61,603 nt of DNA, taken from the NCBI RefSeq assembly GCF_008933605.1, contig NZ_WBUS01000003.1:1-61603 (forward strand), in the 5' to 3' direction. The translations under genes were made by a program, and so were the position numbers. This document shows, one piece after another, positions 1-61,603 of this stretch; the stretch's first letter is position 1, and the number at the start of each line of letters is the position of its first letter. Below the pieces are notes generated by a model. The model made no database searches and had not been told where the DNA came from. It saw only the letters and a list, made by a program, of their open reading frames with translations. This DNA comes from Albidovulum sp. (lineage in GTDB: Bacteria; Pseudomonadota; Alphaproteobacteria; Rhodobacterales; Rhodobacteraceae).

Positions 1-1235
1 GCGGCCAGGAGCCGTGCGGGCCCAAGAGCTTCGGTCAGGCTCACGACGGGGATGTTGAGCGACAACTGCAGCGCCTCGCGGGCCGTCACCGTGCCGCGGA
101 AGCTGCGGTCGAAGTTCTGTGGCGCGTAGGGGCCGAAGGAAAGCGGCCGGTCCTCGATCAGTGTCTCGGGGTGGGCGAGACCATCGTCGAAGGCGAGCGC
201 GTAGACGAAGGGTTTCAGCGTCGACCCCGGCGAGCGCAGCGCGCGCGTCATATCGACGAAGCCGGCGCGGACCGCGTCGGTCCAGTCGGGCGAGCCGACG
301 GAGGCAAGAATCTCGCCCGTCCGGTGATCGGCGACGAGGATGGCGAGGGACGCGCGGGCGGGCGAACTGCGGGATGCGCGGGCGGCGAGCGCCTCGAGGC
401 TGCGCTGGAGTACGGGGTCGATGGTGGTGGCGATGCGCCGTGCTGTCGGGTCTTCGCGGCGAAGGCGCTCGGCGAGGTGGGGGGCGAGCGCGGGAAAGGG
501 CCGGCGGGCGGTCGGCACCGGTTCGGCGCGAAGGTCGCGGTCCCCGGGCAGGGCACCGGCTGCAGCCAGACGCGCGAGCACGCGGGCGCGCGCCGCCTTC
601 GCCGCCTCGGCCGCGCGATCGGGCCGGCGACCTTCTGGTGATTGCGGAAGCGCCACCAGGAGCCCGCTTTCGGAGGGTGTCAGGCGGCGCGGTTCCTTGC
701 CGAAGTAGGCGAGGCTCGCCGCGCGGATGCCTTCGAGGTTGCCGCCGTAGGGTGCAAGGCGCAGGTAGAGGCCAAGGATGTCGTCCTTCCCCAGCCGCCG
801 TTCCAGCGCCAGCGCCACGCGGATCTGCCGGAGCTTGCCAGAAAGCCGACCGGTGCCGCTCTCCTCCAGCAGCCGTGCGACCTGCATTGTCAGGGTGGAG
901 CCGCCCGAGACCACGCGCCCGTTCGCCGCTGCCTGCCAGCCGGCCCGGAGGAGGGCGAGCGGGTCCACGCCCGCATGGCGGTAGAAGCGCCGGTCCTCGT
1001 AGGCGACAAGCATGGCGAGGAATCCGGGATCCACTGCACCGGGTTCAAGCCGCCAGCGGCCGTCAGCCACGGTGAAGGCGCGCAGGAGGCTTCCGTCGCG
1101 CGCCGTGACCTCGACCCCGATGGCAACCGTCAGGGGCGGCAGCACCGTCCGGTCGATCCAGAGGTCTGCCGCGTCCCGCGCGAGGGCGGCCGCAAAGAGG
1201 CCCGCCGCGAGCGCGAAGGGCAGCAGCGGCCTCAC
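1..1235 (-). CDS. pbpC: Penicillin-binding protein 1C (transglycosylase/transpeptidase), C-terminus truncated by window start
   Basis: Minus-strand frame from GTG at 1235 reads VRPLLPFALAAGLFAAALARDAADLWIDRTVLPP...AYEDRRFYRHAGVDPLALLRA...GGSTLTMQVARLLE...SPGSTLKPFVYALAFDDGL. GT51 motifs (EDRRFYxHxGVD, GGSTLTMQ) and a transpeptidase SxxK (STLK) are present. Start overlaps the stop of the upstream A2M gene (GTGA). Confidence 0.93.
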   Translation of the reverse strand, partial: MRPLLPFALAAGLFAAALARDAADLWIDRTVLPPLTVAIGVEVTARDGSLLRAFTVADGRWRLEPGAVDPGFLAMLVAYEDRRFYRHAGVDPLALLRAGWQAAANGRVVSGGSTLTMQVARLLEESGTGRLSGKLRQIRVALALERRLGKDDILGLYLRLAPYGGNLEGIRAASLAYFGKEPRRLTPSESGLLVALPQSPEGRRPDRAAEAAKAARARVLARLAAAGALPGDRDLRAEPVPTARRPFPALAPHLAERLRREDPTARRIATTIDPVLQRSLEALAARASRSSPARASLAILVADHRTGEILASVGSPDWTDAVRAGFVDMTRALRSPGSTLKPFVYALAFDDGLAHPETLIEDRPLSFGPYAPQNFDRSFRGTVTAREALQLSLNIPVVSLTEALGPARLLA

Positions 1236-4200
1236 TCGGTCACCGTGACACGCCCGACGGCCGTGCGCGCGCGGTAGTCGGGGCGGTACATGTCCTCGAC
1301 GCTCGCGGCAGGGTGACGGAAGGTGCCGGGGGATATGGCGCGCAGGATATAGGCCAGCCGGAACGGTTCGGACGAGGTCCAGTCCACGGCGGCGAGGAAC
1401 CTCTCCTGCCGGAACTCGCTCATGCGCGTCTCCGCCGTCTCTAGCCAGCCGAGCGCCGCGATGTCGCCCGCGCGAATGAGCGCGGGGTTATCGATCTCGA
1501 ACCCCGCCGGAAGGGGATCGTTCACGATCAGCCGGGCCTCGCCCGTGGCGGTCGGCGTGACCTCGATCACTGCGACGAGGCGGGTGCCCTGCGGCACGCT
1601 GGCGATGTCGGCGGGCTCCCCTTCCATCGTGTAGTAGCTGCGGGCGATGGCATAGCCCTTGCCGCCGGCGGGCTCCGGTTCGGTCGGCACGCCGAAGGTG
1701 GTCAGGGTCAGCGTGGCCTCGCGCCCGGTGCCATTTGTGATCACCTGCGGCTCCCGCGCCTCGGCGTCGAGCACGCGGACGAGGGGTCCGGTGACGGGGG
1801 CGCCGCTGACGCTGAAGCCCTCGGCACCCGACCGGTCGATCAGCGCATGGGTGGCCATGAGCGCCCAGGTCGCCTCCTGCGTCGAGAGCCGCTGGCCGGC
1901 CATGGCCGAGGCGACGGAGTTGCCGAGCGTCTCGGGGTCGATCGTGGCCGATCCGGCCTCGGTCGCAAGTGCGAGAAGGGCGGTGGCATCGCGCAGGTTA
2001 CTGCCGTAGTCGGCCCGCCAGACATGGGCCTCCTCCAGGCCGCGCGCCGCGAGTATCCGCGCGGCTAGGGCGAACATCGCATCCGCCCGCCGCTGGTCGC
2101 CGTAGGCAGCGAGAGCCGCGCCGAGCTGGGCGGCGGCGATGGGCGTGTTGAAGGCTTCGGCCTTCACATCGGCGTAGTAGCGCAGATCGCCGATGGCAGC
2201 CGCCCCCTCGCGGGCCAGGACCATGAGCGCATAGGCATAGGGCCCGCCGCCTTCGTCGAAGTCGGGCGCGTAGTTGACCTGATTCCGGAGGTTGTCGAGC
2301 GCGTTGCGGAACGCCGTGTCCGGCACCGCATAGCCCTGCGCCCGCGCGCGGCTCAGGAAGTCGGTGACATAGGCGTCGAGCCAGAGGTCGCCCGCCTCGG
2401 GATACCAGAGCCCGAAGGCGCCGTTCGGGGACTGGTTGAGGAGGATTTCGGCAATCGTCTCCTCGACCCGCTTGCGCACGTCGCTGCCGCCGGCGGCCCC
2501 CATCGCGGTTGCCACCTGATCGAAGTAGAGAAGCGGCAGGGCCTTCGAGGTGAGCTGTTCCGTGCAGCCGTAGGGATAGGCGTCGAGCGCGGCCAGAAGC
2601 CCGGGCGCGTCGAACCGCGCGAGCGGTCCGGCGGCAAGCGTCGCGCGGCCCGAGCCGGGCAGGAGGCCGGCGAAGGCGTTCTCGTCGAGTGTGAAGCGGG
2701 CGCCGGCGGCGAGCTCGAACCGGTTTTGGCGGGCGATCTCGGGATCGTTGGCCTGGACCGGGATCGCCAGCGTCTTCAAGAGTTGCCTGCCGTCGGGCGT
2801 GGTCAGCGCCACGCGCACCGTCGCCATGCCCTCGGCATCCGGGGCAGTGAGCGGCACGGCAAGTTCCGCCTTGCCCCTCTCGGCCAGATCGAGGCCCGAG
2901 GGCGCATCGCCGACCGTCACGCCGTCTCCCGTCACGTCGAGGCCCATGCGGCCTGCCGGACCTGTGGCGTGGACGATCTCAAGAAGCACGCGCGCGGTGT
3001 CGCCGGGGGCGAGGAACCGCGGGACGGACGCTGTCACGACCACCGGATCGCGGACGAGTACATCCGCCTCGGCTTGTCCTACGGCGGTCTTCGACCAGGC
3101 CACCGCCATCAGCCGCACCGTTCCGTTGAAGCTCGGCAGCTGGAATTCGGTCCGCGCATAGCCGTCGGTGCCGATCGTGAGCGGGCCGGAGAAAAAGGCC
3201 ACGAGTTCCTCGGTGGGTGGCGGGGCCTGCATCTTGAGCCCTGTCCCCGCATCGCCGCCCGAGCGCACCGAGCCGGGCGCGCCGTTGCGACCGTCGATAA
3301 GCCGTCCGTAGATGTCGCGGATCGCGACGCCGAGCTTGCGCTGGCCGAAGTAATGGCCCTCCGGGTCCGGGGACTTGAACGCGGTCAGGTTGAGGATGCC
3401 GAGATCGACGGCGGCGATGGTTGCGAAGACCTCATCGCCGGCGGCAGCGCCTTCGACCCTGAGCGCGACGGGCAGCGGTCCGCGGGGCTCCGCCTCCGCC
3501 GCGACCTCGAAAGCCGCGCGCAGCTTCCGGGCGCCGGGATCCACGGCAGCGTAGGAAAGGCCAAGCGCGCGGGCAGGCGCGCGGCCGGCCTCCGCGGCAA
3601 GGGGCCGGACCACCGAGACGGTGACATAGGCGCCCGCGCCCCAGTCGTCCGTCACCGGCAGGTCCACGAGGTTCTCGCCCGCCTTGACCGGCACTGCCTT
3701 CATGTCGATGAGCCGGTTCGACAGCACCGTGACCAGCGCCACGCCATCCGTGCGCGGCTCGACCCTGACCTTTGCCGTGTCGCCGGGGCGGTAGGCCTCC
3801 TTGTCGAGCGCGACGGTGAGCGTATCGGGCGTTTCCGAGGAATCGGCGGGGACGTACCAGCCGGCGTAGAATTCCATGGAGGAGGCCGCGTAGGCGCCGT
3901 CCGTCGCCTCCACCACGATCTCGTGGTTGCCCCAGTCCACCGGTGCGGAAACCGTGACCGGCCCCTCTGCCGTCAGGGTCGCGTTGCCCTCGGCCACGCG
4001 GCTTCGGGTTGTCGTAACCTCCCAGTTCCACTGGCCGTAGAGCGAATACCATTGGTAGTTCGTCTCGATGCGGTTGATCGTCCAGTGAACGTTCCGCGCC
4101 GCTGGCTTCTCGTCCGGTCCCACGGCGACCAGCGCGAACTCGGCCTGCGCGCCCTGCGGGACGGTGTTTTCCGCGAAGGCGGGCCTGATGCCGATAACCG

Positions 4201-6679
4201 GCATGTCGGGCAGAATGCGTCGGGTCACGTCGCGCTCCACCGGGCGGCCGGAGCCTTCCTTCAGCCTGAGCGCGATGCGTGCCTCGAGCGGGCGGTTGGC
4301 TGCCTCGCCAAGGTCGGGGAAGGCGACAGGCACCTCGGCATGGCCGTCCGCGTCGGTTTCTGTCAGATCGTAGAGGCTGTCGCGGAAGGGCGAGAAGGGG
4401 TCGTCGTGCTTGCCGAAGACGTATCCCGGATAGGCGTCGAGCGCGGTGAGCGCCGATATCCGCAGGTCGCCCTCCATCGCCAGCCCGGCGCCGGGGGCGC
4501 CGAAGAGGTAGCGCGCTTCGACGGCCAGCGTGGGCGTATCGGACAGGCGCAGCGCGCCCTCCGGCAGGGCAAGGGTGAAGTCGATGCGCTCGGGCAGGAA
4601 ATCCTCGACGAGGAATGTCTGCGCGGCGAGGATCGTGCCGTCCGCGACGAAGCTCTCGATCCGCCATGTGCCGCGCGGTGCATTGCCGGCCAGGGGCAGC
4701 GCGGCGGTGAAGCCGCCCGCACCCGCCGGCGGCAGAAGCAGGCGCGAATACTCCACTCCGTCGGGCCGGACCAGCCGCGCGGTCATCGGCAGCCCGTCCA
4801 GCGCGGCCATCTGCGCGTCGCGGGCGAGCACCGTCGCGTGCACCGTCTCGCCCGCGCGGTAGGCGCCGCGGTCGGTTGACAGGAAGACGTCGATCGGCGG
4901 CGCTGCCTCGCGTCCCGCGACACCCCGGTCGGAAAGGTCGAACTCCGCCTCCGAGAGCGAGAGGAAGGCCATGTCTTCGCCCTTCTCGACGGTCACCAGC
5001 GCCGGTTCGGCCCCGCCCGATCCGGCGATGAGGCCTGCGGGAAAGACGGCATGGCCCCCCGCGTCGGTTGTGGCGGTGCCGATGACCGCGTTCGCGTGAT
5101 TCACCAGCGTCACCGTCACGGCCTCGACCGCAAGCGCGTCCGCAAGACCGCGCACGAAGACATGGAGCCCGTCGACACCAGCCATCGCGGTGAGTCCGAG
5201 GTCCGAGATCACGAACCACTGGGTCGCCGGCGGATTGTCGTAGGGATCGCGGCCGGGGACGGTCGCCTGAAGTGCATAGATGCCGGGGCCGGCCTCGCTC
5301 AGCGCGTCGTCGAGCGGCAGGAGCGTGGTGACGTCGCGGTTCACCTCCATGCCCACCTCGCCGGTGCCGATCCACACCTGTTCGGTGATGTCGGTCTTCA
5401 GGCTTTCCGATGACCAGTAGTCGAGCGGACGCCCGAAGTAGTCGCCCTGCATCGCGCGGATCAGGTTCCGGTCCGAAAGGCGAAGCAGCGTCAGGTCGAG
5501 CGCGGTGGCGTTCACGGTCACGACCGGGATCCCGGCCGAGCCGACGCGCGGCAGCACATAGGCGCGGCCCGGGAAGCTGACGGCCGGGGAACGGTCGCGG
5601 ACATACTGGGTGACGGTGACATCCCGGCCGAGCTCCTCGCCCGAGGCGGACGGAAGCCCCTCGCGGAACGTGACGGCATAGCGGGAGCCGTGCTTCAGGC
5701 CGCCGACGCAGATCTGGTTCGCCTGCGGCTCCACCGTGAGGCCCGCCTCCGGCAGTTTGACGAAGGAGGAATAGTCGGTGCCGGCTTTCACCAATTCCTC
5801 GGTAAAGGTCGCGCAGATGCGCGGTGAGACGCTGTCGCTTTCCACCCGGGTCTCGGTGATGCGGAAGCCGTACTTGCCGATGGCGTCGTCGAGCAGCGCC
5901 GCCGTCTCGTCGCGCGGCTGGAGCGATTGCGCGAGCCGCAGCGCCGGGATCATGTCGCGGCCGCGGCCCAAGGTCTCGAAGGCGTGCGCGAGCGTGACGA
6001 GCGCATTGGTGCGGAGGGCCGCGGGGCCGGCGCGCAGATAGGCGTTGATCGCTCCGGCAGCGGAGCGATGGGCGTAGCCTTCCCGCACCGCGCTGTCCTG
6101 TGCCGGAATGTCGAGAAGTGCCGCCGCATAGTCGAGCCATAGGCCGGCGTCGTCGGAAAGGGTGACTGCGGCGCCGGTCAGGCGCATCGCGCCGTCAAGA
6201 TCGCCTCCGGCGCGCGCGGCTGCGGCGGCGGCAAGTAGATCGCCTTCGGCCGCCTCCCCCGCGATGTGTTCCGCCCCAAGCCCGCGTGCCTGGGCGAGCG
6301 CGGCGTCGAAATCCTCAGTCCGCAGGAACGAGAGTTCTGCCGCGCGGAGCCGCGCGCCTGCCAGCGCCGCCGGATCCGTTGCGACGATCCGGCCCGAGAC
6401 AGCGCCCTGGTAGGGTGTGGGCGTGCCGCCGACCGACTTCGGGAAGCAGGCGCTGGAGCGGCGGTTGTAGGTGAAGGCCCGGCAGGCGGTATCGGCAAGG
6501 CAGGTCGCCTCGCAGGTCTCGAAGCCCACGTCGAAGAGCGGCACGAGATCGCCGCCGGGGAAATCCACGCCTTCGGCCATCACCGCGCGGCGCTCGGGCA
6601 GGTAGTCCCGCTCCTGCGCCTGGGTGGCGTTTCCAAGGGAAAGACCCGCCACGAGGGCGGCCAGGGTCAAGCGGCGCAT
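1232..6679 (-). CDS. Bacterial alpha-2-macroglobulin family protein (MG2 domains, thioester motif)
   Basis: Start MRRLTLAALVAGLSLGNATQAQ (signal peptide) at 6679. Internal YPYGCTEQLTSKALPLLYF contains the CxEQ thioester. Adjacent to pbpC, the classic YfhM/PbpC pairing. Confidence 0.93.
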   Translation of the reverse strand: MRRLTLAALVAGLSLGNATQAQERDYLPERRAVMAEGVDFPGGDLVPLFDVGFETCEATCLADTACRAFTYNRRSSACFPKSVGGTPTPYQGAVSGRIVATDPAALAGARLRAAELSFLRTEDFDAALAQARGLGAEHIAGEAAEGDLLAAAAAARAGGDLDGAMRLTGAAVTLSDDAGLWLDYAAALLDIPAQDSAVREGYAHRSAAGAINAYLRAGPAALRTNALVTLAHAFETLGRGRDMIPALRLAQSLQPRDETAALLDDAIGKYGFRITETRVESDSVSPRICATFTEELVKAGTDYSSFVKLPEAGLTVEPQANQICVGGLKHGSRYAVTFREGLPSASGEELGRDVTVTQYVRDRSPAVSFPGRAYVLPRVGSAGIPVVTVNATALDLTLLRLSDRNLIRAMQGDYFGRPLDYWSSESLKTDITEQVWIGTGEVGMEVNRDVTTLLPLDDALSEAGPGIYALQATVPGRDPYDNPPATQWFVISDLGLTAMAGVDGLHVFVRGLADALAVEAVTVTLVNHANAVIGTATTDAGGHAVFPAGLIAGSGGAEPALVTVEKGEDMAFLSLSEAEFDLSDRGVAGREAAPPIDVFLSTDRGAYRAGETVHATVLARDAQMAALDGLPMTARLVRPDGVEYSRLLLPPAGAGGFTAALPLAGNAPRGTWRIESFVADGTILAAQTFLVEDFLPERIDFTLALPEGALRLSDTPTLAVEARYLFGAPGAGLAMEGDLRISALTALDAYPGYVFGKHDDPFSPFRDSLYDLTETDADGHAEVPVAFPDLGEAANRPLEARIALRLKEGSGRPVERDVTRRILPDMPVIGIRPAFAENTVPQGAQAEFALVAVGPDEKPAARNVHWTINRIETNYQWYSLYGQWNWEVTTTRSRVAEGNATLTAEGPVTVSAPVDWGNHEIVVEATDGAYAASSMEFYAGWYVPADSSETPDTLTVALDKEAYRPGDTAKVRVEPRTDGVALVTVLSNRLIDMKAVPVKAGENLVDLPVTDDWGAGAYVTVSVVRPLAAEAGRAPARALGLSYAAVDPGARKLRAAFEVAAEAEPRGPLPVALRVEGAAAGDEVFATIAAVDLGILNLTAFKSPDPEGHYFGQRKLGVAIRDIYGRLIDGRNGAPGSVRSGGDAGTGLKMQAPPPTEELVAFFSGPLTIGTDGYARTEFQLPSFNGTVRLMAVAWSKTAVGQAEADVLVRDPVVVTASVPRFLAPGDTARVLLEIVHATGPAGRMGLDVTGDGVTVGDAPSGLDLAERGKAELAVPLTAPDAEGMATVRVALTTPDGRQLLKTLAIPVQANDPEIARQNRFELAAGARFTLDENAFAGLLPGSGRATLAAGPLARFDAPGLLAALDAYPYGCTEQLTSKALPLLYFDQVATAMGAAGGSDVRKRVEETIAEILLNQSPNGAFGLWYPEAGDLWLDAYVTDFLSRARAQGYAVPDTAFRNALDNLRNQVNYAPDFDEGGGPYAYALMVLAREGAAAIGDLRYYADVKAEAFNTPIAAAQLGAALAAYGDQRRADAMFALAARILAARGLEEAHVWRADYGSNLRDATALLALATEAGSATIDPETLGNSVASAMAGQRLSTQEATWALMATHALIDRSGAEGFSVSGAPVTGPLVRVLDAEAREPQVITNGTGREATLTLTTFGVPTEPEPAGGKGYAIARSYYTMEGEPADIASVPQGTRLVAVIEVTPTATGEARLIVNDPLPAGFEIDNPALIRAGDIAALGWLETAETRMSEFRQERFLAAVDWTSSEPFRLAYILRAISPGTFRHPAASVEDMYRPDYRARTAVGRVTVTE

Positions 6680-6826
6680 CGAAATCTCCCGGGGGGCTGG
6701 TAATGGCCGGATGCTGACACGGGCAGGCTTTGCTTGGCAAGCCGAGGCGACATCGCGCGGCAGGCTTAAACCTTCATTCACGGCGGTCCGGCATGGTTCC
6801 GCAGGTGCGCGAGGGAGAGGGTCGAC

Positions 6827-9043
6827 GTGGCGGAGCCGATCGTGAGCATTTCCGAAAGGCTGGCGCGGGAGCGGCGCGCGCGGCTCGCCGCGGAACGCCT
6901 GCTGGAGCAGAAGAAGCGCGAGCTTTTCGCGGCGAACACCCAGCTTTCGCGCCATGCCCGCGCGCTGTCCGACCAGATCGTTGTCCAGCGCCAGGAGGCA
7001 GAATCGCTCAAGGGCCGCACCGTGCAGGTCCTCCACGACCTGGAGCGGGTGACGTCGCAGGCGGAACTGGCGGAGCGCCGGCTGTGGGAGGCGATCGAGA
7101 CGATCGAGGACGGGTTCGCCGTGTTCGACGGCGAGGCGCGGCTGGTTAGCGCCAACCAGGCGTATCTCGGGCTGTTCGGCGCGGGCGGCGTCCGGCTCGG
7201 CGACACCTATTTCCGGGTGCTGGAGGTACTCTCGAAGCGCGTCGCCGACCTGCAGGGCGAGGATGCTCAGGACTGGCGACACGAGATGACGGAGCGCCTC
7301 GCCCGAGACGTGATCGAGCCGAAGGTCGTCTGCCTCGCCGACGGGCGTCATATCCGCTTCCACGACCGGCGCGGAGAGGTGGGCGATCTGGTGTCCATCG
7401 CGCGGGACATCACCGCGGCGATGGAGCGCGAGGCCGAGCTCGAGGAGGCGCGGGCGAAGGCCGAGGCCGCCAGCCGCGCCAAATCGGCCTTTCTCGCCAA
7501 CATGAGCCACGAGATCCGCACCCCGATGAACGGTGTCGTCGGCATGGCGGAACTCTTGTGCGAAACGGCCCTGACCGAGGAGCAAAGACTCTTCGCCGAG
7601 ACAATCCGCTCCTCGGGAGAGGCGCTGCTGGTCATCATCAACGACGTGCTCGACTACTCCAAGATCGAGGCGGAGAAGCTGCGGCTCTACCCCGAGCCTT
7701 TCGATCTGGAGCGCTGCCTGCACGAGGTAATACTGCTCCTCCAGCCGCTCGCGCGGGAAAAGGGGCTGAGGCTCGTTGTCGATTTCGACATCTTCCTGCC
7801 CACACGCTTCGTGGCCGACCCCGGGCGGATGCGGCAGATCCTGACGAACCTGATCGGCAACGCCGTGAAGTTCACGCCGGCCGGCCACGTGCTTGCCCGC
7901 GTCGTCGGGCTCGAGCTTGCCGGCGGGGATTACGAGCTACACGTCACGGTGGAGGATACCGGCATCGGCATCGCGCCCGACCAGATCGACCACATCTTCG
8001 GCGAGTTCAATCAGGTGGAGGACCAGTCGAACCGCAAGTTCGAGGGAACCGGCCTTGGCCTTGCGATCACGCGGCAACTCATCGGCCTGATGGGCGGCAC
8101 CATCTGGGTGGAGAGCGAGGTCGGACGCGGCTCGTGCTTCGGCTTCAGTCTCGTGCTCCCACCGGGCGAGCACACGGCGACGGGGACGGGGCCCGATCGG
8201 CCGGTCCTCCTGAAGCGCGCGCTTGTCGTCGACGAGATCGTGATCAATCGGGTGATCCTGCAGCGCCAGCTCGAAACCTACGGGCTTGCGGTCACGAGTT
8301 GCCGCAACGCGCCCGAGGCGCTGGCTGCGCTTGCGGCGCAGGGGCCGTTCGACGTGATCCTGATCGATCAGGCGATGCCCGAGAACGACGGGCCGAACCC
8401 TGCCGCCTCGCTGCGGGCGGCAGGGGCCGCGGCGCCGATCCTGCTGCTGTCATCGGAACCGGATTCCGTGGGCGGCAGTCGCGGCGACGTGGCCGCGGTG
8501 CTGCCGAAACCGATCCTGCGCAGCCAGCTTCTGCGGGTGCTGCAGGATCTCTCCTACCCCATGACCGAACTGCCCGCGCCGGCGGAGCCATCCGCGCCCG
8601 AGACCGTTTTCGCCGGACGGCAGATGCGCGTGCTCGCGGCCGAGGACAATCGCACAAACCAGCTCGTTTTCCGCAAGATGGTCGGGGACTGCGACGTGGA
8701 ACTCCGGTTCGCCAGCAACGGCCGCGAGGCCGTGGACCTGTGGCGGAGCTTCCGGCCCGATCTCGTCTTCATGGACATTTCCATGCCCGAGATGGATGGC
8801 CGCGAGGCCGCGCGGGCGATCCGGGCGGCGGAGGTCTCTGGCGGCCTGCCACGGGTTCCGATCGTCGCGCTGACCGCCCATGCCATGGATGCCGACCGCG
8901 TGTCGATCCTCGAGGCCGGGATCGACCACTGCCTGACGAAACCATTGAAGAAGGCCGAGATCGTGGCGAAGATCGCCGCCTTCTGCCCCCTTGGCGCGCG
9001 CCCGCCGGGGCCTGGCGCCCCGCCGGACGCCGTGCCGGGCTGA
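6827..9043 (+). CDS. Soluble hybrid sensor histidine kinase (PAS-like, HisKA, HATPase_c, two receiver domains)
   Basis: NMSHEIRTPMNGVVGMAELL (H-box), DPGRMRQILTNLIGNAVKFT (N-box), GTGLGLAI (G-box), two REC domains (LIDQAMP..., FMDISMPEMDG...TKPLKK). No obvious transmembrane segments. Confidence 0.92.
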   Translation: MAEPIVSISERLARERRARLAAERLLEQKKRELFAANTQLSRHARALSDQIVVQRQEAESLKGRTVQVLHDLERVTSQAELAERRLWEAIETIEDGFAVFDGEARLVSANQAYLGLFGAGGVRLGDTYFRVLEVLSKRVADLQGEDAQDWRHEMTERLARDVIEPKVVCLADGRHIRFHDRRGEVGDLVSIARDITAAMEREAELEEARAKAEAASRAKSAFLANMSHEIRTPMNGVVGMAELLCETALTEEQRLFAETIRSSGEALLVIINDVLDYSKIEAEKLRLYPEPFDLERCLHEVILLLQPLAREKGLRLVVDFDIFLPTRFVADPGRMRQILTNLIGNAVKFTPAGHVLARVVGLELAGGDYELHVTVEDTGIGIAPDQIDHIFGEFNQVEDQSNRKFEGTGLGLAITRQLIGLMGGTIWVESEVGRGSCFGFSLVLPPGEHTATGTGPDRPVLLKRALVVDEIVINRVILQRQLETYGLAVTSCRNAPEALAALAAQGPFDVILIDQAMPENDGPNPAASLRAAGAAAPILLLSSEPDSVGGSRGDVAAVLPKPILRSQLLRVLQDLSYPMTELPAPAEPSAPETVFAGRQMRVLAAEDNRTNQLVFRKMVGDCDVELRFASNGREAVDLWRSFRPDLVFMDISMPEMDGREAARAIRAAEVSGGLPRVPIVALTAHAMDADRVSILEAGIDHCLTKPLKKAEIVAKIAAFCPLGARPPGPGAPPDAVPG

Positions 9044-9049
9044 TGCGGC

Positions 9050-11092
9050 TCAACCGTCGGCGAGGATGTCGAGGAAGGCCACGCCGAACCTGTCGAGCTT
9101 CTGGCTGCCCATGCCGCCGATGCGGTCAAGCTCGGCCAGCGTCGCGGGCCGCGTCTCGGCGATGCGGCGCAGCATGGCGTGGGTGCAGCTGAGGTATTTC
9201 CCCGTGCCGTCCTCGCCCCGCGCCAGATCGGCCTGCGCCGCCATCAGCCGGTCGAAGAGCGTGCCCGCCGCGCGGCCCGCAAGCCTGAGCCGCGCCGGAT
9301 GGATCCGCGCGGCTTCGCCCGCGATCACCTCCAAGAAGGCGGCGCCGTAGCTTTCGAGCTTCTTCGCGCCCACGCCGGAGATGTGTGCCATGTCGTCGAG
9401 CGTCCGCGGCCGCCGCTCCGCCATCTCGATCAGCGTCCGGTCGGTGAAGATGACATAGGCCGGCAGACGCGCGGCCTCGGCCAGGGCCCGCCGTTTCGCC
9501 TTGAGCGCCGACAGTAGCGGCGCGTCCTCCTCCGAGACCAGCGCCTTCACCACCGGCTTCGCCGCCGCGCGGATCGTGTCACGGCGGAGCGTGATCGCGG
9601 CCTCGCCGCGCAGGATCGGGCGCGCCGCCTCTGTCATCCGGAAGGCGCCGTGGCGCTCGGGGTCGGGGCGGATCAGGTCATGGCCCATCATCTGCCGGAA
9701 GATCGCCTGCCATTCCGTCTTCGGCAGGTCACGGCCGACGCCGAAGGTGGGCAGGACGTCGTGGCCGCGCTCGCCGACCTTCCCGGTCACGGTGCCGGTG
9801 AGTACGTCGATGAGGTGCCCCGCGCCGAAGCTCTCGCCGGTGCGCAGGATCGCCGACAGCGCCTTGCGCACCGCCTCGGTTCCGTCGAAAAGTTCGGGCG
9901 GCCTGTCGCAGAGATCACAATTGCCGCAGGGCTCCGCCGCTTCGCCGAAATAGGCGAGAAGTCGCTGCCGGCGGCAGCCCGTGGCCTCCGCGAGCCCGAG
10001 CAGCGCATTCAGCCGCGCGTGATCGGCGGCCTTGCGATCGGCAGGCGCAAGCCCCTCGTCGATCTGGGCACGGCGGAAACGGATGTCGTCGGGGCCGTAG
10101 AGCGTCAGCGTCTCGGCCGCAGCACCGTCGCGGCCGGCGCGGCCGATTTCCTGGTAATAGGCCTCGATCGACTTCGGCAGGTCGGCGTGGGCCACCCAGC
10201 GGATGTCGGGCTTGTCGATCCCCATGCCGAAGGCGACGGTGGCCACCACGATCAGCCCGTCCTCCTGCTGGAACCGGGCCTCAACCTCGCGGCGCGCCTC
10301 GGCCTCCATCCCTGCATGATAGGCGCAGGCCGGGTGCCCGGCCTCGGCCAGGGCCCGGGCCAGCGTCTCGGTCTTGGCGCGGGTGCCGCAGTAGACGATG
10401 CCGGACTGGCCCTTGCGCGCGGCGGCGAAGGCAAGGATTTGGTGCCGCGGCTGTTCTTTCGCCTGGAAGGCGAGGTGGATGTTCGGCCGGTCGAAACCCC
10501 GCAGGAAGGTCGCAGGGGTCTGGCCATCGAAGAGCCGCGCGACGATCTCGGCCCGCGTCTCTTCGTCCGCCGTCGCGGTGAAGGCCGCAAGCGGCACACC
10601 GAGGGCGCGTTTCAGGTCTCCGATGCGCAGATAGTCGGGGCGGAAGTCGTGGCCCCACTGGCTGACGCAATGCGCCTCGTCCACTGCGATGAGGCGGGTG
10701 CCGATGCGCCGGAGAAGGCTCAGTGTCCCGCCCGAGGCGAGCCTTTCGGGCGCCATGTAGAGGAGTCTCAGCCGGCCTTCGTCGAGGGCTGCGAAGACAT
10801 CCTCAGTCTCCTCGTCGGTATTGCCCGAGGTCAGCGCGCCCGCATCGACCCCGGCCTCGCGCAGCGCGCGGACCTGGTCGCGCATCAGCGCGATGAGGGG
10901 CGAGATGACGACGGTCACGCCGCCGCCCATGAGCGCGGGCAGCTGGAAGCAGAGCGACTTGCCGCCGCCCGTCGGCATGATGGCGAGCGTGTCTTGCCCC
11001 GCCGCCACGGCGGCGACGATCTCGGCCTGGCCTGGCCGGAAGGCGGAAAATCCGAAGACGGAGGAAAGGAGTTCCTCGGCGCGGGTCATCAT
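9050..11092 (-). CDS. recQ: ATP-dependent DNA helicase RecQ
   Basis: FGFSAFRPGQAEIVAAVAAGQDTLAIMPTGGGKSLCFQLPAL, DEAHCVSQWGHDFRPDY, QEIGRAGRDG, zinc-binding CRRQRLLAYFGE...CGNCDLC and repeated HRDC-like C-terminus. Confidence 0.97.
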   Translation of the reverse strand: MMTRAEELLSSVFGFSAFRPGQAEIVAAVAAGQDTLAIMPTGGGKSLCFQLPALMGGGVTVVISPLIALMRDQVRALREAGVDAGALTSGNTDEETEDVFAALDEGRLRLLYMAPERLASGGTLSLLRRIGTRLIAVDEAHCVSQWGHDFRPDYLRIGDLKRALGVPLAAFTATADEETRAEIVARLFDGQTPATFLRGFDRPNIHLAFQAKEQPRHQILAFAAARKGQSGIVYCGTRAKTETLARALAEAGHPACAYHAGMEAEARREVEARFQQEDGLIVVATVAFGMGIDKPDIRWVAHADLPKSIEAYYQEIGRAGRDGAAAETLTLYGPDDIRFRRAQIDEGLAPADRKAADHARLNALLGLAEATGCRRQRLLAYFGEAAEPCGNCDLCDRPPELFDGTEAVRKALSAILRTGESFGAGHLIDVLTGTVTGKVGERGHDVLPTFGVGRDLPKTEWQAIFRQMMGHDLIRPDPERHGAFRMTEAARPILRGEAAITLRRDTIRAAAKPVVKALVSEEDAPLLSALKAKRRALAEAARLPAYVIFTDRTLIEMAERRPRTLDDMAHISGVGAKKLESYGAAFLEVIAGEAARIHPARLRLAGRAAGTLFDRLMAAQADLARGEDGTGKYLSCTHAMLRRIAETRPATLAELDRIGGMGSQKLDRFGVAFLDILADG

Positions 11093-11148
11093 GGGGTGGG
11101 CTGCTCTTTTTGCGCCACCGTGTCACAGCGTCCCGGCAGGGACAAGGC

Positions 11149-11442
11149 TCAGTAGCCGTAGAAGAAGCCGGCGTTGTTGATCAGCACGCGCTGCAGGATG
11201 ATCAGGACGACGAACGCCACCAGGGGCGCGAGATCGAGGCCCGGCGTCTGCGGCAGGACGCGGCGGATCGGCGCGTAGATCGGCTCCAGCAGCCGGGAAA
11301 GGCCGTACCAGATCTGCGCGACCATCGGCTGGCGGATGTTCAGGACCTGGAAGTTCAGGAGCCACGACATGATTATATGCGCGATCATGATGAACCAGAC
11401 CACGTTCAGTATGATCATGAGTGCCTGAAAGAGCGAAGTCAT
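11149..11442 (-). CDS. YggT family protein
   Basis: 97 aa MTSLFQALMIILNVVWFIMIAHIIMSWLLNFQVLN...LLEPIYAPIRRVLP..GLDLAPLVAFVVLIILQ, the typical YggT repeat. Confidence 0.9.
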   Translation of the reverse strand: MTSLFQALMIILNVVWFIMIAHIIMSWLLNFQVLNIRQPMVAQIWYGLSRLLEPIYAPIRRVLPQTPGLDLAPLVAFVVLIILQRVLINNAGFFYGY

Positions 11443-11579
11443 CAAAGTCCCCGGCTGTTTTGTTCGCTCACAGGTAAGTCGCGGGCGGTGCCGGTGCAAT
11501 GGCGTAACGCAACGTTCCCTGTTGACGGTGCGCGCCCGCTCCGCCACGCGTTGCCCCGGGGCCGGACGAGAGGTTGGCG

Positions 11580-12110
11580 ATGTATCCCTTCCTGCGCATG
11601 GGCAAGGAAATCTGGACGAACCGCAACGCCCCGCCGCTCGGCCTGACCGAGGCGCATGTCTCGCACCACATCTGCTGGCCCTGGGATCTCGACTTCTGGT
11701 TCGAGCTGAACAACGGCCGGACGCTGACGCTCTACGACCTCGGCCGGGTACCGATGGCGATGCGGACCGGACTTCTGCGGCACATGAAGGCGAACCGCTG
11801 GGGCATCACCGTCGCCGGCAACACGCTGCGCTACCGCCGCAGGGTGCGCGCCTTCGACCGGCTCGAGATGGTAAGCCGCTGCATCGGGTGGGACGCGCGC
11901 TTCTTCTACATGGAGCAGAGCATGTGGCGTGGCGGCGAATGCACCAGCCACATGCTCCTGCGCTCCGCCGTCACGTCACGGGCGGGGATCGTGCCGCCGG
12001 CCGAGGTTCTCGCCGCGATGGGTCATCTGGCGGAAGGCCCGACGCTGCCGGACTGGGTCACGGCGTGGATCGCGGCAGACGGCGAACGTCCCTGGCCGCC
12101 CGAGCGCTGA
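11580..12110 (+). CDS. Acyl-CoA thioesterase (hotdog fold, 4HBT-like)
   Basis: MYPFLRMGKEIWTNRNAPPLGLTEAHVSHHICWPWDLDFWFELNNGRTLTLYDLGR. HxxxxxxDLDFxxELNNGR is characteristic of this thioesterase family. Confidence 0.8.
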   Translation: MYPFLRMGKEIWTNRNAPPLGLTEAHVSHHICWPWDLDFWFELNNGRTLTLYDLGRVPMAMRTGLLRHMKANRWGITVAGNTLRYRRRVRAFDRLEMVSRCIGWDARFFYMEQSMWRGGECTSHMLLRSAVTSRAGIVPPAEVLAAMGHLAEGPTLPDWVTAWIAADGERPWPPER

Positions 12111-12112
12111 GC

Positions 12113-12147
12113 GGCCCCGCCGCAGCCCTTGCGTGGCGGGGTCTTTT
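12113..12147 (+). terminator. Putative intrinsic terminator between the thioesterase and MFS genes
   Basis: GCCCCGCC ... GGCGGGGTC followed by TTTT. Confidence 0.55.
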
Positions 12148-12183
12148 CGGGCTTCATCGCCCGCAACGCGAGGGGCAGGGCAC

Positions 12184-13551
12184 ATGACCGTATCGGCGAG
12201 GAAGCGCATTTGGGGCTGGTGGTTCTTCGACTGGGCGAGCCAGCCCTACAACACGCTCCTTCTCACCTTCAGCTTCGGTCCCTACTTCGCCGAGGTCGCC
12301 CGCGCGCATTTCGCCGCCCAGGGCCTCGACGCCGAGGCCGCGAAGGCGGCATCCCAGGCCTACTGGACGGCGACGCAGACGGTGACGGGCATCTTCATCG
12401 CCGTTCTCGCGCCGATTCTTGGCGTCATCGCGGACGGGCGCGGCCGGAAGATGCCCTGGATCTGGGCCTTTTCGGCCATGTACGTCCTCGGCGCCTTCGT
12501 GCTCTGGTGGACGGTGCCCGGCATGTCCACGCTCTTCTGGGCGGCCTTCTGGTTCGGCTTCGGCTTCATCGGGATGGAGCTTGCGACCAACTTCACCAAC
12601 GCGCTGATGCCGACGCTCGCCCCGCACGACGAGATCGGCAAGGTGTCGGGGACGGGATTTGCCTTCGGCTATCTCGGCGGCGTTCTGGCGCTCTTCATCT
12701 TCCTCCTGTTCTTCGCCGAGAACGCCGAGACCGGAAAGACCCTGATCGGGCTTCCGCCCGCCTTCGGGCTCGATCCGGCGACGCGCGAAGGAACGCGGTC
12801 GGTCGGGCCGTTCACCGCGCTCTGGTATGTCGTCTTCATGGTGCCGTTCTTCCTCTGGGTCCGGGAGCCCGCCGCCGCCGCCGGCAAGAGCTTCGGCGCG
12901 GCGCTGTCGGGGCTCGGCCGCGCGGTCGGCGGTCTGAAGGACCGGCCGAGCCTTCTCGTCTTCCTCGTCGCCTCGATGTTCTACCGTGACGCGCTGAACG
13001 CGACCTATGCGCTGGGCGGAGCCTTCGCCTCGAACGTGATGGGCTGGACGGTGATCCAGAGCGGCGTCTTCGGCATCGTCGCGGCGATCGCCGCGACCTT
13101 CGCCTCCTGGGCCGGGGGCAAGCTCGATTCCTCTGTCGGCCCGAAGCCGGTGATCCTGCTCGCGATCGTCGTCCTCACCGCGACCATCGTCGTGATGATG
13201 AACCTGACGCCGACGAGCTTCTTCGGCCACGTCCTGGGCGAGGGGTCGCCGCTGCCGGACATGATCTTCTACGGCTGCGGCGTGATGATCGGTGCGGCAG
13301 GCGGCGTCGCCCAGGCCGCAAGCCGGACGCTCATGGTCTTTCACACCAGCGAACACGACGCGGCCAGCGATTTCGGCTTCTACGGGCTTTCCGGCAAGGC
13401 GACGGCGTTCCTTGCGCCCGCGCTGATCACCATTGCCACCCTGGCCACCGGAAGCGCCCGGCTCGGTATCGCGCCGCTCGTGGGGCTTTTCCTGGTCGGG
13501 CTTGTCCTTATGATGTGGGTGAAACCCCTGGGCGAACGTCCCGTAAGATGA
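12184..13551 (+). CDS. MFS transporter, UMF1 family
   Basis: MTVSARKRIWGWWFFDWASQPYNTLLLTFSFGPYFAE...; DWASQPY motif and about 12 hydrophobic segments. Confidence 0.88.
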   Translation: MTVSARKRIWGWWFFDWASQPYNTLLLTFSFGPYFAEVARAHFAAQGLDAEAAKAASQAYWTATQTVTGIFIAVLAPILGVIADGRGRKMPWIWAFSAMYVLGAFVLWWTVPGMSTLFWAAFWFGFGFIGMELATNFTNALMPTLAPHDEIGKVSGTGFAFGYLGGVLALFIFLLFFAENAETGKTLIGLPPAFGLDPATREGTRSVGPFTALWYVVFMVPFFLWVREPAAAAGKSFGAALSGLGRAVGGLKDRPSLLVFLVASMFYRDALNATYALGGAFASNVMGWTVIQSGVFGIVAAIAATFASWAGGKLDSSVGPKPVILLAIVVLTATIVVMMNLTPTSFFGHVLGEGSPLPDMIFYGCGVMIGAAGGVAQAASRTLMVFHTSEHDAASDFGFYGLSGKATAFLAPALITIATLATGSARLGIAPLVGLFLVGLVLMMWVKPLGERPVR

Positions 13552-13563
13552 TCGGTCCGTGAC

Positions 13564-14448
13564 ATGATTGCACGCCTGATACTTCTCTGCCTTCTTGCCT
13601 TGCCGTCCGTTGCCTCGGCATCGCCGCTCGCCAAGGATCTCTTCGGGGCGCAGCGGGCAGGCTCGCAGCAGAAGCCGCAGGCGATCGGCGACTACGCGAA
13701 GGGCTGCGGAGCGGGACTGGTGCAGCTTCCCGAAACCGGCCCGACCTGGCAGGCGATGCGGCTCTCGCGGGGGCGCAACTGGGGGCACCCGGAGCTGGTG
13801 CGGTTCCTGATCGACCTTTCCGGTGCGGCGCGGCAGCTCGGCTGGACGGGGCTCTACATCGGCGACATGAGCCAGCCGCGCGGAGGGCCGATGACGAGCG
13901 GTCATGCGAGCCACCAGATCGGGCTCGATGCCGACGTCTGGATGTTGCCGCCCGCGCGCCTCAACCTCACGCGCGCCGAACGGGAAAGCCTGAGCTCGGT
14001 CTCGGTCCGGACCGAGGACCAGAAGCGTGTCACCGGCAACTGGACGCGCGCGCATCACCTCCTTCTCAAGGCGGCGGCCACGGACCCTCGGGTGGACCGG
14101 ATTTTTGTCGCGGCGGCGGCGAAGATCGAGATGTGCAAGACGGCGAAACCCTCCGACAAGGCGTGGCTTCAGAAGATCCGCCCCCTTTACGGGCACAACA
14201 CGCATTTCCATGTCCGTCTGAAATGCCCTGGCGGGTCGCAGCACTGTCGGCGGCAGACCCCCTCGGTGGCGGAATTGTCGAAAGGCGGCGACGGGTGCGA
14301 CGAGACACTGACATGGTGGGTGACGACCTATCTCGACGAGTTGAGGAATCCGCCGAAAAAGCCGAAGGGTCCACGCAAGAAAGGCCCGCGCGAGTTCACC
14401 ATGGCCGATCTGCCGCGGCAATGCGCCGGGGTCTTGGCGGCGGATTGA
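13564..14448 (+). CDS. mepA: Penicillin-insensitive murein endopeptidase (M74)
   Basis: Signal peptide plus GDMSQPRGGPMTSGHASHQIGLDADVWM and YGHNTHFHVRLKCP (M74 metal ligands). Confidence 0.93.
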   Translation: MIARLILLCLLALPSVASASPLAKDLFGAQRAGSQQKPQAIGDYAKGCGAGLVQLPETGPTWQAMRLSRGRNWGHPELVRFLIDLSGAARQLGWTGLYIGDMSQPRGGPMTSGHASHQIGLDADVWMLPPARLNLTRAERESLSSVSVRTEDQKRVTGNWTRAHHLLLKAAATDPRVDRIFVAAAAKIEMCKTAKPSDKAWLQKIRPLYGHNTHFHVRLKCPGGSQHCRRQTPSVAELSKGGDGCDETLTWWVTTYLDELRNPPKKPKGPRKKGPREFTMADLPRQCAGVLAAD

Positions 14449-15311
14449 CACTCGCGGTCCTGGGCGCCCTCGTCGCCACCCCGCCGCCGACGCCGCCGCT
14501 GGCCGAAGTCACCGGCACCTACGTCTGGCGGCACCATGCCCCGCGCTTCGGCGGCCTCTCCGCGATCGAGCTAGAACCCGACGCGCTCGGCTTCATCGTC
14601 GTTTCGGATTCGGCGGCCTTCTTCTCCGGCCGGTTCACCCGGGGCGCGGACGGCGAAGTCGTCGGCGCGACCGTGGGCGAAGCGGTTCTCCCGGTCTCGT
14701 GGCATGGGACGCCTTTGCAGGACTGGATGGACGATGCCGAAGGCCTTGCCTTCGCGCCGGACGGCGGAATCTACGTTTCCTACGAGTCCTGGGACCGGAT
14801 TGTGCACTACGGACCCGGTGGTCGGGGATGGAAGGACGAGGCGGGGCCCGATGAATTCGCGGCGTTCCCGGCGAACCAGGGCATCGAGGCGCTGGCCGTC
14901 GACGCCGCGGGCCGGGTGCTCGCGATTCCCGAGGTGCCGCCGCATGGCGGCGACACGCCCGTCTATCGCGTGTCGGGAAAGAAGGCGCGGGTGATCTTCA
15001 CGCTCCGCCACGACCGGGACTGGTCATCGACGGGCGCGGACATTGGCCCGGACGGCCGGCTCTATCTTCTTGAACGCGGATTCTGGCCGTTCCTCGGGTT
15101 CGCGTCCCGGGTGCGGCGCATCACGCTCGACCACGACCGGGTGGCGGCCGATGTGGTGATATGGCAGAGCGAGCCCGGCCATCACGACAACCTCGAAGGG
15201 ATCGCCGCCTGGCAGGACGCAGCGGGGGGGCTCAGGCTCACGATGGTTTCCGACGACAACTTCCTGCCAGTGCAGAAGACCGAGATCGTCGATCTGCGGA
15301 TGACGGAGTGA
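14421..15311 (+). CDS. Esterase-like activity of phytase family protein (paralogue 1)
   Basis: MRRGLGGGLTLAVLGALVATPPP...FGGLSAIEL...DAEGLAFAPDGGIYVSYE...FASRVRRI...DNLEGIAAW...SDDNF. Overlaps the mepA 3' end by 28 nt. Confidence 0.82.
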   Translation: MRRGLGGGLTLAVLGALVATPPPTPPLAEVTGTYVWRHHAPRFGGLSAIELEPDALGFIVVSDSAAFFSGRFTRGADGEVVGATVGEAVLPVSWHGTPLQDWMDDAEGLAFAPDGGIYVSYESWDRIVHYGPGGRGWKDEAGPDEFAAFPANQGIEALAVDAAGRVLAIPEVPPHGGDTPVYRVSGKKARVIFTLRHDRDWSSTGADIGPDGRLYLLERGFWPFLGFASRVRRITLDHDRVAADVVIWQSEPGHHDNLEGIAAWQDAAGGLRLTMVSDDNFLPVQKTEIVDLRMTE

Positions 15312-15403
15312 CTTGACCGGCAGACGCCGGGCGCGTAGAGGCCGCCCGTCCCGGCGCGATTGCCGGGGCCAAGTCTCCGCGACCTTGTCAAAACGGAACC
15401 GAC

Positions 15404-16027
15404 ATGACCCGCAGCCTGATCCCCGGCATCCTTGCCATGGCCGCCATCGTTGTAGCCTCGAACATCCTCGTGCAGTTCCTCTTCGGCCAGTGGCTGACCT
15501 GGGGTGCCTTCTCCTACCCCTTCGCGTTCCTCGTGACCGACCTCACGAACCGCTTCCAGGGCCCTTCTGCCGCGCGCAAGGTGGTGGTCGCGGGGTTCCT
15601 CGTGGGTCTGGCCTGCTCGCTCGTCGGCACCCAGATCATGGGCGAGTTCGGCCCGCTCGTGACCCTGCGCATCGCGGCCGGGTCCGGGGCGGCCTTCCTC
15701 GTCGCCCAGCTCATGGACGTGCATGTGTTCAACCGCCTGCGCACGGGAAGCTGGTGGCGCGCGCCCCTTGTCTCCACGCTGGTGGGCTCCACGCTCGATA
15801 CCGCGATCTTCTTCACCACCGCCTTCTCGGCGACCCTCGCCTTCCTCGAACCCGCCAATGACGTGTCCTGGGCGGGGGAGGTGATGCCGCTTCTTGGCGG
15901 GGGTCCGGCCGCCCCGCTCTGGGTCTCGCTCGCCGTCGCCGACTGGCTCGTCAAGCTGTCGCTCGCGATCCTGGCACTGGTGCCATTCCGCGTAATTGTT
16001 ACAAGGGTGACAGAAAAAGTTGCGTGA
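15404..16027 (+). CDS. yhhQ: VUT family / queuosine precursor transporter
   Basis: MTRSLIPGILAMAAIVVASNILVQFLFGQWLTWGAFSYPFAFLVTDLTNRFQGPSAARKVV is typical of YhhQ. Confidence 0.88.
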   Translation: MTRSLIPGILAMAAIVVASNILVQFLFGQWLTWGAFSYPFAFLVTDLTNRFQGPSAARKVVVAGFLVGLACSLVGTQIMGEFGPLVTLRIAAGSGAAFLVAQLMDVHVFNRLRTGSWWRAPLVSTLVGSTLDTAIFFTTAFSATLAFLEPANDVSWAGEVMPLLGGGPAAPLWVSLAVADWLVKLSLAILALVPFRVIVTRVTEKVA

Positions 16028-16060
16028 AAATGTTTGACAGACACAAAATCTGTGGCAGCC

Positions 16061-16069
16061 TGTGGATAA
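16061..16069 (-). promoter_or_regulatory. Perfect consensus DnaA box (TTATCCACA on minus strand)
   Basis: Plus strand TGTGGATAA, the exact reverse complement of TTATCCACA, in the yhhQ-distal intergenic region. Confidence 0.5.
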
Positions 16070-16080
16070 CGGCAACCCAG

Positions 16081-16098
16081 AGAAAGGAGGTGATCCAG
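16081..16098 (+). promoter_or_regulatory. Hyper-extended Shine-Dalgarno: 18-nt perfect complement to the expected alphaproteobacterial 16S rRNA 3' end
   Basis: AGAAAGGAGGTGATCCAG is the reverse complement of CTGGATCACCTCCTTTCT. It directly abuts a GTG start codon (16098), with 7 nt between GGAGG and GTG. Confidence 0.8.
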
Positions 16099-16154
16099 TG
16101 TCTAGAGTGATATTGGAGAGAGGTGTCGGGACAGTCAGGGGGGCCGTGGCCTGA
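16098..16154 (+). CDS. Candidate 18-aa small protein MSRVILERGVGTVRGAVA
   Basis: GTG TCT AGA GTG ATA TTG GAG AGA GGT GTC GGG ACA GTC AGG GGG GCC GTG GCC TGA, preceded at ideal spacing by the extended SD. Too short for the ORF track. Confidence 0.6.
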   Translation: MSRVILERGVGTVRGAVA

Positions 16155-16236
16155 GGGCAACCCCGAGGGTTAAGAACCCTGACTGGGCCTAGTCGATCTT
16201 CGACACCCTAACTGGCCCATCTCCGTAGATCTCGGA

Positions 16237-16264
16237 GGGCCGTTCCCACCCGGAACGGCCCTTT
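16237..16264. terminator. Strong terminator-like hairpin between the small transcript candidate and the convergent transglycosylase
   Basis: GGGCCGTTCC CACCC GGAACGGCCC TTT, a 10-bp perfect stem. Confidence 0.7.
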
Positions 16265-16281
16265 CCATTCCGGGGCACCGG

Positions 16282-17427
16282 TCAGCCGAGGCTGCGCAGC
16301 AGCGCGAGCGACGGCTCTCCGGTGACCGGCAGGCGGCGGCTCGCCTGCCAGGCCCTGATCGCGTCCCGGGTCCTCGCGCCGATGACCCCGTCGGCGCCGC
16401 CCGTATCATAGCCGAGCGCCGTCAAACGTTGCTGCAGAGCGATGCGGTCGGCCTTTGTCATGCCGTTCGCGTCGGGTGGGAAGCTCGCCCGCAGGGGGCC
16501 CGCGCCGCCGATGCGATCCGCCAGGAGGCCCACGCCGAGCGCATAGGAATCGGAGTTGTTGTAGCGCTTGATGGCGCCGAAGTTGCCGGTGACCGAGAAG
16601 ACCGGGCCCCCGGCCTGTGGCTGGATCGCGCTGCCCGCCGGCGCTCCGGCGCCGGCCTCGCCGCCCCAGCGCTGGCCGCGGCGCCAGCCGCTCTGGGCCA
16701 GATAGTTGGCGGTGGAGGCGAGCGCGTCGGTCGGATCGTCGGACCAGATGTCTCGCCGCCCGTCACCGGTGAAGTCGACCGCGTGGGCGAGGTAGGTGGT
16801 GGGGATGAACTGCGTGTGCCCCATCGCGCCGGCCCAGCTGCCGGTCATGCTGGCGGGCGTGGTGTCGCCGTTCTGAAGGATCTTCAGCGCCGCGACGAGC
16901 TGGCTTTCGAAGAACGCGCCGCGCCGCCCGTCATAGGCCAGCGTCGAGGTGGCGGAGATCACCGGGACATCGCCGCGGCGCTCGCCATAGTAGCTTTCGA
17001 GGCCCCAGATCGCCGCGATGATCGTGGCGTCCACGCCGAAGCGCGCCTCCAGCGCCGACAGGGTCGCGCGGTGCGCGGCGAAGGCGGCGCGACCCTTGGC
17101 CACCCGCTCGTCCGACACCGCGATCGAAAGATAGTCCTCGAGACTGCGCTTGAACTCGGTCTGGTTGCGGTCGCGGGTAACCACGCCGGGCAGGTAGCCC
17201 GCGCCACGGAAGGCCGAGGCGACGGTCGCGTCGTTCAGTCCGTACTGCCCCGCCCGGCCGCGGAACGCTGCGACCCAGGCGTCATAGCCCGGATTGGCGA
17301 CCGGGCGCAGGTCCTCCGCGAGCGTCGCGGGACCGCTGCTCGCAAGGCGCGTGGCGCCGGGTGTTGCGCAGGCGGCAAGGCCCGTCAGGGCCAGCCCGAG
17401 TCCGAAGGTTCGTCTGGAAATCATCAT
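16282..17427 (-). CDS. Lytic murein transglycosylase (MltB-like SLT domain plus peptidoglycan-binding domain), lipoprotein
   Basis: MMISRRTFGLGLALTGLAACATPG (lipobox LAAC); WGLESYYGERRGDVPVISATSTLAYDGRR...AMGHTQFIPTTYLAHAVDFTGDGRRDIW; C-terminal PG_binding_1-like repeat. Confidence 0.92.
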   Translation of the reverse strand: MMISRRTFGLGLALTGLAACATPGATRLASSGPATLAEDLRPVANPGYDAWVAAFRGRAGQYGLNDATVASAFRGAGYLPGVVTRDRNQTEFKRSLEDYLSIAVSDERVAKGRAAFAAHRATLSALEARFGVDATIIAAIWGLESYYGERRGDVPVISATSTLAYDGRRGAFFESQLVAALKILQNGDTTPASMTGSWAGAMGHTQFIPTTYLAHAVDFTGDGRRDIWSDDPTDALASTANYLAQSGWRRGQRWGGEAGAGAPAGSAIQPQAGGPVFSVTGNFGAIKRYNNSDSYALGVGLLADRIGGAGPLRASFPPDANGMTKADRIALQQRLTALGYDTGGADGVIGARTRDAIRAWQASRRLPVTGEPSLALLRSLG

Positions 17428-17607
17428 GATGCTGCTCTGGCCCTTGCCTCGTTCTTCTTTGCACCATGGTACCCTATCGGCGACGGGGCGCAATTCGCGC
17501 CGGGAATTTCGCGTCGCGCGGGCGCGCGGTCGCCGATCGCGCTTCGGGACTTGCGGCGCCCGACCGAACACCCCAACCTGCGCACGCCCCCACCGCCAGG
17601 CAGCGCC

Positions 17608-18030
17608 ATGCTCCGGATCACCGACACCATAGCCATCGCCGACTGGGAGGTCACCGAGACCTTCTCGCGCGCCTCGGGACCCGGCGGGCAGAACGTGAAC
17701 AAGGTCTCGACCGCGGTGGAACTCCGGTTCGAGGCGGACCGCAGCCCGCACCTGTCTCCGGCCGTCAAGGCGCGGCTGAAGCGGCTCGCGGGGCGACGCT
17801 GGACGCTCGACGGCGCCATCGTGATCCGCGCCGAGGAAACACGGAGCCAGGCCCGCAACCGCGAGATCGCGCGAGAACGTCTGGCGGAGATCATCCGTGC
17901 CGCGCTCGTGGCTCCGAAGCGGCGCATCGCCACGAAGCCGACGGCGGGCAGCGAACGGCGGCGCCTGAAGGCGAAGGCCCTGCGCGGCGAGGTGAAGAGC
18001 CTGCGGGGGAAGATCGGCGAGGAAGAGTAG
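17608..18030 (+). CDS. arfB: Alternative ribosome-rescue factor ArfB (peptidyl-tRNA hydrolase, YaeJ)
   Basis: MLRITDTIAIADWEVTETFSRASGPGGQNVNKVSTAVELRF (GGQ motif in the RF-1-like domain) with a basic C-terminal tail. Confidence 0.93.
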   Translation: MLRITDTIAIADWEVTETFSRASGPGGQNVNKVSTAVELRFEADRSPHLSPAVKARLKRLAGRRWTLDGAIVIRAEETRSQARNREIARERLAEIIRAALVAPKRRIATKPTAGSERRRLKAKALRGEVKSLRGKIGEEE

Positions 18031-18270
18031 CGCGGACTGGCCGGATCGCGCGCCAAAGTTCCGAATCTGGAAACAGTGCGGGCCTTCGAGACGCCACCGT
18101 CGGCATTTTCGGCGGCCGCCTGGCGCTCCGAAAGCACCAAGGACCGGATTGCCGCGCGCAAATCTCGCAAATCGCCGCCGCTGCCGCGCCGCGCGCGAAG
18201 TCGAGGCTTGCGCAACGAACCGAACCGCCCGAAAAGACCACGCAAGCGGTCATCGTCCAGACGGGCACAG

Positions 18271-19680
18271 ATGCTGAGAAAAGCCTTCATGCTCGTGTCG
18301 GGCAACGCCTTCGGCTCGGCGCTGCTTCTGGTCCGAAACCTCATCATCGCGCGGCTCGTCAGCCCCGAGGATTACGGCATCGCGTCCACCTTCGCCGTGG
18401 CCATGTCCATCGTCGAGATGCTGTCCTATCTCGGGCTGAACCAGATGATCGTGGTGGACCGCGACGGCGACGACCCGGCGGTGCAGAAGGCGATGCAGGG
18501 CTTCCAGCTTCTGCGCGGGGTCCTGTCGAGCCTCATTCTCTTCGCTATCGCCGTGCCATACGCCCGCTTTCTTGGCGTCGAGCACGTGGCTTGGGCCTAT
18601 CAGGTGATCGCCTTCATCCCGCTCGTGAACGGCCTGCAGCACTTCGACATGCACCGGCTGAAGCGGCACATGAATTTCCGGCCCTGGATCGTCACGCAGG
18701 CCATCCCGCCGCTCGTCTCGGTGCTGGCGATCTGGCCGCTGGCCTATCTCTACGGCGACTACCGGATCATGCTGGTGTCCCTCTTCATCCAGGCCGGGTC
18801 CATGGTAGCGCTGTCGCACGTGATGGCCGAGCGTCGCTATGCGCTCGGTTTCGACTTCGCCCTGATCCGCCGCGCCACGGTCTTCGGCTGGCCGCTTCTT
18901 CTCAACGGTGTCCTGCTCTTCGGCGTCTTCAACGGAGAACGCCTGATCGTGGGCCGCGAACTCGGGATGAGCCAGCTCGCCGTCTTCTCGATGGCGATCA
19001 CGCTCACGCTCACGCCCACGCTTGTCCTCGCGGGGGCGACGCAGTCGCTGTTCCTGCCGGCGCTGTCGGGCGCGCGCGAGCGCGTCGAGTCCTTCCGCTG
19101 GCTCGGCACCGCGTCGGTCGAAGCGGGGCTTGCCATCGGGGTCGCGCTCATCCTCGGCGTCGTGCTTATGGGCGGTCCGGTGATCCATCTCCTCCTCGGG
19201 GCGAAGTATGCCGCAATCCTCGACATTCTTGTGCCGATGACGGTGATGCAGGCGGTAAGGGTAGCCAAGACCGGAGGGTCCACCGTCGCCCTGGCGAAGG
19301 AGCGTTCCGGCAACGCGGCGGCGGCGAACGTGATCCGGGTGCTTTCGCTGCCGATCTCGTGGTATGCCGTGACCCATACCGGCGACGTGCTGACGGTGAT
19401 CTACATCGCCATGGTGGCCGAGGTGGCGGGCTATCTCGTGTCGATCTGGTTGGCGGCGAAGCGGACGGGGCTTCTGCTCGGGCCGCTCGTCCTGCCGTCG
19501 CTTCTCTCGGCGCTGGCCGGGGCGGCGGCGCTGATGGATGCGCACTATTACCCCCCGCGTCCCGGGCTTGTCGACCATCTCGACTGGACGCGCTGGTTCG
19601 TGGCCTTCTTCTGCCTCGCCGCGCTCTTCTCCATGTCGGCGCTGCGGGGCTACCTATGGCGCCGGTTCCTGCGGCGCTGA
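18271..19680 (+). CDS. Oligosaccharide/polysaccharide flippase (Wzx-like)
   Basis: MLRKAFMLVSGNAFGSALLLVRNLIIARLVSPEDYGIASTFAVAMSIVEMLSYLGLNQMIV, a multi-TM MATE/Wzx-like fold. Confidence 0.87.
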   Translation: MLRKAFMLVSGNAFGSALLLVRNLIIARLVSPEDYGIASTFAVAMSIVEMLSYLGLNQMIVVDRDGDDPAVQKAMQGFQLLRGVLSSLILFAIAVPYARFLGVEHVAWAYQVIAFIPLVNGLQHFDMHRLKRHMNFRPWIVTQAIPPLVSVLAIWPLAYLYGDYRIMLVSLFIQAGSMVALSHVMAERRYALGFDFALIRRATVFGWPLLLNGVLLFGVFNGERLIVGRELGMSQLAVFSMAITLTLTPTLVLAGATQSLFLPALSGARERVESFRWLGTASVEAGLAIGVALILGVVLMGGPVIHLLLGAKYAAILDILVPMTVMQAVRVAKTGGSTVALAKERSGNAAAANVIRVLSLPISWYAVTHTGDVLTVIYIAMVAEVAGYLVSIWLAAKRTGLLLGPLVLPSLLSALAGAAALMDAHYYPPRPGLVDHLDWTRWFVAFFCLAALFSMSALRGYLWRRFLRR

Positions 19681-19682
19681 GG

Positions 19683-20225
19683 TCAGGCGCGCATCTTCAA
19701 GACGCGGGCCGGCACGCCGGCCGCGATCGCGCCGGCCGGCACGTCGTGGGTGACGACCGCGCCTGCGCCGATCACCGCTCCGTCGCCGATGGTCACGCCC
19801 GCCGTCACGATCGCCCGCGCGCCGATCCAGCAGTCCGCGCCGATGATGATGTCGCGCTCGATCATCGCCTGATCGGTGATGCGCGTTCCGGCGGCCAGCC
19901 CGTAGTCGGCGGCGGTCACGAAGCACTCCGGTCCGAAGGTCGTGCGCGCGCCCACCCGGATGCGGCTCTGTGTCTTGCCGGCCCAGAGCGATGTGCGCGA
20001 CCCGACCTGCACCTGATCGCCCAGTTCGATCCGCTCTGCGTGGGCGAAGGAGACGTTGGGCGCGATGCGCACGTCCCGGCCGAGGGTGAGCTTGCGGCGC
20101 TCCTTCACGTGGCTGTAGCCGTAGTAATGCATGAGCCGGAAGGGATGGATGAAGACGCCCGGATCGAGGAAGGAGCGCGCGGCCCGCATGAGGCGGGACA
20201 GGAGCGAGCGTTTCGCGACGGCCAT
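19683..20225 (-). CDS. Hexapeptide-repeat acetyltransferase (WcaF/CatB-like)
   Basis: Left-handed beta-helix hexapeptides: [51 protein letters not shown]. Confidence 0.88.
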
Positions 20226-20384
20226 CGGACTCTCCTCTGCGATCTTGCGCGAAGATTAGGCAGCGGCGTGATCCAAGGCAATTCGCGGCGGCGCGGCATC
20301 GGGCAGCTTCTGGCGCGAACTCCGCCCAATTGCTACCACAGTCCGGCGTTATCCACGCCCGCTAAACAGTAAGGTCGCGTACTG

Positions 20385-21401
20385 ATGGTTATGGAGTCCC
20401 CCCCGATCGGCGTCGTCGTCGTGGCTTTCAATTCGGCCGACGTGATCCTCGGCTGCGTCGAAAGCCTCCTGGCGCAGGACGGCGGGGCGCCGGCGGTGAT
20501 CGTGGTGGACAATGCCTCCACCGACGACACGGTCGGGGTATTGCGCGACTGGGCGTCACGGACGGGCGCCGACCTGCGGGAGTTCGCGGCCACCGACAGG
20601 CCGTCGCGCGACACCGCAGGGAGAGTCACGCTCGTCCACTCCGGCGCGAACCGCGGCTTCGCCGGGGGCGTGAACGTCGGCCTGGCCATTCTGGCCGCGA
20701 TGCCCGCGGTCAAGCATTTCTGGGTGCTCAACCCCGATGCCTTCGCCGACGCGGGCGCGTGCAGGGCCATCCTGCGTCAGGCCGCGAAGACGCCCGGCTA
20801 CGCGCTGATGGGAGGGCGTGTCTGCTATGCCGAGCCGCCGCACCGGGTGCAGATCGACGGCGGCCTCGTCAGCCTCTGGACCGGCGTCTCCGGCAACGTC
20901 AACCTCGGCCGCCCGGTTGCCGAGGCGGCCTTGCCGAAGGGCGAGGATCTCGATTTCATCACCGGCGCCAGCATGGTCGCCTCGCGCGGGTTCTACGAAG
21001 CCGTCGGGCCGATGCGGGAGGATTACTTCCTGTACTACGAGGAGGCGGACTGGGCGCTCCGCCGTGGCGCGATGCCGCTCGTCGTTGCCGAGGGGCTGGT
21101 CGTCTATCACCACGCCGGGACCTCGATCGGCTCGCCCACACTGGAGCGGCTCGCCTCGCCCTTCTCGTTCTGGTTCAAGTATCGCAGCCGGATGCTCTTC
21201 GTCCGCCGCTTCAATCCCATCGGCCTGCCGGTGGCGATGGCCTACGCGACGGTGAAGGCGATGCAGCTTCTGGTGAAGGGTGCGGTGCCGCAGGCGGGTG
21301 CCCTGCTTCGCGCGGTCTGGGGGCTCGGCGCGCCGCGGTCGGTGCGCGAAAAGCTTTCCCCCGAGGCGCAAAGGATCGCGTTCGGCCGTGCGGATCGCTG
21401 A
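20385..21401 (+). CDS. Glycosyltransferase family 2
   Basis: PPIGVVVVAFNSADVILGCVESLLAQDGGAPAVIVVDNASTDDT...NRGFAGGVNVGL...FYLYYEEADWALRR-like motifs. Confidence 0.92.
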   Translation: MVMESPPIGVVVVAFNSADVILGCVESLLAQDGGAPAVIVVDNASTDDTVGVLRDWASRTGADLREFAATDRPSRDTAGRVTLVHSGANRGFAGGVNVGLAILAAMPAVKHFWVLNPDAFADAGACRAILRQAAKTPGYALMGGRVCYAEPPHRVQIDGGLVSLWTGVSGNVNLGRPVAEAALPKGEDLDFITGASMVASRGFYEAVGPMREDYFLYYEEADWALRRGAMPLVVAEGLVVYHHAGTSIGSPTLERLASPFSFWFKYRSRMLFVRRFNPIGLPVAMAYATVKAMQLLVKGAVPQAGALLRAVWGLGAPRSVREKLSPEAQRIAFGRADR

Positions 21402-22296
21402 GTACCTCCTCCGCGCCGCCCCGCTGGTTGCGGGGATCGCAGCCGGCGCTGCCGGTGCGGCAGAACTCATGCCGATCAGCCAGTACACCTGGCGCGAGAG
21501 CGACGACGCCTTCGGAGGCTTTTCCGGCCTCGTCACGGCGCCGGACGGAAGCACGTTCTACGCGGTGACCGATCAGGGGGAGCTTTACCGCGCCGAGGTC
21601 GTGAGGGATGCCGGCCGGCGGATTGCCGAGATCCGCACCCTCTGGCACGGGCGGCTTCTCGACAACTTTGGCAAGCCGGTCGAGGGCTTCACCGCCGATG
21701 CCGAGGCACTCGCGCCGGCGCAGGACGGCGGCCTCTATGTCGCTTACGAGAGCTACGCGCGTGTGACCGGTCTGCACCCGCCGGACCTCCATCCGGCGCC
21801 GCTCCACGATTTCGATCGGTTCCACGACCTCTGGAACAACGAAAGCTTCGAAGGTCTCGCCGAACGGCCCGAGGGCGGGCTGATCGTCGTGAGCGAAACC
21901 GCACGGGCGGGAACGGGCGGATATCCTACCTTCCTCGGCGACGGCGCGGGGCATGAGATGACCTGGCGGCCGGGCCCGGCAGTGCCGGCCGGGGACGGCG
22001 GGTTCGACGTTTCCGATGCGGCCTTCGGACCGGACGGGCGGTTCTACCTCCTGGAACGGCGGGTCTCGCTCGGCGGCTTCGCAAGCCGCATCCGTCGGTT
22101 CGACTACCGCAACGGCGCCTTTGGCGTGGCCGATACGCTTTTCGAGACCGCGCCGGGCACACTCGACAACATGGAAGGGATGAGCCTTTGGACCGACGCC
22201 CAGGGTCGAACCGTCATCAGCCTGATCTCGGACGACAATTTCCTGTTTCTCCAGAACACGGTCATTGCCGAGTATGAACTGAGGGAAGCGCCATGA
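21388..22296 (+). CDS. Esterase-like activity of phytase family protein (paralogue 2, inside the EPS locus)
   Basis: GTG start; FGGFSGLVTAPDGSTFYAVTDQGEL...DAEALAPAQDGGLYVAYE...GFASRIRRFDY...LDNMEGMSLWTDAQGRTVISLISDDNFLFLQ. Confidence 0.8.
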   Translation: MRIAEYLLRAAPLVAGIAAGAAGAAELMPISQYTWRESDDAFGGFSGLVTAPDGSTFYAVTDQGELYRAEVVRDAGRRIAEIRTLWHGRLLDNFGKPVEGFTADAEALAPAQDGGLYVAYESYARVTGLHPPDLHPAPLHDFDRFHDLWNNESFEGLAERPEGGLIVVSETARAGTGGYPTFLGDGAGHEMTWRPGPAVPAGDGGFDVSDAAFGPDGRFYLLERRVSLGGFASRIRRFDYRNGAFGVADTLFETAPGTLDNMEGMSLWTDAQGRTVISLISDDNFLFLQNTVIAEYELREAP

Positions 22297-22468
22297 TTGT
22301 TTCGGCGATCGGGTATTTCTGCCGGCTCGCAGAAGATTGGTTTTGCCCCGGCGGAATCGCTCGGTTAGGTCTGGCGCGGCATCCGGCCGGGGCAGGCGGC
22401 GCCCACAACACGGAAGTTCCACCCCGTTGGCGCACTGCCGGGTGGATGAGAGACATGCGAGGTCACCA

Positions 22469-23785
22469 GTGAAGATCGCAGTTTTCGGCATGGGTTACGT
22501 CGGTGTCGTCTCCGCCGCCTGTCTCGCCCGGGACGGCCACGAGGTCACGGGCGTCGACCCGCAGCCCGCCAAGGTCCAGATCGTCAATTCCGGCAAGGCC
22601 CCGATCATCGAGATGAACGTGAGCGAGCTGATCGAGGAGGCGGTGGCCAGCGGCCGCTTGCGCGCCACGACCTCGGCCGCCGAGGCGGTCGTGGCGACGG
22701 ACCTCAGCCTCGTCTGCGTTGGCACACCCTCGCGCAAGAACGGCAGTCTCGACACTTCGGCAGTGGAGCGTGTCTGCGAGGAAATCGGCGCGGCGATCGC
22801 GGCGAAGGGCAGGCCGCACACCGTCGTCATCCGCTCCACCATCCTGCCGGGCACGATGCGGGGCGTGGTGATCCCGGCCTTCGAACGGGCGCTGGGCGAC
22901 CGGACGGGCGCGCTCTTGCGGCTGGCCAACAACCCCGAGTTCCTCCGCGAATCCACCGCCGTCCATGACTACGACAACCCACCCAAGACCGTCGTCGGGT
23001 CTGACGACCCGGGCGTCGCGCAGGCGGTGATGGAGCTTTACACTGCCCTCCCTGGCCCGAAATTCGCCACCCGCCTCGAAGTGGCCGAGATGGTGAAATA
23101 CGCAGACAACTCCTGGCACGCCACCAAGGTCGCCTTCGCCAACGAGATCGGCAACATCGCCCAGGCCGTCGGCGTCGACAGCTGGGAGGTGATGGACATC
23201 TTCTGCCAGGACACCAAGCTCAACATCTCGTCCTACTACATGAAGCCTGGTTTCGCCTTCGGCGGCTCCTGCCTGCCCAAGGACGTGCGGGCGCTGACCT
23301 TCAAGGGCCGTGACCTCGACCTCGACCTGCCGCTTCTGAATGCGCTGATCCCCACGAACGAGGCGCAGGTCGCCCGCGCGGTCGAGATGGTGGCCGACAT
23401 CGGCATCCGCAACATCGCCTTCCTCGGCATCAGCTTCAAGTCGGAGACCGACGACCTACGCGAAAGCCCGCAGGTAACGCTGGTCGAACGGCTGATCGGC
23501 AAGGGTTTCAACCTGCGGATCTACGACAAGAACGTGCATCTCGCGCGGCTTCTCGGTGCCAACCGGGCCTTTATCGAGAGCGTCATCCCCCATATCGGCG
23601 AGATCCTGTCCGATGACATGGACGCGGTGCTGGCGCATGGCGATCTGGTGATCGTCGGCAACCCGGCGCCGGAATTCCGGCTTCTGGCCGACCGTCTCGG
23701 GCCGCAGCACCGGGTGCTGGACCTTGCACGCATCCCCGGCCTCTCGGCCCATCTCGGAGAGCGGTATCGTGGCATCAACTGGTGA
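22469..23785 (+). CDS. Nucleotide-sugar 6-dehydrogenase (GDP-mannose/UDP-glucose dehydrogenase family, AlgD-like)
   Basis: MKIAVFGMGYVGVVSAACLARDGHEVTGVDPQPAKVQIVNSGKAPIIE...KPGFAFGGSCLPKDVRALT...LGISFKSETDDLRESP. Confidence 0.92.
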   Translation: MKIAVFGMGYVGVVSAACLARDGHEVTGVDPQPAKVQIVNSGKAPIIEMNVSELIEEAVASGRLRATTSAAEAVVATDLSLVCVGTPSRKNGSLDTSAVERVCEEIGAAIAAKGRPHTVVIRSTILPGTMRGVVIPAFERALGDRTGALLRLANNPEFLRESTAVHDYDNPPKTVVGSDDPGVAQAVMELYTALPGPKFATRLEVAEMVKYADNSWHATKVAFANEIGNIAQAVGVDSWEVMDIFCQDTKLNISSYYMKPGFAFGGSCLPKDVRALTFKGRDLDLDLPLLNALIPTNEAQVARAVEMVADIGIRNIAFLGISFKSETDDLRESPQVTLVERLIGKGFNLRIYDKNVHLARLLGANRAFIESVIPHIGEILSDDMDAVLAHGDLVIVGNPAPEFRLLADRLGPQHRVLDLARIPGLSAHLGERYRGINW

Positions 23786-24992
23786 GGCGCTGTCCGGCGT
23801 GGGTCGCCGCGTCCTGATCGTCGTCGAGAATCTGCCCGTGCCCTTCGACCGCCGGGTCTGGGCCGAGGCGACGACGCTGGCGCAACATGGCTACACGGTC
23901 TCGGTCATCTCGCCCAAGGGCAAGGGGTTCGAGGCCGACTACGAGCTTCTCGACGGCGTCCATGTCTATCGCCACGACCTGCCGCCCGAAGGGAACTCCG
24001 CCGGCGGCTACTTGCGCGAATACGGCTCGGCGCTCTGGAACGAATTGCGCCTTGCGCTGAAGGTCCGGCGCGAGCGCGGGATCGACGTGCTGCATGGCTG
24101 CAACCCGCCCGACCTCATCTTCCTCGTCGCCTGGGCGATGCGGCCCTTCGGCGTGCGCTATCTGTTCGACCATCACGACATCTGCCCCGAGCTCTATGAG
24201 GCGAAGTTCGACAAGCGCGGCCTTCTGTGGAAGGCGATGCGGCTTTTCGAGTGGCTGACGTTCAAGACGGCAAGCGTCTCCATCGCCACGAACGAGAGCT
24301 ATGCCGAGATCGCGCGGCGGCGCGGCGGGATGAAGCCGGAAGACGTGTTCGTCGTCCGCTCAGGCCCCAAGATCGAGAAGCTCGCGATCCGGCCGCCGCG
24401 GGACGACCTGAAGAAGGGGGCGAAGCATCTCATCGGTTATGTCGGCGTGATCGGCCAACAGGAGGGGCTCGACCTTCTGGTGGAGGCCGCCGAGCACATG
24501 ATCCGGCGGATGGGCCGGACGGACGTTCACTTCGGCATCGTCGGCGGCGGCCCGGCGCTGGAGGAAATCCGGGCAGACGTGAAGGCGCGGGGACTGGAAG
24601 ATCACTTCACCTTCACCGGCCGCGCGCCGGACGACCTGCTGCTGGACATGCTCAACACCGCCGATGTCTGCGTGAACCCCGACCGGGTGACGCCCATGAA
24701 TGACCTGTCGACGATGAACAAGATCATGGAATACATGACGCTCGCCAAGCCCATCGTGCAGTTCGAGCTGAAAGAGGGGCGCGCCTCCGCCGCCGAAGCC
24801 TCGCTCTATGCGCGGCCGAACGACACGGTGGATTTCGCGGGAAAGATCGTCAGCCTCCTCGACGATCCGGGCAGGCGCGCGGACATGGGGCGGATCGGGC
24901 GCGAACGGGTGCAGGCGGCGCTGAGCTGGGCGCATTCGGTGCCGAATCTGCTGGCCGCCTACGACCGGATCTTCGCCAAGATCGGGCGTTAG
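23769..24992 (+). CDS. Glycosyltransferase family 4
   Basis: VLIVVENLPVPFDRRVWAEATTLAQHGYTVSVISPKG...LDLLVEAAEHMIRR...FTFTGRAPDDLLLDMLNTADVCVNPD. GTG start overlaps the dehydrogenase stop. Confidence 0.9.
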   Translation: MASTGEALSGVGRRVLIVVENLPVPFDRRVWAEATTLAQHGYTVSVISPKGKGFEADYELLDGVHVYRHDLPPEGNSAGGYLREYGSALWNELRLALKVRRERGIDVLHGCNPPDLIFLVAWAMRPFGVRYLFDHHDICPELYEAKFDKRGLLWKAMRLFEWLTFKTASVSIATNESYAEIARRRGGMKPEDVFVVRSGPKIEKLAIRPPRDDLKKGAKHLIGYVGVIGQQEGLDLLVEAAEHMIRRMGRTDVHFGIVGGGPALEEIRADVKARGLEDHFTFTGRAPDDLLLDMLNTADVCVNPDRVTPMNDLSTMNKIMEYMTLAKPIVQFELKEGRASAAEASLYARPNDTVDFAGKIVSLLDDPGRRADMGRIGRERVQAALSWAHSVPNLLAAYDRIFAKIGR

Positions 24993-25679
24993 TCACCCCG
25001 CCCGACGCGGCGCCACCGCAGTTGCATAGAGCCATCCGGCGACGAAGCCGCCAAGGTGCGCCTGCCAGGCAAGAGCGCCGCCCGAGGTCCAGGCGAGGAT
25101 GGCGTTGCCCGCGGCAAGGCCGAACACCATGGCGAGCACGTTGCGGACGGGCAGGGCGCGGGCGACGCGCCGGTCGAACTCCAGCGCCAGGAGCGCGCCG
25201 GCCAGGCCGAAGAGCGCGCCCGAGGCGCCGACCATGGGCGTCGGCGCGGTGATCAGGCCGGCAAAGCCGACCGCACCGCCAAGAAGCGATACCGCATAGG
25301 CCCGGAGGAATCCCTGCGCGCCGATCCGTGCCGCCACCGGACCGGCGAGGAGGAAGAGCGTCGTCATGTTCACGGCGAGGTGCCAGAGTCCGGCGTGCAG
25401 AAAGCCGTAGCTGGCGAACATCGCCCAGCGCTGGCCGGCGTAGTTCGGCCGCCAGTCGCCAAGGAGGCCGGGCCAGAAGCCCGCATACTGATAGGTCGTG
25501 AGCCGCCACCACGGCTTGCCCCAGAGCCCGATGTCCGCCCCGGCCAGGACGCATTCGGTCAGGATGCAGATGGCGGCGATCACCCAGGCCGATCGGGGAA
25601 CTGGACCGCCGAGATACCCGGGGTCGGGGGGCGTGCGGTCCGCGTCTTTCATGTGCGCATCCTGCCGATGCGCGGCCAT
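24993..25679 (-). CDS. Rhomboid family intramembrane serine protease
   Basis: GFLHAGLWHLAVNMTTLFLLAGPV; GASGALFGLAGALLALEFD (GxSG nucleophile); AHLGGFVAGWLY (catalytic His). Start may be the internal MKDADRTPP. Confidence 0.87.
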   Translation of the reverse strand: MAAHRQDAHMKDADRTPPDPGYLGGPVPRSAWVIAAICILTECVLAGADIGLWGKPWWRLTTYQYAGFWPGLLGDWRPNYAGQRWAMFASYGFLHAGLWHLAVNMTTLFLLAGPVAARIGAQGFLRAYAVSLLGGAVGFAGLITAPTPMVGASGALFGLAGALLALEFDRRVARALPVRNVLAMVFGLAAGNAILAWTSGGALAWQAHLGGFVAGWLYATAVAPRRAG

Positions 25680-25706
25680 TCCGCAAGTGGGCCCGCAACC
25701 GGCGGA

Positions 25707-27323
25707 TCAGAACGGAACGAACTGCGGCAGCCGGGCAAGGCTCAGCCGCATGAAACGCATCAGCCGTGCCTCGGCATCCGCCTCCGTCTCGCCGGGCTCG
25801 ATCGGCGTCACGTAGCGGACGAGCGCGCCGTCGGTCCGCCCCATCCTGAGGCTGTCGGTCAGGACCGAGAGCTTCGCGTGGAAGTCGTTGGCGATTCGCT
25901 TGCCGCGCCCCTCGAACCAGTAGAGGACAAGCTGCTTCGACAGCCCCTTCTGAATGACCGCCCGGTTGGCGTTGAACTGCCCGTATCCCACATCCGAAAG
26001 GTCGAGCGGCACTTCCTGCAGGGTGAAGACCTCCCACCCGCCCGTGGGCAGGCAGACCTCGGGCGAGTGGATGCCCTGCCCCTCGGTCTGCTTGGCATAA
26101 TAGGCGACGAAAAAGCTCACCACCTCCGCCTCGCCGGGCTTCTGGTAGAAGGCGTTGAGGTAGTCATCTGCCGCGAGCACACGCTCGATGTCCGGCTCCA
26201 GGTCGACGGTGTAGCTCTGCCAGTCACCGACCTGGCGCGGGAACAGGAGGAGCGGGTCGCGGTTAGGGGCCGTGACCTCGGTCGCGGGAAGCGTGTGCCA
26301 GGCGGTGGAGGCGGCGGCGGTGATCAGCACGGCGAAGAGGAGCGCGCCTGAGGCGCGGATCGCGAAGATGCGGGTGAAGATCGTGCCGAATCCTTCGAAA
26401 TCGAGGTCGATCGCCTCGGACAGCGTCAAGGGAGTCGGCGCGAGGCGCTGGAGAACCATGGCAAGCCCAAAGAGGATTGCCACGCAGATGAGGAAGATCA
26501 CCCAACCTTCGAAAAAGTGCAGGAACCCTTCTGCCTGCTCGATCCCGTAGTTGTTCACGAGAACGCCGATGACCGCGATCCTCACCGAGTTCATCACGAC
26601 CGTGAGCGGCGCGGCCGAGAGCAGGAGCAGCGCCTTGTGCCAGAGGGGGCCCCGGTAGAGGATCGCGAACAGGTAGGAAAAACTGAGGATCGGGAACAGG
26701 TAGCGCAGGCCCGAGCACGCCTCGGCCACCTGGAGCTTGTAGACGCCGAGGTCGATCACGTTGCCTTCGAGAAAGACCGCGACGCCACCGAGGTTCAGCA
26801 GCCAGACCCCCAGCGCCGACGAGACCCACTGCAGGAAGATCGTGAGCTTCCAGTAAATGAACTGCGGCAGCGGCAGCATGAAGACCAGGTGAAAGACCGG
26901 CAGCATGTGCAGCCGCCCGCGGCTCCAGCCGAACACCGTCAGCACGACGCCCGCGACCCAGAGGATGAAGGCGTAGGTGACGATGTCGGGCACCCGCATG
27001 AGATTGCCGAGCCCGGCGAGGGCCAGCGCACCGGCCACGACGACAAGCCCCGGCCAGCGGAGCCGGACCTCGGGCGCCGGAGGCGGCATGCGCCTGAGTT
27101 CCCGCAGGAAAAGGTAGAGCGAGATGAGCGGGATGAGCGGCCCGTGGCTGTATTCCGCGGTGGACCAGGCGAGCGCGAGCGAGACATGGCCGATCCAGAA
27201 GATCGGCAGCGAGACGAGGATCAGGAGCACGAAAAGCACGAAGCCGGCCGGCTTCACGGCGCTGAACCTAAGGGCGTCGGACCCGCCGGGGCTGGTGGAC
27301 TGGCTCATCTTAAGGTCACTCAC
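25707..27323 (-). CDS. xrtD: Exosortase with C-terminal EpsI-like domain, VPLPA-CTERM-specific XrtD type
   Basis: Multi-[54 protein letters not shown] (exosortase Cys/Arg/His motifs); then an EpsI-like soluble domain ([31 protein letters not shown]...[14 protein letters not shown]). Confidence 0.88.
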
Positions 27324-27460
27324 GCGGATCGGACGCGCGCAAATCTACGGGAAGAACGGCAGGATGGCGACCGCTTTCGGCGTCTGCGCGGTCACAAGTC
27401 CGCGGGAAGGCACAGGTGTTTCGCGGACGGAACAGACAGCGCCGGGCCACCGCCACTGTC

Positions 27461-28948
27461 TCACGGGCGGAAGCTGAACGTGCGGCCGAGCGTGACGAAG
27501 ACCGAGTTCGACTGCGCATCGCCTGGCGCGGAGGAATCCGAACGGTGGCGCAGAAGTACCCCTCCGGTCAGCGCCCAGTCCTGGGTCAGGTCATGGGTGT
27601 AGGCCGCCCGCAGGGTTGTCCGGTCGATCGTCGGCGCGGCGCCGATCCCGGCGCTTTCCGAGCGGCCCCAGTTCACCGAGAAATCGAGCCGCGAGTTGTT
27701 GTTGATGTCGTAGCCATAGGCGACCGTCAGACGGGTATCGAGAACGTCCTCGCTGGAATTGTTCGTGTTGACCCCCCGATTGAGCGACACCGAGACGTTC
27801 GACGACGAAAGCTGACGGCTGTAGGCGAGTGTTGCCACGGCATAGGTGTTTCCGCTCGGGGCATGGGTGGCGCCGATCGAGCCCGAGAAGGTGCCGAGCG
27901 GAAGTTGCAGGCTGCGGCCGAAACGGAACGTCTCGCGCGATCCGTTCTGGTTTACCGAAGAGTCGGCGGCGAAATACGCGGTGCCGTTCGCAAGCGTCTG
28001 GGTCAGCGTCACGGCCCCGGTCAGGCCGTCGCGCTGGGTGGTGCCGGTCAGCGTGTCGGTTTCGACCTCGGTGACGCCCAGGCGCGCGTCGAGGACGAGC
28101 ACCGGGTTGATGTCCTGGACCACACCTATCGAATAGTCGATCGTCGTGCGGTCGGTCTGCGGCGTGTCTTCGGCCGTGTAATGCGCATATCCCGCGTTGA
28201 ACCGGAGGCTGGTGATCGGCGATACCTTCAGCGCGACGGTGGCGTTCACGTCATCGTTCTTCGTGTCGAAGAGCCGGGCGTTCGCCGCAAGTGCCGCGGC
28301 GTCGTAGTCCTTCTCGTCGTGGCTGAGGCTCAGCGTGAAGGTCAGCGGATCGTTGAGTCCCGTGACATAGGACACGCCGGCATTGCGGATCGTCATCGTG
28401 CCGCCGCCGGAATAGAAGGCCCCGGCGTTCGTTTCCTCCTGCTCGATCTGGAACGGGTCGAGAAACTCGCGGTCCACGTGCCGGTAGCGGCCGGTAAGGG
28501 TCAGCTGGCTGTTCACCCCGTCGAGACGGTAGCGCAAGCGCAGGTTGGGGTCTTCGAACCCGGAAAGCGAGCGCCCCGGAATGTCGCCGTACCGGAGCAC
28601 GCCGGAACCGTTGATCGACAGATCCTGCACGCCCGTGACGTTCGAAAGACCGAACGTGAGCGTGTTGTCCCATATCGTCGAGGTGCCGGCGCTGGTCTGC
28701 TGGAGCTGGAAATTGTCATCGACGGTGAGCTTCGTGCTGACCCCGATATCCACCTGCAGACCCCCGCGAGCCGGCGTGGCCGGCTGGGCTGCCGTCCCGG
28801 CAGCGGTACCGGTCGCAGCGGTTGCCGTCGTGCCCGGAGGCGTATAGCCCGTCACCGATGTGCCAGCGCTCCCCTGGGGGAGCGCCATACCGGGCCAGAT
28901 TGTCGAAAGCGTCGCGATTGTCGCGATCGTTGTTCTGCTCGTCCCCAC
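27461..28948 (-). CDS. Outer-membrane beta-barrel protein associated with exosortase/EPS locus
   Basis: Alternating amphipathic strands through the C-terminus ending VTLGRTFSFRP (terminal aromatic), N-terminal signal-like segment. Confidence 0.72.
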   Translation of the reverse strand: MGTSRTTIATIATLSTIWPGMALPQGSAGTSVTGYTPPGTTATAATGTAAGTAAQPATPARGGLQVDIGVSTKLTVDDNFQLQQTSAGTSTIWDNTLTFGLSNVTGVQDLSINGSGVLRYGDIPGRSLSGFEDPNLRLRYRLDGVNSQLTLTGRYRHVDREFLDPFQIEQEETNAGAFYSGGGTMTIRNAGVSYVTGLNDPLTFTLSLSHDEKDYDAAALAANARLFDTKNDDVNATVALKVSPITSLRFNAGYAHYTAEDTPQTDRTTIDYSIGVVQDINPVLVLDARLGVTEVETDTLTGTTQRDGLTGAVTLTQTLANGTAYFAADSSVNQNGSRETFRFGRSLQLPLGTFSGSIGATHAPSGNTYAVATLAYSRQLSSSNVSVSLNRGVNTNNSSEDVLDTRLTVAYGYDINNNSRLDFSVNWGRSESAGIGAAPTIDRTTLRAAYTHDLTQDWALTGGVLLRHRSDSSAPGDAQSNSVFVTLGRTFSFRP

Positions 28949-28959
28949 CGTATCCGCCT

Positions 28960-29595
28960 TTATTCGAAGAGTTTGCGCTCCGGCGCCACGATCACGTCAC
29001 CGTCTCGCAACACGATCACCGGGGCCTTGGCTCCGGCCTGGATGGCCTTGTAGTTGAAGTTGTACACGGTTTCCAAACCCGTCTTCTTGTCCGGACGGTG
29101 CAGCTGGATCCTCTTGGTCGCGGCGAACCGGGTCAGACCGCCCGTTTCGGCCAGGAACTGAAGGAGCGTCGTGCCGGACTGGATGTCGAGCCGCCCCTGG
29201 GTGTTGAATTCGCCGACGGCGTAGACGGCGACCGTGCCATAGGGCCGCACGTTCGCGGCCGCGGCCTGCGCCTGTGCGGCGTTCAGGGCCGAGGTCATTT
29301 GGTTGAGCTGGCCCACCGAGAGGAACACGGTCGGGGGCGAGGCGAAGTTTGGCGCCAGCGCGGCCGAGATCGCATTGCGCATCGATTCCACGCTCTTGCC
29401 GGTTGCCTGCACGGTTCCGACGAGCGGCAGGCTGACGCTTCCGTCGGGCAGGACGAGAAGGCTGCGGTTGAGGCTCGGGTCTTCCAGGACCTCCATCTGC
29501 AACACGTCGCCGGGCTGGATGCGATAACCGCTTTGCGCCCAGGCCGCCGGCACCATGAGCACGGCGAGGAGGAGACCAGCGAGAGCTCTGAACAT
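28960..29595 (-). CDS. Polysaccharide export protein (Wza-like, Poly_export/SLBB)
   Basis: GYRIQPGDVLQMEVLEDPSLNRSLLVLPDGSVSLPLVGTVQATGKSVESMRNAISAALAPNFASPPTVFLSV...VYAVGEFNTQGRLDI. Confidence 0.93.
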   Translation of the reverse strand: MFRALAGLLLAVLMVPAAWAQSGYRIQPGDVLQMEVLEDPSLNRSLLVLPDGSVSLPLVGTVQATGKSVESMRNAISAALAPNFASPPTVFLSVGQLNQMTSALNAAQAQAAAANVRPYGTVAVYAVGEFNTQGRLDIQSGTTLLQFLAETGGLTRFAATKRIQLHRPDKKTGLETVYNFNYKAIQAGAKAPVIVLRDGDVIVAPERKLFE

Positions 29596-29731
29596 TTCAG
29601 TTCCTCAGTCACATTCGAATCGTAGGAAGCCTAAGCCGGGGCCGCGGGAAATCAAAATGTTAGTTTCCGAACCTCGCCGCGGAACGCCCCCCGGGCATCA
29701 TTTCGTGCCTCATGGGCAACAGCCGGAGGGG

Positions 29732-32182
29732 TCAGTTTCCAACCTTGACACCATTCGCCTCGAGCGTGGCCTTTTCCTGCCGCGCAGCCGCCACAAACGG
29801 CCGCGAATCGGTCGCCTCCACCCGGGCGAGCGCCTCGTTGAACTGCGCGAGCGCCTCGGCGTCTCGGCCGAGCTTGAGGTAGGTCATGGCAAGGTGGAAG
29901 CGAACCTGCGGATCCTCGCCAAGCCCCTGAACGGCCTTCTCCAGTTCCTTCACCGCATCGTCGTAGTTCCCGCGCTGATAGGCGATCCAGCCGTAGGTGT
30001 CCTGATACGGCGGCATGTCGCTGCCGCGCAGGCGGCGCGCGATGACCTCGGCGCGGGCAAGGCTGTCGGGGTCCGTCCGGTGCGAGGCGAGCAGGCTGGC
30101 CAGGTTGTTCGCGATCACCGGATTGGCGCTGTTCTCGCGATAGAGGTCCTCGTAGATCGCGATCGCCCCGTCGAGGTCGCCCTTGCGCTCGAGGAAGCCT
30201 GCCTTCGCCCACTTGAGCTCGCCCGACCCGGGGACGGCGGCCAGCCCCTCGTCGATGACGGCACTGGCGTCGTCGAAGCGGGCGGGGTCGTTCAGGATGG
30301 CGCGCGACAGCGCCATCCAGGCCGGCACCCGGGTCTTGTCCTCGGCGAGAAGCGCGCGATACCGCTCTTCGGCCCCGGCGAGATCGCCGGTCAGCGCACG
30401 GACCGAAGCATCGACGAAGCGAAGGTCGGGGTCATCGGGGTTCTCGGCCACGAGACTTGCCGCATAGGCGAGGGCCTTGTCGTTCTGCCCGTGCGCGAGA
30501 TGGGTGCGGAGGATCGCGATCTTCGCGTCGAGCCCGCCCTTGCCCTCGGTGACGAGCCTTTGCAGGTAGCCGATGGCCCGGTCGGTGTCCTCCTGACCCG
30601 AAAAGATCGCGGCTCTCAGCGCCTGCGCAGCCGGCCGCACCGTCGGATCGTCCTGCGCCTCAAGCTCGGCCGCCACGGTTTCGGCGCGCGGCCAGTCCTG
30701 CATCTCGACATAGATCTGGCCAAGCGGCATCAGCAGCGAGACGTTTCCCGGCGCGATACGCAGCGCCTCGATGAGCACACTTTCGGCCGGGATCAGCTTG
30801 CGCTCCGCGGCCAGAAGCTGCGCATACCTGAGCGATTCCGCCGGCGCCCGGTTCGATGCCTGCACGGCGAGCGACAGGGACTCCCGCATCAGGTCGCGGT
30901 TTCCGTCCCGTTCGTAGGCCTGTGCCATCAGCGTCAGGATGCTGGCGTCGCGCGGGTTCTGGTCATAGGCGCGGCGCAGGATGGCGATCGCCTCGCCGAC
31001 CTGGTCGTCGAGGACAAGCCAGTTCGCCTTCAGCTTCAGCGCCTCGGCGTCGCCGCTGTCCTCTTCCAGGACCTCCTCCACCAGCGCCCGGGCGCCGACC
31101 GCGTTGCCCGTGCTCGTGAGCATGCGCGCGAGCCCGACCTTCGTTCGCCGGGTTTCCTGCGAGGGTTCCGCACTGTCCAGGATGGCCTGCATCTCGGTGA
31201 TCGCCTCGTCCCGGCGGCCGAGGTCGAAGATAAACCCCGCGCGTGCGGCGCGATAGACGGACGAGGTCGCGCCGTCGGCGATCAGGCGATCGAGCTCGGC
31301 GACGGCGGCCTCGGCGCCATGTGTCTCGGAGAGAAAGCGGACCAGTTGCAACGCGGGTTCCTGATCCGGCGCGCCAGGGGCAATGCGGCTCCTGAGGAAG
31401 GCTTCGGCCTTGTCGATCTGGCCTTTGGACTCGTACCAGCGGACCAGCGCTTGCCCCATCTCGGGGGCGTCGTCGAACCGTGCGACCATGTCGATCAGGC
31501 CGGCCTCGACCGCGGCGTCATCGCCGAGCGCGGCGTGGATCGACAGGCGCTGGGCGTAGAGGGCGCGGTCCTCGGGGGCGAGGGCGAGTGCGGTGCCGAT
31601 CGCGTCGAGTGCCGGCCCGTAGTCCTGCGCCCGGATGAGATCGTCGATGACGACCCGGTGCAGGAGAAGGCTTGTCGGCACCTTCTTGAGGAGTTCGCGC
31701 GCGCGCCGCGAGGACTCCACGATGGCGCCGGCATCGTTCGCCTCGGCGGCGATCGCGTAGTCCGCCGCAGTCCGGATCGCTTCCAGGGTGGCGTCGCCCG
31801 GGCTCCGCTTCAGGGCCTCGCCGGCATAGCGCTGCGCGGTCTTCCAGTCGCCGGCTTCGGCGCCGATTTCCGCAAGCGCGACCTGCCCGCCATGGTCGCC
31901 GGGATATTGCTCGACCAGCCGGAGGTATTGCGCGAAGGCCTCCCGCAGCCGGCCGCGACCACGCTCGGCCTCCGCGTAGGCGCGGCGGGCCTCGCGGTGG
32001 GTTCCGTCAAGCTGGAAGACGTTGCGGAACTCGACCAGTGCACGATCGACGTCGCCGGCCTGAAGGTACTCCATCCCCGCCTGGTAGTGTTTCTCGGCGC
32101 GCTCCTGGGCCGAATCGCACGCAGCGAGAATCGCAAGCGCGGCGGTGAGCGTGACCGTCGTCAGAAACCTGCGTAGAGCCAT
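29732..32182 (-). CDS. prsT: TPR-repeat lipoprotein, PEP-CTERM/exosortase system PrsT-like
   Basis: Lipobox LAILAACDS; AEKHYQAGMEYLQAGDVDRALVEFRNVFQLDGTHREARRAYAEAERGRG and many TPRs, 816 aa, located in an exosortase locus. Confidence 0.88.
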   Translation of the reverse strand: MALRRFLTTVTLTAALAILAACDSAQERAEKHYQAGMEYLQAGDVDRALVEFRNVFQLDGTHREARRAYAEAERGRGRLREAFAQYLRLVEQYPGDHGGQVALAEIGAEAGDWKTAQRYAGEALKRSPGDATLEAIRTAADYAIAAEANDAGAIVESSRRARELLKKVPTSLLLHRVVIDDLIRAQDYGPALDAIGTALALAPEDRALYAQRLSIHAALGDDAAVEAGLIDMVARFDDAPEMGQALVRWYESKGQIDKAEAFLRSRIAPGAPDQEPALQLVRFLSETHGAEAAVAELDRLIADGATSSVYRAARAGFIFDLGRRDEAITEMQAILDSAEPSQETRRTKVGLARMLTSTGNAVGARALVEEVLEEDSGDAEALKLKANWLVLDDQVGEAIAILRRAYDQNPRDASILTLMAQAYERDGNRDLMRESLSLAVQASNRAPAESLRYAQLLAAERKLIPAESVLIEALRIAPGNVSLLMPLGQIYVEMQDWPRAETVAAELEAQDDPTVRPAAQALRAAIFSGQEDTDRAIGYLQRLVTEGKGGLDAKIAILRTHLAHGQNDKALAYAASLVAENPDDPDLRFVDASVRALTGDLAGAEERYRALLAEDKTRVPAWMALSRAILNDPARFDDASAVIDEGLAAVPGSGELKWAKAGFLERKGDLDGAIAIYEDLYRENSANPVIANNLASLLASHRTDPDSLARAEVIARRLRGSDMPPYQDTYGWIAYQRGNYDDAVKELEKAVQGLGEDPQVRFHLAMTYLKLGRDAEALAQFNEALARVEATDSRPFVAAARQEKATLEANGVKVGN

Positions 32183-32298
32183 CCGTCTTCCTCGATGCTC
32201 CCGGCCCTGCGCCCGCTCGCGATGCGGGTCTCAGGCCGGCGAACGCCCCCACGTCCTCTTACCGGTGCGTTTTGCCCGACCGCGCGGGCTGCGTCAAA

Positions 32299-32988
32299 TC
32301 AATAGCCTGTTCCCCGGACCACCACGCGGGTCGTGGCAACGAGCAGCCTGAGGTCGTTCACCAGCGAAATCGTCGCCTCGTACTCCCTGTCGAAATCGGC
32401 ACGTTTCGAAAACTCCACCTCGTTGCGTTCGGACACCTGCCAGGGACCGGTGATCCCCGGCCTTACCGCGTAATAGGCCAGGCCGCTGTAGAGCGTCCGC
32501 TGCGACGGCATCATCGGCCGGGGCCCGACCAGCGACATGTCACCGATGAGCACGTTCCACAACTGCGGCAGTTCATCGAGCGAGGTCTTTCGCAGGAAAC
32601 GTCCGATGCCGGTGATGCGCGGGTCGGTCTTGAGCTTCTGCGTGCTGTTCCACTCGAGCCGCGCCTCGGGGTTCCGGTCCAAGTAGCGCTCCAGCATCGT
32701 ATCGGCATTCGGCACCATGGTCCTGAGCTTCAGCATCCGGAAGGTGCGTCCGCCGCGCCCCACGCGGTCGTTCCAGTAGAACGGCGACGAGCCGTCCAGG
32801 GCGACGGCGGCGGCGAGCAGCAGGATGAGTGGAACGACGACGATGCTGGCAATGACGACCGCCGACACGTCCAGCAGCCGTTTCCCGTAGTTCCGGTAGA
32901 TGCCGCGCCGTTTGGGGATGTTCACGGGGCCCATGGGAGCGCTGGCCATGCCAAAGTCTTCGGAAGGGTCATGGAGCTGGAGAGTCAT
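32299..32988 (-). CDS. Sugar transferase (initiating phosphoglycosyltransferase, EPS)
   Basis: YRNYGKRLLDVSAVVIASIVVVPLILLLAAAVALDGSSPFYWNDRVGRGGRTFRMLKLRTM...KTSLDELPQLWNVLIGDMSLVGPRPM...YYAVRPGITGPWQVS. Confidence 0.95.
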   Translation of the reverse strand: MTLQLHDPSEDFGMASAPMGPVNIPKRRGIYRNYGKRLLDVSAVVIASIVVVPLILLLAAAVALDGSSPFYWNDRVGRGGRTFRMLKLRTMVPNADTMLERYLDRNPEARLEWNSTQKLKTDPRITGIGRFLRKTSLDELPQLWNVLIGDMSLVGPRPMMPSQRTLYSGLAYYAVRPGITGPWQVSERNEVEFSKRADFDREYEATISLVNDLRLLVATTRVVVRGTGY

Positions 32989-33491
32989 ACCCTTGTTCCG
33001 GTCACGACCGCGGTCACTCACACTCAACCCGGCAAAACTGACGCCTCTGTCCGGCGCACGACTGTAATTGCGATTCCACGAATGCACCCACATCCGCCCG
33101 AGGTTCTTAGCATCTTATGGGGTGCGGAGGAACGAACATTTGGAATTTGTGCGTTTTTTGCTGTCGCGCCGCAGTATCGCCGTTCGTTTGTGTGCAAAGA
33201 ATCGCCCAATGCAGGCGGCTATCGGCGGCATCCGTTTCTTACTCCGCAACAGTGGCCCCGACCTCCGGTTTTGTGCTGTCGCGGCGCCGGCGCGGACGTT
33301 CTGGCGAGACAATGATTCGAGTCCGATGTAAGAACCGCTGCGGGCTTGAGGTTGCCTGCCGGCAAGGCGCCATCAAGTTGCCGAAGTTATGTGACCATTT
33401 GGCCCGTGAGATTCCGGGCCGACCGGCGTAGATAGATCCGTGGCGGACGGGTGTCGGGAAGGTGTCCCGCCGCGTGAGAAGTGGATTGTGG

Positions 33492-34382
33492 ATGAACAAG
33501 GCGGTGGAGCCAGCAACGGACGACCAGAGCAGCGTCGGCTTTTACATGGACTTCTTCGGGTTTCGCGAGCGTCCGTTCACGCTCGTGCCGGACCCGGACT
33601 TCCTGTTCTGGTCGCCTCAGCACCGGCGCGCCTATTCGGTGCTGGAGTTCGGCATCCTCAGCCGTGCGCCGATCACGCTCGTCACTGGCGGTGTGGGGTG
33701 CGGAAAGACCACGCTTCTCCGCGAGCTCCTGCGCCAGTTCGGCAACAAGGTCACGGTCGGGCTGATTTCCAACGCCCAGGGCGGGCGGGGGGAGCTGATC
33801 CAGTGGGTCCTGAATTCGCTCGGCGTCGAGTTCGACCCGAACGTGGGTTACGTGCAGCTCTTCCAGAAGCTGCAGGACTACCTGATCGACGAGTATGCCT
33901 CGGGCCGGCGCGTCGTGCTGATCTTCGATGAGGCGCAGAACCTGTCGCCTGAGAGCCTCGAAGAGCTCCGCATGCTCACCAACATCAACTCGGGCAAGGA
34001 CGAGGTCATCCAGCTCGTCCTGGTCGGCCAGCCCGAGCTTCGGGAAATGGTGCTTGACCCGTCGCTGCGCCAGCTGGCGCAGCGGATCGCGGCGAGCTTC
34101 CACCTCCTCCCGCTCGATGAAAACGCGGTTGTGGACCTTATCGGCCACCGGCTCAGGGCCGCGGGCGGCACCGGCGAGGAGATAACCGAAGGCGCAGCGC
34201 GGATGATCCACCGCTCGACCCACGGGGTGCCGCGTCTGGTCAACCAGCTCTGCGACATGGCATTGCTCTATGCCTGGAGCATGGATAACCACCATGTTGA
34301 CGAACACGTGGTTCAATCCGTGCTCGATGATGGGGTATTCTTTGCCGCACAGATCGCGGCCGAGGAAGAGAAGCGCAAATGA
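33492..34382 (+). CDS. ExeA-like AAA ATPase, XrtA/PEP-CTERM-locus-associated
   Basis: FYMDFFGFRERPFTLVPDPDFLFWSPQHRRAYSVLEFGILSRAPITLVTGGVGCGKTTLLRELL (Walker A) ... VVLIFDEAQNLSPESLEELRMLTNI (Walker B). Confidence 0.92.
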   Translation: MNKAVEPATDDQSSVGFYMDFFGFRERPFTLVPDPDFLFWSPQHRRAYSVLEFGILSRAPITLVTGGVGCGKTTLLRELLRQFGNKVTVGLISNAQGGRGELIQWVLNSLGVEFDPNVGYVQLFQKLQDYLIDEYASGRRVVLIFDEAQNLSPESLEELRMLTNINSGKDEVIQLVLVGQPELREMVLDPSLRQLAQRIAASFHLLPLDENAVVDLIGHRLRAAGGTGEEITEGAARMIHRSTHGVPRLVNQLCDMALLYAWSMDNHHVDEHVVQSVLDDGVFFAAQIAAEEEKRK

Positions 34383-35911
34383 ATCTGGACCTGTCTTTCT
34401 ACCTAGCGGTCTTCCTGCGGCGGCTGCCCTATTTCATCATCATCTTCGCGCTGGTCTCGGCCGCGGCGATTGCGGCGGCATTCCTCCTGCCGCCGGTCTA
34501 TCGGGCGAACTCGGTCCTTCTCGTGGAGAGTTCGCAGATCCCCGGGGCCCTGGCCGCTCCGACCGTCCAGGCGCAGGCGCTGGAAAAGCTGCAGACCATC
34601 GAGAACCGTCTCATGACCCGGACCAACCTTCTGGAAATCGCCCAGAAGCTGAAGGTCTTCAAGGAAATGGGGAAGATGACGCCGGACGACATCGTCGGAG
34701 CGATGCGCACGAATACCAGGATCACGAAGAGCGCGGGTCGCGGTCAGGCGACCATCATGACCGTCGAGTTCGAGGGCGAAAGCGGGCCCGTCGTCGCCGG
34801 CGTGGTGAACGAATATGTGACGCTGATCCTGAACGAGGATGTCGCCACGCGGACGGAACGCGCCGAAACGACGGTGGAGTTCTTCGACCAGGAAGTGAAG
34901 CGCCTGTCGGGCGAGCTTGACGCGATGAGCGCCAAGATCCTCGACTTCCAGAACAAGAACGCCGACGCGCTGCCGAACACGCTGCAATACCGGCTTGGCC
35001 AGCAGACGCTCCTCCAGAACACGCTGGCCACGGCCGAGCGTGACATCACGCTTCTGAAGGACCAGAAGAAGCAGATGATCGCGCTCTTCAACGCGACCGG
35101 CCAGATCACCGGCTCCACGGCGAACCAGACGCCCGAGGCGCAGCAACTCGCGCAGCTGCGCCAGCAGATGAACACCTTCACGGCGACCTATTCGCCGACG
35201 AACCCCAAGGTCAGGCAGCTTCAGGCGCAGATCGACCAGCTTGAGGAGATCGTGAAGGCCCAGCAGCTTCCCGCCGGGGCAGCAACCACGCAGATGTCGC
35301 CGCTCGACATCCAGCTTGCGAGCCTCGACACGCAGATCGGTGCGCTCGAGGCGCAGCGCGAGCAGCTTCTCGAGCAGTTGGCAGTCTTGAAGGATTCGAT
35401 CGACCGAACGCCTGCCAATCAGATCGCTCTCGATGCTCTGAACCGCGATTACACGAACGTCCAGCAGCAGTACAACACGGCGGTGGCGCGGCAGGCCCAG
35501 GCGTCGGCGGGCGAGCAGATCGAGATCCGCTCGAAGGGCGAGCGAATCTCGGTCGTCGATGCCGCGACGGTGCCGGATCGTCCGGTGAAACCCGACCGCA
35601 TGCTGATTGCGGGCGGCGGTGTTGTGGCCGGCGCCGGGCTCGGGATCGCCGTGATCGTCCTCATGGAGCTTCTCAACCGCGCGGTGCGGCGGCCCAAGGA
35701 TCTGATCAATGCCTTCGGCATCACGCCGATCGCGACCATTCCCTACATGCGCACGCCGTCCGAGACGATGATGCGCCGGTCCGGATTCGCCGCGATGCTG
35801 CTGATCGCGGTGATCGGGATTCCGGCGATCATCTACGCGGTGCATGCCTATTACCAGCCGCTCGACGTCCTCTTCGGCAAGGTCATGGCAAAGCTGGGAA
35901 TCCGGTTGTGA
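34379..35911 (+). CDS. Polysaccharide chain-length determinant (Wzz/GNVR family, exosortase locus)
   Basis: N- and C-terminal TM segments flanking a long coiled-coil; VYRANSVLLVESSQIPG...FTATYSPTNPKVRQLQAQIDQLEEIV. Confidence 0.92.
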   Translation: MNLDLSFYLAVFLRRLPYFIIIFALVSAAAIAAAFLLPPVYRANSVLLVESSQIPGALAAPTVQAQALEKLQTIENRLMTRTNLLEIAQKLKVFKEMGKMTPDDIVGAMRTNTRITKSAGRGQATIMTVEFEGESGPVVAGVVNEYVTLILNEDVATRTERAETTVEFFDQEVKRLSGELDAMSAKILDFQNKNADALPNTLQYRLGQQTLLQNTLATAERDITLLKDQKKQMIALFNATGQITGSTANQTPEAQQLAQLRQQMNTFTATYSPTNPKVRQLQAQIDQLEEIVKAQQLPAGAATTQMSPLDIQLASLDTQIGALEAQREQLLEQLAVLKDSIDRTPANQIALDALNRDYTNVQQQYNTAVARQAQASAGEQIEIRSKGERISVVDAATVPDRPVKPDRMLIAGGGVVAGAGLGIAVIVLMELLNRAVRRPKDLINAFGITPIATIPYMRTPSETMMRRSGFAAMLLIAVIGIPAIIYAVHAYYQPLDVLFGKVMAKLGIRL

Positions 35912-35966
35912 CGGCCCAGGATCCGTTCGTCACCGTCGTCCGCAAGCGGCAGGAGTAGCGAAGCAG

Positions 35967-36791
35967 ATGGAAAAGCTCGAAGCAGCACTGGCGAAGGCGC
36001 GAGAGATGCGTCGCGCGGCGCTCGGGGCTCCGGAAGTCGTGCGCGAGAAGGTGACCCCCGCGGGGGCCCCCAGCATTGACGCCTGGACCTCCCTTCCCGA
36101 GGTGACACTTACGCCGGGCAAGGCGCTTCGCCACCGCATCACCGCCCTTGCCGGCAACAAGGATGCGACGCCTTACGACATGCTGCGTTCCCGGACGATC
36201 CGGCTCATGAAGGAAAAGGGCTGGACCCGGCTCGCTATCACCTCGCCCGGCGCTGCCTGCGGCAAGACGACGGTCGCGCTCAACCTTGCGCTCAGCCTGT
36301 CCCGCCAGAAGGACCTCAAGGTCATGCTGATCGACTTGGACCTCCGGCGGCCGTCCCTGCACCGCGCCTTCGGCCATTTGCCCGGCCGGTCCATGCACGA
36401 GGTCCTTGACGGGTCCGCGGCGTTCGAGGATGTCGCTGTCCGGATGGGCGACAACCTCGTCCTGGCCATGAACTCGACCGCCGCATCGCATCCCGCGGAA
36501 CTCCTGCAGAGTGTCGGAACGCGCGAGGTGCTCGACGTGATCGAGCGGCGCTGGCAGCCCGACATCATGCTGTTCGACATGTCGCCGATGCTGGCGACCG
36601 ACGACAACGTCGGCTTTCTTGCCAATGTCGATTGCGCGCTTCTCATCGCGGCGGCCGAGAGCACGACCCTGTCGAACATCGACCTCTGCGAAAAGGAACT
36701 GGCACAGCTGACCAATGTGCTCGGGGTCGTGCTGAACAAGTGCCGCTATCCGGACGACTCCGTCGGCTATTCCTACGGCGGCTACACCTGA
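35967..36791 (+). CDS. CpsD/CapB-family tyrosine-protein kinase
   Basis: TRLAITSPGAACGKTTVALNLALSLSRQKDLKVMLIDLDLRRPSLHRAFG (Walker A/A'); C-terminal YSYGGYT Tyr-containing tail. Confidence 0.92.
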   Translation: MEKLEAALAKAREMRRAALGAPEVVREKVTPAGAPSIDAWTSLPEVTLTPGKALRHRITALAGNKDATPYDMLRSRTIRLMKEKGWTRLAITSPGAACGKTTVALNLALSLSRQKDLKVMLIDLDLRRPSLHRAFGHLPGRSMHEVLDGSAAFEDVAVRMGDNLVLAMNSTAASHPAELLQSVGTREVLDVIERRWQPDIMLFDMSPMLATDDNVGFLANVDCALLIAAAESTTLSNIDLCEKELAQLTNVLGVVLNKCRYPDDSVGYSYGGYT

Positions 36792-36863
36792 ACGAATCTG
36801 CCGACCTGCCCCCGGGAAGGCTTGCCGGACGGCCCGTCGTGCGCTTGAGGACTTAGACAAATG

Positions 36864-36892
36864 AAAAGGCCGGGCGAAAGCCCGGCCCTTCT
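36864..36892. terminator. Bidirectional intrinsic terminator between the tyrosine kinase and the VPLPA-CTERM gene
   Basis: AAAA GGCCGGGC GAAA GCCCGGCC CTTCTT. Confidence 0.75.
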
Positions 36893-36911
36893 TGATTTTC
36901 GTTCGCCCATG

Positions 36912-37580
36912 TCAGGCCGACTTGCGGCGGCGGCGCAGGGCCGCGAGCCCGGCAAGTCCGCCGAGCAGCATCACGCCCGCAGCGGGAACCGGAACCGGGG
37001 CGATGCCGATGCCGGCGAGGGCGCCGTCAGCGACGCCATAGCCGTCATTGGATGCCAGCACCGTGAACCGGATCACCGATGCGTAGACCGGCCCGAAGGT
37101 TGCACCCACGAACCCGGACGTACCCGTCCCGGCGGTATCCGTGGCCGCGAGTGTAATCAGCGGGTTGCCGCCGTTGATCGATGCCTTGCCCACTTCGAGA
37201 GACGACCCGTCGGCGGAGCGGAAGAGGTCGAGGAAATAGATCGCGTCGATCAGCACCGGGGCGCTGAAGGTGATGTCGATCCACTCGTAGCGGTTCGGCC
37301 AGGTCGAGATTTCGTCGTCGTTGCGGCCGACGCCGTAACCGTCCGTCTCGAAGGACAGGCCCGTGCCGGTCGGCGTCGGGCTGCCGTCGAAGGACTGAGA
37401 GTTGTTGAGGATCCCGCTCGACGAAAGGTGCCAGGTAACGGCTCCTTGGAACAGCGATCCGGAATGGCCCGTCGATGCCTTGGTGAAGTCGATCACATAA
37501 GCATTCGCTGCCGATGCGGCAGCCGCAAGCATCACACCGGCGATCGCACCCACGATCTTGTTCTTGGCAAGCATTTCCAC
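36912..37580 (-). CDS. VPLPA-CTERM sorting-domain protein (candidate exosortase substrate)
   Basis: N-terminal signal peptide MEMLAKNKIVGAIAGVMLAAAASAANA; C-terminal VPVPAAGVMLLGGLAGLAALRRRRKSA (sorting motif, TM helix, Arg cluster). Confidence 0.93.
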   Translation of the reverse strand: MEMLAKNKIVGAIAGVMLAAAASAANAYVIDFTKASTGHSGSLFQGAVTWHLSSSGILNNSQSFDGSPTPTGTGLSFETDGYGVGRNDDEISTWPNRYEWIDITFSAPVLIDAIYFLDLFRSADGSSLEVGKASINGGNPLITLAATDTAGTGTSGFVGATFGPVYASVIRFTVLASNDGYGVADGALAGIGIAPVPVPAAGVMLLGGLAGLAALRRRRKSA

Positions 37581-37650
37581 CCCTTCACTTCCCGATTGTC
37601 AGCACTCGAACACCTTCCAAGAGTTTTCTACCACAGTCTGTCCTTGCTTC

Positions 37651-37665
37651 GCCATCCCTATGCCA
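37651..37665 (-). promoter_or_regulatory. Candidate sigma-54 -24/-12 promoter for the VPLPA-CTERM gene
   Basis: Minus-strand TGGCATAGGGATGGC: GG-N10-GC with good -24 half (TGGCA), weaker -12 half (TGGC vs TTGC); about 70 nt upstream of the start codon. Confidence 0.35.
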
Positions 37666-37908
37666 TCTTTTTTCCTTTTTTTCGTTGAAAGCCCGTGCGA
37701 ATCAACTTCTGGTTGTTAGCGTTGGTGCAACCTGAGGATGATCCTGCCGGATGAGGATCTTTGTTGACCAATGGTGAACGGTTGCGGGTGCGAATTCCGG
37801 CAAAGATGAGGCAGAAGCCCGAGTATCGTTTCACCATGGAGACTTGGGGGTTCAGTTCACCGGCCCGGGCATGGCAGGAGGATAAGTCAGGGGAGAATCA
37901 CTTCCGTC

Positions 37909-38781
37909 ATGAACGCCGGCCACGTCGTCATCATTCCGCATTTCAACGATTCCGCACGGCTCGGCCGCTGCCTCGACGCTTTACGGACGCAGGACCGGAC
38001 CGGCGTGGATGTCGTCGTCGTGGACAACGGCTCGACCGAGCCTCTGGACAAGGTGAAGGCCGCGAATCCGGATGTGCGCTTCGTGGTGGAACCCGGGAAG
38101 GGGGCAGCACTCGCCCGCAACCGGGGGGTGGCAGAAAGCCGCGCTGAGGCGATCATCTTCCTCGACGCCGACTGCGTTCCCGCGCCCGGCTGGCTCGCGG
38201 CGGCGTGTCGCGCCGCCGGCCGCGCCGACATCGTTGGCGGTGCCATCGACGTCTTTGACGAAACTCCGCCGCCGCGCTCCGGGGCGGAGGCGTTCGAAAC
38301 CGTGTTTGCCTTCAATTACAAGGATTACATCGAGCGGAAGGGGTTTTCCGTCACCGCCAATCTCGTCACCACCCGGAAAGTGTTCGAGGCCGTGGGACCG
38401 TTCACCAACGGCCTGTCCGAGGATGCCGAATGGTGCTTCAGGGCGCGCGATAAGGGATACCGCCTGGCGCTGGACGAGAGCATGCGTGTCGCCCATCCGA
38501 CGCGGTCGGACTGGCCCGCGCTCGTGCGGAAATGGCGGCGTATCGCACGCGAGATGTTCGCGCTGCACGGCCAGGCCCATCCCGGGCCGAAGGGGCGGCT
38601 GCTCTGGGCCGCCCGCGCCCTGGCCATGGCGGGAAGCTGGCTGCCGCATCTGCCGAGGCTCCTCTTCAGTTCGCGCCTGGACGGAGCGGGGGAGCGTCTG
38701 CGCGGCGCGGCGACCCTGATCCGGCTCCGGCTTCTCAGGAGCTGGTGGATGCTTCGCCAGGTTGCAGGCTCAGCCATCTGA
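37909..38781 (+). CDS. Glycosyltransferase family 2
   Basis: VVIIPHFNDSARLGRCLDALRTQDRTGVDVVVVDNGSTEPLDKV...VEPGKGAALARNRGVAESRAEAIIFLDADCVPAPGWL. Confidence 0.92.
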   Translation: MNAGHVVIIPHFNDSARLGRCLDALRTQDRTGVDVVVVDNGSTEPLDKVKAANPDVRFVVEPGKGAALARNRGVAESRAEAIIFLDADCVPAPGWLAAACRAAGRADIVGGAIDVFDETPPPRSGAEAFETVFAFNYKDYIERKGFSVTANLVTTRKVFEAVGPFTNGLSEDAEWCFRARDKGYRLALDESMRVAHPTRSDWPALVRKWRRIAREMFALHGQAHPGPKGRLLWAARALAMAGSWLPHLPRLLFSSRLDGAGERLRGAATLIRLRLLRSWWMLRQVAGSAI

Positions 38782-38797
38782 CGGGGCAAAGCAATGA

Positions 38798-38820
38798 CCC
38801 CGCCGGACGAACCGGCGGGG
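38798..38820. terminator. Bidirectional terminator-like hairpin
   Basis: CCCCGCCGG ACGAA CCGGCGGGG between convergent genes. Confidence 0.6.
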
Positions 38821-38846
38821 CCGCGGATCGCGCAACCTGCGCGGGA

Positions 38847-40622
38847 TCAGAAGTTCTCGTAGGCCCCGGCGTCCGGCGCCTTGCCCTTCGGCCGCGCCGC
38901 GCCGACGATGTCGTCCTTCGGAGCGAGTGCGGCCGCGCCAGCGTCCACGCCCTTCGACCCGGACCGAAGGTTGAAATCCTGCTGACTCAGTCCGGCGAAT
39001 TCCGCCGAGGCACTGGTGACGACCACGTTGTTGGCCGCGACGATGCCTTTGGTTGGGTCCGCCTTCACCTTCATCGACGTGGTCATGTTGTTGGCCACGG
39101 TCATGTTCAGCGATGGCCGGCCGTCGCGGTTTCCCGAAACCCGGATCCAGGGATAGACACCCGCCGTTCCGAAGGCGTGGATCACCGTGTTGTTGACGAT
39201 CTGGCTGTTCTGGCCGCCGGCGATCGTGATGCCGTGGTAGGCAGTCGTCGAGACCACGTTGTTGCGGATCACGAAGTTGTCGTATACGCCGGCAAACAGG
39301 CTGATGCCTTGCAGCTTGCAGGCGATCGGGCTGCGGGTTCCCACGAATTCGAAGATCTTGTTGTCCTCGATGATGAGGTTCCGCAGCGTTCCGGTGCCCA
39401 CCTTGCCCGTGGGGCCGTTCGTCCAGGCCTGGAACGCGTCGGTATGGCTCGCGTTCACCTGGTGACAGTTCTGCACCTTGTTGCCGCGCACGACGGAGTT
39501 GTCGCCCAATGCCCGCATCCCGTCGCCAGAGAAGCCGTCGACGATGTTCGCTTCCAGAAGGGCGTTCTTGCCCAGCATGATGATGCCGTTGAAGATTCCC
39601 GTGACCCGGCTGCGAGCCACCGTGATGTTGGGCCCGTCGACCTGGAAACCGGTGCGCTGGTAGTTGTTCCAGTCGGTCGCCGTCCAGCTCGAATAGTTGC
39701 CGGCCGTCGCGATGCCGCGCACGTCGAGGCCGGTGAAGGCGATGTTGCTGGCACTCGAGTAGGTGCGGACGAGCGCGCCGTTGCCGGCGTTCGACGATCT
39801 CGGCCAGACCTTGAGCCCCTGGATGTGGACGTTCGACGAGTTCATGACCAGCACCGAGTCGGCGTGGGCCACCGCGCCGGCAGCCGGAGCGATCGTCACG
39901 GTCGAGGTGAACTTCTTGTCCCGCACCAGGATCTGGCCGTGATAGCCGTCAAGCAGGAAGATCCGGTCCCCGCCGGTGACCTTGCCAGACGACATCAGGG
40001 AACCGAAGTTCTTCCAGATCTGGGCGCCGGGGGGCACGGCCGCGCCGGTCGTGGTCGCCGGGGCGACCAGGGTCGTCGTGGGCGCCGTGGTCGTCGGCGC
40101 CGTGGTCGTGGTTGTGGTCGTCGTGGGTGACGTGGTCACGGGCGAAGTCGTTGTCCCGGTGGTATCGGCGGATGTATCGGTCGATGCCGTCGCGGATTCC
40201 CCGAATGTCGCGGACTCCGCCGTCGTCCCCTCCGAGCCGATGTCGTCCCCGCCTTCGCTCAGGCCCGCGTCGCCCGAAGAGGCCACCTCGGCATTGCCAT
40301 CGCTCCCGCTCATCTCGGGGGCCGCGGGCACCGCCTCGCCATCGGATGTACCAACTTCGGGCAACGTCTCCTCGGAGCCCTTCTCCTTCCGGGCCTTGAC
40401 CCACTTGCCGATCCGCTCCGATTGCTTGGCAAGGACCTGGACCGGCGGAACGACGGCGGCAGGTGTGCCGTCCCCGCTTGACTGGAGCGAGATGACGGCG
40501 AGCGGCGTCCCCGAGACCGCACCGGGCGTGATCGCCTGGACGAAGTAATCGGCTGCAAGCGCCTGCGATCCTGCGAGCGCAGTACTCATCCCCAACAACG
40601 CGAGTGAGCGCGCAAGTTTCAT
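38847..40622 (-). CDS. Secreted right-handed parallel beta-helix protein with Asp/Glu/Ser then Thr-rich linker
   Basis: Signal peptide MKLARSLALLGMSTALAGSQALA; linker ...TTGTTTSPVTTSPTTTTTTTTAPTTTAPTTTLVAPATT...; repeated beta-helix rungs (NSSNVHIQGLKVWP, ASNIAFTGLDVRG, NALLEANIVDGFSGDGMRALGDNSVVRGNKV). Confidence 0.85.
   Translation of the reverse strand: MKLARSLALLGMSTALAGSQALAADYFVQAITPGAVSGTPLAVISLQSSGDGTPAAVVPPVQVLAKQSERIGKWVKARKEKGSEETLPEVGTSDGEAVPAAPEMSGSDGNAEVASSGDAGLSEGGDDIGSEGTTAESATFGESATASTDTSADTTGTTTSPVTTSPTTTTTTTTAPTTTAPTTTLVAPATTTGAAVPPGAQIWKNFGSLMSSGKVTGGDRIFLLDGYHGQILVRDKKFTSTVTIAPAAGAVAHADSVLVMNSSNVHIQGLKVWPRSSNAGNGALVRTYSSASNIAFTGLDVRGIATAGNYSSWTATDWNNYQRTGFQVDGPNITVARSRVTGIFNGIIMLGKNALLEANIVDGFSGDGMRALGDNSVVRGNKVQNCHQVNASHTDAFQAWTNGPTGKVGTGTLRNLIIEDNKIFEFVGTRSPIACKLQGISLFAGVYDNFVIRNNVVSTTAYHGITIAGGQNSQIVNNTVIHAFGTAGVYPWIRVSGNRDGRPSLNMTVANNMTTSMKVKADPTKGIVAANNVVVTSASAEFAGLSQQDFNLRSGSKGVDAGAAALAPKDDIVGAARPKGKAPDAGAYENF
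40081..40110 (-). repeat. 15-bp tandem duplication in Thr/Pro linker
   Basis: GGCGCCGTGGTCGTC / GGCGCCGTGGTCGTG, encoding APTTT repeats on the minus strand. Confidence 0.6.
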
Positions 40623-40996
40623 TAGCCTGTTCCCTTGATCGAGAGTGTGTCGATGCATTCAACAATGCGGGACAACGTGGCGAAGATGCGGCGCAAATCG
40701 CGTCGTCCTGTGTCAAAGGTCCTGAATTGGCGGGTTTCCGTTAAGTAAGTTTTGACCAAAACGGCGCGAATCCGCCGAAATCGGAATCATCGGGGCGGCA
40801 AGGTGAAACAGTACTCACCGTACGGTTGCGTGCAGCGTTCTTAACCAGGCCAATCTCATTGTTGCCAAGTCGGAAGGTGGCCGCATCGGCCACTTTTCCG
40901 CCTTGGCGACAGAGACCATGCCTCCGGACGGCCGGGAAGGGAGCGGTCCTGCCCGGCTCCCGCCACTCGGGGCAGATGGTCGTACAGGAGACAGAG

Positions 40997-41257
40997 ATGG
41001 ACAAGTTTTCCGACTATCCCACGAGCCTGACGGCGCCGGCGCGCGATGCCGCCGCGATCGTTCCCAGCGACGCGGCCGATCTCGCGGTCCTGCCGCGTGC
41101 GCTTTTCATCGGTCAGACCGGCGACGTCGCGGCGCGTCTGGCCGGCGGCCAGACGGTCCTTTTCCGGAACGTTCAGGCTGGCAGCGTCCTGCCCGTGCGC
41201 GTTGCGCGACTGAACGCGACCGGCACGACGGCGACCGATATCGTCGCGCTCTGGTAA
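40997..41257 (+). CDS. Spike base protein, RCAP_rcc01079-like (GhsA-like)
   Basis: 86 aa MDKFSDYPTSLTAPARDAAAIVPSDAADLAVLPRALFIGQTGDVAARLAGGQTVLFRNVQAGSVLPVRVARLNATGTTATDIVALW matches my recollection of the RcGTA/phage spike-base family pattern. Confidence 0.75.
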   Translation: MDKFSDYPTSLTAPARDAAAIVPSDAADLAVLPRALFIGQTGDVAARLAGGQTVLFRNVQAGSVLPVRVARLNATGTTATDIVALW

Positions 41258-41288
41258 ATCGGCGCCGGGCCGTTGCGAGAAACCCAAG

Positions 41289-41311
41289 ACAGGGGCCCGT
41301 CGGGCCCCTGT
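41289..41311. terminator. Bidirectional terminator between the convergent spike-like genes
   Basis: ACAGGGGCCC GTC GGGCCCCTGT, a perfect 10-bp stem. Confidence 0.75.
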
Positions 41312-41330
41312 TGCGTTTCATGCACTCTCT

Positions 41331-43574
41331 TCACGTCGCGTTCGCGCCGAGTTTCCAGGGGTCCGCATTGGCAAGCGATGCCGGCCCCGCGATGCTCTTG
41401 TAGGGCATCGTCGCGGGCGCGTCGCCAGAACCGGTCGCGGCGAACCAGGCGCGCAGTGTTTCCGCGGTGCCGACGAATTGCAAGGTCGCGTTGTTGCGCG
41501 CGAGGAAACCGATGGCCCGGTTGCTGGCGAAGAAACCCGTTCCGGCGACGGAGAAGGGCAGCGTCGCGATGAGCACACCGTTAAGTTGCACCCGGCAGAC
41601 CTGTGCGGCGTGATCGGCGGAGCAGACAAGGTCGTACCAGATGCCGCCACCCAGCCCGGCGGAGACGAGCGCATTGTTGAGTACTTTGACCGCCGCGCTG
41701 TCGCGGATGTTCACTCTCAGGCTGCCGTTGTTGAGCACCTCGACATCGAAGCTCCCGCCCGACTGCGCGAACAGGATGTAGCTGCCCGTCGGCGGCAACG
41801 CTGCGAGACGGAAGCGGGCGGAGAATGTGATCTGCGTCGTGCCTGCGGGCACGTTCGCCGGGTCGAGGAAATAGGGGCCGGTCGACGTGGCCGCAAAAGG
41901 CTGCGCGGCGGCGGGCAGCGTGTTGGTGAGCGCGGCGGCGGACGGAAGGGGCGTCACCGGGATGCCATCCACCCCAGCCGCGCCGATAGTGACGATGGGC
42001 AGGTTCTTCCAGATGGCCGCAAGATAATCCTCGGGGAACGCGATCATTCCCGTTGCGCCACCCTCGCCGTACTGGATCGAGTCGGCATAGATGAAGGCGC
42101 CGGCATTGGGGAAGATCCGCACCCGACCGGCGACAATCTGGGTATTGCGTGCCGGCGCGCCGTTGACCTGGAAGCCGATGACCTCCGTCCAGTGCGGCTG
42201 ACCGGAGCCGAGCGCCGGTTCCCCGCGCGCGCGCCGCGTGGTCGTGACCGGCCCGGCGGACGACCACACCTCCACCCAGGCGCCCGTCGGCTCCCAGAGC
42301 GACTGGTCGAAGGCCGGTACGGCCCAGGTCGAAAGCCCGGCCGAGCGCAGGATCGCGTGCGCCGTCAACCGGGCCCATGCTTGAATCCCGTCGGGCGTGT
42401 TTCCGGCCGGGTGCGAGAAGTCGGTCCACCCGCCGGCGCCGTCGTCAAAGCCGTTGACGTAGGTGACGGGCTCCACCGCAGCAGGCAGGAACATGGTCGC
42501 CGCCGGCAGCGCCAGCATCGCCCGCCAGCTCTGCCGCGCGGCCTGCTTGTTGGCGAGGTTGCTCTGCACCGCGCCGCCCAGCAGATGCGTGGCATCCTGC
42601 ATCTCGGCATCGATGTCGAAGCGATGCGGGCCATAGGGCACCCAGCGCGTCCGCGTGTAGTCGTAGAGCTCTCCGAACCAGTGATCGGCATGATAGCTCA
42701 GTCCCGCACCGTAGCTGATCGTCGCCGGGAACGTGACCGTTGCGCCCGCGATGGTCTTGCCCGAGAAGAGCGGGAACATCGCCTCGCCATAGGCCGAGCC
42801 GAGGCTCCCGGGGGCGGCGAACCAGGACATGGCGGCAAGGCCGACGTGCTGGCCATCGGCGGTGGCGAAGTCATGCAGCGCCTTGTCGGCGGCCCAGGAC
42901 CGGCCTGGATTGGTGTCGTCCACCAGTTCGCGGGGATCGGTGCCGGGTACCGTATGGAAGATCACGGCGAATTTCTCGCCCGGCCGCTCCGCGATCAGTG
43001 TCGCCGCGAGCGCCGCCGCGCCGGCAGCCAGCGGCGCGGCATTCGTCACGAAGTGCCGCAGCGGCGTCGCGGCCGCGCCATGGAGGATCTGGACTGCCTC
43101 GGGGTCGTCGACCGCGGGCGGCGTGGTGGTGTTGTGGAAGGCGGAGATGATGCGGTCCGGCTCCGACTGGCCCCAGATGGCGATCACGTGCCCCACCCCG
43201 AAACGATGCGCACCCTGCGCCGCCACGGAGGGTTGCGCCTTGAGCCGGGCTTCGGGCCGAAACCACGAGGCACTGCGGGGCACCGTGATCGTGCCCGACC
43301 AGACGCCGCTCGGGTCGGCCGTGGCGAGATCCGCCCAGGCCGTGGTGGTCGCGCCGCCGTCGTCGAGCGACACCGCCCGCGCCTGCACCACCTCGCCCGC
43401 CGTGGAGGTGCCCGATAGCGGGATGTCGGCCTCGGCAAGCCCGACGCCCGCCCCGCTGTCGAAGACCACCCGGTCGGCGCTGAAGCCCGTGAGCGTGACC
43501 GAGCCGAGGTTCGGCGCCGGGGGCGAATCGCCAACTCGTCTCTGGTCGATAGTGAGGGCGGAAAGCGTGATCAT
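41331..43574 (-). CDS. Large spike/fibre-like protein with LamG/lectin-like C-terminus (possible GTA head-spike fibre or surface adhesin)
   Basis: 747 aa, no signal peptide; N-terminal beta-rich (GSVTLTGFSADRVVFDSGAGVGLAEADIPLSGTS), SGNH-like IWGQSEPDR, C-terminal FSARFRLAALPPTGSYILFAQSGGSFDVEVLNNGSLRVNIRD...WYDLVCSADHAAQVCRVQLNGV (LamG-like). Confidence 0.5.
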   Translation of the reverse strand: MITLSALTIDQRRVGDSPPAPNLGSVTLTGFSADRVVFDSGAGVGLAEADIPLSGTSTAGEVVQARAVSLDDGGATTTAWADLATADPSGVWSGTITVPRSASWFRPEARLKAQPSVAAQGAHRFGVGHVIAIWGQSEPDRIISAFHNTTTPPAVDDPEAVQILHGAAATPLRHFVTNAAPLAAGAAALAATLIAERPGEKFAVIFHTVPGTDPRELVDDTNPGRSWAADKALHDFATADGQHVGLAAMSWFAAPGSLGSAYGEAMFPLFSGKTIAGATVTFPATISYGAGLSYHADHWFGELYDYTRTRWVPYGPHRFDIDAEMQDATHLLGGAVQSNLANKQAARQSWRAMLALPAATMFLPAAVEPVTYVNGFDDGAGGWTDFSHPAGNTPDGIQAWARLTAHAILRSAGLSTWAVPAFDQSLWEPTGAWVEVWSSAGPVTTTRRARGEPALGSGQPHWTEVIGFQVNGAPARNTQIVAGRVRIFPNAGAFIYADSIQYGEGGATGMIAFPEDYLAAIWKNLPIVTIGAAGVDGIPVTPLPSAAALTNTLPAAAQPFAATSTGPYFLDPANVPAGTTQITFSARFRLAALPPTGSYILFAQSGGSFDVEVLNNGSLRVNIRDSAAVKVLNNALVSAGLGGGIWYDLVCSADHAAQVCRVQLNGVLIATLPFSVAGTGFFASNRAIGFLARNNATLQFVGTAETLRAWFAATGSGDAPATMPYKSIAGPASLANADPWKLGANAT

Positions 43575-43800
43575 GGTCTTGTTCCCGTCTTGCGGGACGG
43601 CGCCACCCCCACGCCGGTCGGCATCGGTCCGGGCCGCGCTCGTCCGGTGGCGTCTGAGCCGCCACGGGACTGGTGGCCCGTGCCAGAGCGGCGCGGGGGC
43701 CCGTCCACGTCCGTGCCGGCAGGTTGCCCCGAGGGGATATCATTCTCCGCCGGGGCGTTGCCGTGCAGCGGGTCGCATCGCGCGGGCACGAAGGCGGAAA

Positions 43801-44502
43801 TTAAGGTGGGCAGTCCCGCCCGAAGATCCGCGCGACGGTGTCGGCCAGCGGTCGCGAGTAGAGCCGGGCCTCGAGCGCCGGATCCGGGTGGAGCCCGTCC
43901 GCGAGACCGTCGCGCCCCGGATCGCCGTTACGCCAACGCGCGGTGCCATCGAAGAGGCTCACGCCCTCCTCGGCGGCGAGCTGCACGTATAGATCGCCAT
44001 AGGCCATGAGCTTCGGCCGCTTCAGCCGTTGAAGTCCGGTGACCGGGTTCGTCGTCAGAAGCACGACGGCGATCCCCGCGTGGCGCGCCCTGAGCGCGTG
44101 GATGATCTCCCGATGGTTCTGCAGGCTCGCCGCCTGCGCGACCCCGTCGATCATGTCCGCGTCGTTGATGGCGAATTCTATGAGCGCGAGATGGATGGGC
44201 CCTGCTCCCTCGGATCCGAGCATCGCCAGCCCTTCGGCGGAATTCGCGCCCGGCCGTGCCCGAACGATCACGCTGGCCGCGCCGAAGCCGCATCCGGCAA
44301 GCCTGGCCTCGAGCTCCGCCGGCCAGAGCGCACGCGCCGTCAGGCTGGTGCCGAAGGCGACACCGGCAATATGCTCGGGCGCGGGACCTGTCGCCCGCAC
44401 GATCCGGTCGCGCGGCGCCTCGGGCCCCGGCGCCTGCCGAAACACTACCGCCGCCGCAAGGAGCGTGAGGAGGAGACCGGTCAGGACGGCCGCACGGGCC
44501 AT
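43801..44502 (-). CDS. SGNH/GDSL hydrolase family protein
   Basis: GVAFGTSLTARALWPAELEARLAGCGFGAASVIVRARPGANSAEG...LIEFAINDADMIDGV...DGLADGLHPDPALEARL (GxS block I, ND block, DGxHP block V). Confidence 0.8.
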   Translation of the reverse strand: MARAAVLTGLLLTLLAAAVVFRQAPGPEAPRDRIVRATGPAPEHIAGVAFGTSLTARALWPAELEARLAGCGFGAASVIVRARPGANSAEGLAMLGSEGAGPIHLALIEFAINDADMIDGVAQAASLQNHREIIHALRARHAGIAVVLLTTNPVTGLQRLKRPKLMAYGDLYVQLAAEEGVSLFDGTARWRNGDPGRDGLADGLHPDPALEARLYSRPLADTVARIFGRDCPP

Positions 44503-44506
44503 CGGC

Positions 44507-45016
44507 TCACGTCAGCCCCTGTTCGGCCAGCGCGCTCTCGGTGGCGTCCGCGGTCAGGAATCGCCCGTAGGGGCCGACCTCGATCCCCGACCGGATCACC
44601 TTTGCCGGGTTGCCCGCGACGATCGACCGGGGCGGCACGGACTTCGTCACCACCGACCCCGCGCCCACCACGCAGTTGTCGCCGATCTCCACACCTGGAA
44701 GGATGAGGCTGCATCCGCCGATGAAGCAGTTGGCCCCGATTCGCGTGTGAAGGTAGAGCCCGCGCGTACGGTCGTGGGTCAGGATGCGGGTGTCGAAGGC
44801 GATGTAGCTCATCGGTCCGATGTGGATGCCGATCGGGAAGGTCCGGTCGAATTTCGCCGACAGCGAGAACTGCGCGGTGGGATGGATGTCCATGCCCCAG
44901 GCGCGGCGATACCAGAGCCGCTTCGCGTCGACGATGAGGTTGCGCAGGCCGGAAAGCCTGTTCAGCCCGCGCCGCCGCGCCTTCTTCATCGGCTGTCCGC
45001 CCCCCGAATTGTCCAT
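44507..45016 (-). CDS. Hexapeptide acyltransferase (WcaF-like)
   Basis: MDIHPTAQFSLSAKFDRTFPIGIHIGPMSYIAFDTRILTHDRTRG...IGANCFIGGCSLILPGVEIGDNCVVGAGSVVTKSVPPRSIVAGNPAKVIR. Confidence 0.9.
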   Translation of the reverse strand: MDNSGGGQPMKKARRRGLNRLSGLRNLIVDAKRLWYRRAWGMDIHPTAQFSLSAKFDRTFPIGIHIGPMSYIAFDTRILTHDRTRGLYLHTRIGANCFIGGCSLILPGVEIGDNCVVGAGSVVTKSVPPRSIVAGNPAKVIRSGIEVGPYGRFLTADATESALAEQGLT

Positions 45017-45271
45017 CCTGTCATCCTTCCCGCCTTGCTCCTCGGCGCGAGCATATCGGGGCCGTCCCCGCTCCAGAAGAGGGCGCGGCGGTCGCCGCAT
45101 GCGTGAAGCGCGATGGCCGGCCATCCTGTCGCCATTTCGGCAACATTCGGCGCCTGCGGATCGCATCAACGCTTGTGCAGGCGGTGCATGGCCTCGGACC
45201 GGCAAACGCACTTTGCAAGCGTCTCCTTCAGGCGTAAGGCTCTAGCGTGTTCTCCCGAAGGTTGCCTGCCC

Positions 45272-46468
45272 GTGTCCGTCACTGCCCCGCGCCAGTTCGT
45301 CCTGCCGGAAAAGCCGAAGGCGCCTCCCTCGGTCCGGGTTGTCCCCGCGAGGCCGATTCGCGCGCTCATGAGCAACCCTTGCGAGACAGTGGGCGTGGGC
45401 CGCACCTGCCGGTCGATCCTCGCCGCCTCGATCGCCGCCGGCTACCGCGCCGATCTCGTCACCGCCCGCTTCGACGGCGAGGTCCCGCCGGGTCTTGTCG
45501 TGCGCGACGGTCGGCCGCGCTTCGTCCGGCACCTGCCCTTCGGCCGTCGGATCGCGGACGGGCTGTTGCACCGCCGCTATCTCGAAACCGTCGGCGAAGG
45601 CGACATCGCCTATCTCTGGCCTTCGGTGCCGGTCTCCGTCTACGAACGGCTCGCTCGGCGCGGTGTGACCATCGTCACCGAATCCGTCAACACCCGGATG
45701 GCGGTGGCCAAGCCGCTTCTGGATGCCGCCTACGACGCCCTCGGCCTGCCGCCCGCCCATGGCATCACCGACCTCAGGATCGCGATCCAGAACCTCCGCC
45801 AGATCCTCTGCAGCGCGATCTTCGCCCCCAGCCCGGCGGCCGAGCACGCCTTCGCGGGCACACCCGTCGCCAGCCGCGTCATCCCGACAAGCTACGGCAC
45901 CTGGGTGCCGGCCACCCTGCCGGACCGTCCCGTGCGCGTCCCGGGCGCCCCCGTGACCTTCGTCTTCGTGGGCTCGGTCTGTGTCCGCAAGGGTGCACAT
46001 CTCCTGCTCGAAGCCTGGCGCCGTCCGCCCCCGGGAGCACGTCTGAGGCTTCTTGGCGCGGTGGAGCCTGCGATCCGCAGCTGCTTCGCCGACGTGCTCG
46101 ATGGCGAGACCGTTTCGGCCGTGGGCTTCAGCAATGACGTCGCCCAAGAACTTCTGCGGGCCGACGTGGCGGTCCTGCCCTCGCTGGAGGAAGGCGACCC
46201 GATCTCGACCTACGAGGCAGCGGCCCATGGCCTGCCCGTCCTCGCCTCTGCGGCCGGGGCGGGACGGATCGGGGCCGAGACTGGCGCCCTCGAGATCGTC
46301 GATCCGTCCGACATCGCGGCCTTCCGCGATCGACTTGCGGCCTATGCCGCCGACGAAGACCTGCGGCGCGCGCGCGGCGCCGTCGCCCGCGTTGCGGCGC
46401 TCGGCTACGACTGGTCGCGCGTCGGCCCGGACCGGTTCGACAAGCTCTTCGCCTTCCTCGGCCGGTGA
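45272..46468 (+). CDS. Glycosyltransferase family 4
   Basis: [32 protein letters not shown]...[39 protein letters not shown]...[34 protein letters not shown]. Start codon uncertain. Confidence 0.88.
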
Positions 46469-47376
46469 CCGGCCTCCGGCCCGAAATGCGGGGTACCCCG
46501 CGTCTCGGACAGCGCCACCTGGCGCTGGCGCTCGCGGAAGCGCGCGCGGTCCGCGTTCGTGAACTCGTGGCGACACGAGGGGCAGGAGACACCCTCCTCG
46601 AAATCCCGATGCGCGCGGTCCGCCGCCGCGAAGGGCCGTCGGCAGGCGCGGCACAACCCGTGGCCGGTGGCCGTCAGACCGTGGCCCACGCTCACCCGCT
46701 CGTCGAAGACGAAGCAGCCGCCCTGCCAGAGGCTCTCCGCTTCCGGAATTTCCTCCAGATACTTCAGGATTCCGCCCTTGAGGTGGAAGACCTCCGCGAC
46801 GCCCTCCCGCAAGAGGAAGCTCGTGGATTTCTCGCAGCGGATGCCGCCGGTGCAGAACATGGCCACGCGCCGGTTGCCGAACCGGGTGGCGTTCGCGCGC
46901 CACCACGACGGGAAGTCGCGGAAGCTCGCGGTGCCAGGATCGACTGCGCCGCGAAAACTGCCGATCGCCACCTCGTAGGCATTGCGCGTGTCGATGACGG
47001 CGACATCCTCGGCCGTGATCAGCGCGTTCCAGTGAGCCGGCTCGACGAGGCGTCCGACGGCGCGGGTGGGATCCACGCCCGCGACACCCATCGTCACGAT
47101 CTCGCGCTTCAGCCGCACCTTCATCCGGCCGAAGGGCATGGCCCGGGTTGTGCTTTCCTTCGCCTCGATTCCGGCGCAGCCCGGCAGCGCGCGGACATGG
47201 GCCAAAACCGCATCGATCCCCTCACGCGGGCCCGCGATGGTGCCGTTGATCCCTTCCCGGGCGAGGAGGAGCGAGCCGCGCACCCCGGCCGCCTCGCAGG
47301 CGGCGAGCAGGGGCGCCCGCAGAGCGGCCGGGTCGGGAAAGGGCGTGAAGCGGTAAAGTGCAGCGACAATTAGCAT
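46405..47376 (-). CDS. trhO: tRNA uridine(34) hydroxylase / rhodanese-domain protein
   Basis: [55 protein letters not shown]...[36 protein letters not shown] (catalytic CTGGIRCEK). Confidence 0.95.
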
Positions 47377-47476
47377 GCGCCCGCTCATAGTCGCGCCACC
47401 GGGTCCGGGGCAACCCCGCCATTGACCTGAGGCCGGACGCATCCTAGCAACGGAAAACCCTTGCGAGAGGTGAAAG

Positions 47477-48085
47477 ATGCGCGACGCGACCCATGCCCTC
47501 ATCGTCATCGACGTGCAGAACGACTTCTGCCCGGGCGGTGCGCTCGCGGTCGCGGGCGGCGACGAGATCATCCCCCGCGTCAACGCCCTGATGGCCGAGT
47601 TTGCGGTGAAGGTCCTGACCCAGGACTGGCACCCGGCGGATCACGCCTCCTTCGCCGCGAACCACCCCGGCGCCCAGCCCTTCACGCTGGCCGAGATGCC
47701 GTATGGGCCGCAGGTTCTCTGGCCAGCTCACTGCGTCCAGGGCACGACGGGCGCGGCCTTCCACCCCGCGCTTGCCACCGACCCGGCCGACCTCGTGATC
47801 CGCAAGGGCTTCCGTGCCGCCATAGACAGCTACTCCGCCTTCTTCGAGAACGACCACCGGACGCCGACCGGCCTCGAAGGATACCTGCGCACGCGCGGCG
47901 CGACCCGACTCACCCTCGTCGGCCTCGCAACCGATTTCTGCGTCGCCTATTCCGCCGTCGACGCCGCACGGCTCGGCTTCGAGGTGACGGTGCTTGAAGG
48001 CGCCTGCCGCGCCATCGACCTTGACGGCTCGCTCGCGAAGGCGCGCGCCGACATGCGTGCCGCCGGCGTGCGGCTGGAGGCGTGA
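47477..48085 (+). CDS. pncA: Bifunctional nicotinamidase/pyrazinamidase
   Basis: [34 protein letters not shown]...[14 protein letters not shown]...[35 protein letters not shown]. Confidence 0.97.
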
Positions 48086-49378
48086 ATGGTCGATATCGCC
48101 ACCCGTGTCTATAACCACAACTGGAAGATCGACCCGATCGTCCGGTCGCTGATCGACACCGATTTCTACAAGCTCCTGATGTGCCAGTCGGTACTGCGGA
48201 ACCGGCCCGACACGACCGTCACCTTCAGCCTGATCAACCGCACGACGCGGATCCCGCTCGCCCGGGTCATCGACGAGGGGGAGCTCAGGGAACAGCTCGA
48301 CCACGTCCGCTCGCTCAAGCTGACCCGGGGCGAGTCGACCTGGCTTCGCGGCAACACCTTCTACGGCAAGCGGCAGATGTTCTCGTCCAGCTTCATGGAA
48401 TGGTTCGAGGCGCTGCGCCTGCCACCCTATCACCTCGAACGCCGCGGCGATCAGTTCGAGCTCACCTTCGAGGGCAAGTGGCCGGAGGTGATGCTCTGGG
48501 AAATCCCCGCACTCGCCGTGCTGATGGAACTGCGGTCCCGCGCCGTCCTTGCCACCATGGGCAAGTTCGAGCTTCAGGTGCTCTACGCCCGCGCGATGAC
48601 GCGGCTCTGGGAGAAGATCGAGCGCCTGCGCCGGATCGAGGGGCTGAAGATCGCCGATTTCGGCACGCGGCGGCGGCATTCCTTCCTCTGGCAGGACTGG
48701 GCCGTGCAGGCGATGATCGAGGGTCTTGGCGATGCCTTCATCGGCACATCGAACTGCCGGATCGCCATGCGTCGCGACATCGAGGCCATCGGCACGAACG
48801 CGCATGAACTGCCGATGGTCCTCGCCGCCCTCGCCGACACCGATGAAGAACTGCGCGAGGCGCCCTACAAGGTCCTCGCGGACTGGCACGAAGAGCATTC
48901 CGGTAACCTCCGCATCATCCTGCCCGACACCTACGGCACCGAGGGCTTCCTCAGGAACGCACCCGACTGGCTCGCCGGCTGGACGGGGGTGCGGATCGAC
49001 TCCGGCGATCCCTTCGTCGGCGCCGAGACCGCGATCGATTGGTGGAAGGACCGTGGCGAGGATCCGACGAAGAAGCTCGTGATCTTTTCCGACGGGCTAG
49101 ACGTGGAACTGATCGAGGCGCTGCACGCGCGCTTTGCCGGGCGGGTGAAGGTCTCCTTCGGCTGGGGCACGCTGCTTACCAACGATTTCCGCGGCTTCGC
49201 GCCGAACGACGGGCTCGCGCCCTTCAGCCTCGTCTGCAAGGCCGTGAGCGCGAACGGCCGGCCGACCGTGAAGCTCTCGGACAATCCCAACAAGGCGACC
49301 GGTCCTGCCGATGAGATCGCGCGCTACAAGCGGGTCTTCGGCGTCGGCGAACAGAAAAGCATCGAGGTGGTCGTCTGA
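48086..49378 (+). CDS. pncB: Nicotinate phosphoribosyltransferase
   Basis: [40 protein letters not shown]...[54 protein letters not shown]; directly adjacent to the pncA stop. Confidence 0.97.
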
Positions 49379-49409
49379 TCCCTGTCGGGACGCCACAGGG
49401 AGGTCACGC

Positions 49410-50531
49410 ATGACGGATCCGCATCGCTCTACACCGTCCGGAAAGCCCCGCGCCCGCGGCCTCGGCCTTGTGGTCGAGGGCATGCCGGGCCCATGGAACG
49501 CCATCACCGACGTCCCGGGCGTCGCGGTCGGCTACACGACATTGATCGCGGGGCAGGGGCCGCTTGTCGTCGGGCAGGGACCGGTCCGCACCGGCGTCAC
49601 CGCGATCCTGCCCCGCCCGGTGGAGGATGTGCAGGCGCCGGTCTTCGCCGGCTTCCACAGCTTCAACGGCAATGGAGAGCTGACGGGCGTCCACTACATC
49701 GCCGAGGCCGGCAAGTTCGCGCTGCCGGTCACAATCACCAACACTCATTCCTGCGGGCTGACGCGCGACGCCACGATCCGCTGGGCCGTCCGCCGCTTCG
49801 CCGGCCGCTTCGACGAGGATTTCGCGCTGCCGGTCGCGGCCGAGACATATGACGGATTCCTGAACGACATCAACGGCTTCCATGTCCGGGAGGATCACGT
49901 TTTCGCCGCCATCGACGGCGCCGTCGCGGGGCCCGTCGAGGAAGGCAGCGTCGGCGGCGGGACGGGCATGAAGTGCTTCGGCTTCAAGGCCGGCTCCGGC
50001 ACCGCCTCGCGGCGCGTGACCCACGGCGGGACCGGCTACACGCTCGGGGCCTTCGTGCAGGCGAACTTCGGCGCGCGGGGCGATCTCACCGTGCTCGGCC
50101 GGCGGATCGGCAGTGCCTTCGACGCCGTGCCGATGCGCCGCGCGACGCCTGACCGGGACCTCTCCTCGATCATAGCGGTGATCGCCACCGACGCGCCCTT
50201 CCTGCCGCACCAGCTCCGCCGGATCGCCCAGCGGGCGACGGTGGGCGTTGCGCGGATGGGGGGCTTTGGCCGGCACGGCTCGGGCGACATCTTTCTCGCC
50301 TTTTCCACCGCGAACCGGGCGATCATGGGCGGCGCGGGCGAGGCGCTCCTGACGGCGGCATGGGTGCCGGACGAACAGATCGACGCCTTTTTCGAGGCGG
50401 CCGCGCAGGCGGTGGAGGAGGCGATCCTGAACGCCATGGTCGCGAACGCGGACATGGAGGGACGCGACGGCAACTTCGTTCCCGCCATCCCGCATGACCG
50501 TTTGCGCGAGGCGCTGGGCCTCTCCGCCTAG
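49410..50531 (+). CDS. P1/S58 family peptidase (DmpA-like D-aminopeptidase)
   Basis: GLVVEGMPGPWNAITDVPGVAVGYTTLI...GTGMKCFGFKAGSGTASR...LGAFVQANFGARGDLTVLG. Confidence 0.92.
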   Translation: MTDPHRSTPSGKPRARGLGLVVEGMPGPWNAITDVPGVAVGYTTLIAGQGPLVVGQGPVRTGVTAILPRPVEDVQAPVFAGFHSFNGNGELTGVHYIAEAGKFALPVTITNTHSCGLTRDATIRWAVRRFAGRFDEDFALPVAAETYDGFLNDINGFHVREDHVFAAIDGAVAGPVEEGSVGGGTGMKCFGFKAGSGTASRRVTHGGTGYTLGAFVQANFGARGDLTVLGRRIGSAFDAVPMRRATPDRDLSSIIAVIATDAPFLPHQLRRIAQRATVGVARMGGFGRHGSGDIFLAFSTANRAIMGGAGEALLTAAWVPDEQIDAFFEAAAQAVEEAILNAMVANADMEGRDGNFVPAIPHDRLREALGLSA

Positions 50532-50580
50532 GGCCTCGCCGGGGCGGTCCTGCTGCGGCAAGGGGCGCGGCATGGCACCC

Positions 50581-50620
50581 CTACCTCCCCTCCCCCTTGT
50601 GGGGAAGGGAGGGGGAGGGT
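50581..50620. repeat. Near-palindromic C/G-tract repeat with putative G-quadruplex (GGGGAAGGGAGGGGGAGGG at 50601-50619)
   Basis: CTACCTCCCCTCCCCCTTGTGGGGAAGGGAGGGGGAGGGT between convergent genes. Confidence 0.6.
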
Positions 50621-50648
50621 GCTGGCCCGCAATCGCCGCCGGAAACCC

Positions 50649-52061
50649 TCAGCCCCGCGCCGGGATCGGCGGGCTCACCTCGGGCGGAAGCGGGCAGCGG
50701 TAGGGCTCGCGCGTCAGATGCGCCGCGTGCTCGGCCTTCGCCGCGGCCAGGAGGTCGGGCCGCGTGAAAAGGTCGCGCCCCGTCGCCGCCATGACCTTCG
50801 CGGCATGGACCATCCCCTTGTGCGCCGCCGGCATCTTTCCCTGCGCCGTCAGCTGCCAGGAATGGAACGGCGTGCCGATGGCGCAGGTCGCGACCCAGGC
50901 CTGAACCGTCGGCACCGCCCAGCTGACGTCGCCCACGTCGGTCGAGCCGAGCGAGGCGCCGGCGCCCGCGTCGAGCGGCACGACGAAGTCGCAGAGTGCC
51001 AGGCCCCGCTCGACCGGCCGCCCCAGCTGGCGGAACGTGTCGGCGATATGCTCCTCGGTCAGCGTCGCGCGGATGGCCTCCGCGAAGGGCAGGTCCTCGG
51101 CGTCGAAATCCACCGGACCCAGACGCTCCATGTTCGCCTGCATCGCCTCTTCCAGAACCCGGTTTCCAAGAAGGTCCGACACGGCGGAAACCACCCGCGT
51201 CTCCACCCGCGTCTCGGTCATCATGGCGGCGCCCTCGGCGATCTTGCGAACCCGCTCCACCAGCGCGTTGAGGTCCCTGAGCCGCCGGGTGCGGACGAGC
51301 TGGCGCACTGTCGCCTTCGCCGGCACCACGTTCGGCGCCGTGCCGCCGGCGTCGAGATAGGCGTAGTGGATCCGCGCGCCCGGCGGCATGTGCTCGCGCA
51401 GGTAATTCACGCCCACGTTCATCAGTTCCACCGCGTCGAGCGCGGAACGCCCCAGTTCCGGCGCCCCGGCCGCGTGGGCGGCACGGCCGAGGAAGGTGAA
51501 GTCGATCCGCGTGTTGGCCAGCGAATTGGCGTGGAAGACGCCGGTGTAGTCCGCCGGATGCCAGCTGATCGCCGCGTCCACATCGTCGAAGAGGCCCGCG
51601 CGCACCATGAAGGTCTTCGCGGCCCCGCCCTCCTCGGCGGGGCAGCCGTAGTAGCGCACCCGGCCGGGTGTTCGCGTCTCGGCAAGCCAGTCCCTGAGCG
51701 CGACGGCGGCCATCAGTGCCGCCGTGCCGAGCAGGTTGTGGCCGCAGCCGTGGCCGAACCGTCCCAGCGGCCGCTCTTCCGCCACACCCGGCTCCTGCCC
51801 CAGCTCCGGCAGGGCATCGTACTCTCCGAGGATCGCGATCACAGGGCCTCCGGTCCCCCACTCTCCCATGACTGCCGTCGGGATGCCCGCGAGGTCCCGG
51901 GTGATCCGGGCGCCCATGGCCTCGAGCATCGCCGCATGGGCCGCGCAGCTTTCGGTTTCGGTATAGGCGACCTCCGGCGTGTCGAAGACCCGATCGGCAA
52001 GGCCGATGAACGCCTCCCTGTGGCGCTCCGCGATATCCCAGATACGGTCGGTGTTCTGCAT
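50649..52061 (-). CDS. M20 family amidohydrolase (AbgB-like)
   Basis: MQNTDRIWDIAERHREAFIGLADRVFDTPEVAYTETESCAAHAAMLEAMGARITRDLAGIPTAVMGEWGTGGPVIAILGEYDALPELGQEPG...GHGCGHNLLGTAALMAAVAL. Confidence 0.92.
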   Translation of the reverse strand: MQNTDRIWDIAERHREAFIGLADRVFDTPEVAYTETESCAAHAAMLEAMGARITRDLAGIPTAVMGEWGTGGPVIAILGEYDALPELGQEPGVAEERPLGRFGHGCGHNLLGTAALMAAVALRDWLAETRTPGRVRYYGCPAEEGGAAKTFMVRAGLFDDVDAAISWHPADYTGVFHANSLANTRIDFTFLGRAAHAAGAPELGRSALDAVELMNVGVNYLREHMPPGARIHYAYLDAGGTAPNVVPAKATVRQLVRTRRLRDLNALVERVRKIAEGAAMMTETRVETRVVSAVSDLLGNRVLEEAMQANMERLGPVDFDAEDLPFAEAIRATLTEEHIADTFRQLGRPVERGLALCDFVVPLDAGAGASLGSTDVGDVSWAVPTVQAWVATCAIGTPFHSWQLTAQGKMPAAHKGMVHAAKVMAATGRDLFTRPDLLAAAKAEHAAHLTREPYRCPLPPEVSPPIPARG

Positions 52062-52140
52062 CCCTGCCTCCGTCGCTCCCGCGTCAGATTGCCCGCCCCG
52101 CGTGGCGGAGGCCAGAGGCGAAATCCCTTGCGAGTCCGCG

Positions 52141-52180
52141 CACTCCGGTGAATAATACGATTGTATAATTCACCGGAGTG
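52141..52180. promoter_or_regulatory. Putative TetR-family operator: perfect 13-bp inverted repeat
   Basis: CACTCCGGTGAAT - AATACGATTGTATA - ATTCACCGGAGTG; contains TATAAT (52164-52169); lies between the divergent amidohydrolase and TetR genes. Confidence 0.75.
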
Positions 52181-52189
52181 CCAGGAGCC

Positions 52190-52825
52190 ATGACCGCCGA
52201 CCGCCGCAAGTTCACGCGCGAGGAGCCCGAGACCCGGCGCGCCGACCTCATCGCGGCGGTTCTCGACCTCATGGCGGAGGCCGGGCCGGCAGAGACGACC
52301 GTGCGCGCCATCGCCGATGCGGCGGGGCTCTCGCCCGGCATGATCCGGCATCACTTCACCTCGAAGGAGGACTTGGTGAACGCCGCCTACGAAGCGCACA
52401 TGGCCCGCCAGATCGCGGATTCCGAACGCGCGCTCGGCGCCGGCAACGCCCGCGAGCGGCTTCGCCGTTTCGTTTCTGCCTCGCTGACGCCGCCCGTCGT
52501 CGATCCGCGCGCGGTGTCGCTCTGGGCGGCGTTCCTGCACATGGTCCGCCGCGATCCGGCGATGCGGGCGACGCACGAGGCGACCTACCTCGCCTACCGC
52601 GACCGGCTTCAGGGGCTGATAGCTGCAGCCCTTGCCGAAGCCGGCCGGATCGCGGGGCGCGCGGAACTCCGACGCCTCGCCATTGCCTGCAACGCCGTCA
52701 TCGACGGACTCTGGCTCGAGGCCGGGGTGCTGCCCGAAGCCTTCGTGGCGGGCGAGATCGAGACCCTCGGCCTCGTCTCGGTGGGCGCCCTGCTCGGCCT
52801 CGACCTCGCGGGGGGCGCCGCATGA
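52190..52825 (+). CDS. TetR family transcriptional regulator (BetI-like)
   Basis: TRRADLIAAVLDLMAEAGPAETTVRAIADAAGLSPGMIRHHFTSKEDLVNAAYEAHM helix-turn-helix. Alternative GTG start at 52178. Confidence 0.92.
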   Translation: MTADRRKFTREEPETRRADLIAAVLDLMAEAGPAETTVRAIADAAGLSPGMIRHHFTSKEDLVNAAYEAHMARQIADSERALGAGNARERLRRFVSASLTPPVVDPRAVSLWAAFLHMVRRDPAMRATHEATYLAYRDRLQGLIAAALAEAGRIAGRAELRRLAIACNAVIDGLWLEAGVLPEAFVAGEIETLGLVSVGALLGLDLAGGAA

Positions 52826-54012
52826 GGTATTCCCCGGTGCTCGACCGCCTCGCCGGTCTCGGCTCGGCGAAGTGGGCGGTGCACTACGCTGCCGCCGACT
52901 TCGCCGCCCGCGGCCGCGACGTGATCGACCTGACGATCGGCAATCCCGACGTGGCAGCGCCGGACGATCTCCTTGAGTGCGCCGTCGCCGCCATGCGCGC
53001 GGGTCGCACCCAGTACTCCACCGGCCGCGGCGAGCCCGCCCTTCGCGCGGCGCTTGCGGCGCGCTACGCCGCCCGTGCGGGTCGCCCGGTCTCGCCCGAT
53101 CAGGTGCTCTGCTTCCCCGGCACGCAGACCGCGCTCTACGCCGTTCTCATGGGGCTGGCGGAACCCGGCGGCGAGGTGCTGGTCGGTGACCCGATGTATG
53201 CCACCTACGAGGCCGTGATCCGGGCGGGCGGCGCGCTGCCCGTCCCGGTGCCGCTGCGCGCCGAAAGGGGCTTCCGGATCTCGGCCGAGGACCTCTCCGC
53301 CCGAGTCACGCCGCGCAGCCGCGCCATTCTCCTCAACACGCCGCACAACCCCACCGGGGCAGTGCTGACCCCGGCCGACCTCGCAGCCATCGGCGACGTC
53401 GCCCGCGCCCACGACCTCTGGATCGTCTCCGACGAAGTCTACGAGGAACTGGTGTTCGACGGTACGCCCTTTGCCTCGCCCTTCGACCGGACGGAGCTTG
53501 CCGACCGCACGGTCGCCGTCTCGTCGATCTCGAAATCCCACGCGGCCCCCGGCTTTCGCTCCGGCTGGGCGGTCTGTTCCGCCGACTGCGCCGGTCGCCT
53601 GCTGCCGCTCTCGGAAACCATGCTTTTCGGCAACCAGCCCTTCATCGCCGACATGACGGCCGAGGCCATCGCCGCGCCCTCGGCCGTCGCCGCCGGGATG
53701 CGTGCGCGCTTCGCCGCCCGCGCCCGCTACCTCGCCGACCGGCTCGCGCAGGAAACCGCACTCTCTGTCCACCGGCCCGAAGCGGGGATGTTCGCGCTCG
53801 TCGAGGTCTCCGCGACGGGGCGGGACGACTCCGCCTACGCGATGGACCTGCTGGAGGCGACCGGCGTCGCGGTCATGCCCGGCACTTCCTTCGGCGAAAG
53901 CCTCGCCGGCTGGGTGCGCGTCGCGCTCACCGTGGATGACGCGCGTTTCCGGACCGCGGTCGACCGGATCGTCACCTACTCGGCGGCGCCGAAGGCGCGG
54001 GCGCGCGCCTGA
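52822..54012 (+). CDS. Class I/II PLP-dependent aminotransferase
   Basis: DVIDLTIGNPDVAAPDDLLE...PHNPTGAVLTPADL...VSSISKSHAAPGFRSGWAV (PLP lysine). ATGA overlap with the TetR gene. Confidence 0.93.
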   Translation: MRYSPVLDRLAGLGSAKWAVHYAAADFAARGRDVIDLTIGNPDVAAPDDLLECAVAAMRAGRTQYSTGRGEPALRAALAARYAARAGRPVSPDQVLCFPGTQTALYAVLMGLAEPGGEVLVGDPMYATYEAVIRAGGALPVPVPLRAERGFRISAEDLSARVTPRSRAILLNTPHNPTGAVLTPADLAAIGDVARAHDLWIVSDEVYEELVFDGTPFASPFDRTELADRTVAVSSISKSHAAPGFRSGWAVCSADCAGRLLPLSETMLFGNQPFIADMTAEAIAAPSAVAAGMRARFAARARYLADRLAQETALSVHRPEAGMFALVEVSATGRDDSAYAMDLLEATGVAVMPGTSFGESLAGWVRVALTVDDARFRTAVDRIVTYSAAPKARARA

Positions 54013-54018
54013 CCGGCT

Positions 54019-54885
54019 TCAGCAGCCGGGCTCGAAGGCATCAATGATCGCCGCCGCCTCGTCCGCCGTCTCGACATAGCGGAAAAGCGTCAGATCCTCG
54101 GGCGAGATCGTGCCGGCCTCTGCGAGGGCCTGCCAGTTGATCACCCGCTCCCAGAAATCGCGGCCGAAAAGCAGGAAGGGCACGGGCCGCATCCGCCCGG
54201 TCTGGATCAGGGTCAGGCTCTCGAACATCTCGTCGAGGGTGCCGAAGCCGCCGGGGAAGATGCAGATGGCCCGCGCGCGCATCAGGAAATGCATCTTGCG
54301 GATCGCGAAGTAGTGGAAGTTGAAGCAGAGGTCGGGCGTCACATAGGCGTTCGGCGCCTGTTCGTGCGGCAGCACGATGTTGAGGCCGATGGAATGGCCG
54401 CCCGCGTCGGCCGCGCCGCGGTTCCCCGCCTCCATGATCCCCGGCCCGCCGCCCGTCACGATCACATTCTCGCGGCCGTAGCTCTCAAGGCTGCGCTCGG
54501 TCATCAGGCGTGCGAGCTTGCGCGCCTCGTCGTACCAGCCGGCGAGCCGCGCCGCGCCGCGCGCGGCCTCGGACTGCGCGCCCGCAGCCGTCTCGATCAC
54601 CGGCGCCTCGACCTGCGCCGCGGTGCCGCTCGGGTCCGGGATGCGCGCGCTGCCCATCAGAACGATGGTCGATTCGATCCCGCGCTCGTCCATGATCATC
54701 TGAGGCTTGAGAAGCTCGAGCTGCAGCCGCACCGGCCTCAGCTCCTCGCGCATCATGAAATCGGCATCCGTGAAGGCCAGCCGGTAGGCCGGCGCGCGCG
54801 TCTGGGGCGTGTCCGGGATGCGTGCGAAGGTTTCCACGTCGTCGTGGCTGTCGCGGAACGGATGGCTCCTCGCATCGTCTTTCAT
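54019..54885 (-). CDS. LOG-family / TIGR00730-type Rossmann-fold protein
   Basis: [35 protein letters not shown]...[21 protein letters not shown] (PGGxGTxxE motif). Confidence 0.92.
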
Positions 54886-55050
54886 ATGTCGTCCTGCTCT
54901 CTGCATGCCCCAGAAGTAACCCGCCCGGGGCTTTTCGGCCAGCATCGCAGCGCGCAATGGCGAAACTGTGACGGGGGGCAGCGCATTGCCTCGCGCGGCC
55001 GCGCGTCCTATAGGGCAGGGGTCGCAGGACCGTCAGAGGGGGACCGCCGG

Positions 55051-55878
55051 ATGCAGCATGCCGAACTCGAAGCCGCGATCGAATCCGCCTGGGAGGCGCG
55101 CGACAGCATCACGCCGGCGACGAAGGGCGAGGCGCGCGAGGCGATCGGCGCGACGCTCGCGGCGCTCGACAGCGGCAAGCTGCGCGTCGCCGAGCGGCAG
55201 CCGGATGGGCAGTGGCGGGTCAACCAGTGGGCGAAGAAGGCCGTGCTCCTCGGTTTCCGCCTCAAGGACATGGCGCAGCAGACCGGCGGGCCGCAGGGCA
55301 GTTCCTGGTGGGACAAGGTGGACTCGAAGTTCGCCGGCTGGGGCGATGCCGAATGGAAGGCCGCCGGCTTCCGCGCCGTGCCGAACTGCATCGTCCGCAA
55401 GTCGGCCTACATCGCGCCGGGCGTGGTGCTCATGCCCTCCTTCGTCAACCTCGGTGCCTATGTCGATGCGGGCACGATGGTGGACACCTGGGCCACCGTC
55501 GGCTCCTGCGCCCAGATCGGCAAGAACGTCCACCTCTCCGGCGGCGTCGGCATCGGCGGCGTGCTCGAACCGATGCAGGCGGGTCCCACGATCATCGAGG
55601 ACAACTGCTTCATCGGCGCGCGCTCGGAGGTCGTCGAAGGCTGCATCGTCCGCGAAGGCTCCGTCCTCGGCATGGGGGTCTTCATCGGCAAGTCCACGAA
55701 GATCGTCGACCGGGAAACCGGCGCGGTGACCTATGGCGAGGTTCCGGCGGGCTCCGTCGTCGTCGCGGGCTCGATGCCCTCGAAGGGCGGCATCAATCTC
55801 TACTGTGCCGTCATCGTGAAGCGGGTCGACGCGCAGACCCGGTCCAAGACCTCGATCAACGAACTTCTCCGGGACTGA
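55051..55878 (+). CDS. dapD: 2,3,4,5-tetrahydropyridine-2,6-dicarboxylate N-succinyltransferase
   Basis: [71 protein letters not shown]...[30 protein letters not shown]. Confidence 0.97.
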
Positions 55879-55889
55879 GGGGGCAGGCC

Positions 55890-56321
55890 ATGACCGCACT
55901 GACGCTGGCGAAAGCACAGACCATCGTGGCGGCCGCGCTCGCCCATGCGCGGACCGCGGGCTTCAAGCCCCTCAGCATCGCCGTCCTCGACTCGCGCGGC
56001 GCCCTCGTCGCGGCGGCCAGCGAGGACGGCACCAGCCTGAAGCGGTTCGAAATCGCGCTCGGCAAGGCGCGGGGCGCCGTCGCGCTCGGCCTCGGCTCGC
56101 GCGCCATCGGCCAGATGGCGATCGACCGGCCGCATTTCTTCACAGGCGCCGTCCACGCCGTGGGCGGAGAGATGGTCCCGGTCGCGGGCGGCGTGCTGAT
56201 CCGCGCCGCCGACGGGATGCTGCTCGGTGCGGCGGGTGTCTCGGGCGATACCTCCGACAACGACGAGGCGGCGGGTTCTGCCGGCATCGCCGCGGCCGGG
56301 TTCACCGCCGATGGCGGCTAA
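55890..56321 (+). CDS. GlcG/HbpS family heme-binding-like protein
   Basis: LTLAKAQTIVAAALAHARTAGFKPLSIAVLDSRGALVAAASEDGTSLKRFEIALGKARGAVALGLGSR. Confidence 0.88.
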   Translation: MTALTLAKAQTIVAAALAHARTAGFKPLSIAVLDSRGALVAAASEDGTSLKRFEIALGKARGAVALGLGSRAIGQMAIDRPHFFTGAVHAVGGEMVPVAGGVLIRAADGMLLGAAGVSGDTSDNDEAAGSAGIAAAGFTADGG

Positions 56322-56330
56322 GGCGGCGCG

Positions 56331-57749
56331 TCAGTTGAACCAAAGGAAGTATCCGAGCGGCCCGGCTTCCAGCATGTTGAGGATGCCCCCGACGGTGTCC
56401 TGCGACACCGTATCACCGTCCTCCAGATAGGGCAGCACCGACGTCCCTTGGGCGATCAGGATCGGATCGAGCGTCGGCGGCTCGTCGAAGAACCGGCGCA
56501 GGTTCACGCCCCGCCCCTCGGCGAAGCGCCAGTGCGGCAGAAGCGTGCGCCCCTCCAGCAAGGCCTCCAGTTCGTCCAGAAACCGCCTCCAGCCGTAGAC
56601 GACGACATCGTTCACCCTCAGGTTCGGCAGCAGCGACGTCTGCTTCGGGCCGGGCAGCCACTCGCGGTTGTCGTCCGTCTCGGCCTCGATGCGCCGCCAG
56701 TTCTCGCGGCTGAGCGCGACCATCGCCAGAAGGTGTTCGCGCGCCTCGCCCATCCGCTCCGGCTCCACGACCGGCCAGTGCATCAGGTGGACGAAGACGC
56801 CCAGATCGACCAGGCCGGCGATCCGGACCGCGAAGGACTGCTCTTCCCAACGTGCCCGCGCCATGCCCTCGGGCGTGTCGCGCCAGTCCCGGTACCTCTC
56901 CCACCAGTCTCCCGTGTAGTCGCCGACATCGAATTGTGGCGGCTCCGGGCCAAGCTGCGCCAGCAGCCGCTTTTCCTCGTCCACCAGCCCCGACGACGGC
57001 AGCCGAGTCGCGGGGAAGGCGTCGTGGAAGGTCATCTCGAGCGCCTCGTGCCAGTCATATGCCAGAGGAATGTCGGCGACCGCGCTCAAAAGGTGGCAGT
57101 AGGCCTGCAGCCAGGGCACCTCGCTCTGATCGATCCCCATCGGCGCGACCTTGCCCGCGGCGGCCAGCCGGCCCCATTCCCGGCCCTCTTCGGAAAAGTC
57201 GGCCCCCGTTACGGCGAGGTAGAGCGCCGCGATCGACCCCTCCGCGTCGCCCGCCCCGTCGCCGTCCATGTCGAGCCGGATCGCGGGGACCCGCAGCGGC
57301 AGGTCGAAATCCTTGGCCGGCGCCGCCGCCAACGTAGCCTCGGCCACGGCCAGATCGGCGGTGAACTCCACGAGCAGGGCGCGCAACCCCGCGTAGGTCA
57401 CGGGCTCGGGCGCGGGGTTCGTCGGCACCGGGATGCGCAGGAACGGCAGGCCATCGCCGAGGACGATCTCCGAGGGGTTGCCGTAGCTGTTGGCAAGGCC
57501 GTAGCGGTGCAAGCCCTGGCCCAGCCCCTCAACCGCGCCGAGGAACTCCGCCAGCCCCAGCGCGAAATGCGCCGCTGCGTCCTCGGGCGCGGCGGCGATG
57601 CGCTCCGCCGCAAGCCGTTCGGCCGCGTCCCGCTTGCCCTCAACCAGAAGCGCGTCGAAATCGCCGGCGAAATCGGCGAGCGCCATGGTCGGCGCCAGCG
57701 CCAGGATCGCCGATCGCACCGAATTCGTCAGAATGGCCCTGACGCCCAT
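56331..57749 (-). CDS. Hypothetical exported protein
   Basis: 472-aa frame from MGVRAILTNSVRSAILALAPTMALA (signal-like), coding-like composition; family not recognised. Confidence 0.65.
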   Translation of the reverse strand: MGVRAILTNSVRSAILALAPTMALADFAGDFDALLVEGKRDAAERLAAERIAAAPEDAAAHFALGLAEFLGAVEGLGQGLHRYGLANSYGNPSEIVLGDGLPFLRIPVPTNPAPEPVTYAGLRALLVEFTADLAVAEATLAAAPAKDFDLPLRVPAIRLDMDGDGAGDAEGSIAALYLAVTGADFSEEGREWGRLAAAGKVAPMGIDQSEVPWLQAYCHLLSAVADIPLAYDWHEALEMTFHDAFPATRLPSSGLVDEEKRLLAQLGPEPPQFDVGDYTGDWWERYRDWRDTPEGMARARWEEQSFAVRIAGLVDLGVFVHLMHWPVVEPERMGEAREHLLAMVALSRENWRRIEAETDDNREWLPGPKQTSLLPNLRVNDVVVYGWRRFLDELEALLEGRTLLPHWRFAEGRGVNLRRFFDEPPTLDPILIAQGTSVLPYLEDGDTVSQDTVGGILNMLEAGPLGYFLWFN

Positions 57750-57926
57750 GCTGATCACTCCTCTTTGCCGATCGAGCATCCCGCCCGGCGGAGTGGCCGT
57801 CATTGACCCGGGTCAACCGCAGCGACCGGCCGCGACGGGATGGCCTCCGCCCAGTGACATCGCCCCGGCCCGCCGCTTGACTTCGCGCCGCGCGAGGCCC
57901 ACCACGGCGGACGGGAGGATCCCGGA

Positions 57927-58262
57927 ATGACCGAAACGCCCCGCCGCAGCCCGCGCCCGCAGCAGGTCTACACGCTTCTTGTCGAAGTCGGGCGGAAGGC
58001 CGGCGACGGGCTGCCGGCCAAGGCCACCGGCGCCGCGATCATGGTCTATGCCTCCGGCGTGGACGAGGACGAGGCCGTGCGCGAGGCGGTGGCGATCCTC
58101 AAGCAAGCCGACTTGGCGCCGCTCGACGTCACCGGTTACGGCACCGCCGAGGAGCGCGAGGCCGAGGGCCACGAGATCGCGCCCGAGGAACGCGCGTTGA
58201 TGGACCGGGCGCTGGCCGAGAATGCGGTGATCGTTGCCGAGGTGACGCCGTTCTTCGACTGA
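57927..58262 (+). CDS. Hypothetical small acidic protein
   Basis: 111 aa MTETPRRSPRPQQVYTLLVEVGRKAGDGLPAKATGAAIMVYASGVDEDEAVREAVAILKQADLAPLDVTGYG. Confidence 0.65.
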   Translation: MTETPRRSPRPQQVYTLLVEVGRKAGDGLPAKATGAAIMVYASGVDEDEAVREAVAILKQADLAPLDVTGYGTAEEREAEGHEIAPEERALMDRALAENAVIVAEVTPFFD

Positions 58263-58349
58263 GCCGCCCGCGCGTCTCCGCCACACCCCCTTGGCCTCGG
58301 CGCCCTTCGCGCGCATATAGGGGGCAACCAGCCATTCAAGGGGGCAGAC

Positions 58350-59255
58350 ATGCTCGAATTCGGCCAGAAGACCGGCGCGCCCGCCGGCGACCTCGTCCGC
58401 GACGTGACCGAGGCGGATTTCATGGCGGAGGTGATCGAGGCGAGCCGCGAGGTGCCCGTGATCGTCGACTTCTGGGCGCCGTGGTGCGGACCCTGCAAGA
58501 CGCTCGGGCCCGCGCTCGAATCCGCCGTCCAGGCCGCGCGCGGCAAGGTCCGCATGGCCAAGGTCAACGTTGACGAGAACCAGACGATCGCGGCGCAACT
58601 GCGCATCCAGTCGATCCCGACGGTCTACGCCTTCTGGCAGGGCAAGCCGGTGGACGGCTTCCAGGGCGCGATTCCGCCGTCGCAGATCAAGACCTTCGTC
58701 GAGAAGCTCGCGGGCCTCGCCGGCGACGGCGGGCTGGCCGAGGCGCTCGACGCGGCCGAGGATATGCTCGCGCAGGGGGCGGCCGTGGATGCCGCCGAGA
58801 CCTTCGCCGCGATCCTCGGGGAGGAGCCGGAGAACGCCCGCGCCTATGGTGGTCTCGTGCGAGCCCATCTCGCGCTCGGCCAGACCGACCAGGCCGAGGG
58901 GCTCTTGGCCGCCGCGCCCGCCGCCATCGCCGGCTCGGCGGAGGTTGAAGCGGCCCGGGCCCAGATCGCGCTGTCGCGCCAGGCGGCCAGCGCAGGCCCG
59001 GTCGCCGAACTGCTCGACCGCGTGCTGGCGCACCCCGACGATCATCAGGCCCGCTTCGACCTCGCGCTCGCTCTTCATGCCGCGGGCAAGGTCGAGGGCG
59101 CCGTCGAGGAACTCCTCGAGCTCTTCCGCCGCGACCGCGACTGGAACGACGGCGCGGCCAGGAAGCAGCTCTTCACCATCTTCGACGCGCTGAAGCCCAA
59201 CGACCCGATCGTGCTGAAGGGCCGGCGCAAGCTCTCCTCGCTGCTCTTCGCCTGA
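58350..59255 (+). CDS. Thioredoxin with C-terminal TPR-like region (CnoX/YbbN-like)
   Basis: VIVDFWAPWCGPCKTLGPALESAVQAARGKVRMAKVNVDENQTIAAQLRIQSIPTVYAFWQGKPVDGFQGA. Confidence 0.93.
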   Translation: MLEFGQKTGAPAGDLVRDVTEADFMAEVIEASREVPVIVDFWAPWCGPCKTLGPALESAVQAARGKVRMAKVNVDENQTIAAQLRIQSIPTVYAFWQGKPVDGFQGAIPPSQIKTFVEKLAGLAGDGGLAEALDAAEDMLAQGAAVDAAETFAAILGEEPENARAYGGLVRAHLALGQTDQAEGLLAAAPAAIAGSAEVEAARAQIALSRQAASAGPVAELLDRVLAHPDDHQARFDLALALHAAGKVEGAVEELLELFRRDRDWNDGAARKQLFTIFDALKPNDPIVLKGRRKLSSLLFA

Positions 59256-59300
59256 TGCGGCGACCTTGCGGACGGTGACGCGCGGATCAGGATCACGGCC

Positions 59301-59939
59301 ATGAGGATCAAGGGCGACCTGCCGGACAAGATCCCGCTCTTCCCCCTGCCGGGGGCGCTCCTGTTGCCGCGCGCGCGCCTGCCGCTGCAGATCTTCGAGC
59401 CGCGCTACCTCGCCATGCTCGAGGACGTGCTGAAGACGCCGCACCGGCTCATCGGGATGATCCAGCCGCGCCCCGGCCCGGACGGCCAGCCGCGCCTCGC
59501 CGCCATCGGTTCCGCCGGCCGGGTCACCGCGTTGTCGGAAACCGACGACGGCCGCTACATGATCACCCTCTCCGGTGTCTCGCGCTTCCGCCTCCTGCGC
59601 GAGATTTCGGGCTTCGCCCCCTATCTCTCCGCCGAGGTCCGCTGGGACGGGTTCGAGCGCGACCGCGCCGGCCCGGAGGATGACCCCGGCTTCGACCGCG
59701 AGAGCTTCCTCCAGCTCCTGCGCCGCTACTTCGAGGCCGAACAGCTCTCGACCGACTGGGAAAGCCTGCGCGAGGCGGCCGACGAGCTTCTCGTCAACTC
59801 GCTCGCCATGCTCTGCCCCTTCGAGCCCGAGGACAAGCAGGCGCTGCTGGAGGCGCCCTCGCTCCAGACCCGGCGCGAGACGCTGGTGACTCTGATGGAA
59901 TTCGCGCTCCGCTCCGGCGGCGAGGAGGTGGTGCATTGA
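59301..59939 (+). CDS. LON peptidase substrate-binding domain protein
   Basis: [47 protein letters not shown]. Confidence 0.93.
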
Positions 59940-60118
59940 CCGAGGGGATCACGCCCGACCGGCGGATGCTGGAGGCGCTCGTCTGCCCGCTGACCCAGGC
60001 GCCGCTGAGCTACGACGCCGAGCGGCAGGAACTCGTCTCCAGACCCGCCAAGCTCGCCTACCCGATCCGCGACGGCATCCCGGTGATGCTCGCCGACGAG
60101 GCGCGGAAGCTGGAGTGA
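59936..60118 (+). CDS. Trm112 family protein
   Basis: [50 protein letters not shown]. Confidence 0.93.
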
Positions 60119-60136
60119 GGGGGCGGGGGCCGTGAC

Positions 60137-60925
60137 TTGACGAACGCGCTTGTTGATTTCTGGTCCGGGTTCCAACGCGGCGAAGCCCCGCATGTTCACC
60201 CGGACGATGAAGAGTTTCTCCGAAAGATTGGGAAAACGCTGCCGCAAGTCGAGGCGCGGAATTTCCACAGCTTCATTCGCGGCAATGACTTCGGGAAACG
60301 AGATGGTCGCCTTCATGTGTCGCTACTTCCCGCGCCTTATCTGGGCGATCTTGAGCGCGCGGACATCTTCGTGCTGCTCCTGAACCCCGGTGTCGCGCCA
60401 CATAGCTACCTTGAGCAGACCGACAGACGATACCTCCGGATGTGGGAAAACACAGTGCGTCAGCGTCTCGCGGGCGAAGAGTTTCCCAACCACAGCATTG
60501 ACCCACGGAATGCCTGGAGCGGTGCATACCACTGGTGGGAAAAGAAGTTCAGGTCGATTGCAGCGAAGCTCGTCGAAACGAAAGCGCAACCCAATTATTA
60601 TTCCGCTCTGCGAGAAATCTCACGACGCGTGGCTGCGATAGAACTGTGCCCCTACCATTCGGTTTCCCGCCCGGATTTGGGTCTCATCGGGCAACTTCCC
60701 TCAACGGACGCGGCGAGAAAATTTTTGAAGCAAGACTTGCTGCCGAGGGCTAGAGAGGCGCGCGCGATCATTCTGGTCACAAGATCAAGCAAACACTGGA
60801 GTGACTGCTTCCCGGGCAATCGGGACGGGGTGTACGTCTACGACCAAGGCCAAGCCAGATCGGCGTCCTTTTCTCACAAATTTGATGGAAAGGCGCCAAT
60901 CGAGCAAAGGCTTTGTCCGCCGTAA
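60137..60925 (+). CDS. Hypothetical protein, compositionally atypical
   Basis: 262 aa, TTG start, visibly lower GC than neighbours; motif ADIFVLLLNPGVAP; family not recognised. Confidence 0.65.
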   Translation: MTNALVDFWSGFQRGEAPHVHPDDEEFLRKIGKTLPQVEARNFHSFIRGNDFGKRDGRLHVSLLPAPYLGDLERADIFVLLLNPGVAPHSYLEQTDRRYLRMWENTVRQRLAGEEFPNHSIDPRNAWSGAYHWWEKKFRSIAAKLVETKAQPNYYSALREISRRVAAIELCPYHSVSRPDLGLIGQLPSTDAARKFLKQDLLPRAREARAIILVTRSSKHWSDCFPGNRDGVYVYDQGQARSASFSHKFDGKAPIEQRLCPP

Positions 60926-60936
60926 CCGGCGACCCG

Positions 60937-61603
60937 CTAAAGCCCCACCCCCCGCAGGAGCTTCGGCGGCGTTCCGGCGATTCCGGCGGCCTGCCGGATG
61001 AAGCCGCGCTTCAGGGACGGGATCGCGCCGACGACGCCCAGCCCGAGGTCGCGCACCGCGCGTAGAAGCGGATTGTCGTTGGAAAAGAGCCGGTTGACCG
61101 CATCCATCCCGAGCGCAAGTGCCGTCGAGTCGAAGCGCCGCCAGCTCTGGTAGCGGGCAAGCACGTCCTCCGCGCCGATGTCCTCGCCGCGCCGGTGCGC
61201 CTCCACCAGCACCTCGGCCAGGGCGCCCACGTCGCGGAACCCGAGGTTCAGCCCCTGCCCGGCGATGGGGTGGACGCCGTGCGCCGCGTCGCCGACGAGC
61301 GCCACGCGCGGCGCCACGTAGGCATTGGCGAGCGTGAGGTTGAGCGGATAGCTGAATCGCGGCCCGGCAAGCTCGATCCGCCCGAGGAAATCGCCGAAAC
61401 GGGGCCGCAGCAGGTCAAGGAAATCCGCGTCGCTCAGGGCCGCGATGGCCTTCGCCTCGGCCTCCCGCTCGCTCCAGACGATCGACGACCGGTTGCCCTT
61501 CAGCGGCAGGATGGCGAGCGGGCCCGAGGCCATGAAGAACTGGTGCGCGATGCCCCCGTGCGGCCGTTCGTGCGCCACCGCACAGACGAGCGCGGTCTGG
61601 CCG
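60937..61603 (-). CDS. ubiH: UbiH/UbiF/VisC/COQ6 family FAD-dependent hydroxylase (N-terminus outside window)
   Basis: GQTALVCAVAHERPHGGIAHQFFMASGPLAILPLKGNRSSIVWSE...RVALVGDAAHGVHPIAGQGLNLGFRDVGALAEVL. Confidence 0.93.
   Translation of the reverse strand, partial: GQTALVCAVAHERPHGGIAHQFFMASGPLAILPLKGNRSSIVWSEREAEAKAIAALSDADFLDLLRPRFGDFLGRIELAGPRFSYPLNLTLANAYVAPRVALVGDAAHGVHPIAGQGLNLGFRDVGALAEVLVEAHRRGEDIGAEDVLARYQSWRRFDSTALALGMDAVNRLFSNDNPLLRAVRDLGLGVVGAIPSLKRGFIRQAAGIAGTPPKLLRGVGL

Follow-up and report, generated by a model that had tools for sequence, protein, structure and literature searches.

Genomic location and parts of the RNA gene

The stretch of Albidovulum sp. DNA analysed here, referred to below as the window, is 61,603 nt long and contains an intergenic region between a gene for a queuosine-precursor (VUT) transporter and a convergent gene for an MltB-type lytic transglycosylase (16282-17427, minus strand). 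In the window, arfB (17608-18030) is located 1.5 kb away, beyond the convergent gene. The intergenic region carries a small RNA gene with a very long Shine-Dalgarno (SD) sequence, termed here the hyper-SD, and a short open reading frame (sORF). The following features were recognised.

16034-16061, plus strand: putative promoter, with TTGACA at 16034-16039 and a weak -10 element CAGCCT at 16056-16061, spacer 16
about 16070-16264, plus strand: whole RNA gene of about 190 nt, a probable divergent relative of CC2171 (RF01867), based on the RF01867 match, conservation and a fold z-score of -3.4
16081-16098, plus strand: hyper-SD, exact complement of 16S CTGGATCACCTCCTTTCT
16094-16117, plus strand: start-codon hairpin UCCAGUGUC (16094-16102) / GAUAUUGGA (16109-16117), enclosing the GUG start, from the RNAalifold consensus
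16098-16154, plus strand: 18-codon sORF MSRVILERGVGTVRGAVA with a GTG start (16098-16100) and a TGA stop, the stop position being conserved
16132-16185, plus strand: central stem CAGTCA (16132-16137) / TGACTG (16180-16185), enclosing a stop-codon hairpin, based on covariation
16211-16224, plus strand: internal imitation of the 16S tail, ACTGGCCCATCTCC, complementary to the hyper-SD segment GGAGGTGRTCCAGT, based on conservation of pairing
16236-16264, plus strand: intrinsic terminator AGGGCCGTTCC...GGAACGGCCCTTT, based on covariation

From the putative promoter, the 5' end of the RNA is predicted at about 16068-16074. A generic sigma-70 scan of the region found no promoter; TTGACA and a -10-like hexamer with A2 and T6 occur at the same distance in many relatives. 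In the region 16236-16290 the terminator stands between the two genes that converge on it, and it is probably shared with the lytic transglycosylase gene on the minus strand.

Complementarity to the 3' end of 16S rRNA

The 18-mer AGAAAGGAGGTGATCCAG at 16081-16098 is the exact complement of the 16S 3' end of related genomes. This end was taken from ten relatives, and the self-complementarity in the window genome is inferred from them: CTGGATCACCTCCTTTCTAAGGATG, the exact complement of the 18-mer, was present in all 10 of the other Rhodobacteraceae where the end was readable. Most genomes examined (G000, G010 and others) gave neither an RF00177 match nor a 1492-region primer site, their 16S genes presumably being masked, and because these genes are absent from most of the sequences any test of rRNA pairing is limited. 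Covariation of 16S with the G/A variant of the element was dropped as an argument for the same reason, the 16S being constant where it is present; the GGTCC variant of the element (e.g. in genome G150, locus L074) keeps a G-U pair.

The core GGAGG lies 7 nt 5' of the GTG, and the 18-mer ends on the first G of that codon. In the 3.66-Mb genome the 15-mer AGAAAGGAGGTGATC has a single copy, and in dinucleotide shuffles of the window matches to it with up to two mismatches averaged 0.05. The earlier note had claimed a perfect 18-nt anti-16S sequence that was unlikely to arise by chance, and both claims are borne out. Measured over the 22 nt before the start codon of the sORF, the duplex with the 16S tail has an energy of -28.7 kcal/mol, as compared with a best value of -15.7 and a median of -9.3 kcal/mol for the 36 other gene-like ORFs in the window; the pairing is thus about twice as strong as that of the next-best start site.

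In 16S rRNA, CTGGATCACCTCCTTTCT forms the single-stranded tail that follows helix 45 and reaches about the mature 3' end. The complementarity covers this tail and ends there, not continuing into the 16S precursor past CTTTCT. Because the pairing reaches the presumed mature end and not the precursor, a role of the RNA as a reporter of 16S maturation is mildly disfavoured. A fragment of a 16S rRNA gene was also considered and rejected, since Rfam finds no rRNA in the window, the sequence departs from 16S directly after the 18-mer and nothing else of 16S is present at the locus.

Conservation and phylogenetic distribution

A DNA search with positions 16000-16270 gave matches in 164 of 199 Rhodobacteraceae genomes, nearly all of different genera, and the most distant matches share query positions 83-135, a segment made up of the hyper-SD and the ORF's first half. 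Lack of conservation in relatives would have refuted the reading of the earlier note, which passed this check, the RNA being present in at least 164 of the 199 genomes. Twenty Rhodobacteraceae genomes that lacked a match in the first search were inspected separately: a near-exact hyper-SD was found in seven, some with an ATG start and a different ORF, and was not found in the other 13. Absence or strong divergence does occur, and the RNA may be dispensable. No variation was seen among 59 aligned relatives in GAAAGGAGGTG, in TCCAGTGTC or at several positions of the ORF, and the hyper-SD is the most conserved part of the RNA.

An exact 20-mer scan revealed the block in Bradyrhizobium, Methylobacterium, Bosea, Ancylobacter, Microvirga and Devosia, as well as in Brevundimonas, Phenylobacterium, relatives of Roseomonas and others. 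Among 385 evenly drawn alphaproteobacteria, AAAGGAGGTGNTCCANTG was present exactly, and once each, in 42, while the reversed control gave none; a draw across the whole phylum gave 44 positives, every one an alphaproteobacterium. The same block was seen in two metagenome-assembled genomes (MAGs), one titled Gemmatimonadota (L097:5051-5070) and one from an uncultured bacterium (L141:4187-4206), where the ORFs are similar and share GQPA (VSVETPGQPARAKRL... and VSEGLSGQPAWASDY...) and are accompanied by structured sequence and a terminator. Judged by these likenesses, the two loci possibly represent a version of the RNA outside Alphaproteobacteria.

In two gammaproteobacterial MAGs (SAR92 and Cellvibrionales; L135:933-952 and L170:1-120), AAAAGGAGGTGATCCAGTGTC belongs to a far more compact unit that resembles a transcript: a terminator follows it after about 45-60 nt, and in L135 tRNA genes are nearby. 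At loci L231 and L244 the same 16-base hyper-SD stands directly 5' of the start codons of ordinary-looking small proteins of secreted type.

Relationship to the CC2171 RNA

No Rfam family matches the window at the gathering thresholds. Judged by E-value, positions 16074-16261 match RF01867, which Rfam lists as the Caulobacter sRNA gene CC2171, over the full model (1-159) with 36.9 bits and E 2.1e-6, a significant end-to-end match that misses the gathering cut-off of 75 bits. In the whole genome this is the single RF01867 match (E 4.5e-6), and 12 relatives from Rhodobacteraceae match alike, with 28-43 bits. Seven loci carrying the block outside Rhodobacteraceae exceed the cut-off; the one Bradyrhizobium-type locus tested (L114) falls below it.

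The window RNA shares with CC2171 an AAC-rich leader, the 5' GAAAGGAGGUGAUCCAGUGUC block, a 3' intrinsic terminator hairpin, the usually single copy and the alphaproteobacterial spread. The RF01867 consensus starts with cAAcaAucGAAAGGAGGUGAUCCAGUGUCUCAUuGuC; in that family, as here, no part is stronger than the hyper-SD. In contrast, the helix that closes CC2171, formed by CAUUGUC, where the ORF begins, and GACAAUG, 5' of the terminator, is missing from the window RNA, where pairing between the hyper-SD and the 16S imitation takes its place, and the peptide differs; in the relative L003 other sequence stands in place of the 5' side of the closing helix, and most of its 3' side is missing or mispaired. 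On these comparisons the window RNA appears to be a divergent relative of CC2171 with the same plan; it is not filed as a member because it stays below the Rfam threshold and lacks the closing helix.

Rfam 15 mentions one covarying pair added to RF01867 (PMC11701678). Mesorhizobium huakuii MH_s33 has been annotated as RF01867 (PMC5596092); this speaks for transcription of a relative, not of the window RNA. As described in the published text, the conserved intergenic sRNAs of Paracoccus denitrificans (PMC5107571) could not be mapped to the locus. The literature searched, with most subscription papers and Landt et al. 2008 outside its coverage, says nothing about a 16S match or an ORF in CC2171/RF01867. 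The earlier note had stated that no system of this kind was described; this does not hold for the RNA as such, whose homologues are catalogued as CC2171 (RF01867) with GAAAGGAGGUGAUCCAGUGUC in the consensus, but it does hold for the architecture in the literature searched.

Secondary structure

Across the 59-sequence alignment the structure is conserved, with 92.6% of cells paired and 127 double-sided changes; none of 500 shuffles reached these values, nor did any slid version. The covariation is carried by the central stem (compensatory changes in three of six pairs, 98% of cells paired), the stop-codon hairpin and the terminator (compensatory changes in nine of ten pairs, 99% of cells paired). 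The pairs of the start-codon hairpin are nearly invariant in the 59 sequences, and this near-invariance leaves little covariation support.

The segment ACTGGCCCATCTCC at 16211-16224 resembles the 16S tail CTGGATCACCTCC. Its helix with the hyper-SD is paired in 86.8% of cells, with little two-sided covariation and a frequent A-C mismatch (22 of 59), and as two-sided change is scarce the case for this pairing rests on conservation. In three lineages the complementarity to the SD exceeds that of dinucleotide shuffles. The piece of the 16S tail that is imitated differs between them, for example TCACCTC in Bradyrhizobium and CTGGATC in the CC2171-like group; the mean z values are -2.1 for Rhodobacteraceae, -1.6 for Bradyrhizobium and -1.4 for the rest, related sequences not being independent. 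The start-codon hairpin and the long hyper-SD pairing are mutually exclusive, since both need the same bases.

Highly conserved stretches outside the consensus helices could also serve as seeds of a trans-acting sRNA that pairs with mRNAs, the binding of ribosomes and translation of the ORF protecting or exposing the seed. Candidate seeds are the CCATCTCC anti-SD segment and the GAGAGGTGTCGGGACAG stretch. This explanation would agree with an autonomous gene ending in a terminator, and dual-function sRNAs exist in alphaproteobacteria, e.g. rnTrpL (PMC10117765). However, the most conserved element of the RNA is complementary to 16S rRNA itself, and we consider such a role unlikely.

Evolution and probable translation of the short ORF

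Among distinct sequences from alphaproteobacteria, the start codon of the ORF is GTG in 204, ATG in eight and TTG in four; CTG was allowed by the search pattern and was never seen among these sequences. The stop falls at codon 19 in 65 of 69 relatives and in 111 of 117 distinct sequences of the Rhodobacteraceae type. Mapped onto a tree of the VUT protein encoded next to the RNA, the stop shows at least 40 switches between TGA, TAG and TAA, of which 26 changes affect base 2 and 24 affect base 3. TGG did not occur at this position anywhere on that tree, and codon 19 lacked the stop in four cases. The Bradyrhizobium-type ORF (L114, L165, L186 and others) has 14 codons and encodes MS[YF]xKRCHLAGIAR, its DNA holding TCACCTC, an exact piece of the 16S tail; here the stop follows codon 14 in 20 of 21 sequences with the KRCHLAG peptide, and all three stop codons are used. 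The start and stop codons are under selection, and because they are preserved through base changes the sORF is very probably translated to a fixed end. The suggestion that the locus encodes a small mRNA engaging the ribosome is therefore well founded, given the conservation of the hyper-SD and the ORF and the way in which the start and stop codons change, as in a translated frame. The more specific roles proposed in the earlier note, a sensor, a decoy or a reporter of 16S maturation or hibernation, are conjectural.

The constraint on the ORF acts mainly on the RNA, with a possible contribution of the peptide. Beyond Met-Ser, the peptides of different orders are unrelated. In Rhodobacteraceae, codon 4 has entropies of 0.80, 1.51 and 0.34 at bases 1, 2 and 3, that is, the first two bases vary and the third is nearly fixed, which points to RNA pairing rather than peptide selection because the region forms the hairpin with the start codon. 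Codon 2 encodes Ser with all four third bases, indicating some conservation at the peptide level. With peptides that change from order to order and a constraint chiefly at the RNA level, the likelier function is ribosome engagement, not the peptide. Stalling at rare codons was rejected as a general mechanism: AGA and ATA are rare in the window genome (2.6 and 3.3 per thousand), and this is true for this branch and not for other orders.

The same data bear on the view that the locus is a gene for a functional microprotein (MSRVILERGVGT...), made abundantly from a very strong SD. The frame and the stop are preserved, the pattern MSR-x-x-LE-x-GVGT is recognisable through Rhodobacteraceae, and codon 2 changes almost only synonymously. 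Yet no peptide beyond Met-Ser is common to other orders, codons 4-5 change mainly at amino-acid-changing positions while their pairing bases stay fixed, the last four codons are hardly conserved, and the codons AGA and ATA are rare in this genome, making a microprotein rather improbable.

Genomic context

Loci of the Rhodobacteraceae type share a common neighbourhood, with the VUT gene directly upstream in 111 of 120. In 85 of 116 loci arfB has the orientation of the RNA and starts 120-420 nt downstream of it; in the remaining 31 of 116 arfB is farther away or was not found. Neither gene adjoins the RNA in 136-138 loci of other types (arfB in 0 of 136), where the neighbours vary and include, for example, RNase R, RF3, PurU and tRNA genes (names by inspection of translations). 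Because neighbours differ between orders and a covarying terminator closes the RNA, it is a free-standing gene with its own putative promoter and terminator, not tied to arfB.

Arrangements of the Rhodobacteraceae type made it attractive to regard the RNA as a cis-acting leader or attenuator of arfB, which encodes a ribosome-rescue hydrolase, that senses the state of ribosomes; the 85 same-strand cases and the rescue function would fit. It was rejected on the context across orders and in the window itself, where the convergent lytic transglycosylase gene separates the RNA from arfB. Apart from the 0 of 136 loci elsewhere, arfB is displaced or missing in 31 of 116 while VUT stays adjacent in 111 of 120, the terminator closes the RNA in the aligned sequences, and, from inspection of the alignment, sequences with GGACC as the first arm do not keep a possible anti-terminator GGCCC/GGGCC, leaving a leader function very improbable.

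A chance match, an assembly artefact or a stray rRNA fragment, for which the use of relatives in place of the window genome's own 16S might have left some room, is already refuted by the family-wide conservation, with the single copy, the covarying structure and the RF01867 match likewise against it.

Proposed mechanism

The best explanation, to which we assign a probability of about one half, is that the locus encodes an autonomous CC2171-related RNA that would act as a translated small mRNA rather than a purely non-coding one, with ribosome engagement as its output. It accounts for a hyper-SD that pairs with about double the strength of its closest competitor in the window, for a core of hyper-SD and ORF conserved across the family, for the evolution of start and stop codons, the codon 4 pattern and the order-specific peptides, and for the internal complement of the SD in three lineages, the structure control and the varied neighbours.

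According to this model, the 16-18 nt of the hyper-SD would pair with the whole single-stranded tail of mature 16S rRNA and capture free 30S subunits very tightly. Without a 30S subunit the RNA would close on itself, the hyper-SD and start region pairing with the 16S-tail imitation or within the start-codon hairpin, and a ribosome would open the closed form by strand displacement. The ribosome would then read the short ORF and stop at a fixed position inside the structured domain. The output would be the engagement itself, either holding free 30S subunits or reporting their supply, and not the peptide, with possible downstream effects on the fold or lifetime of the RNA; this last step is the least certain. 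Capture or sensing of ribosomes is plausible from these features. Very strong SD sequences need not act as traps, and further points against the explanation are the weak two-sided covariation of the helix between SD and 16S imitation, the conserved Ser at codon 2 and the 13 of 20 genomes without the hyper-SD.

More tentative, with the odds against it, is the stronger proposal of an alphaproteobacteria-wide riboregulator that carries both a full-length complement and an imitation of the mature 16S tail, flips between self-closed and ribosome-bound states, and by doing so traps free 30S subunits or senses them, the switch being the translation of a throw-away ORF.

RF01867 is listed as an sRNA, apparently with no role described in the papers searched, and what is conserved in it suggests that its partner is the ribosome and that its ORF is translated. 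If the explanation is correct, an RNA found throughout the class would bind the ribosome by way of the complete 16S tail, and a family catalogued among sRNAs would move to the small-mRNA or dual-function class. It would also offer a testable handle on sensing or buffering of free 30S subunits in bacteria that mostly lack SD sequences.

Comparison with known systems

Type I toxin mRNAs combine a short ORF and a strong SD that is shut by an internal complementary sequence. The window RNA resembles them in its short ORF, strong SD and internal complement able to close it, but its peptide MSRVILERGVGTVRGAVA is, by inspection, charged and not a hydrophobic membrane helix, and a cursory look revealed no antisense antitoxin.

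In Caulobacter, 75% of start codons are not preceded by an SD sequence (PMC4117421). Extended SD sites of Staphylococcus aureus add two base pairs on ordinary mRNAs, with one example in a uORF (PMC13009471); they similarly lengthen SD pairing along the 16S tail, whereas the window RNA has 16-18 contiguous pairs in one dedicated conserved RNA. The rnTrpL/peTrpL RNA of Sinorhizobium is a dual-function, leaderless leader RNA that attenuates trpE (PMC10117765). Like rnTrpL, the window RNA is small, with a very short ORF, translated in rnTrpL, and a terminator; unlike it, the window RNA possesses a hyper-SD and has no fixed downstream gene.
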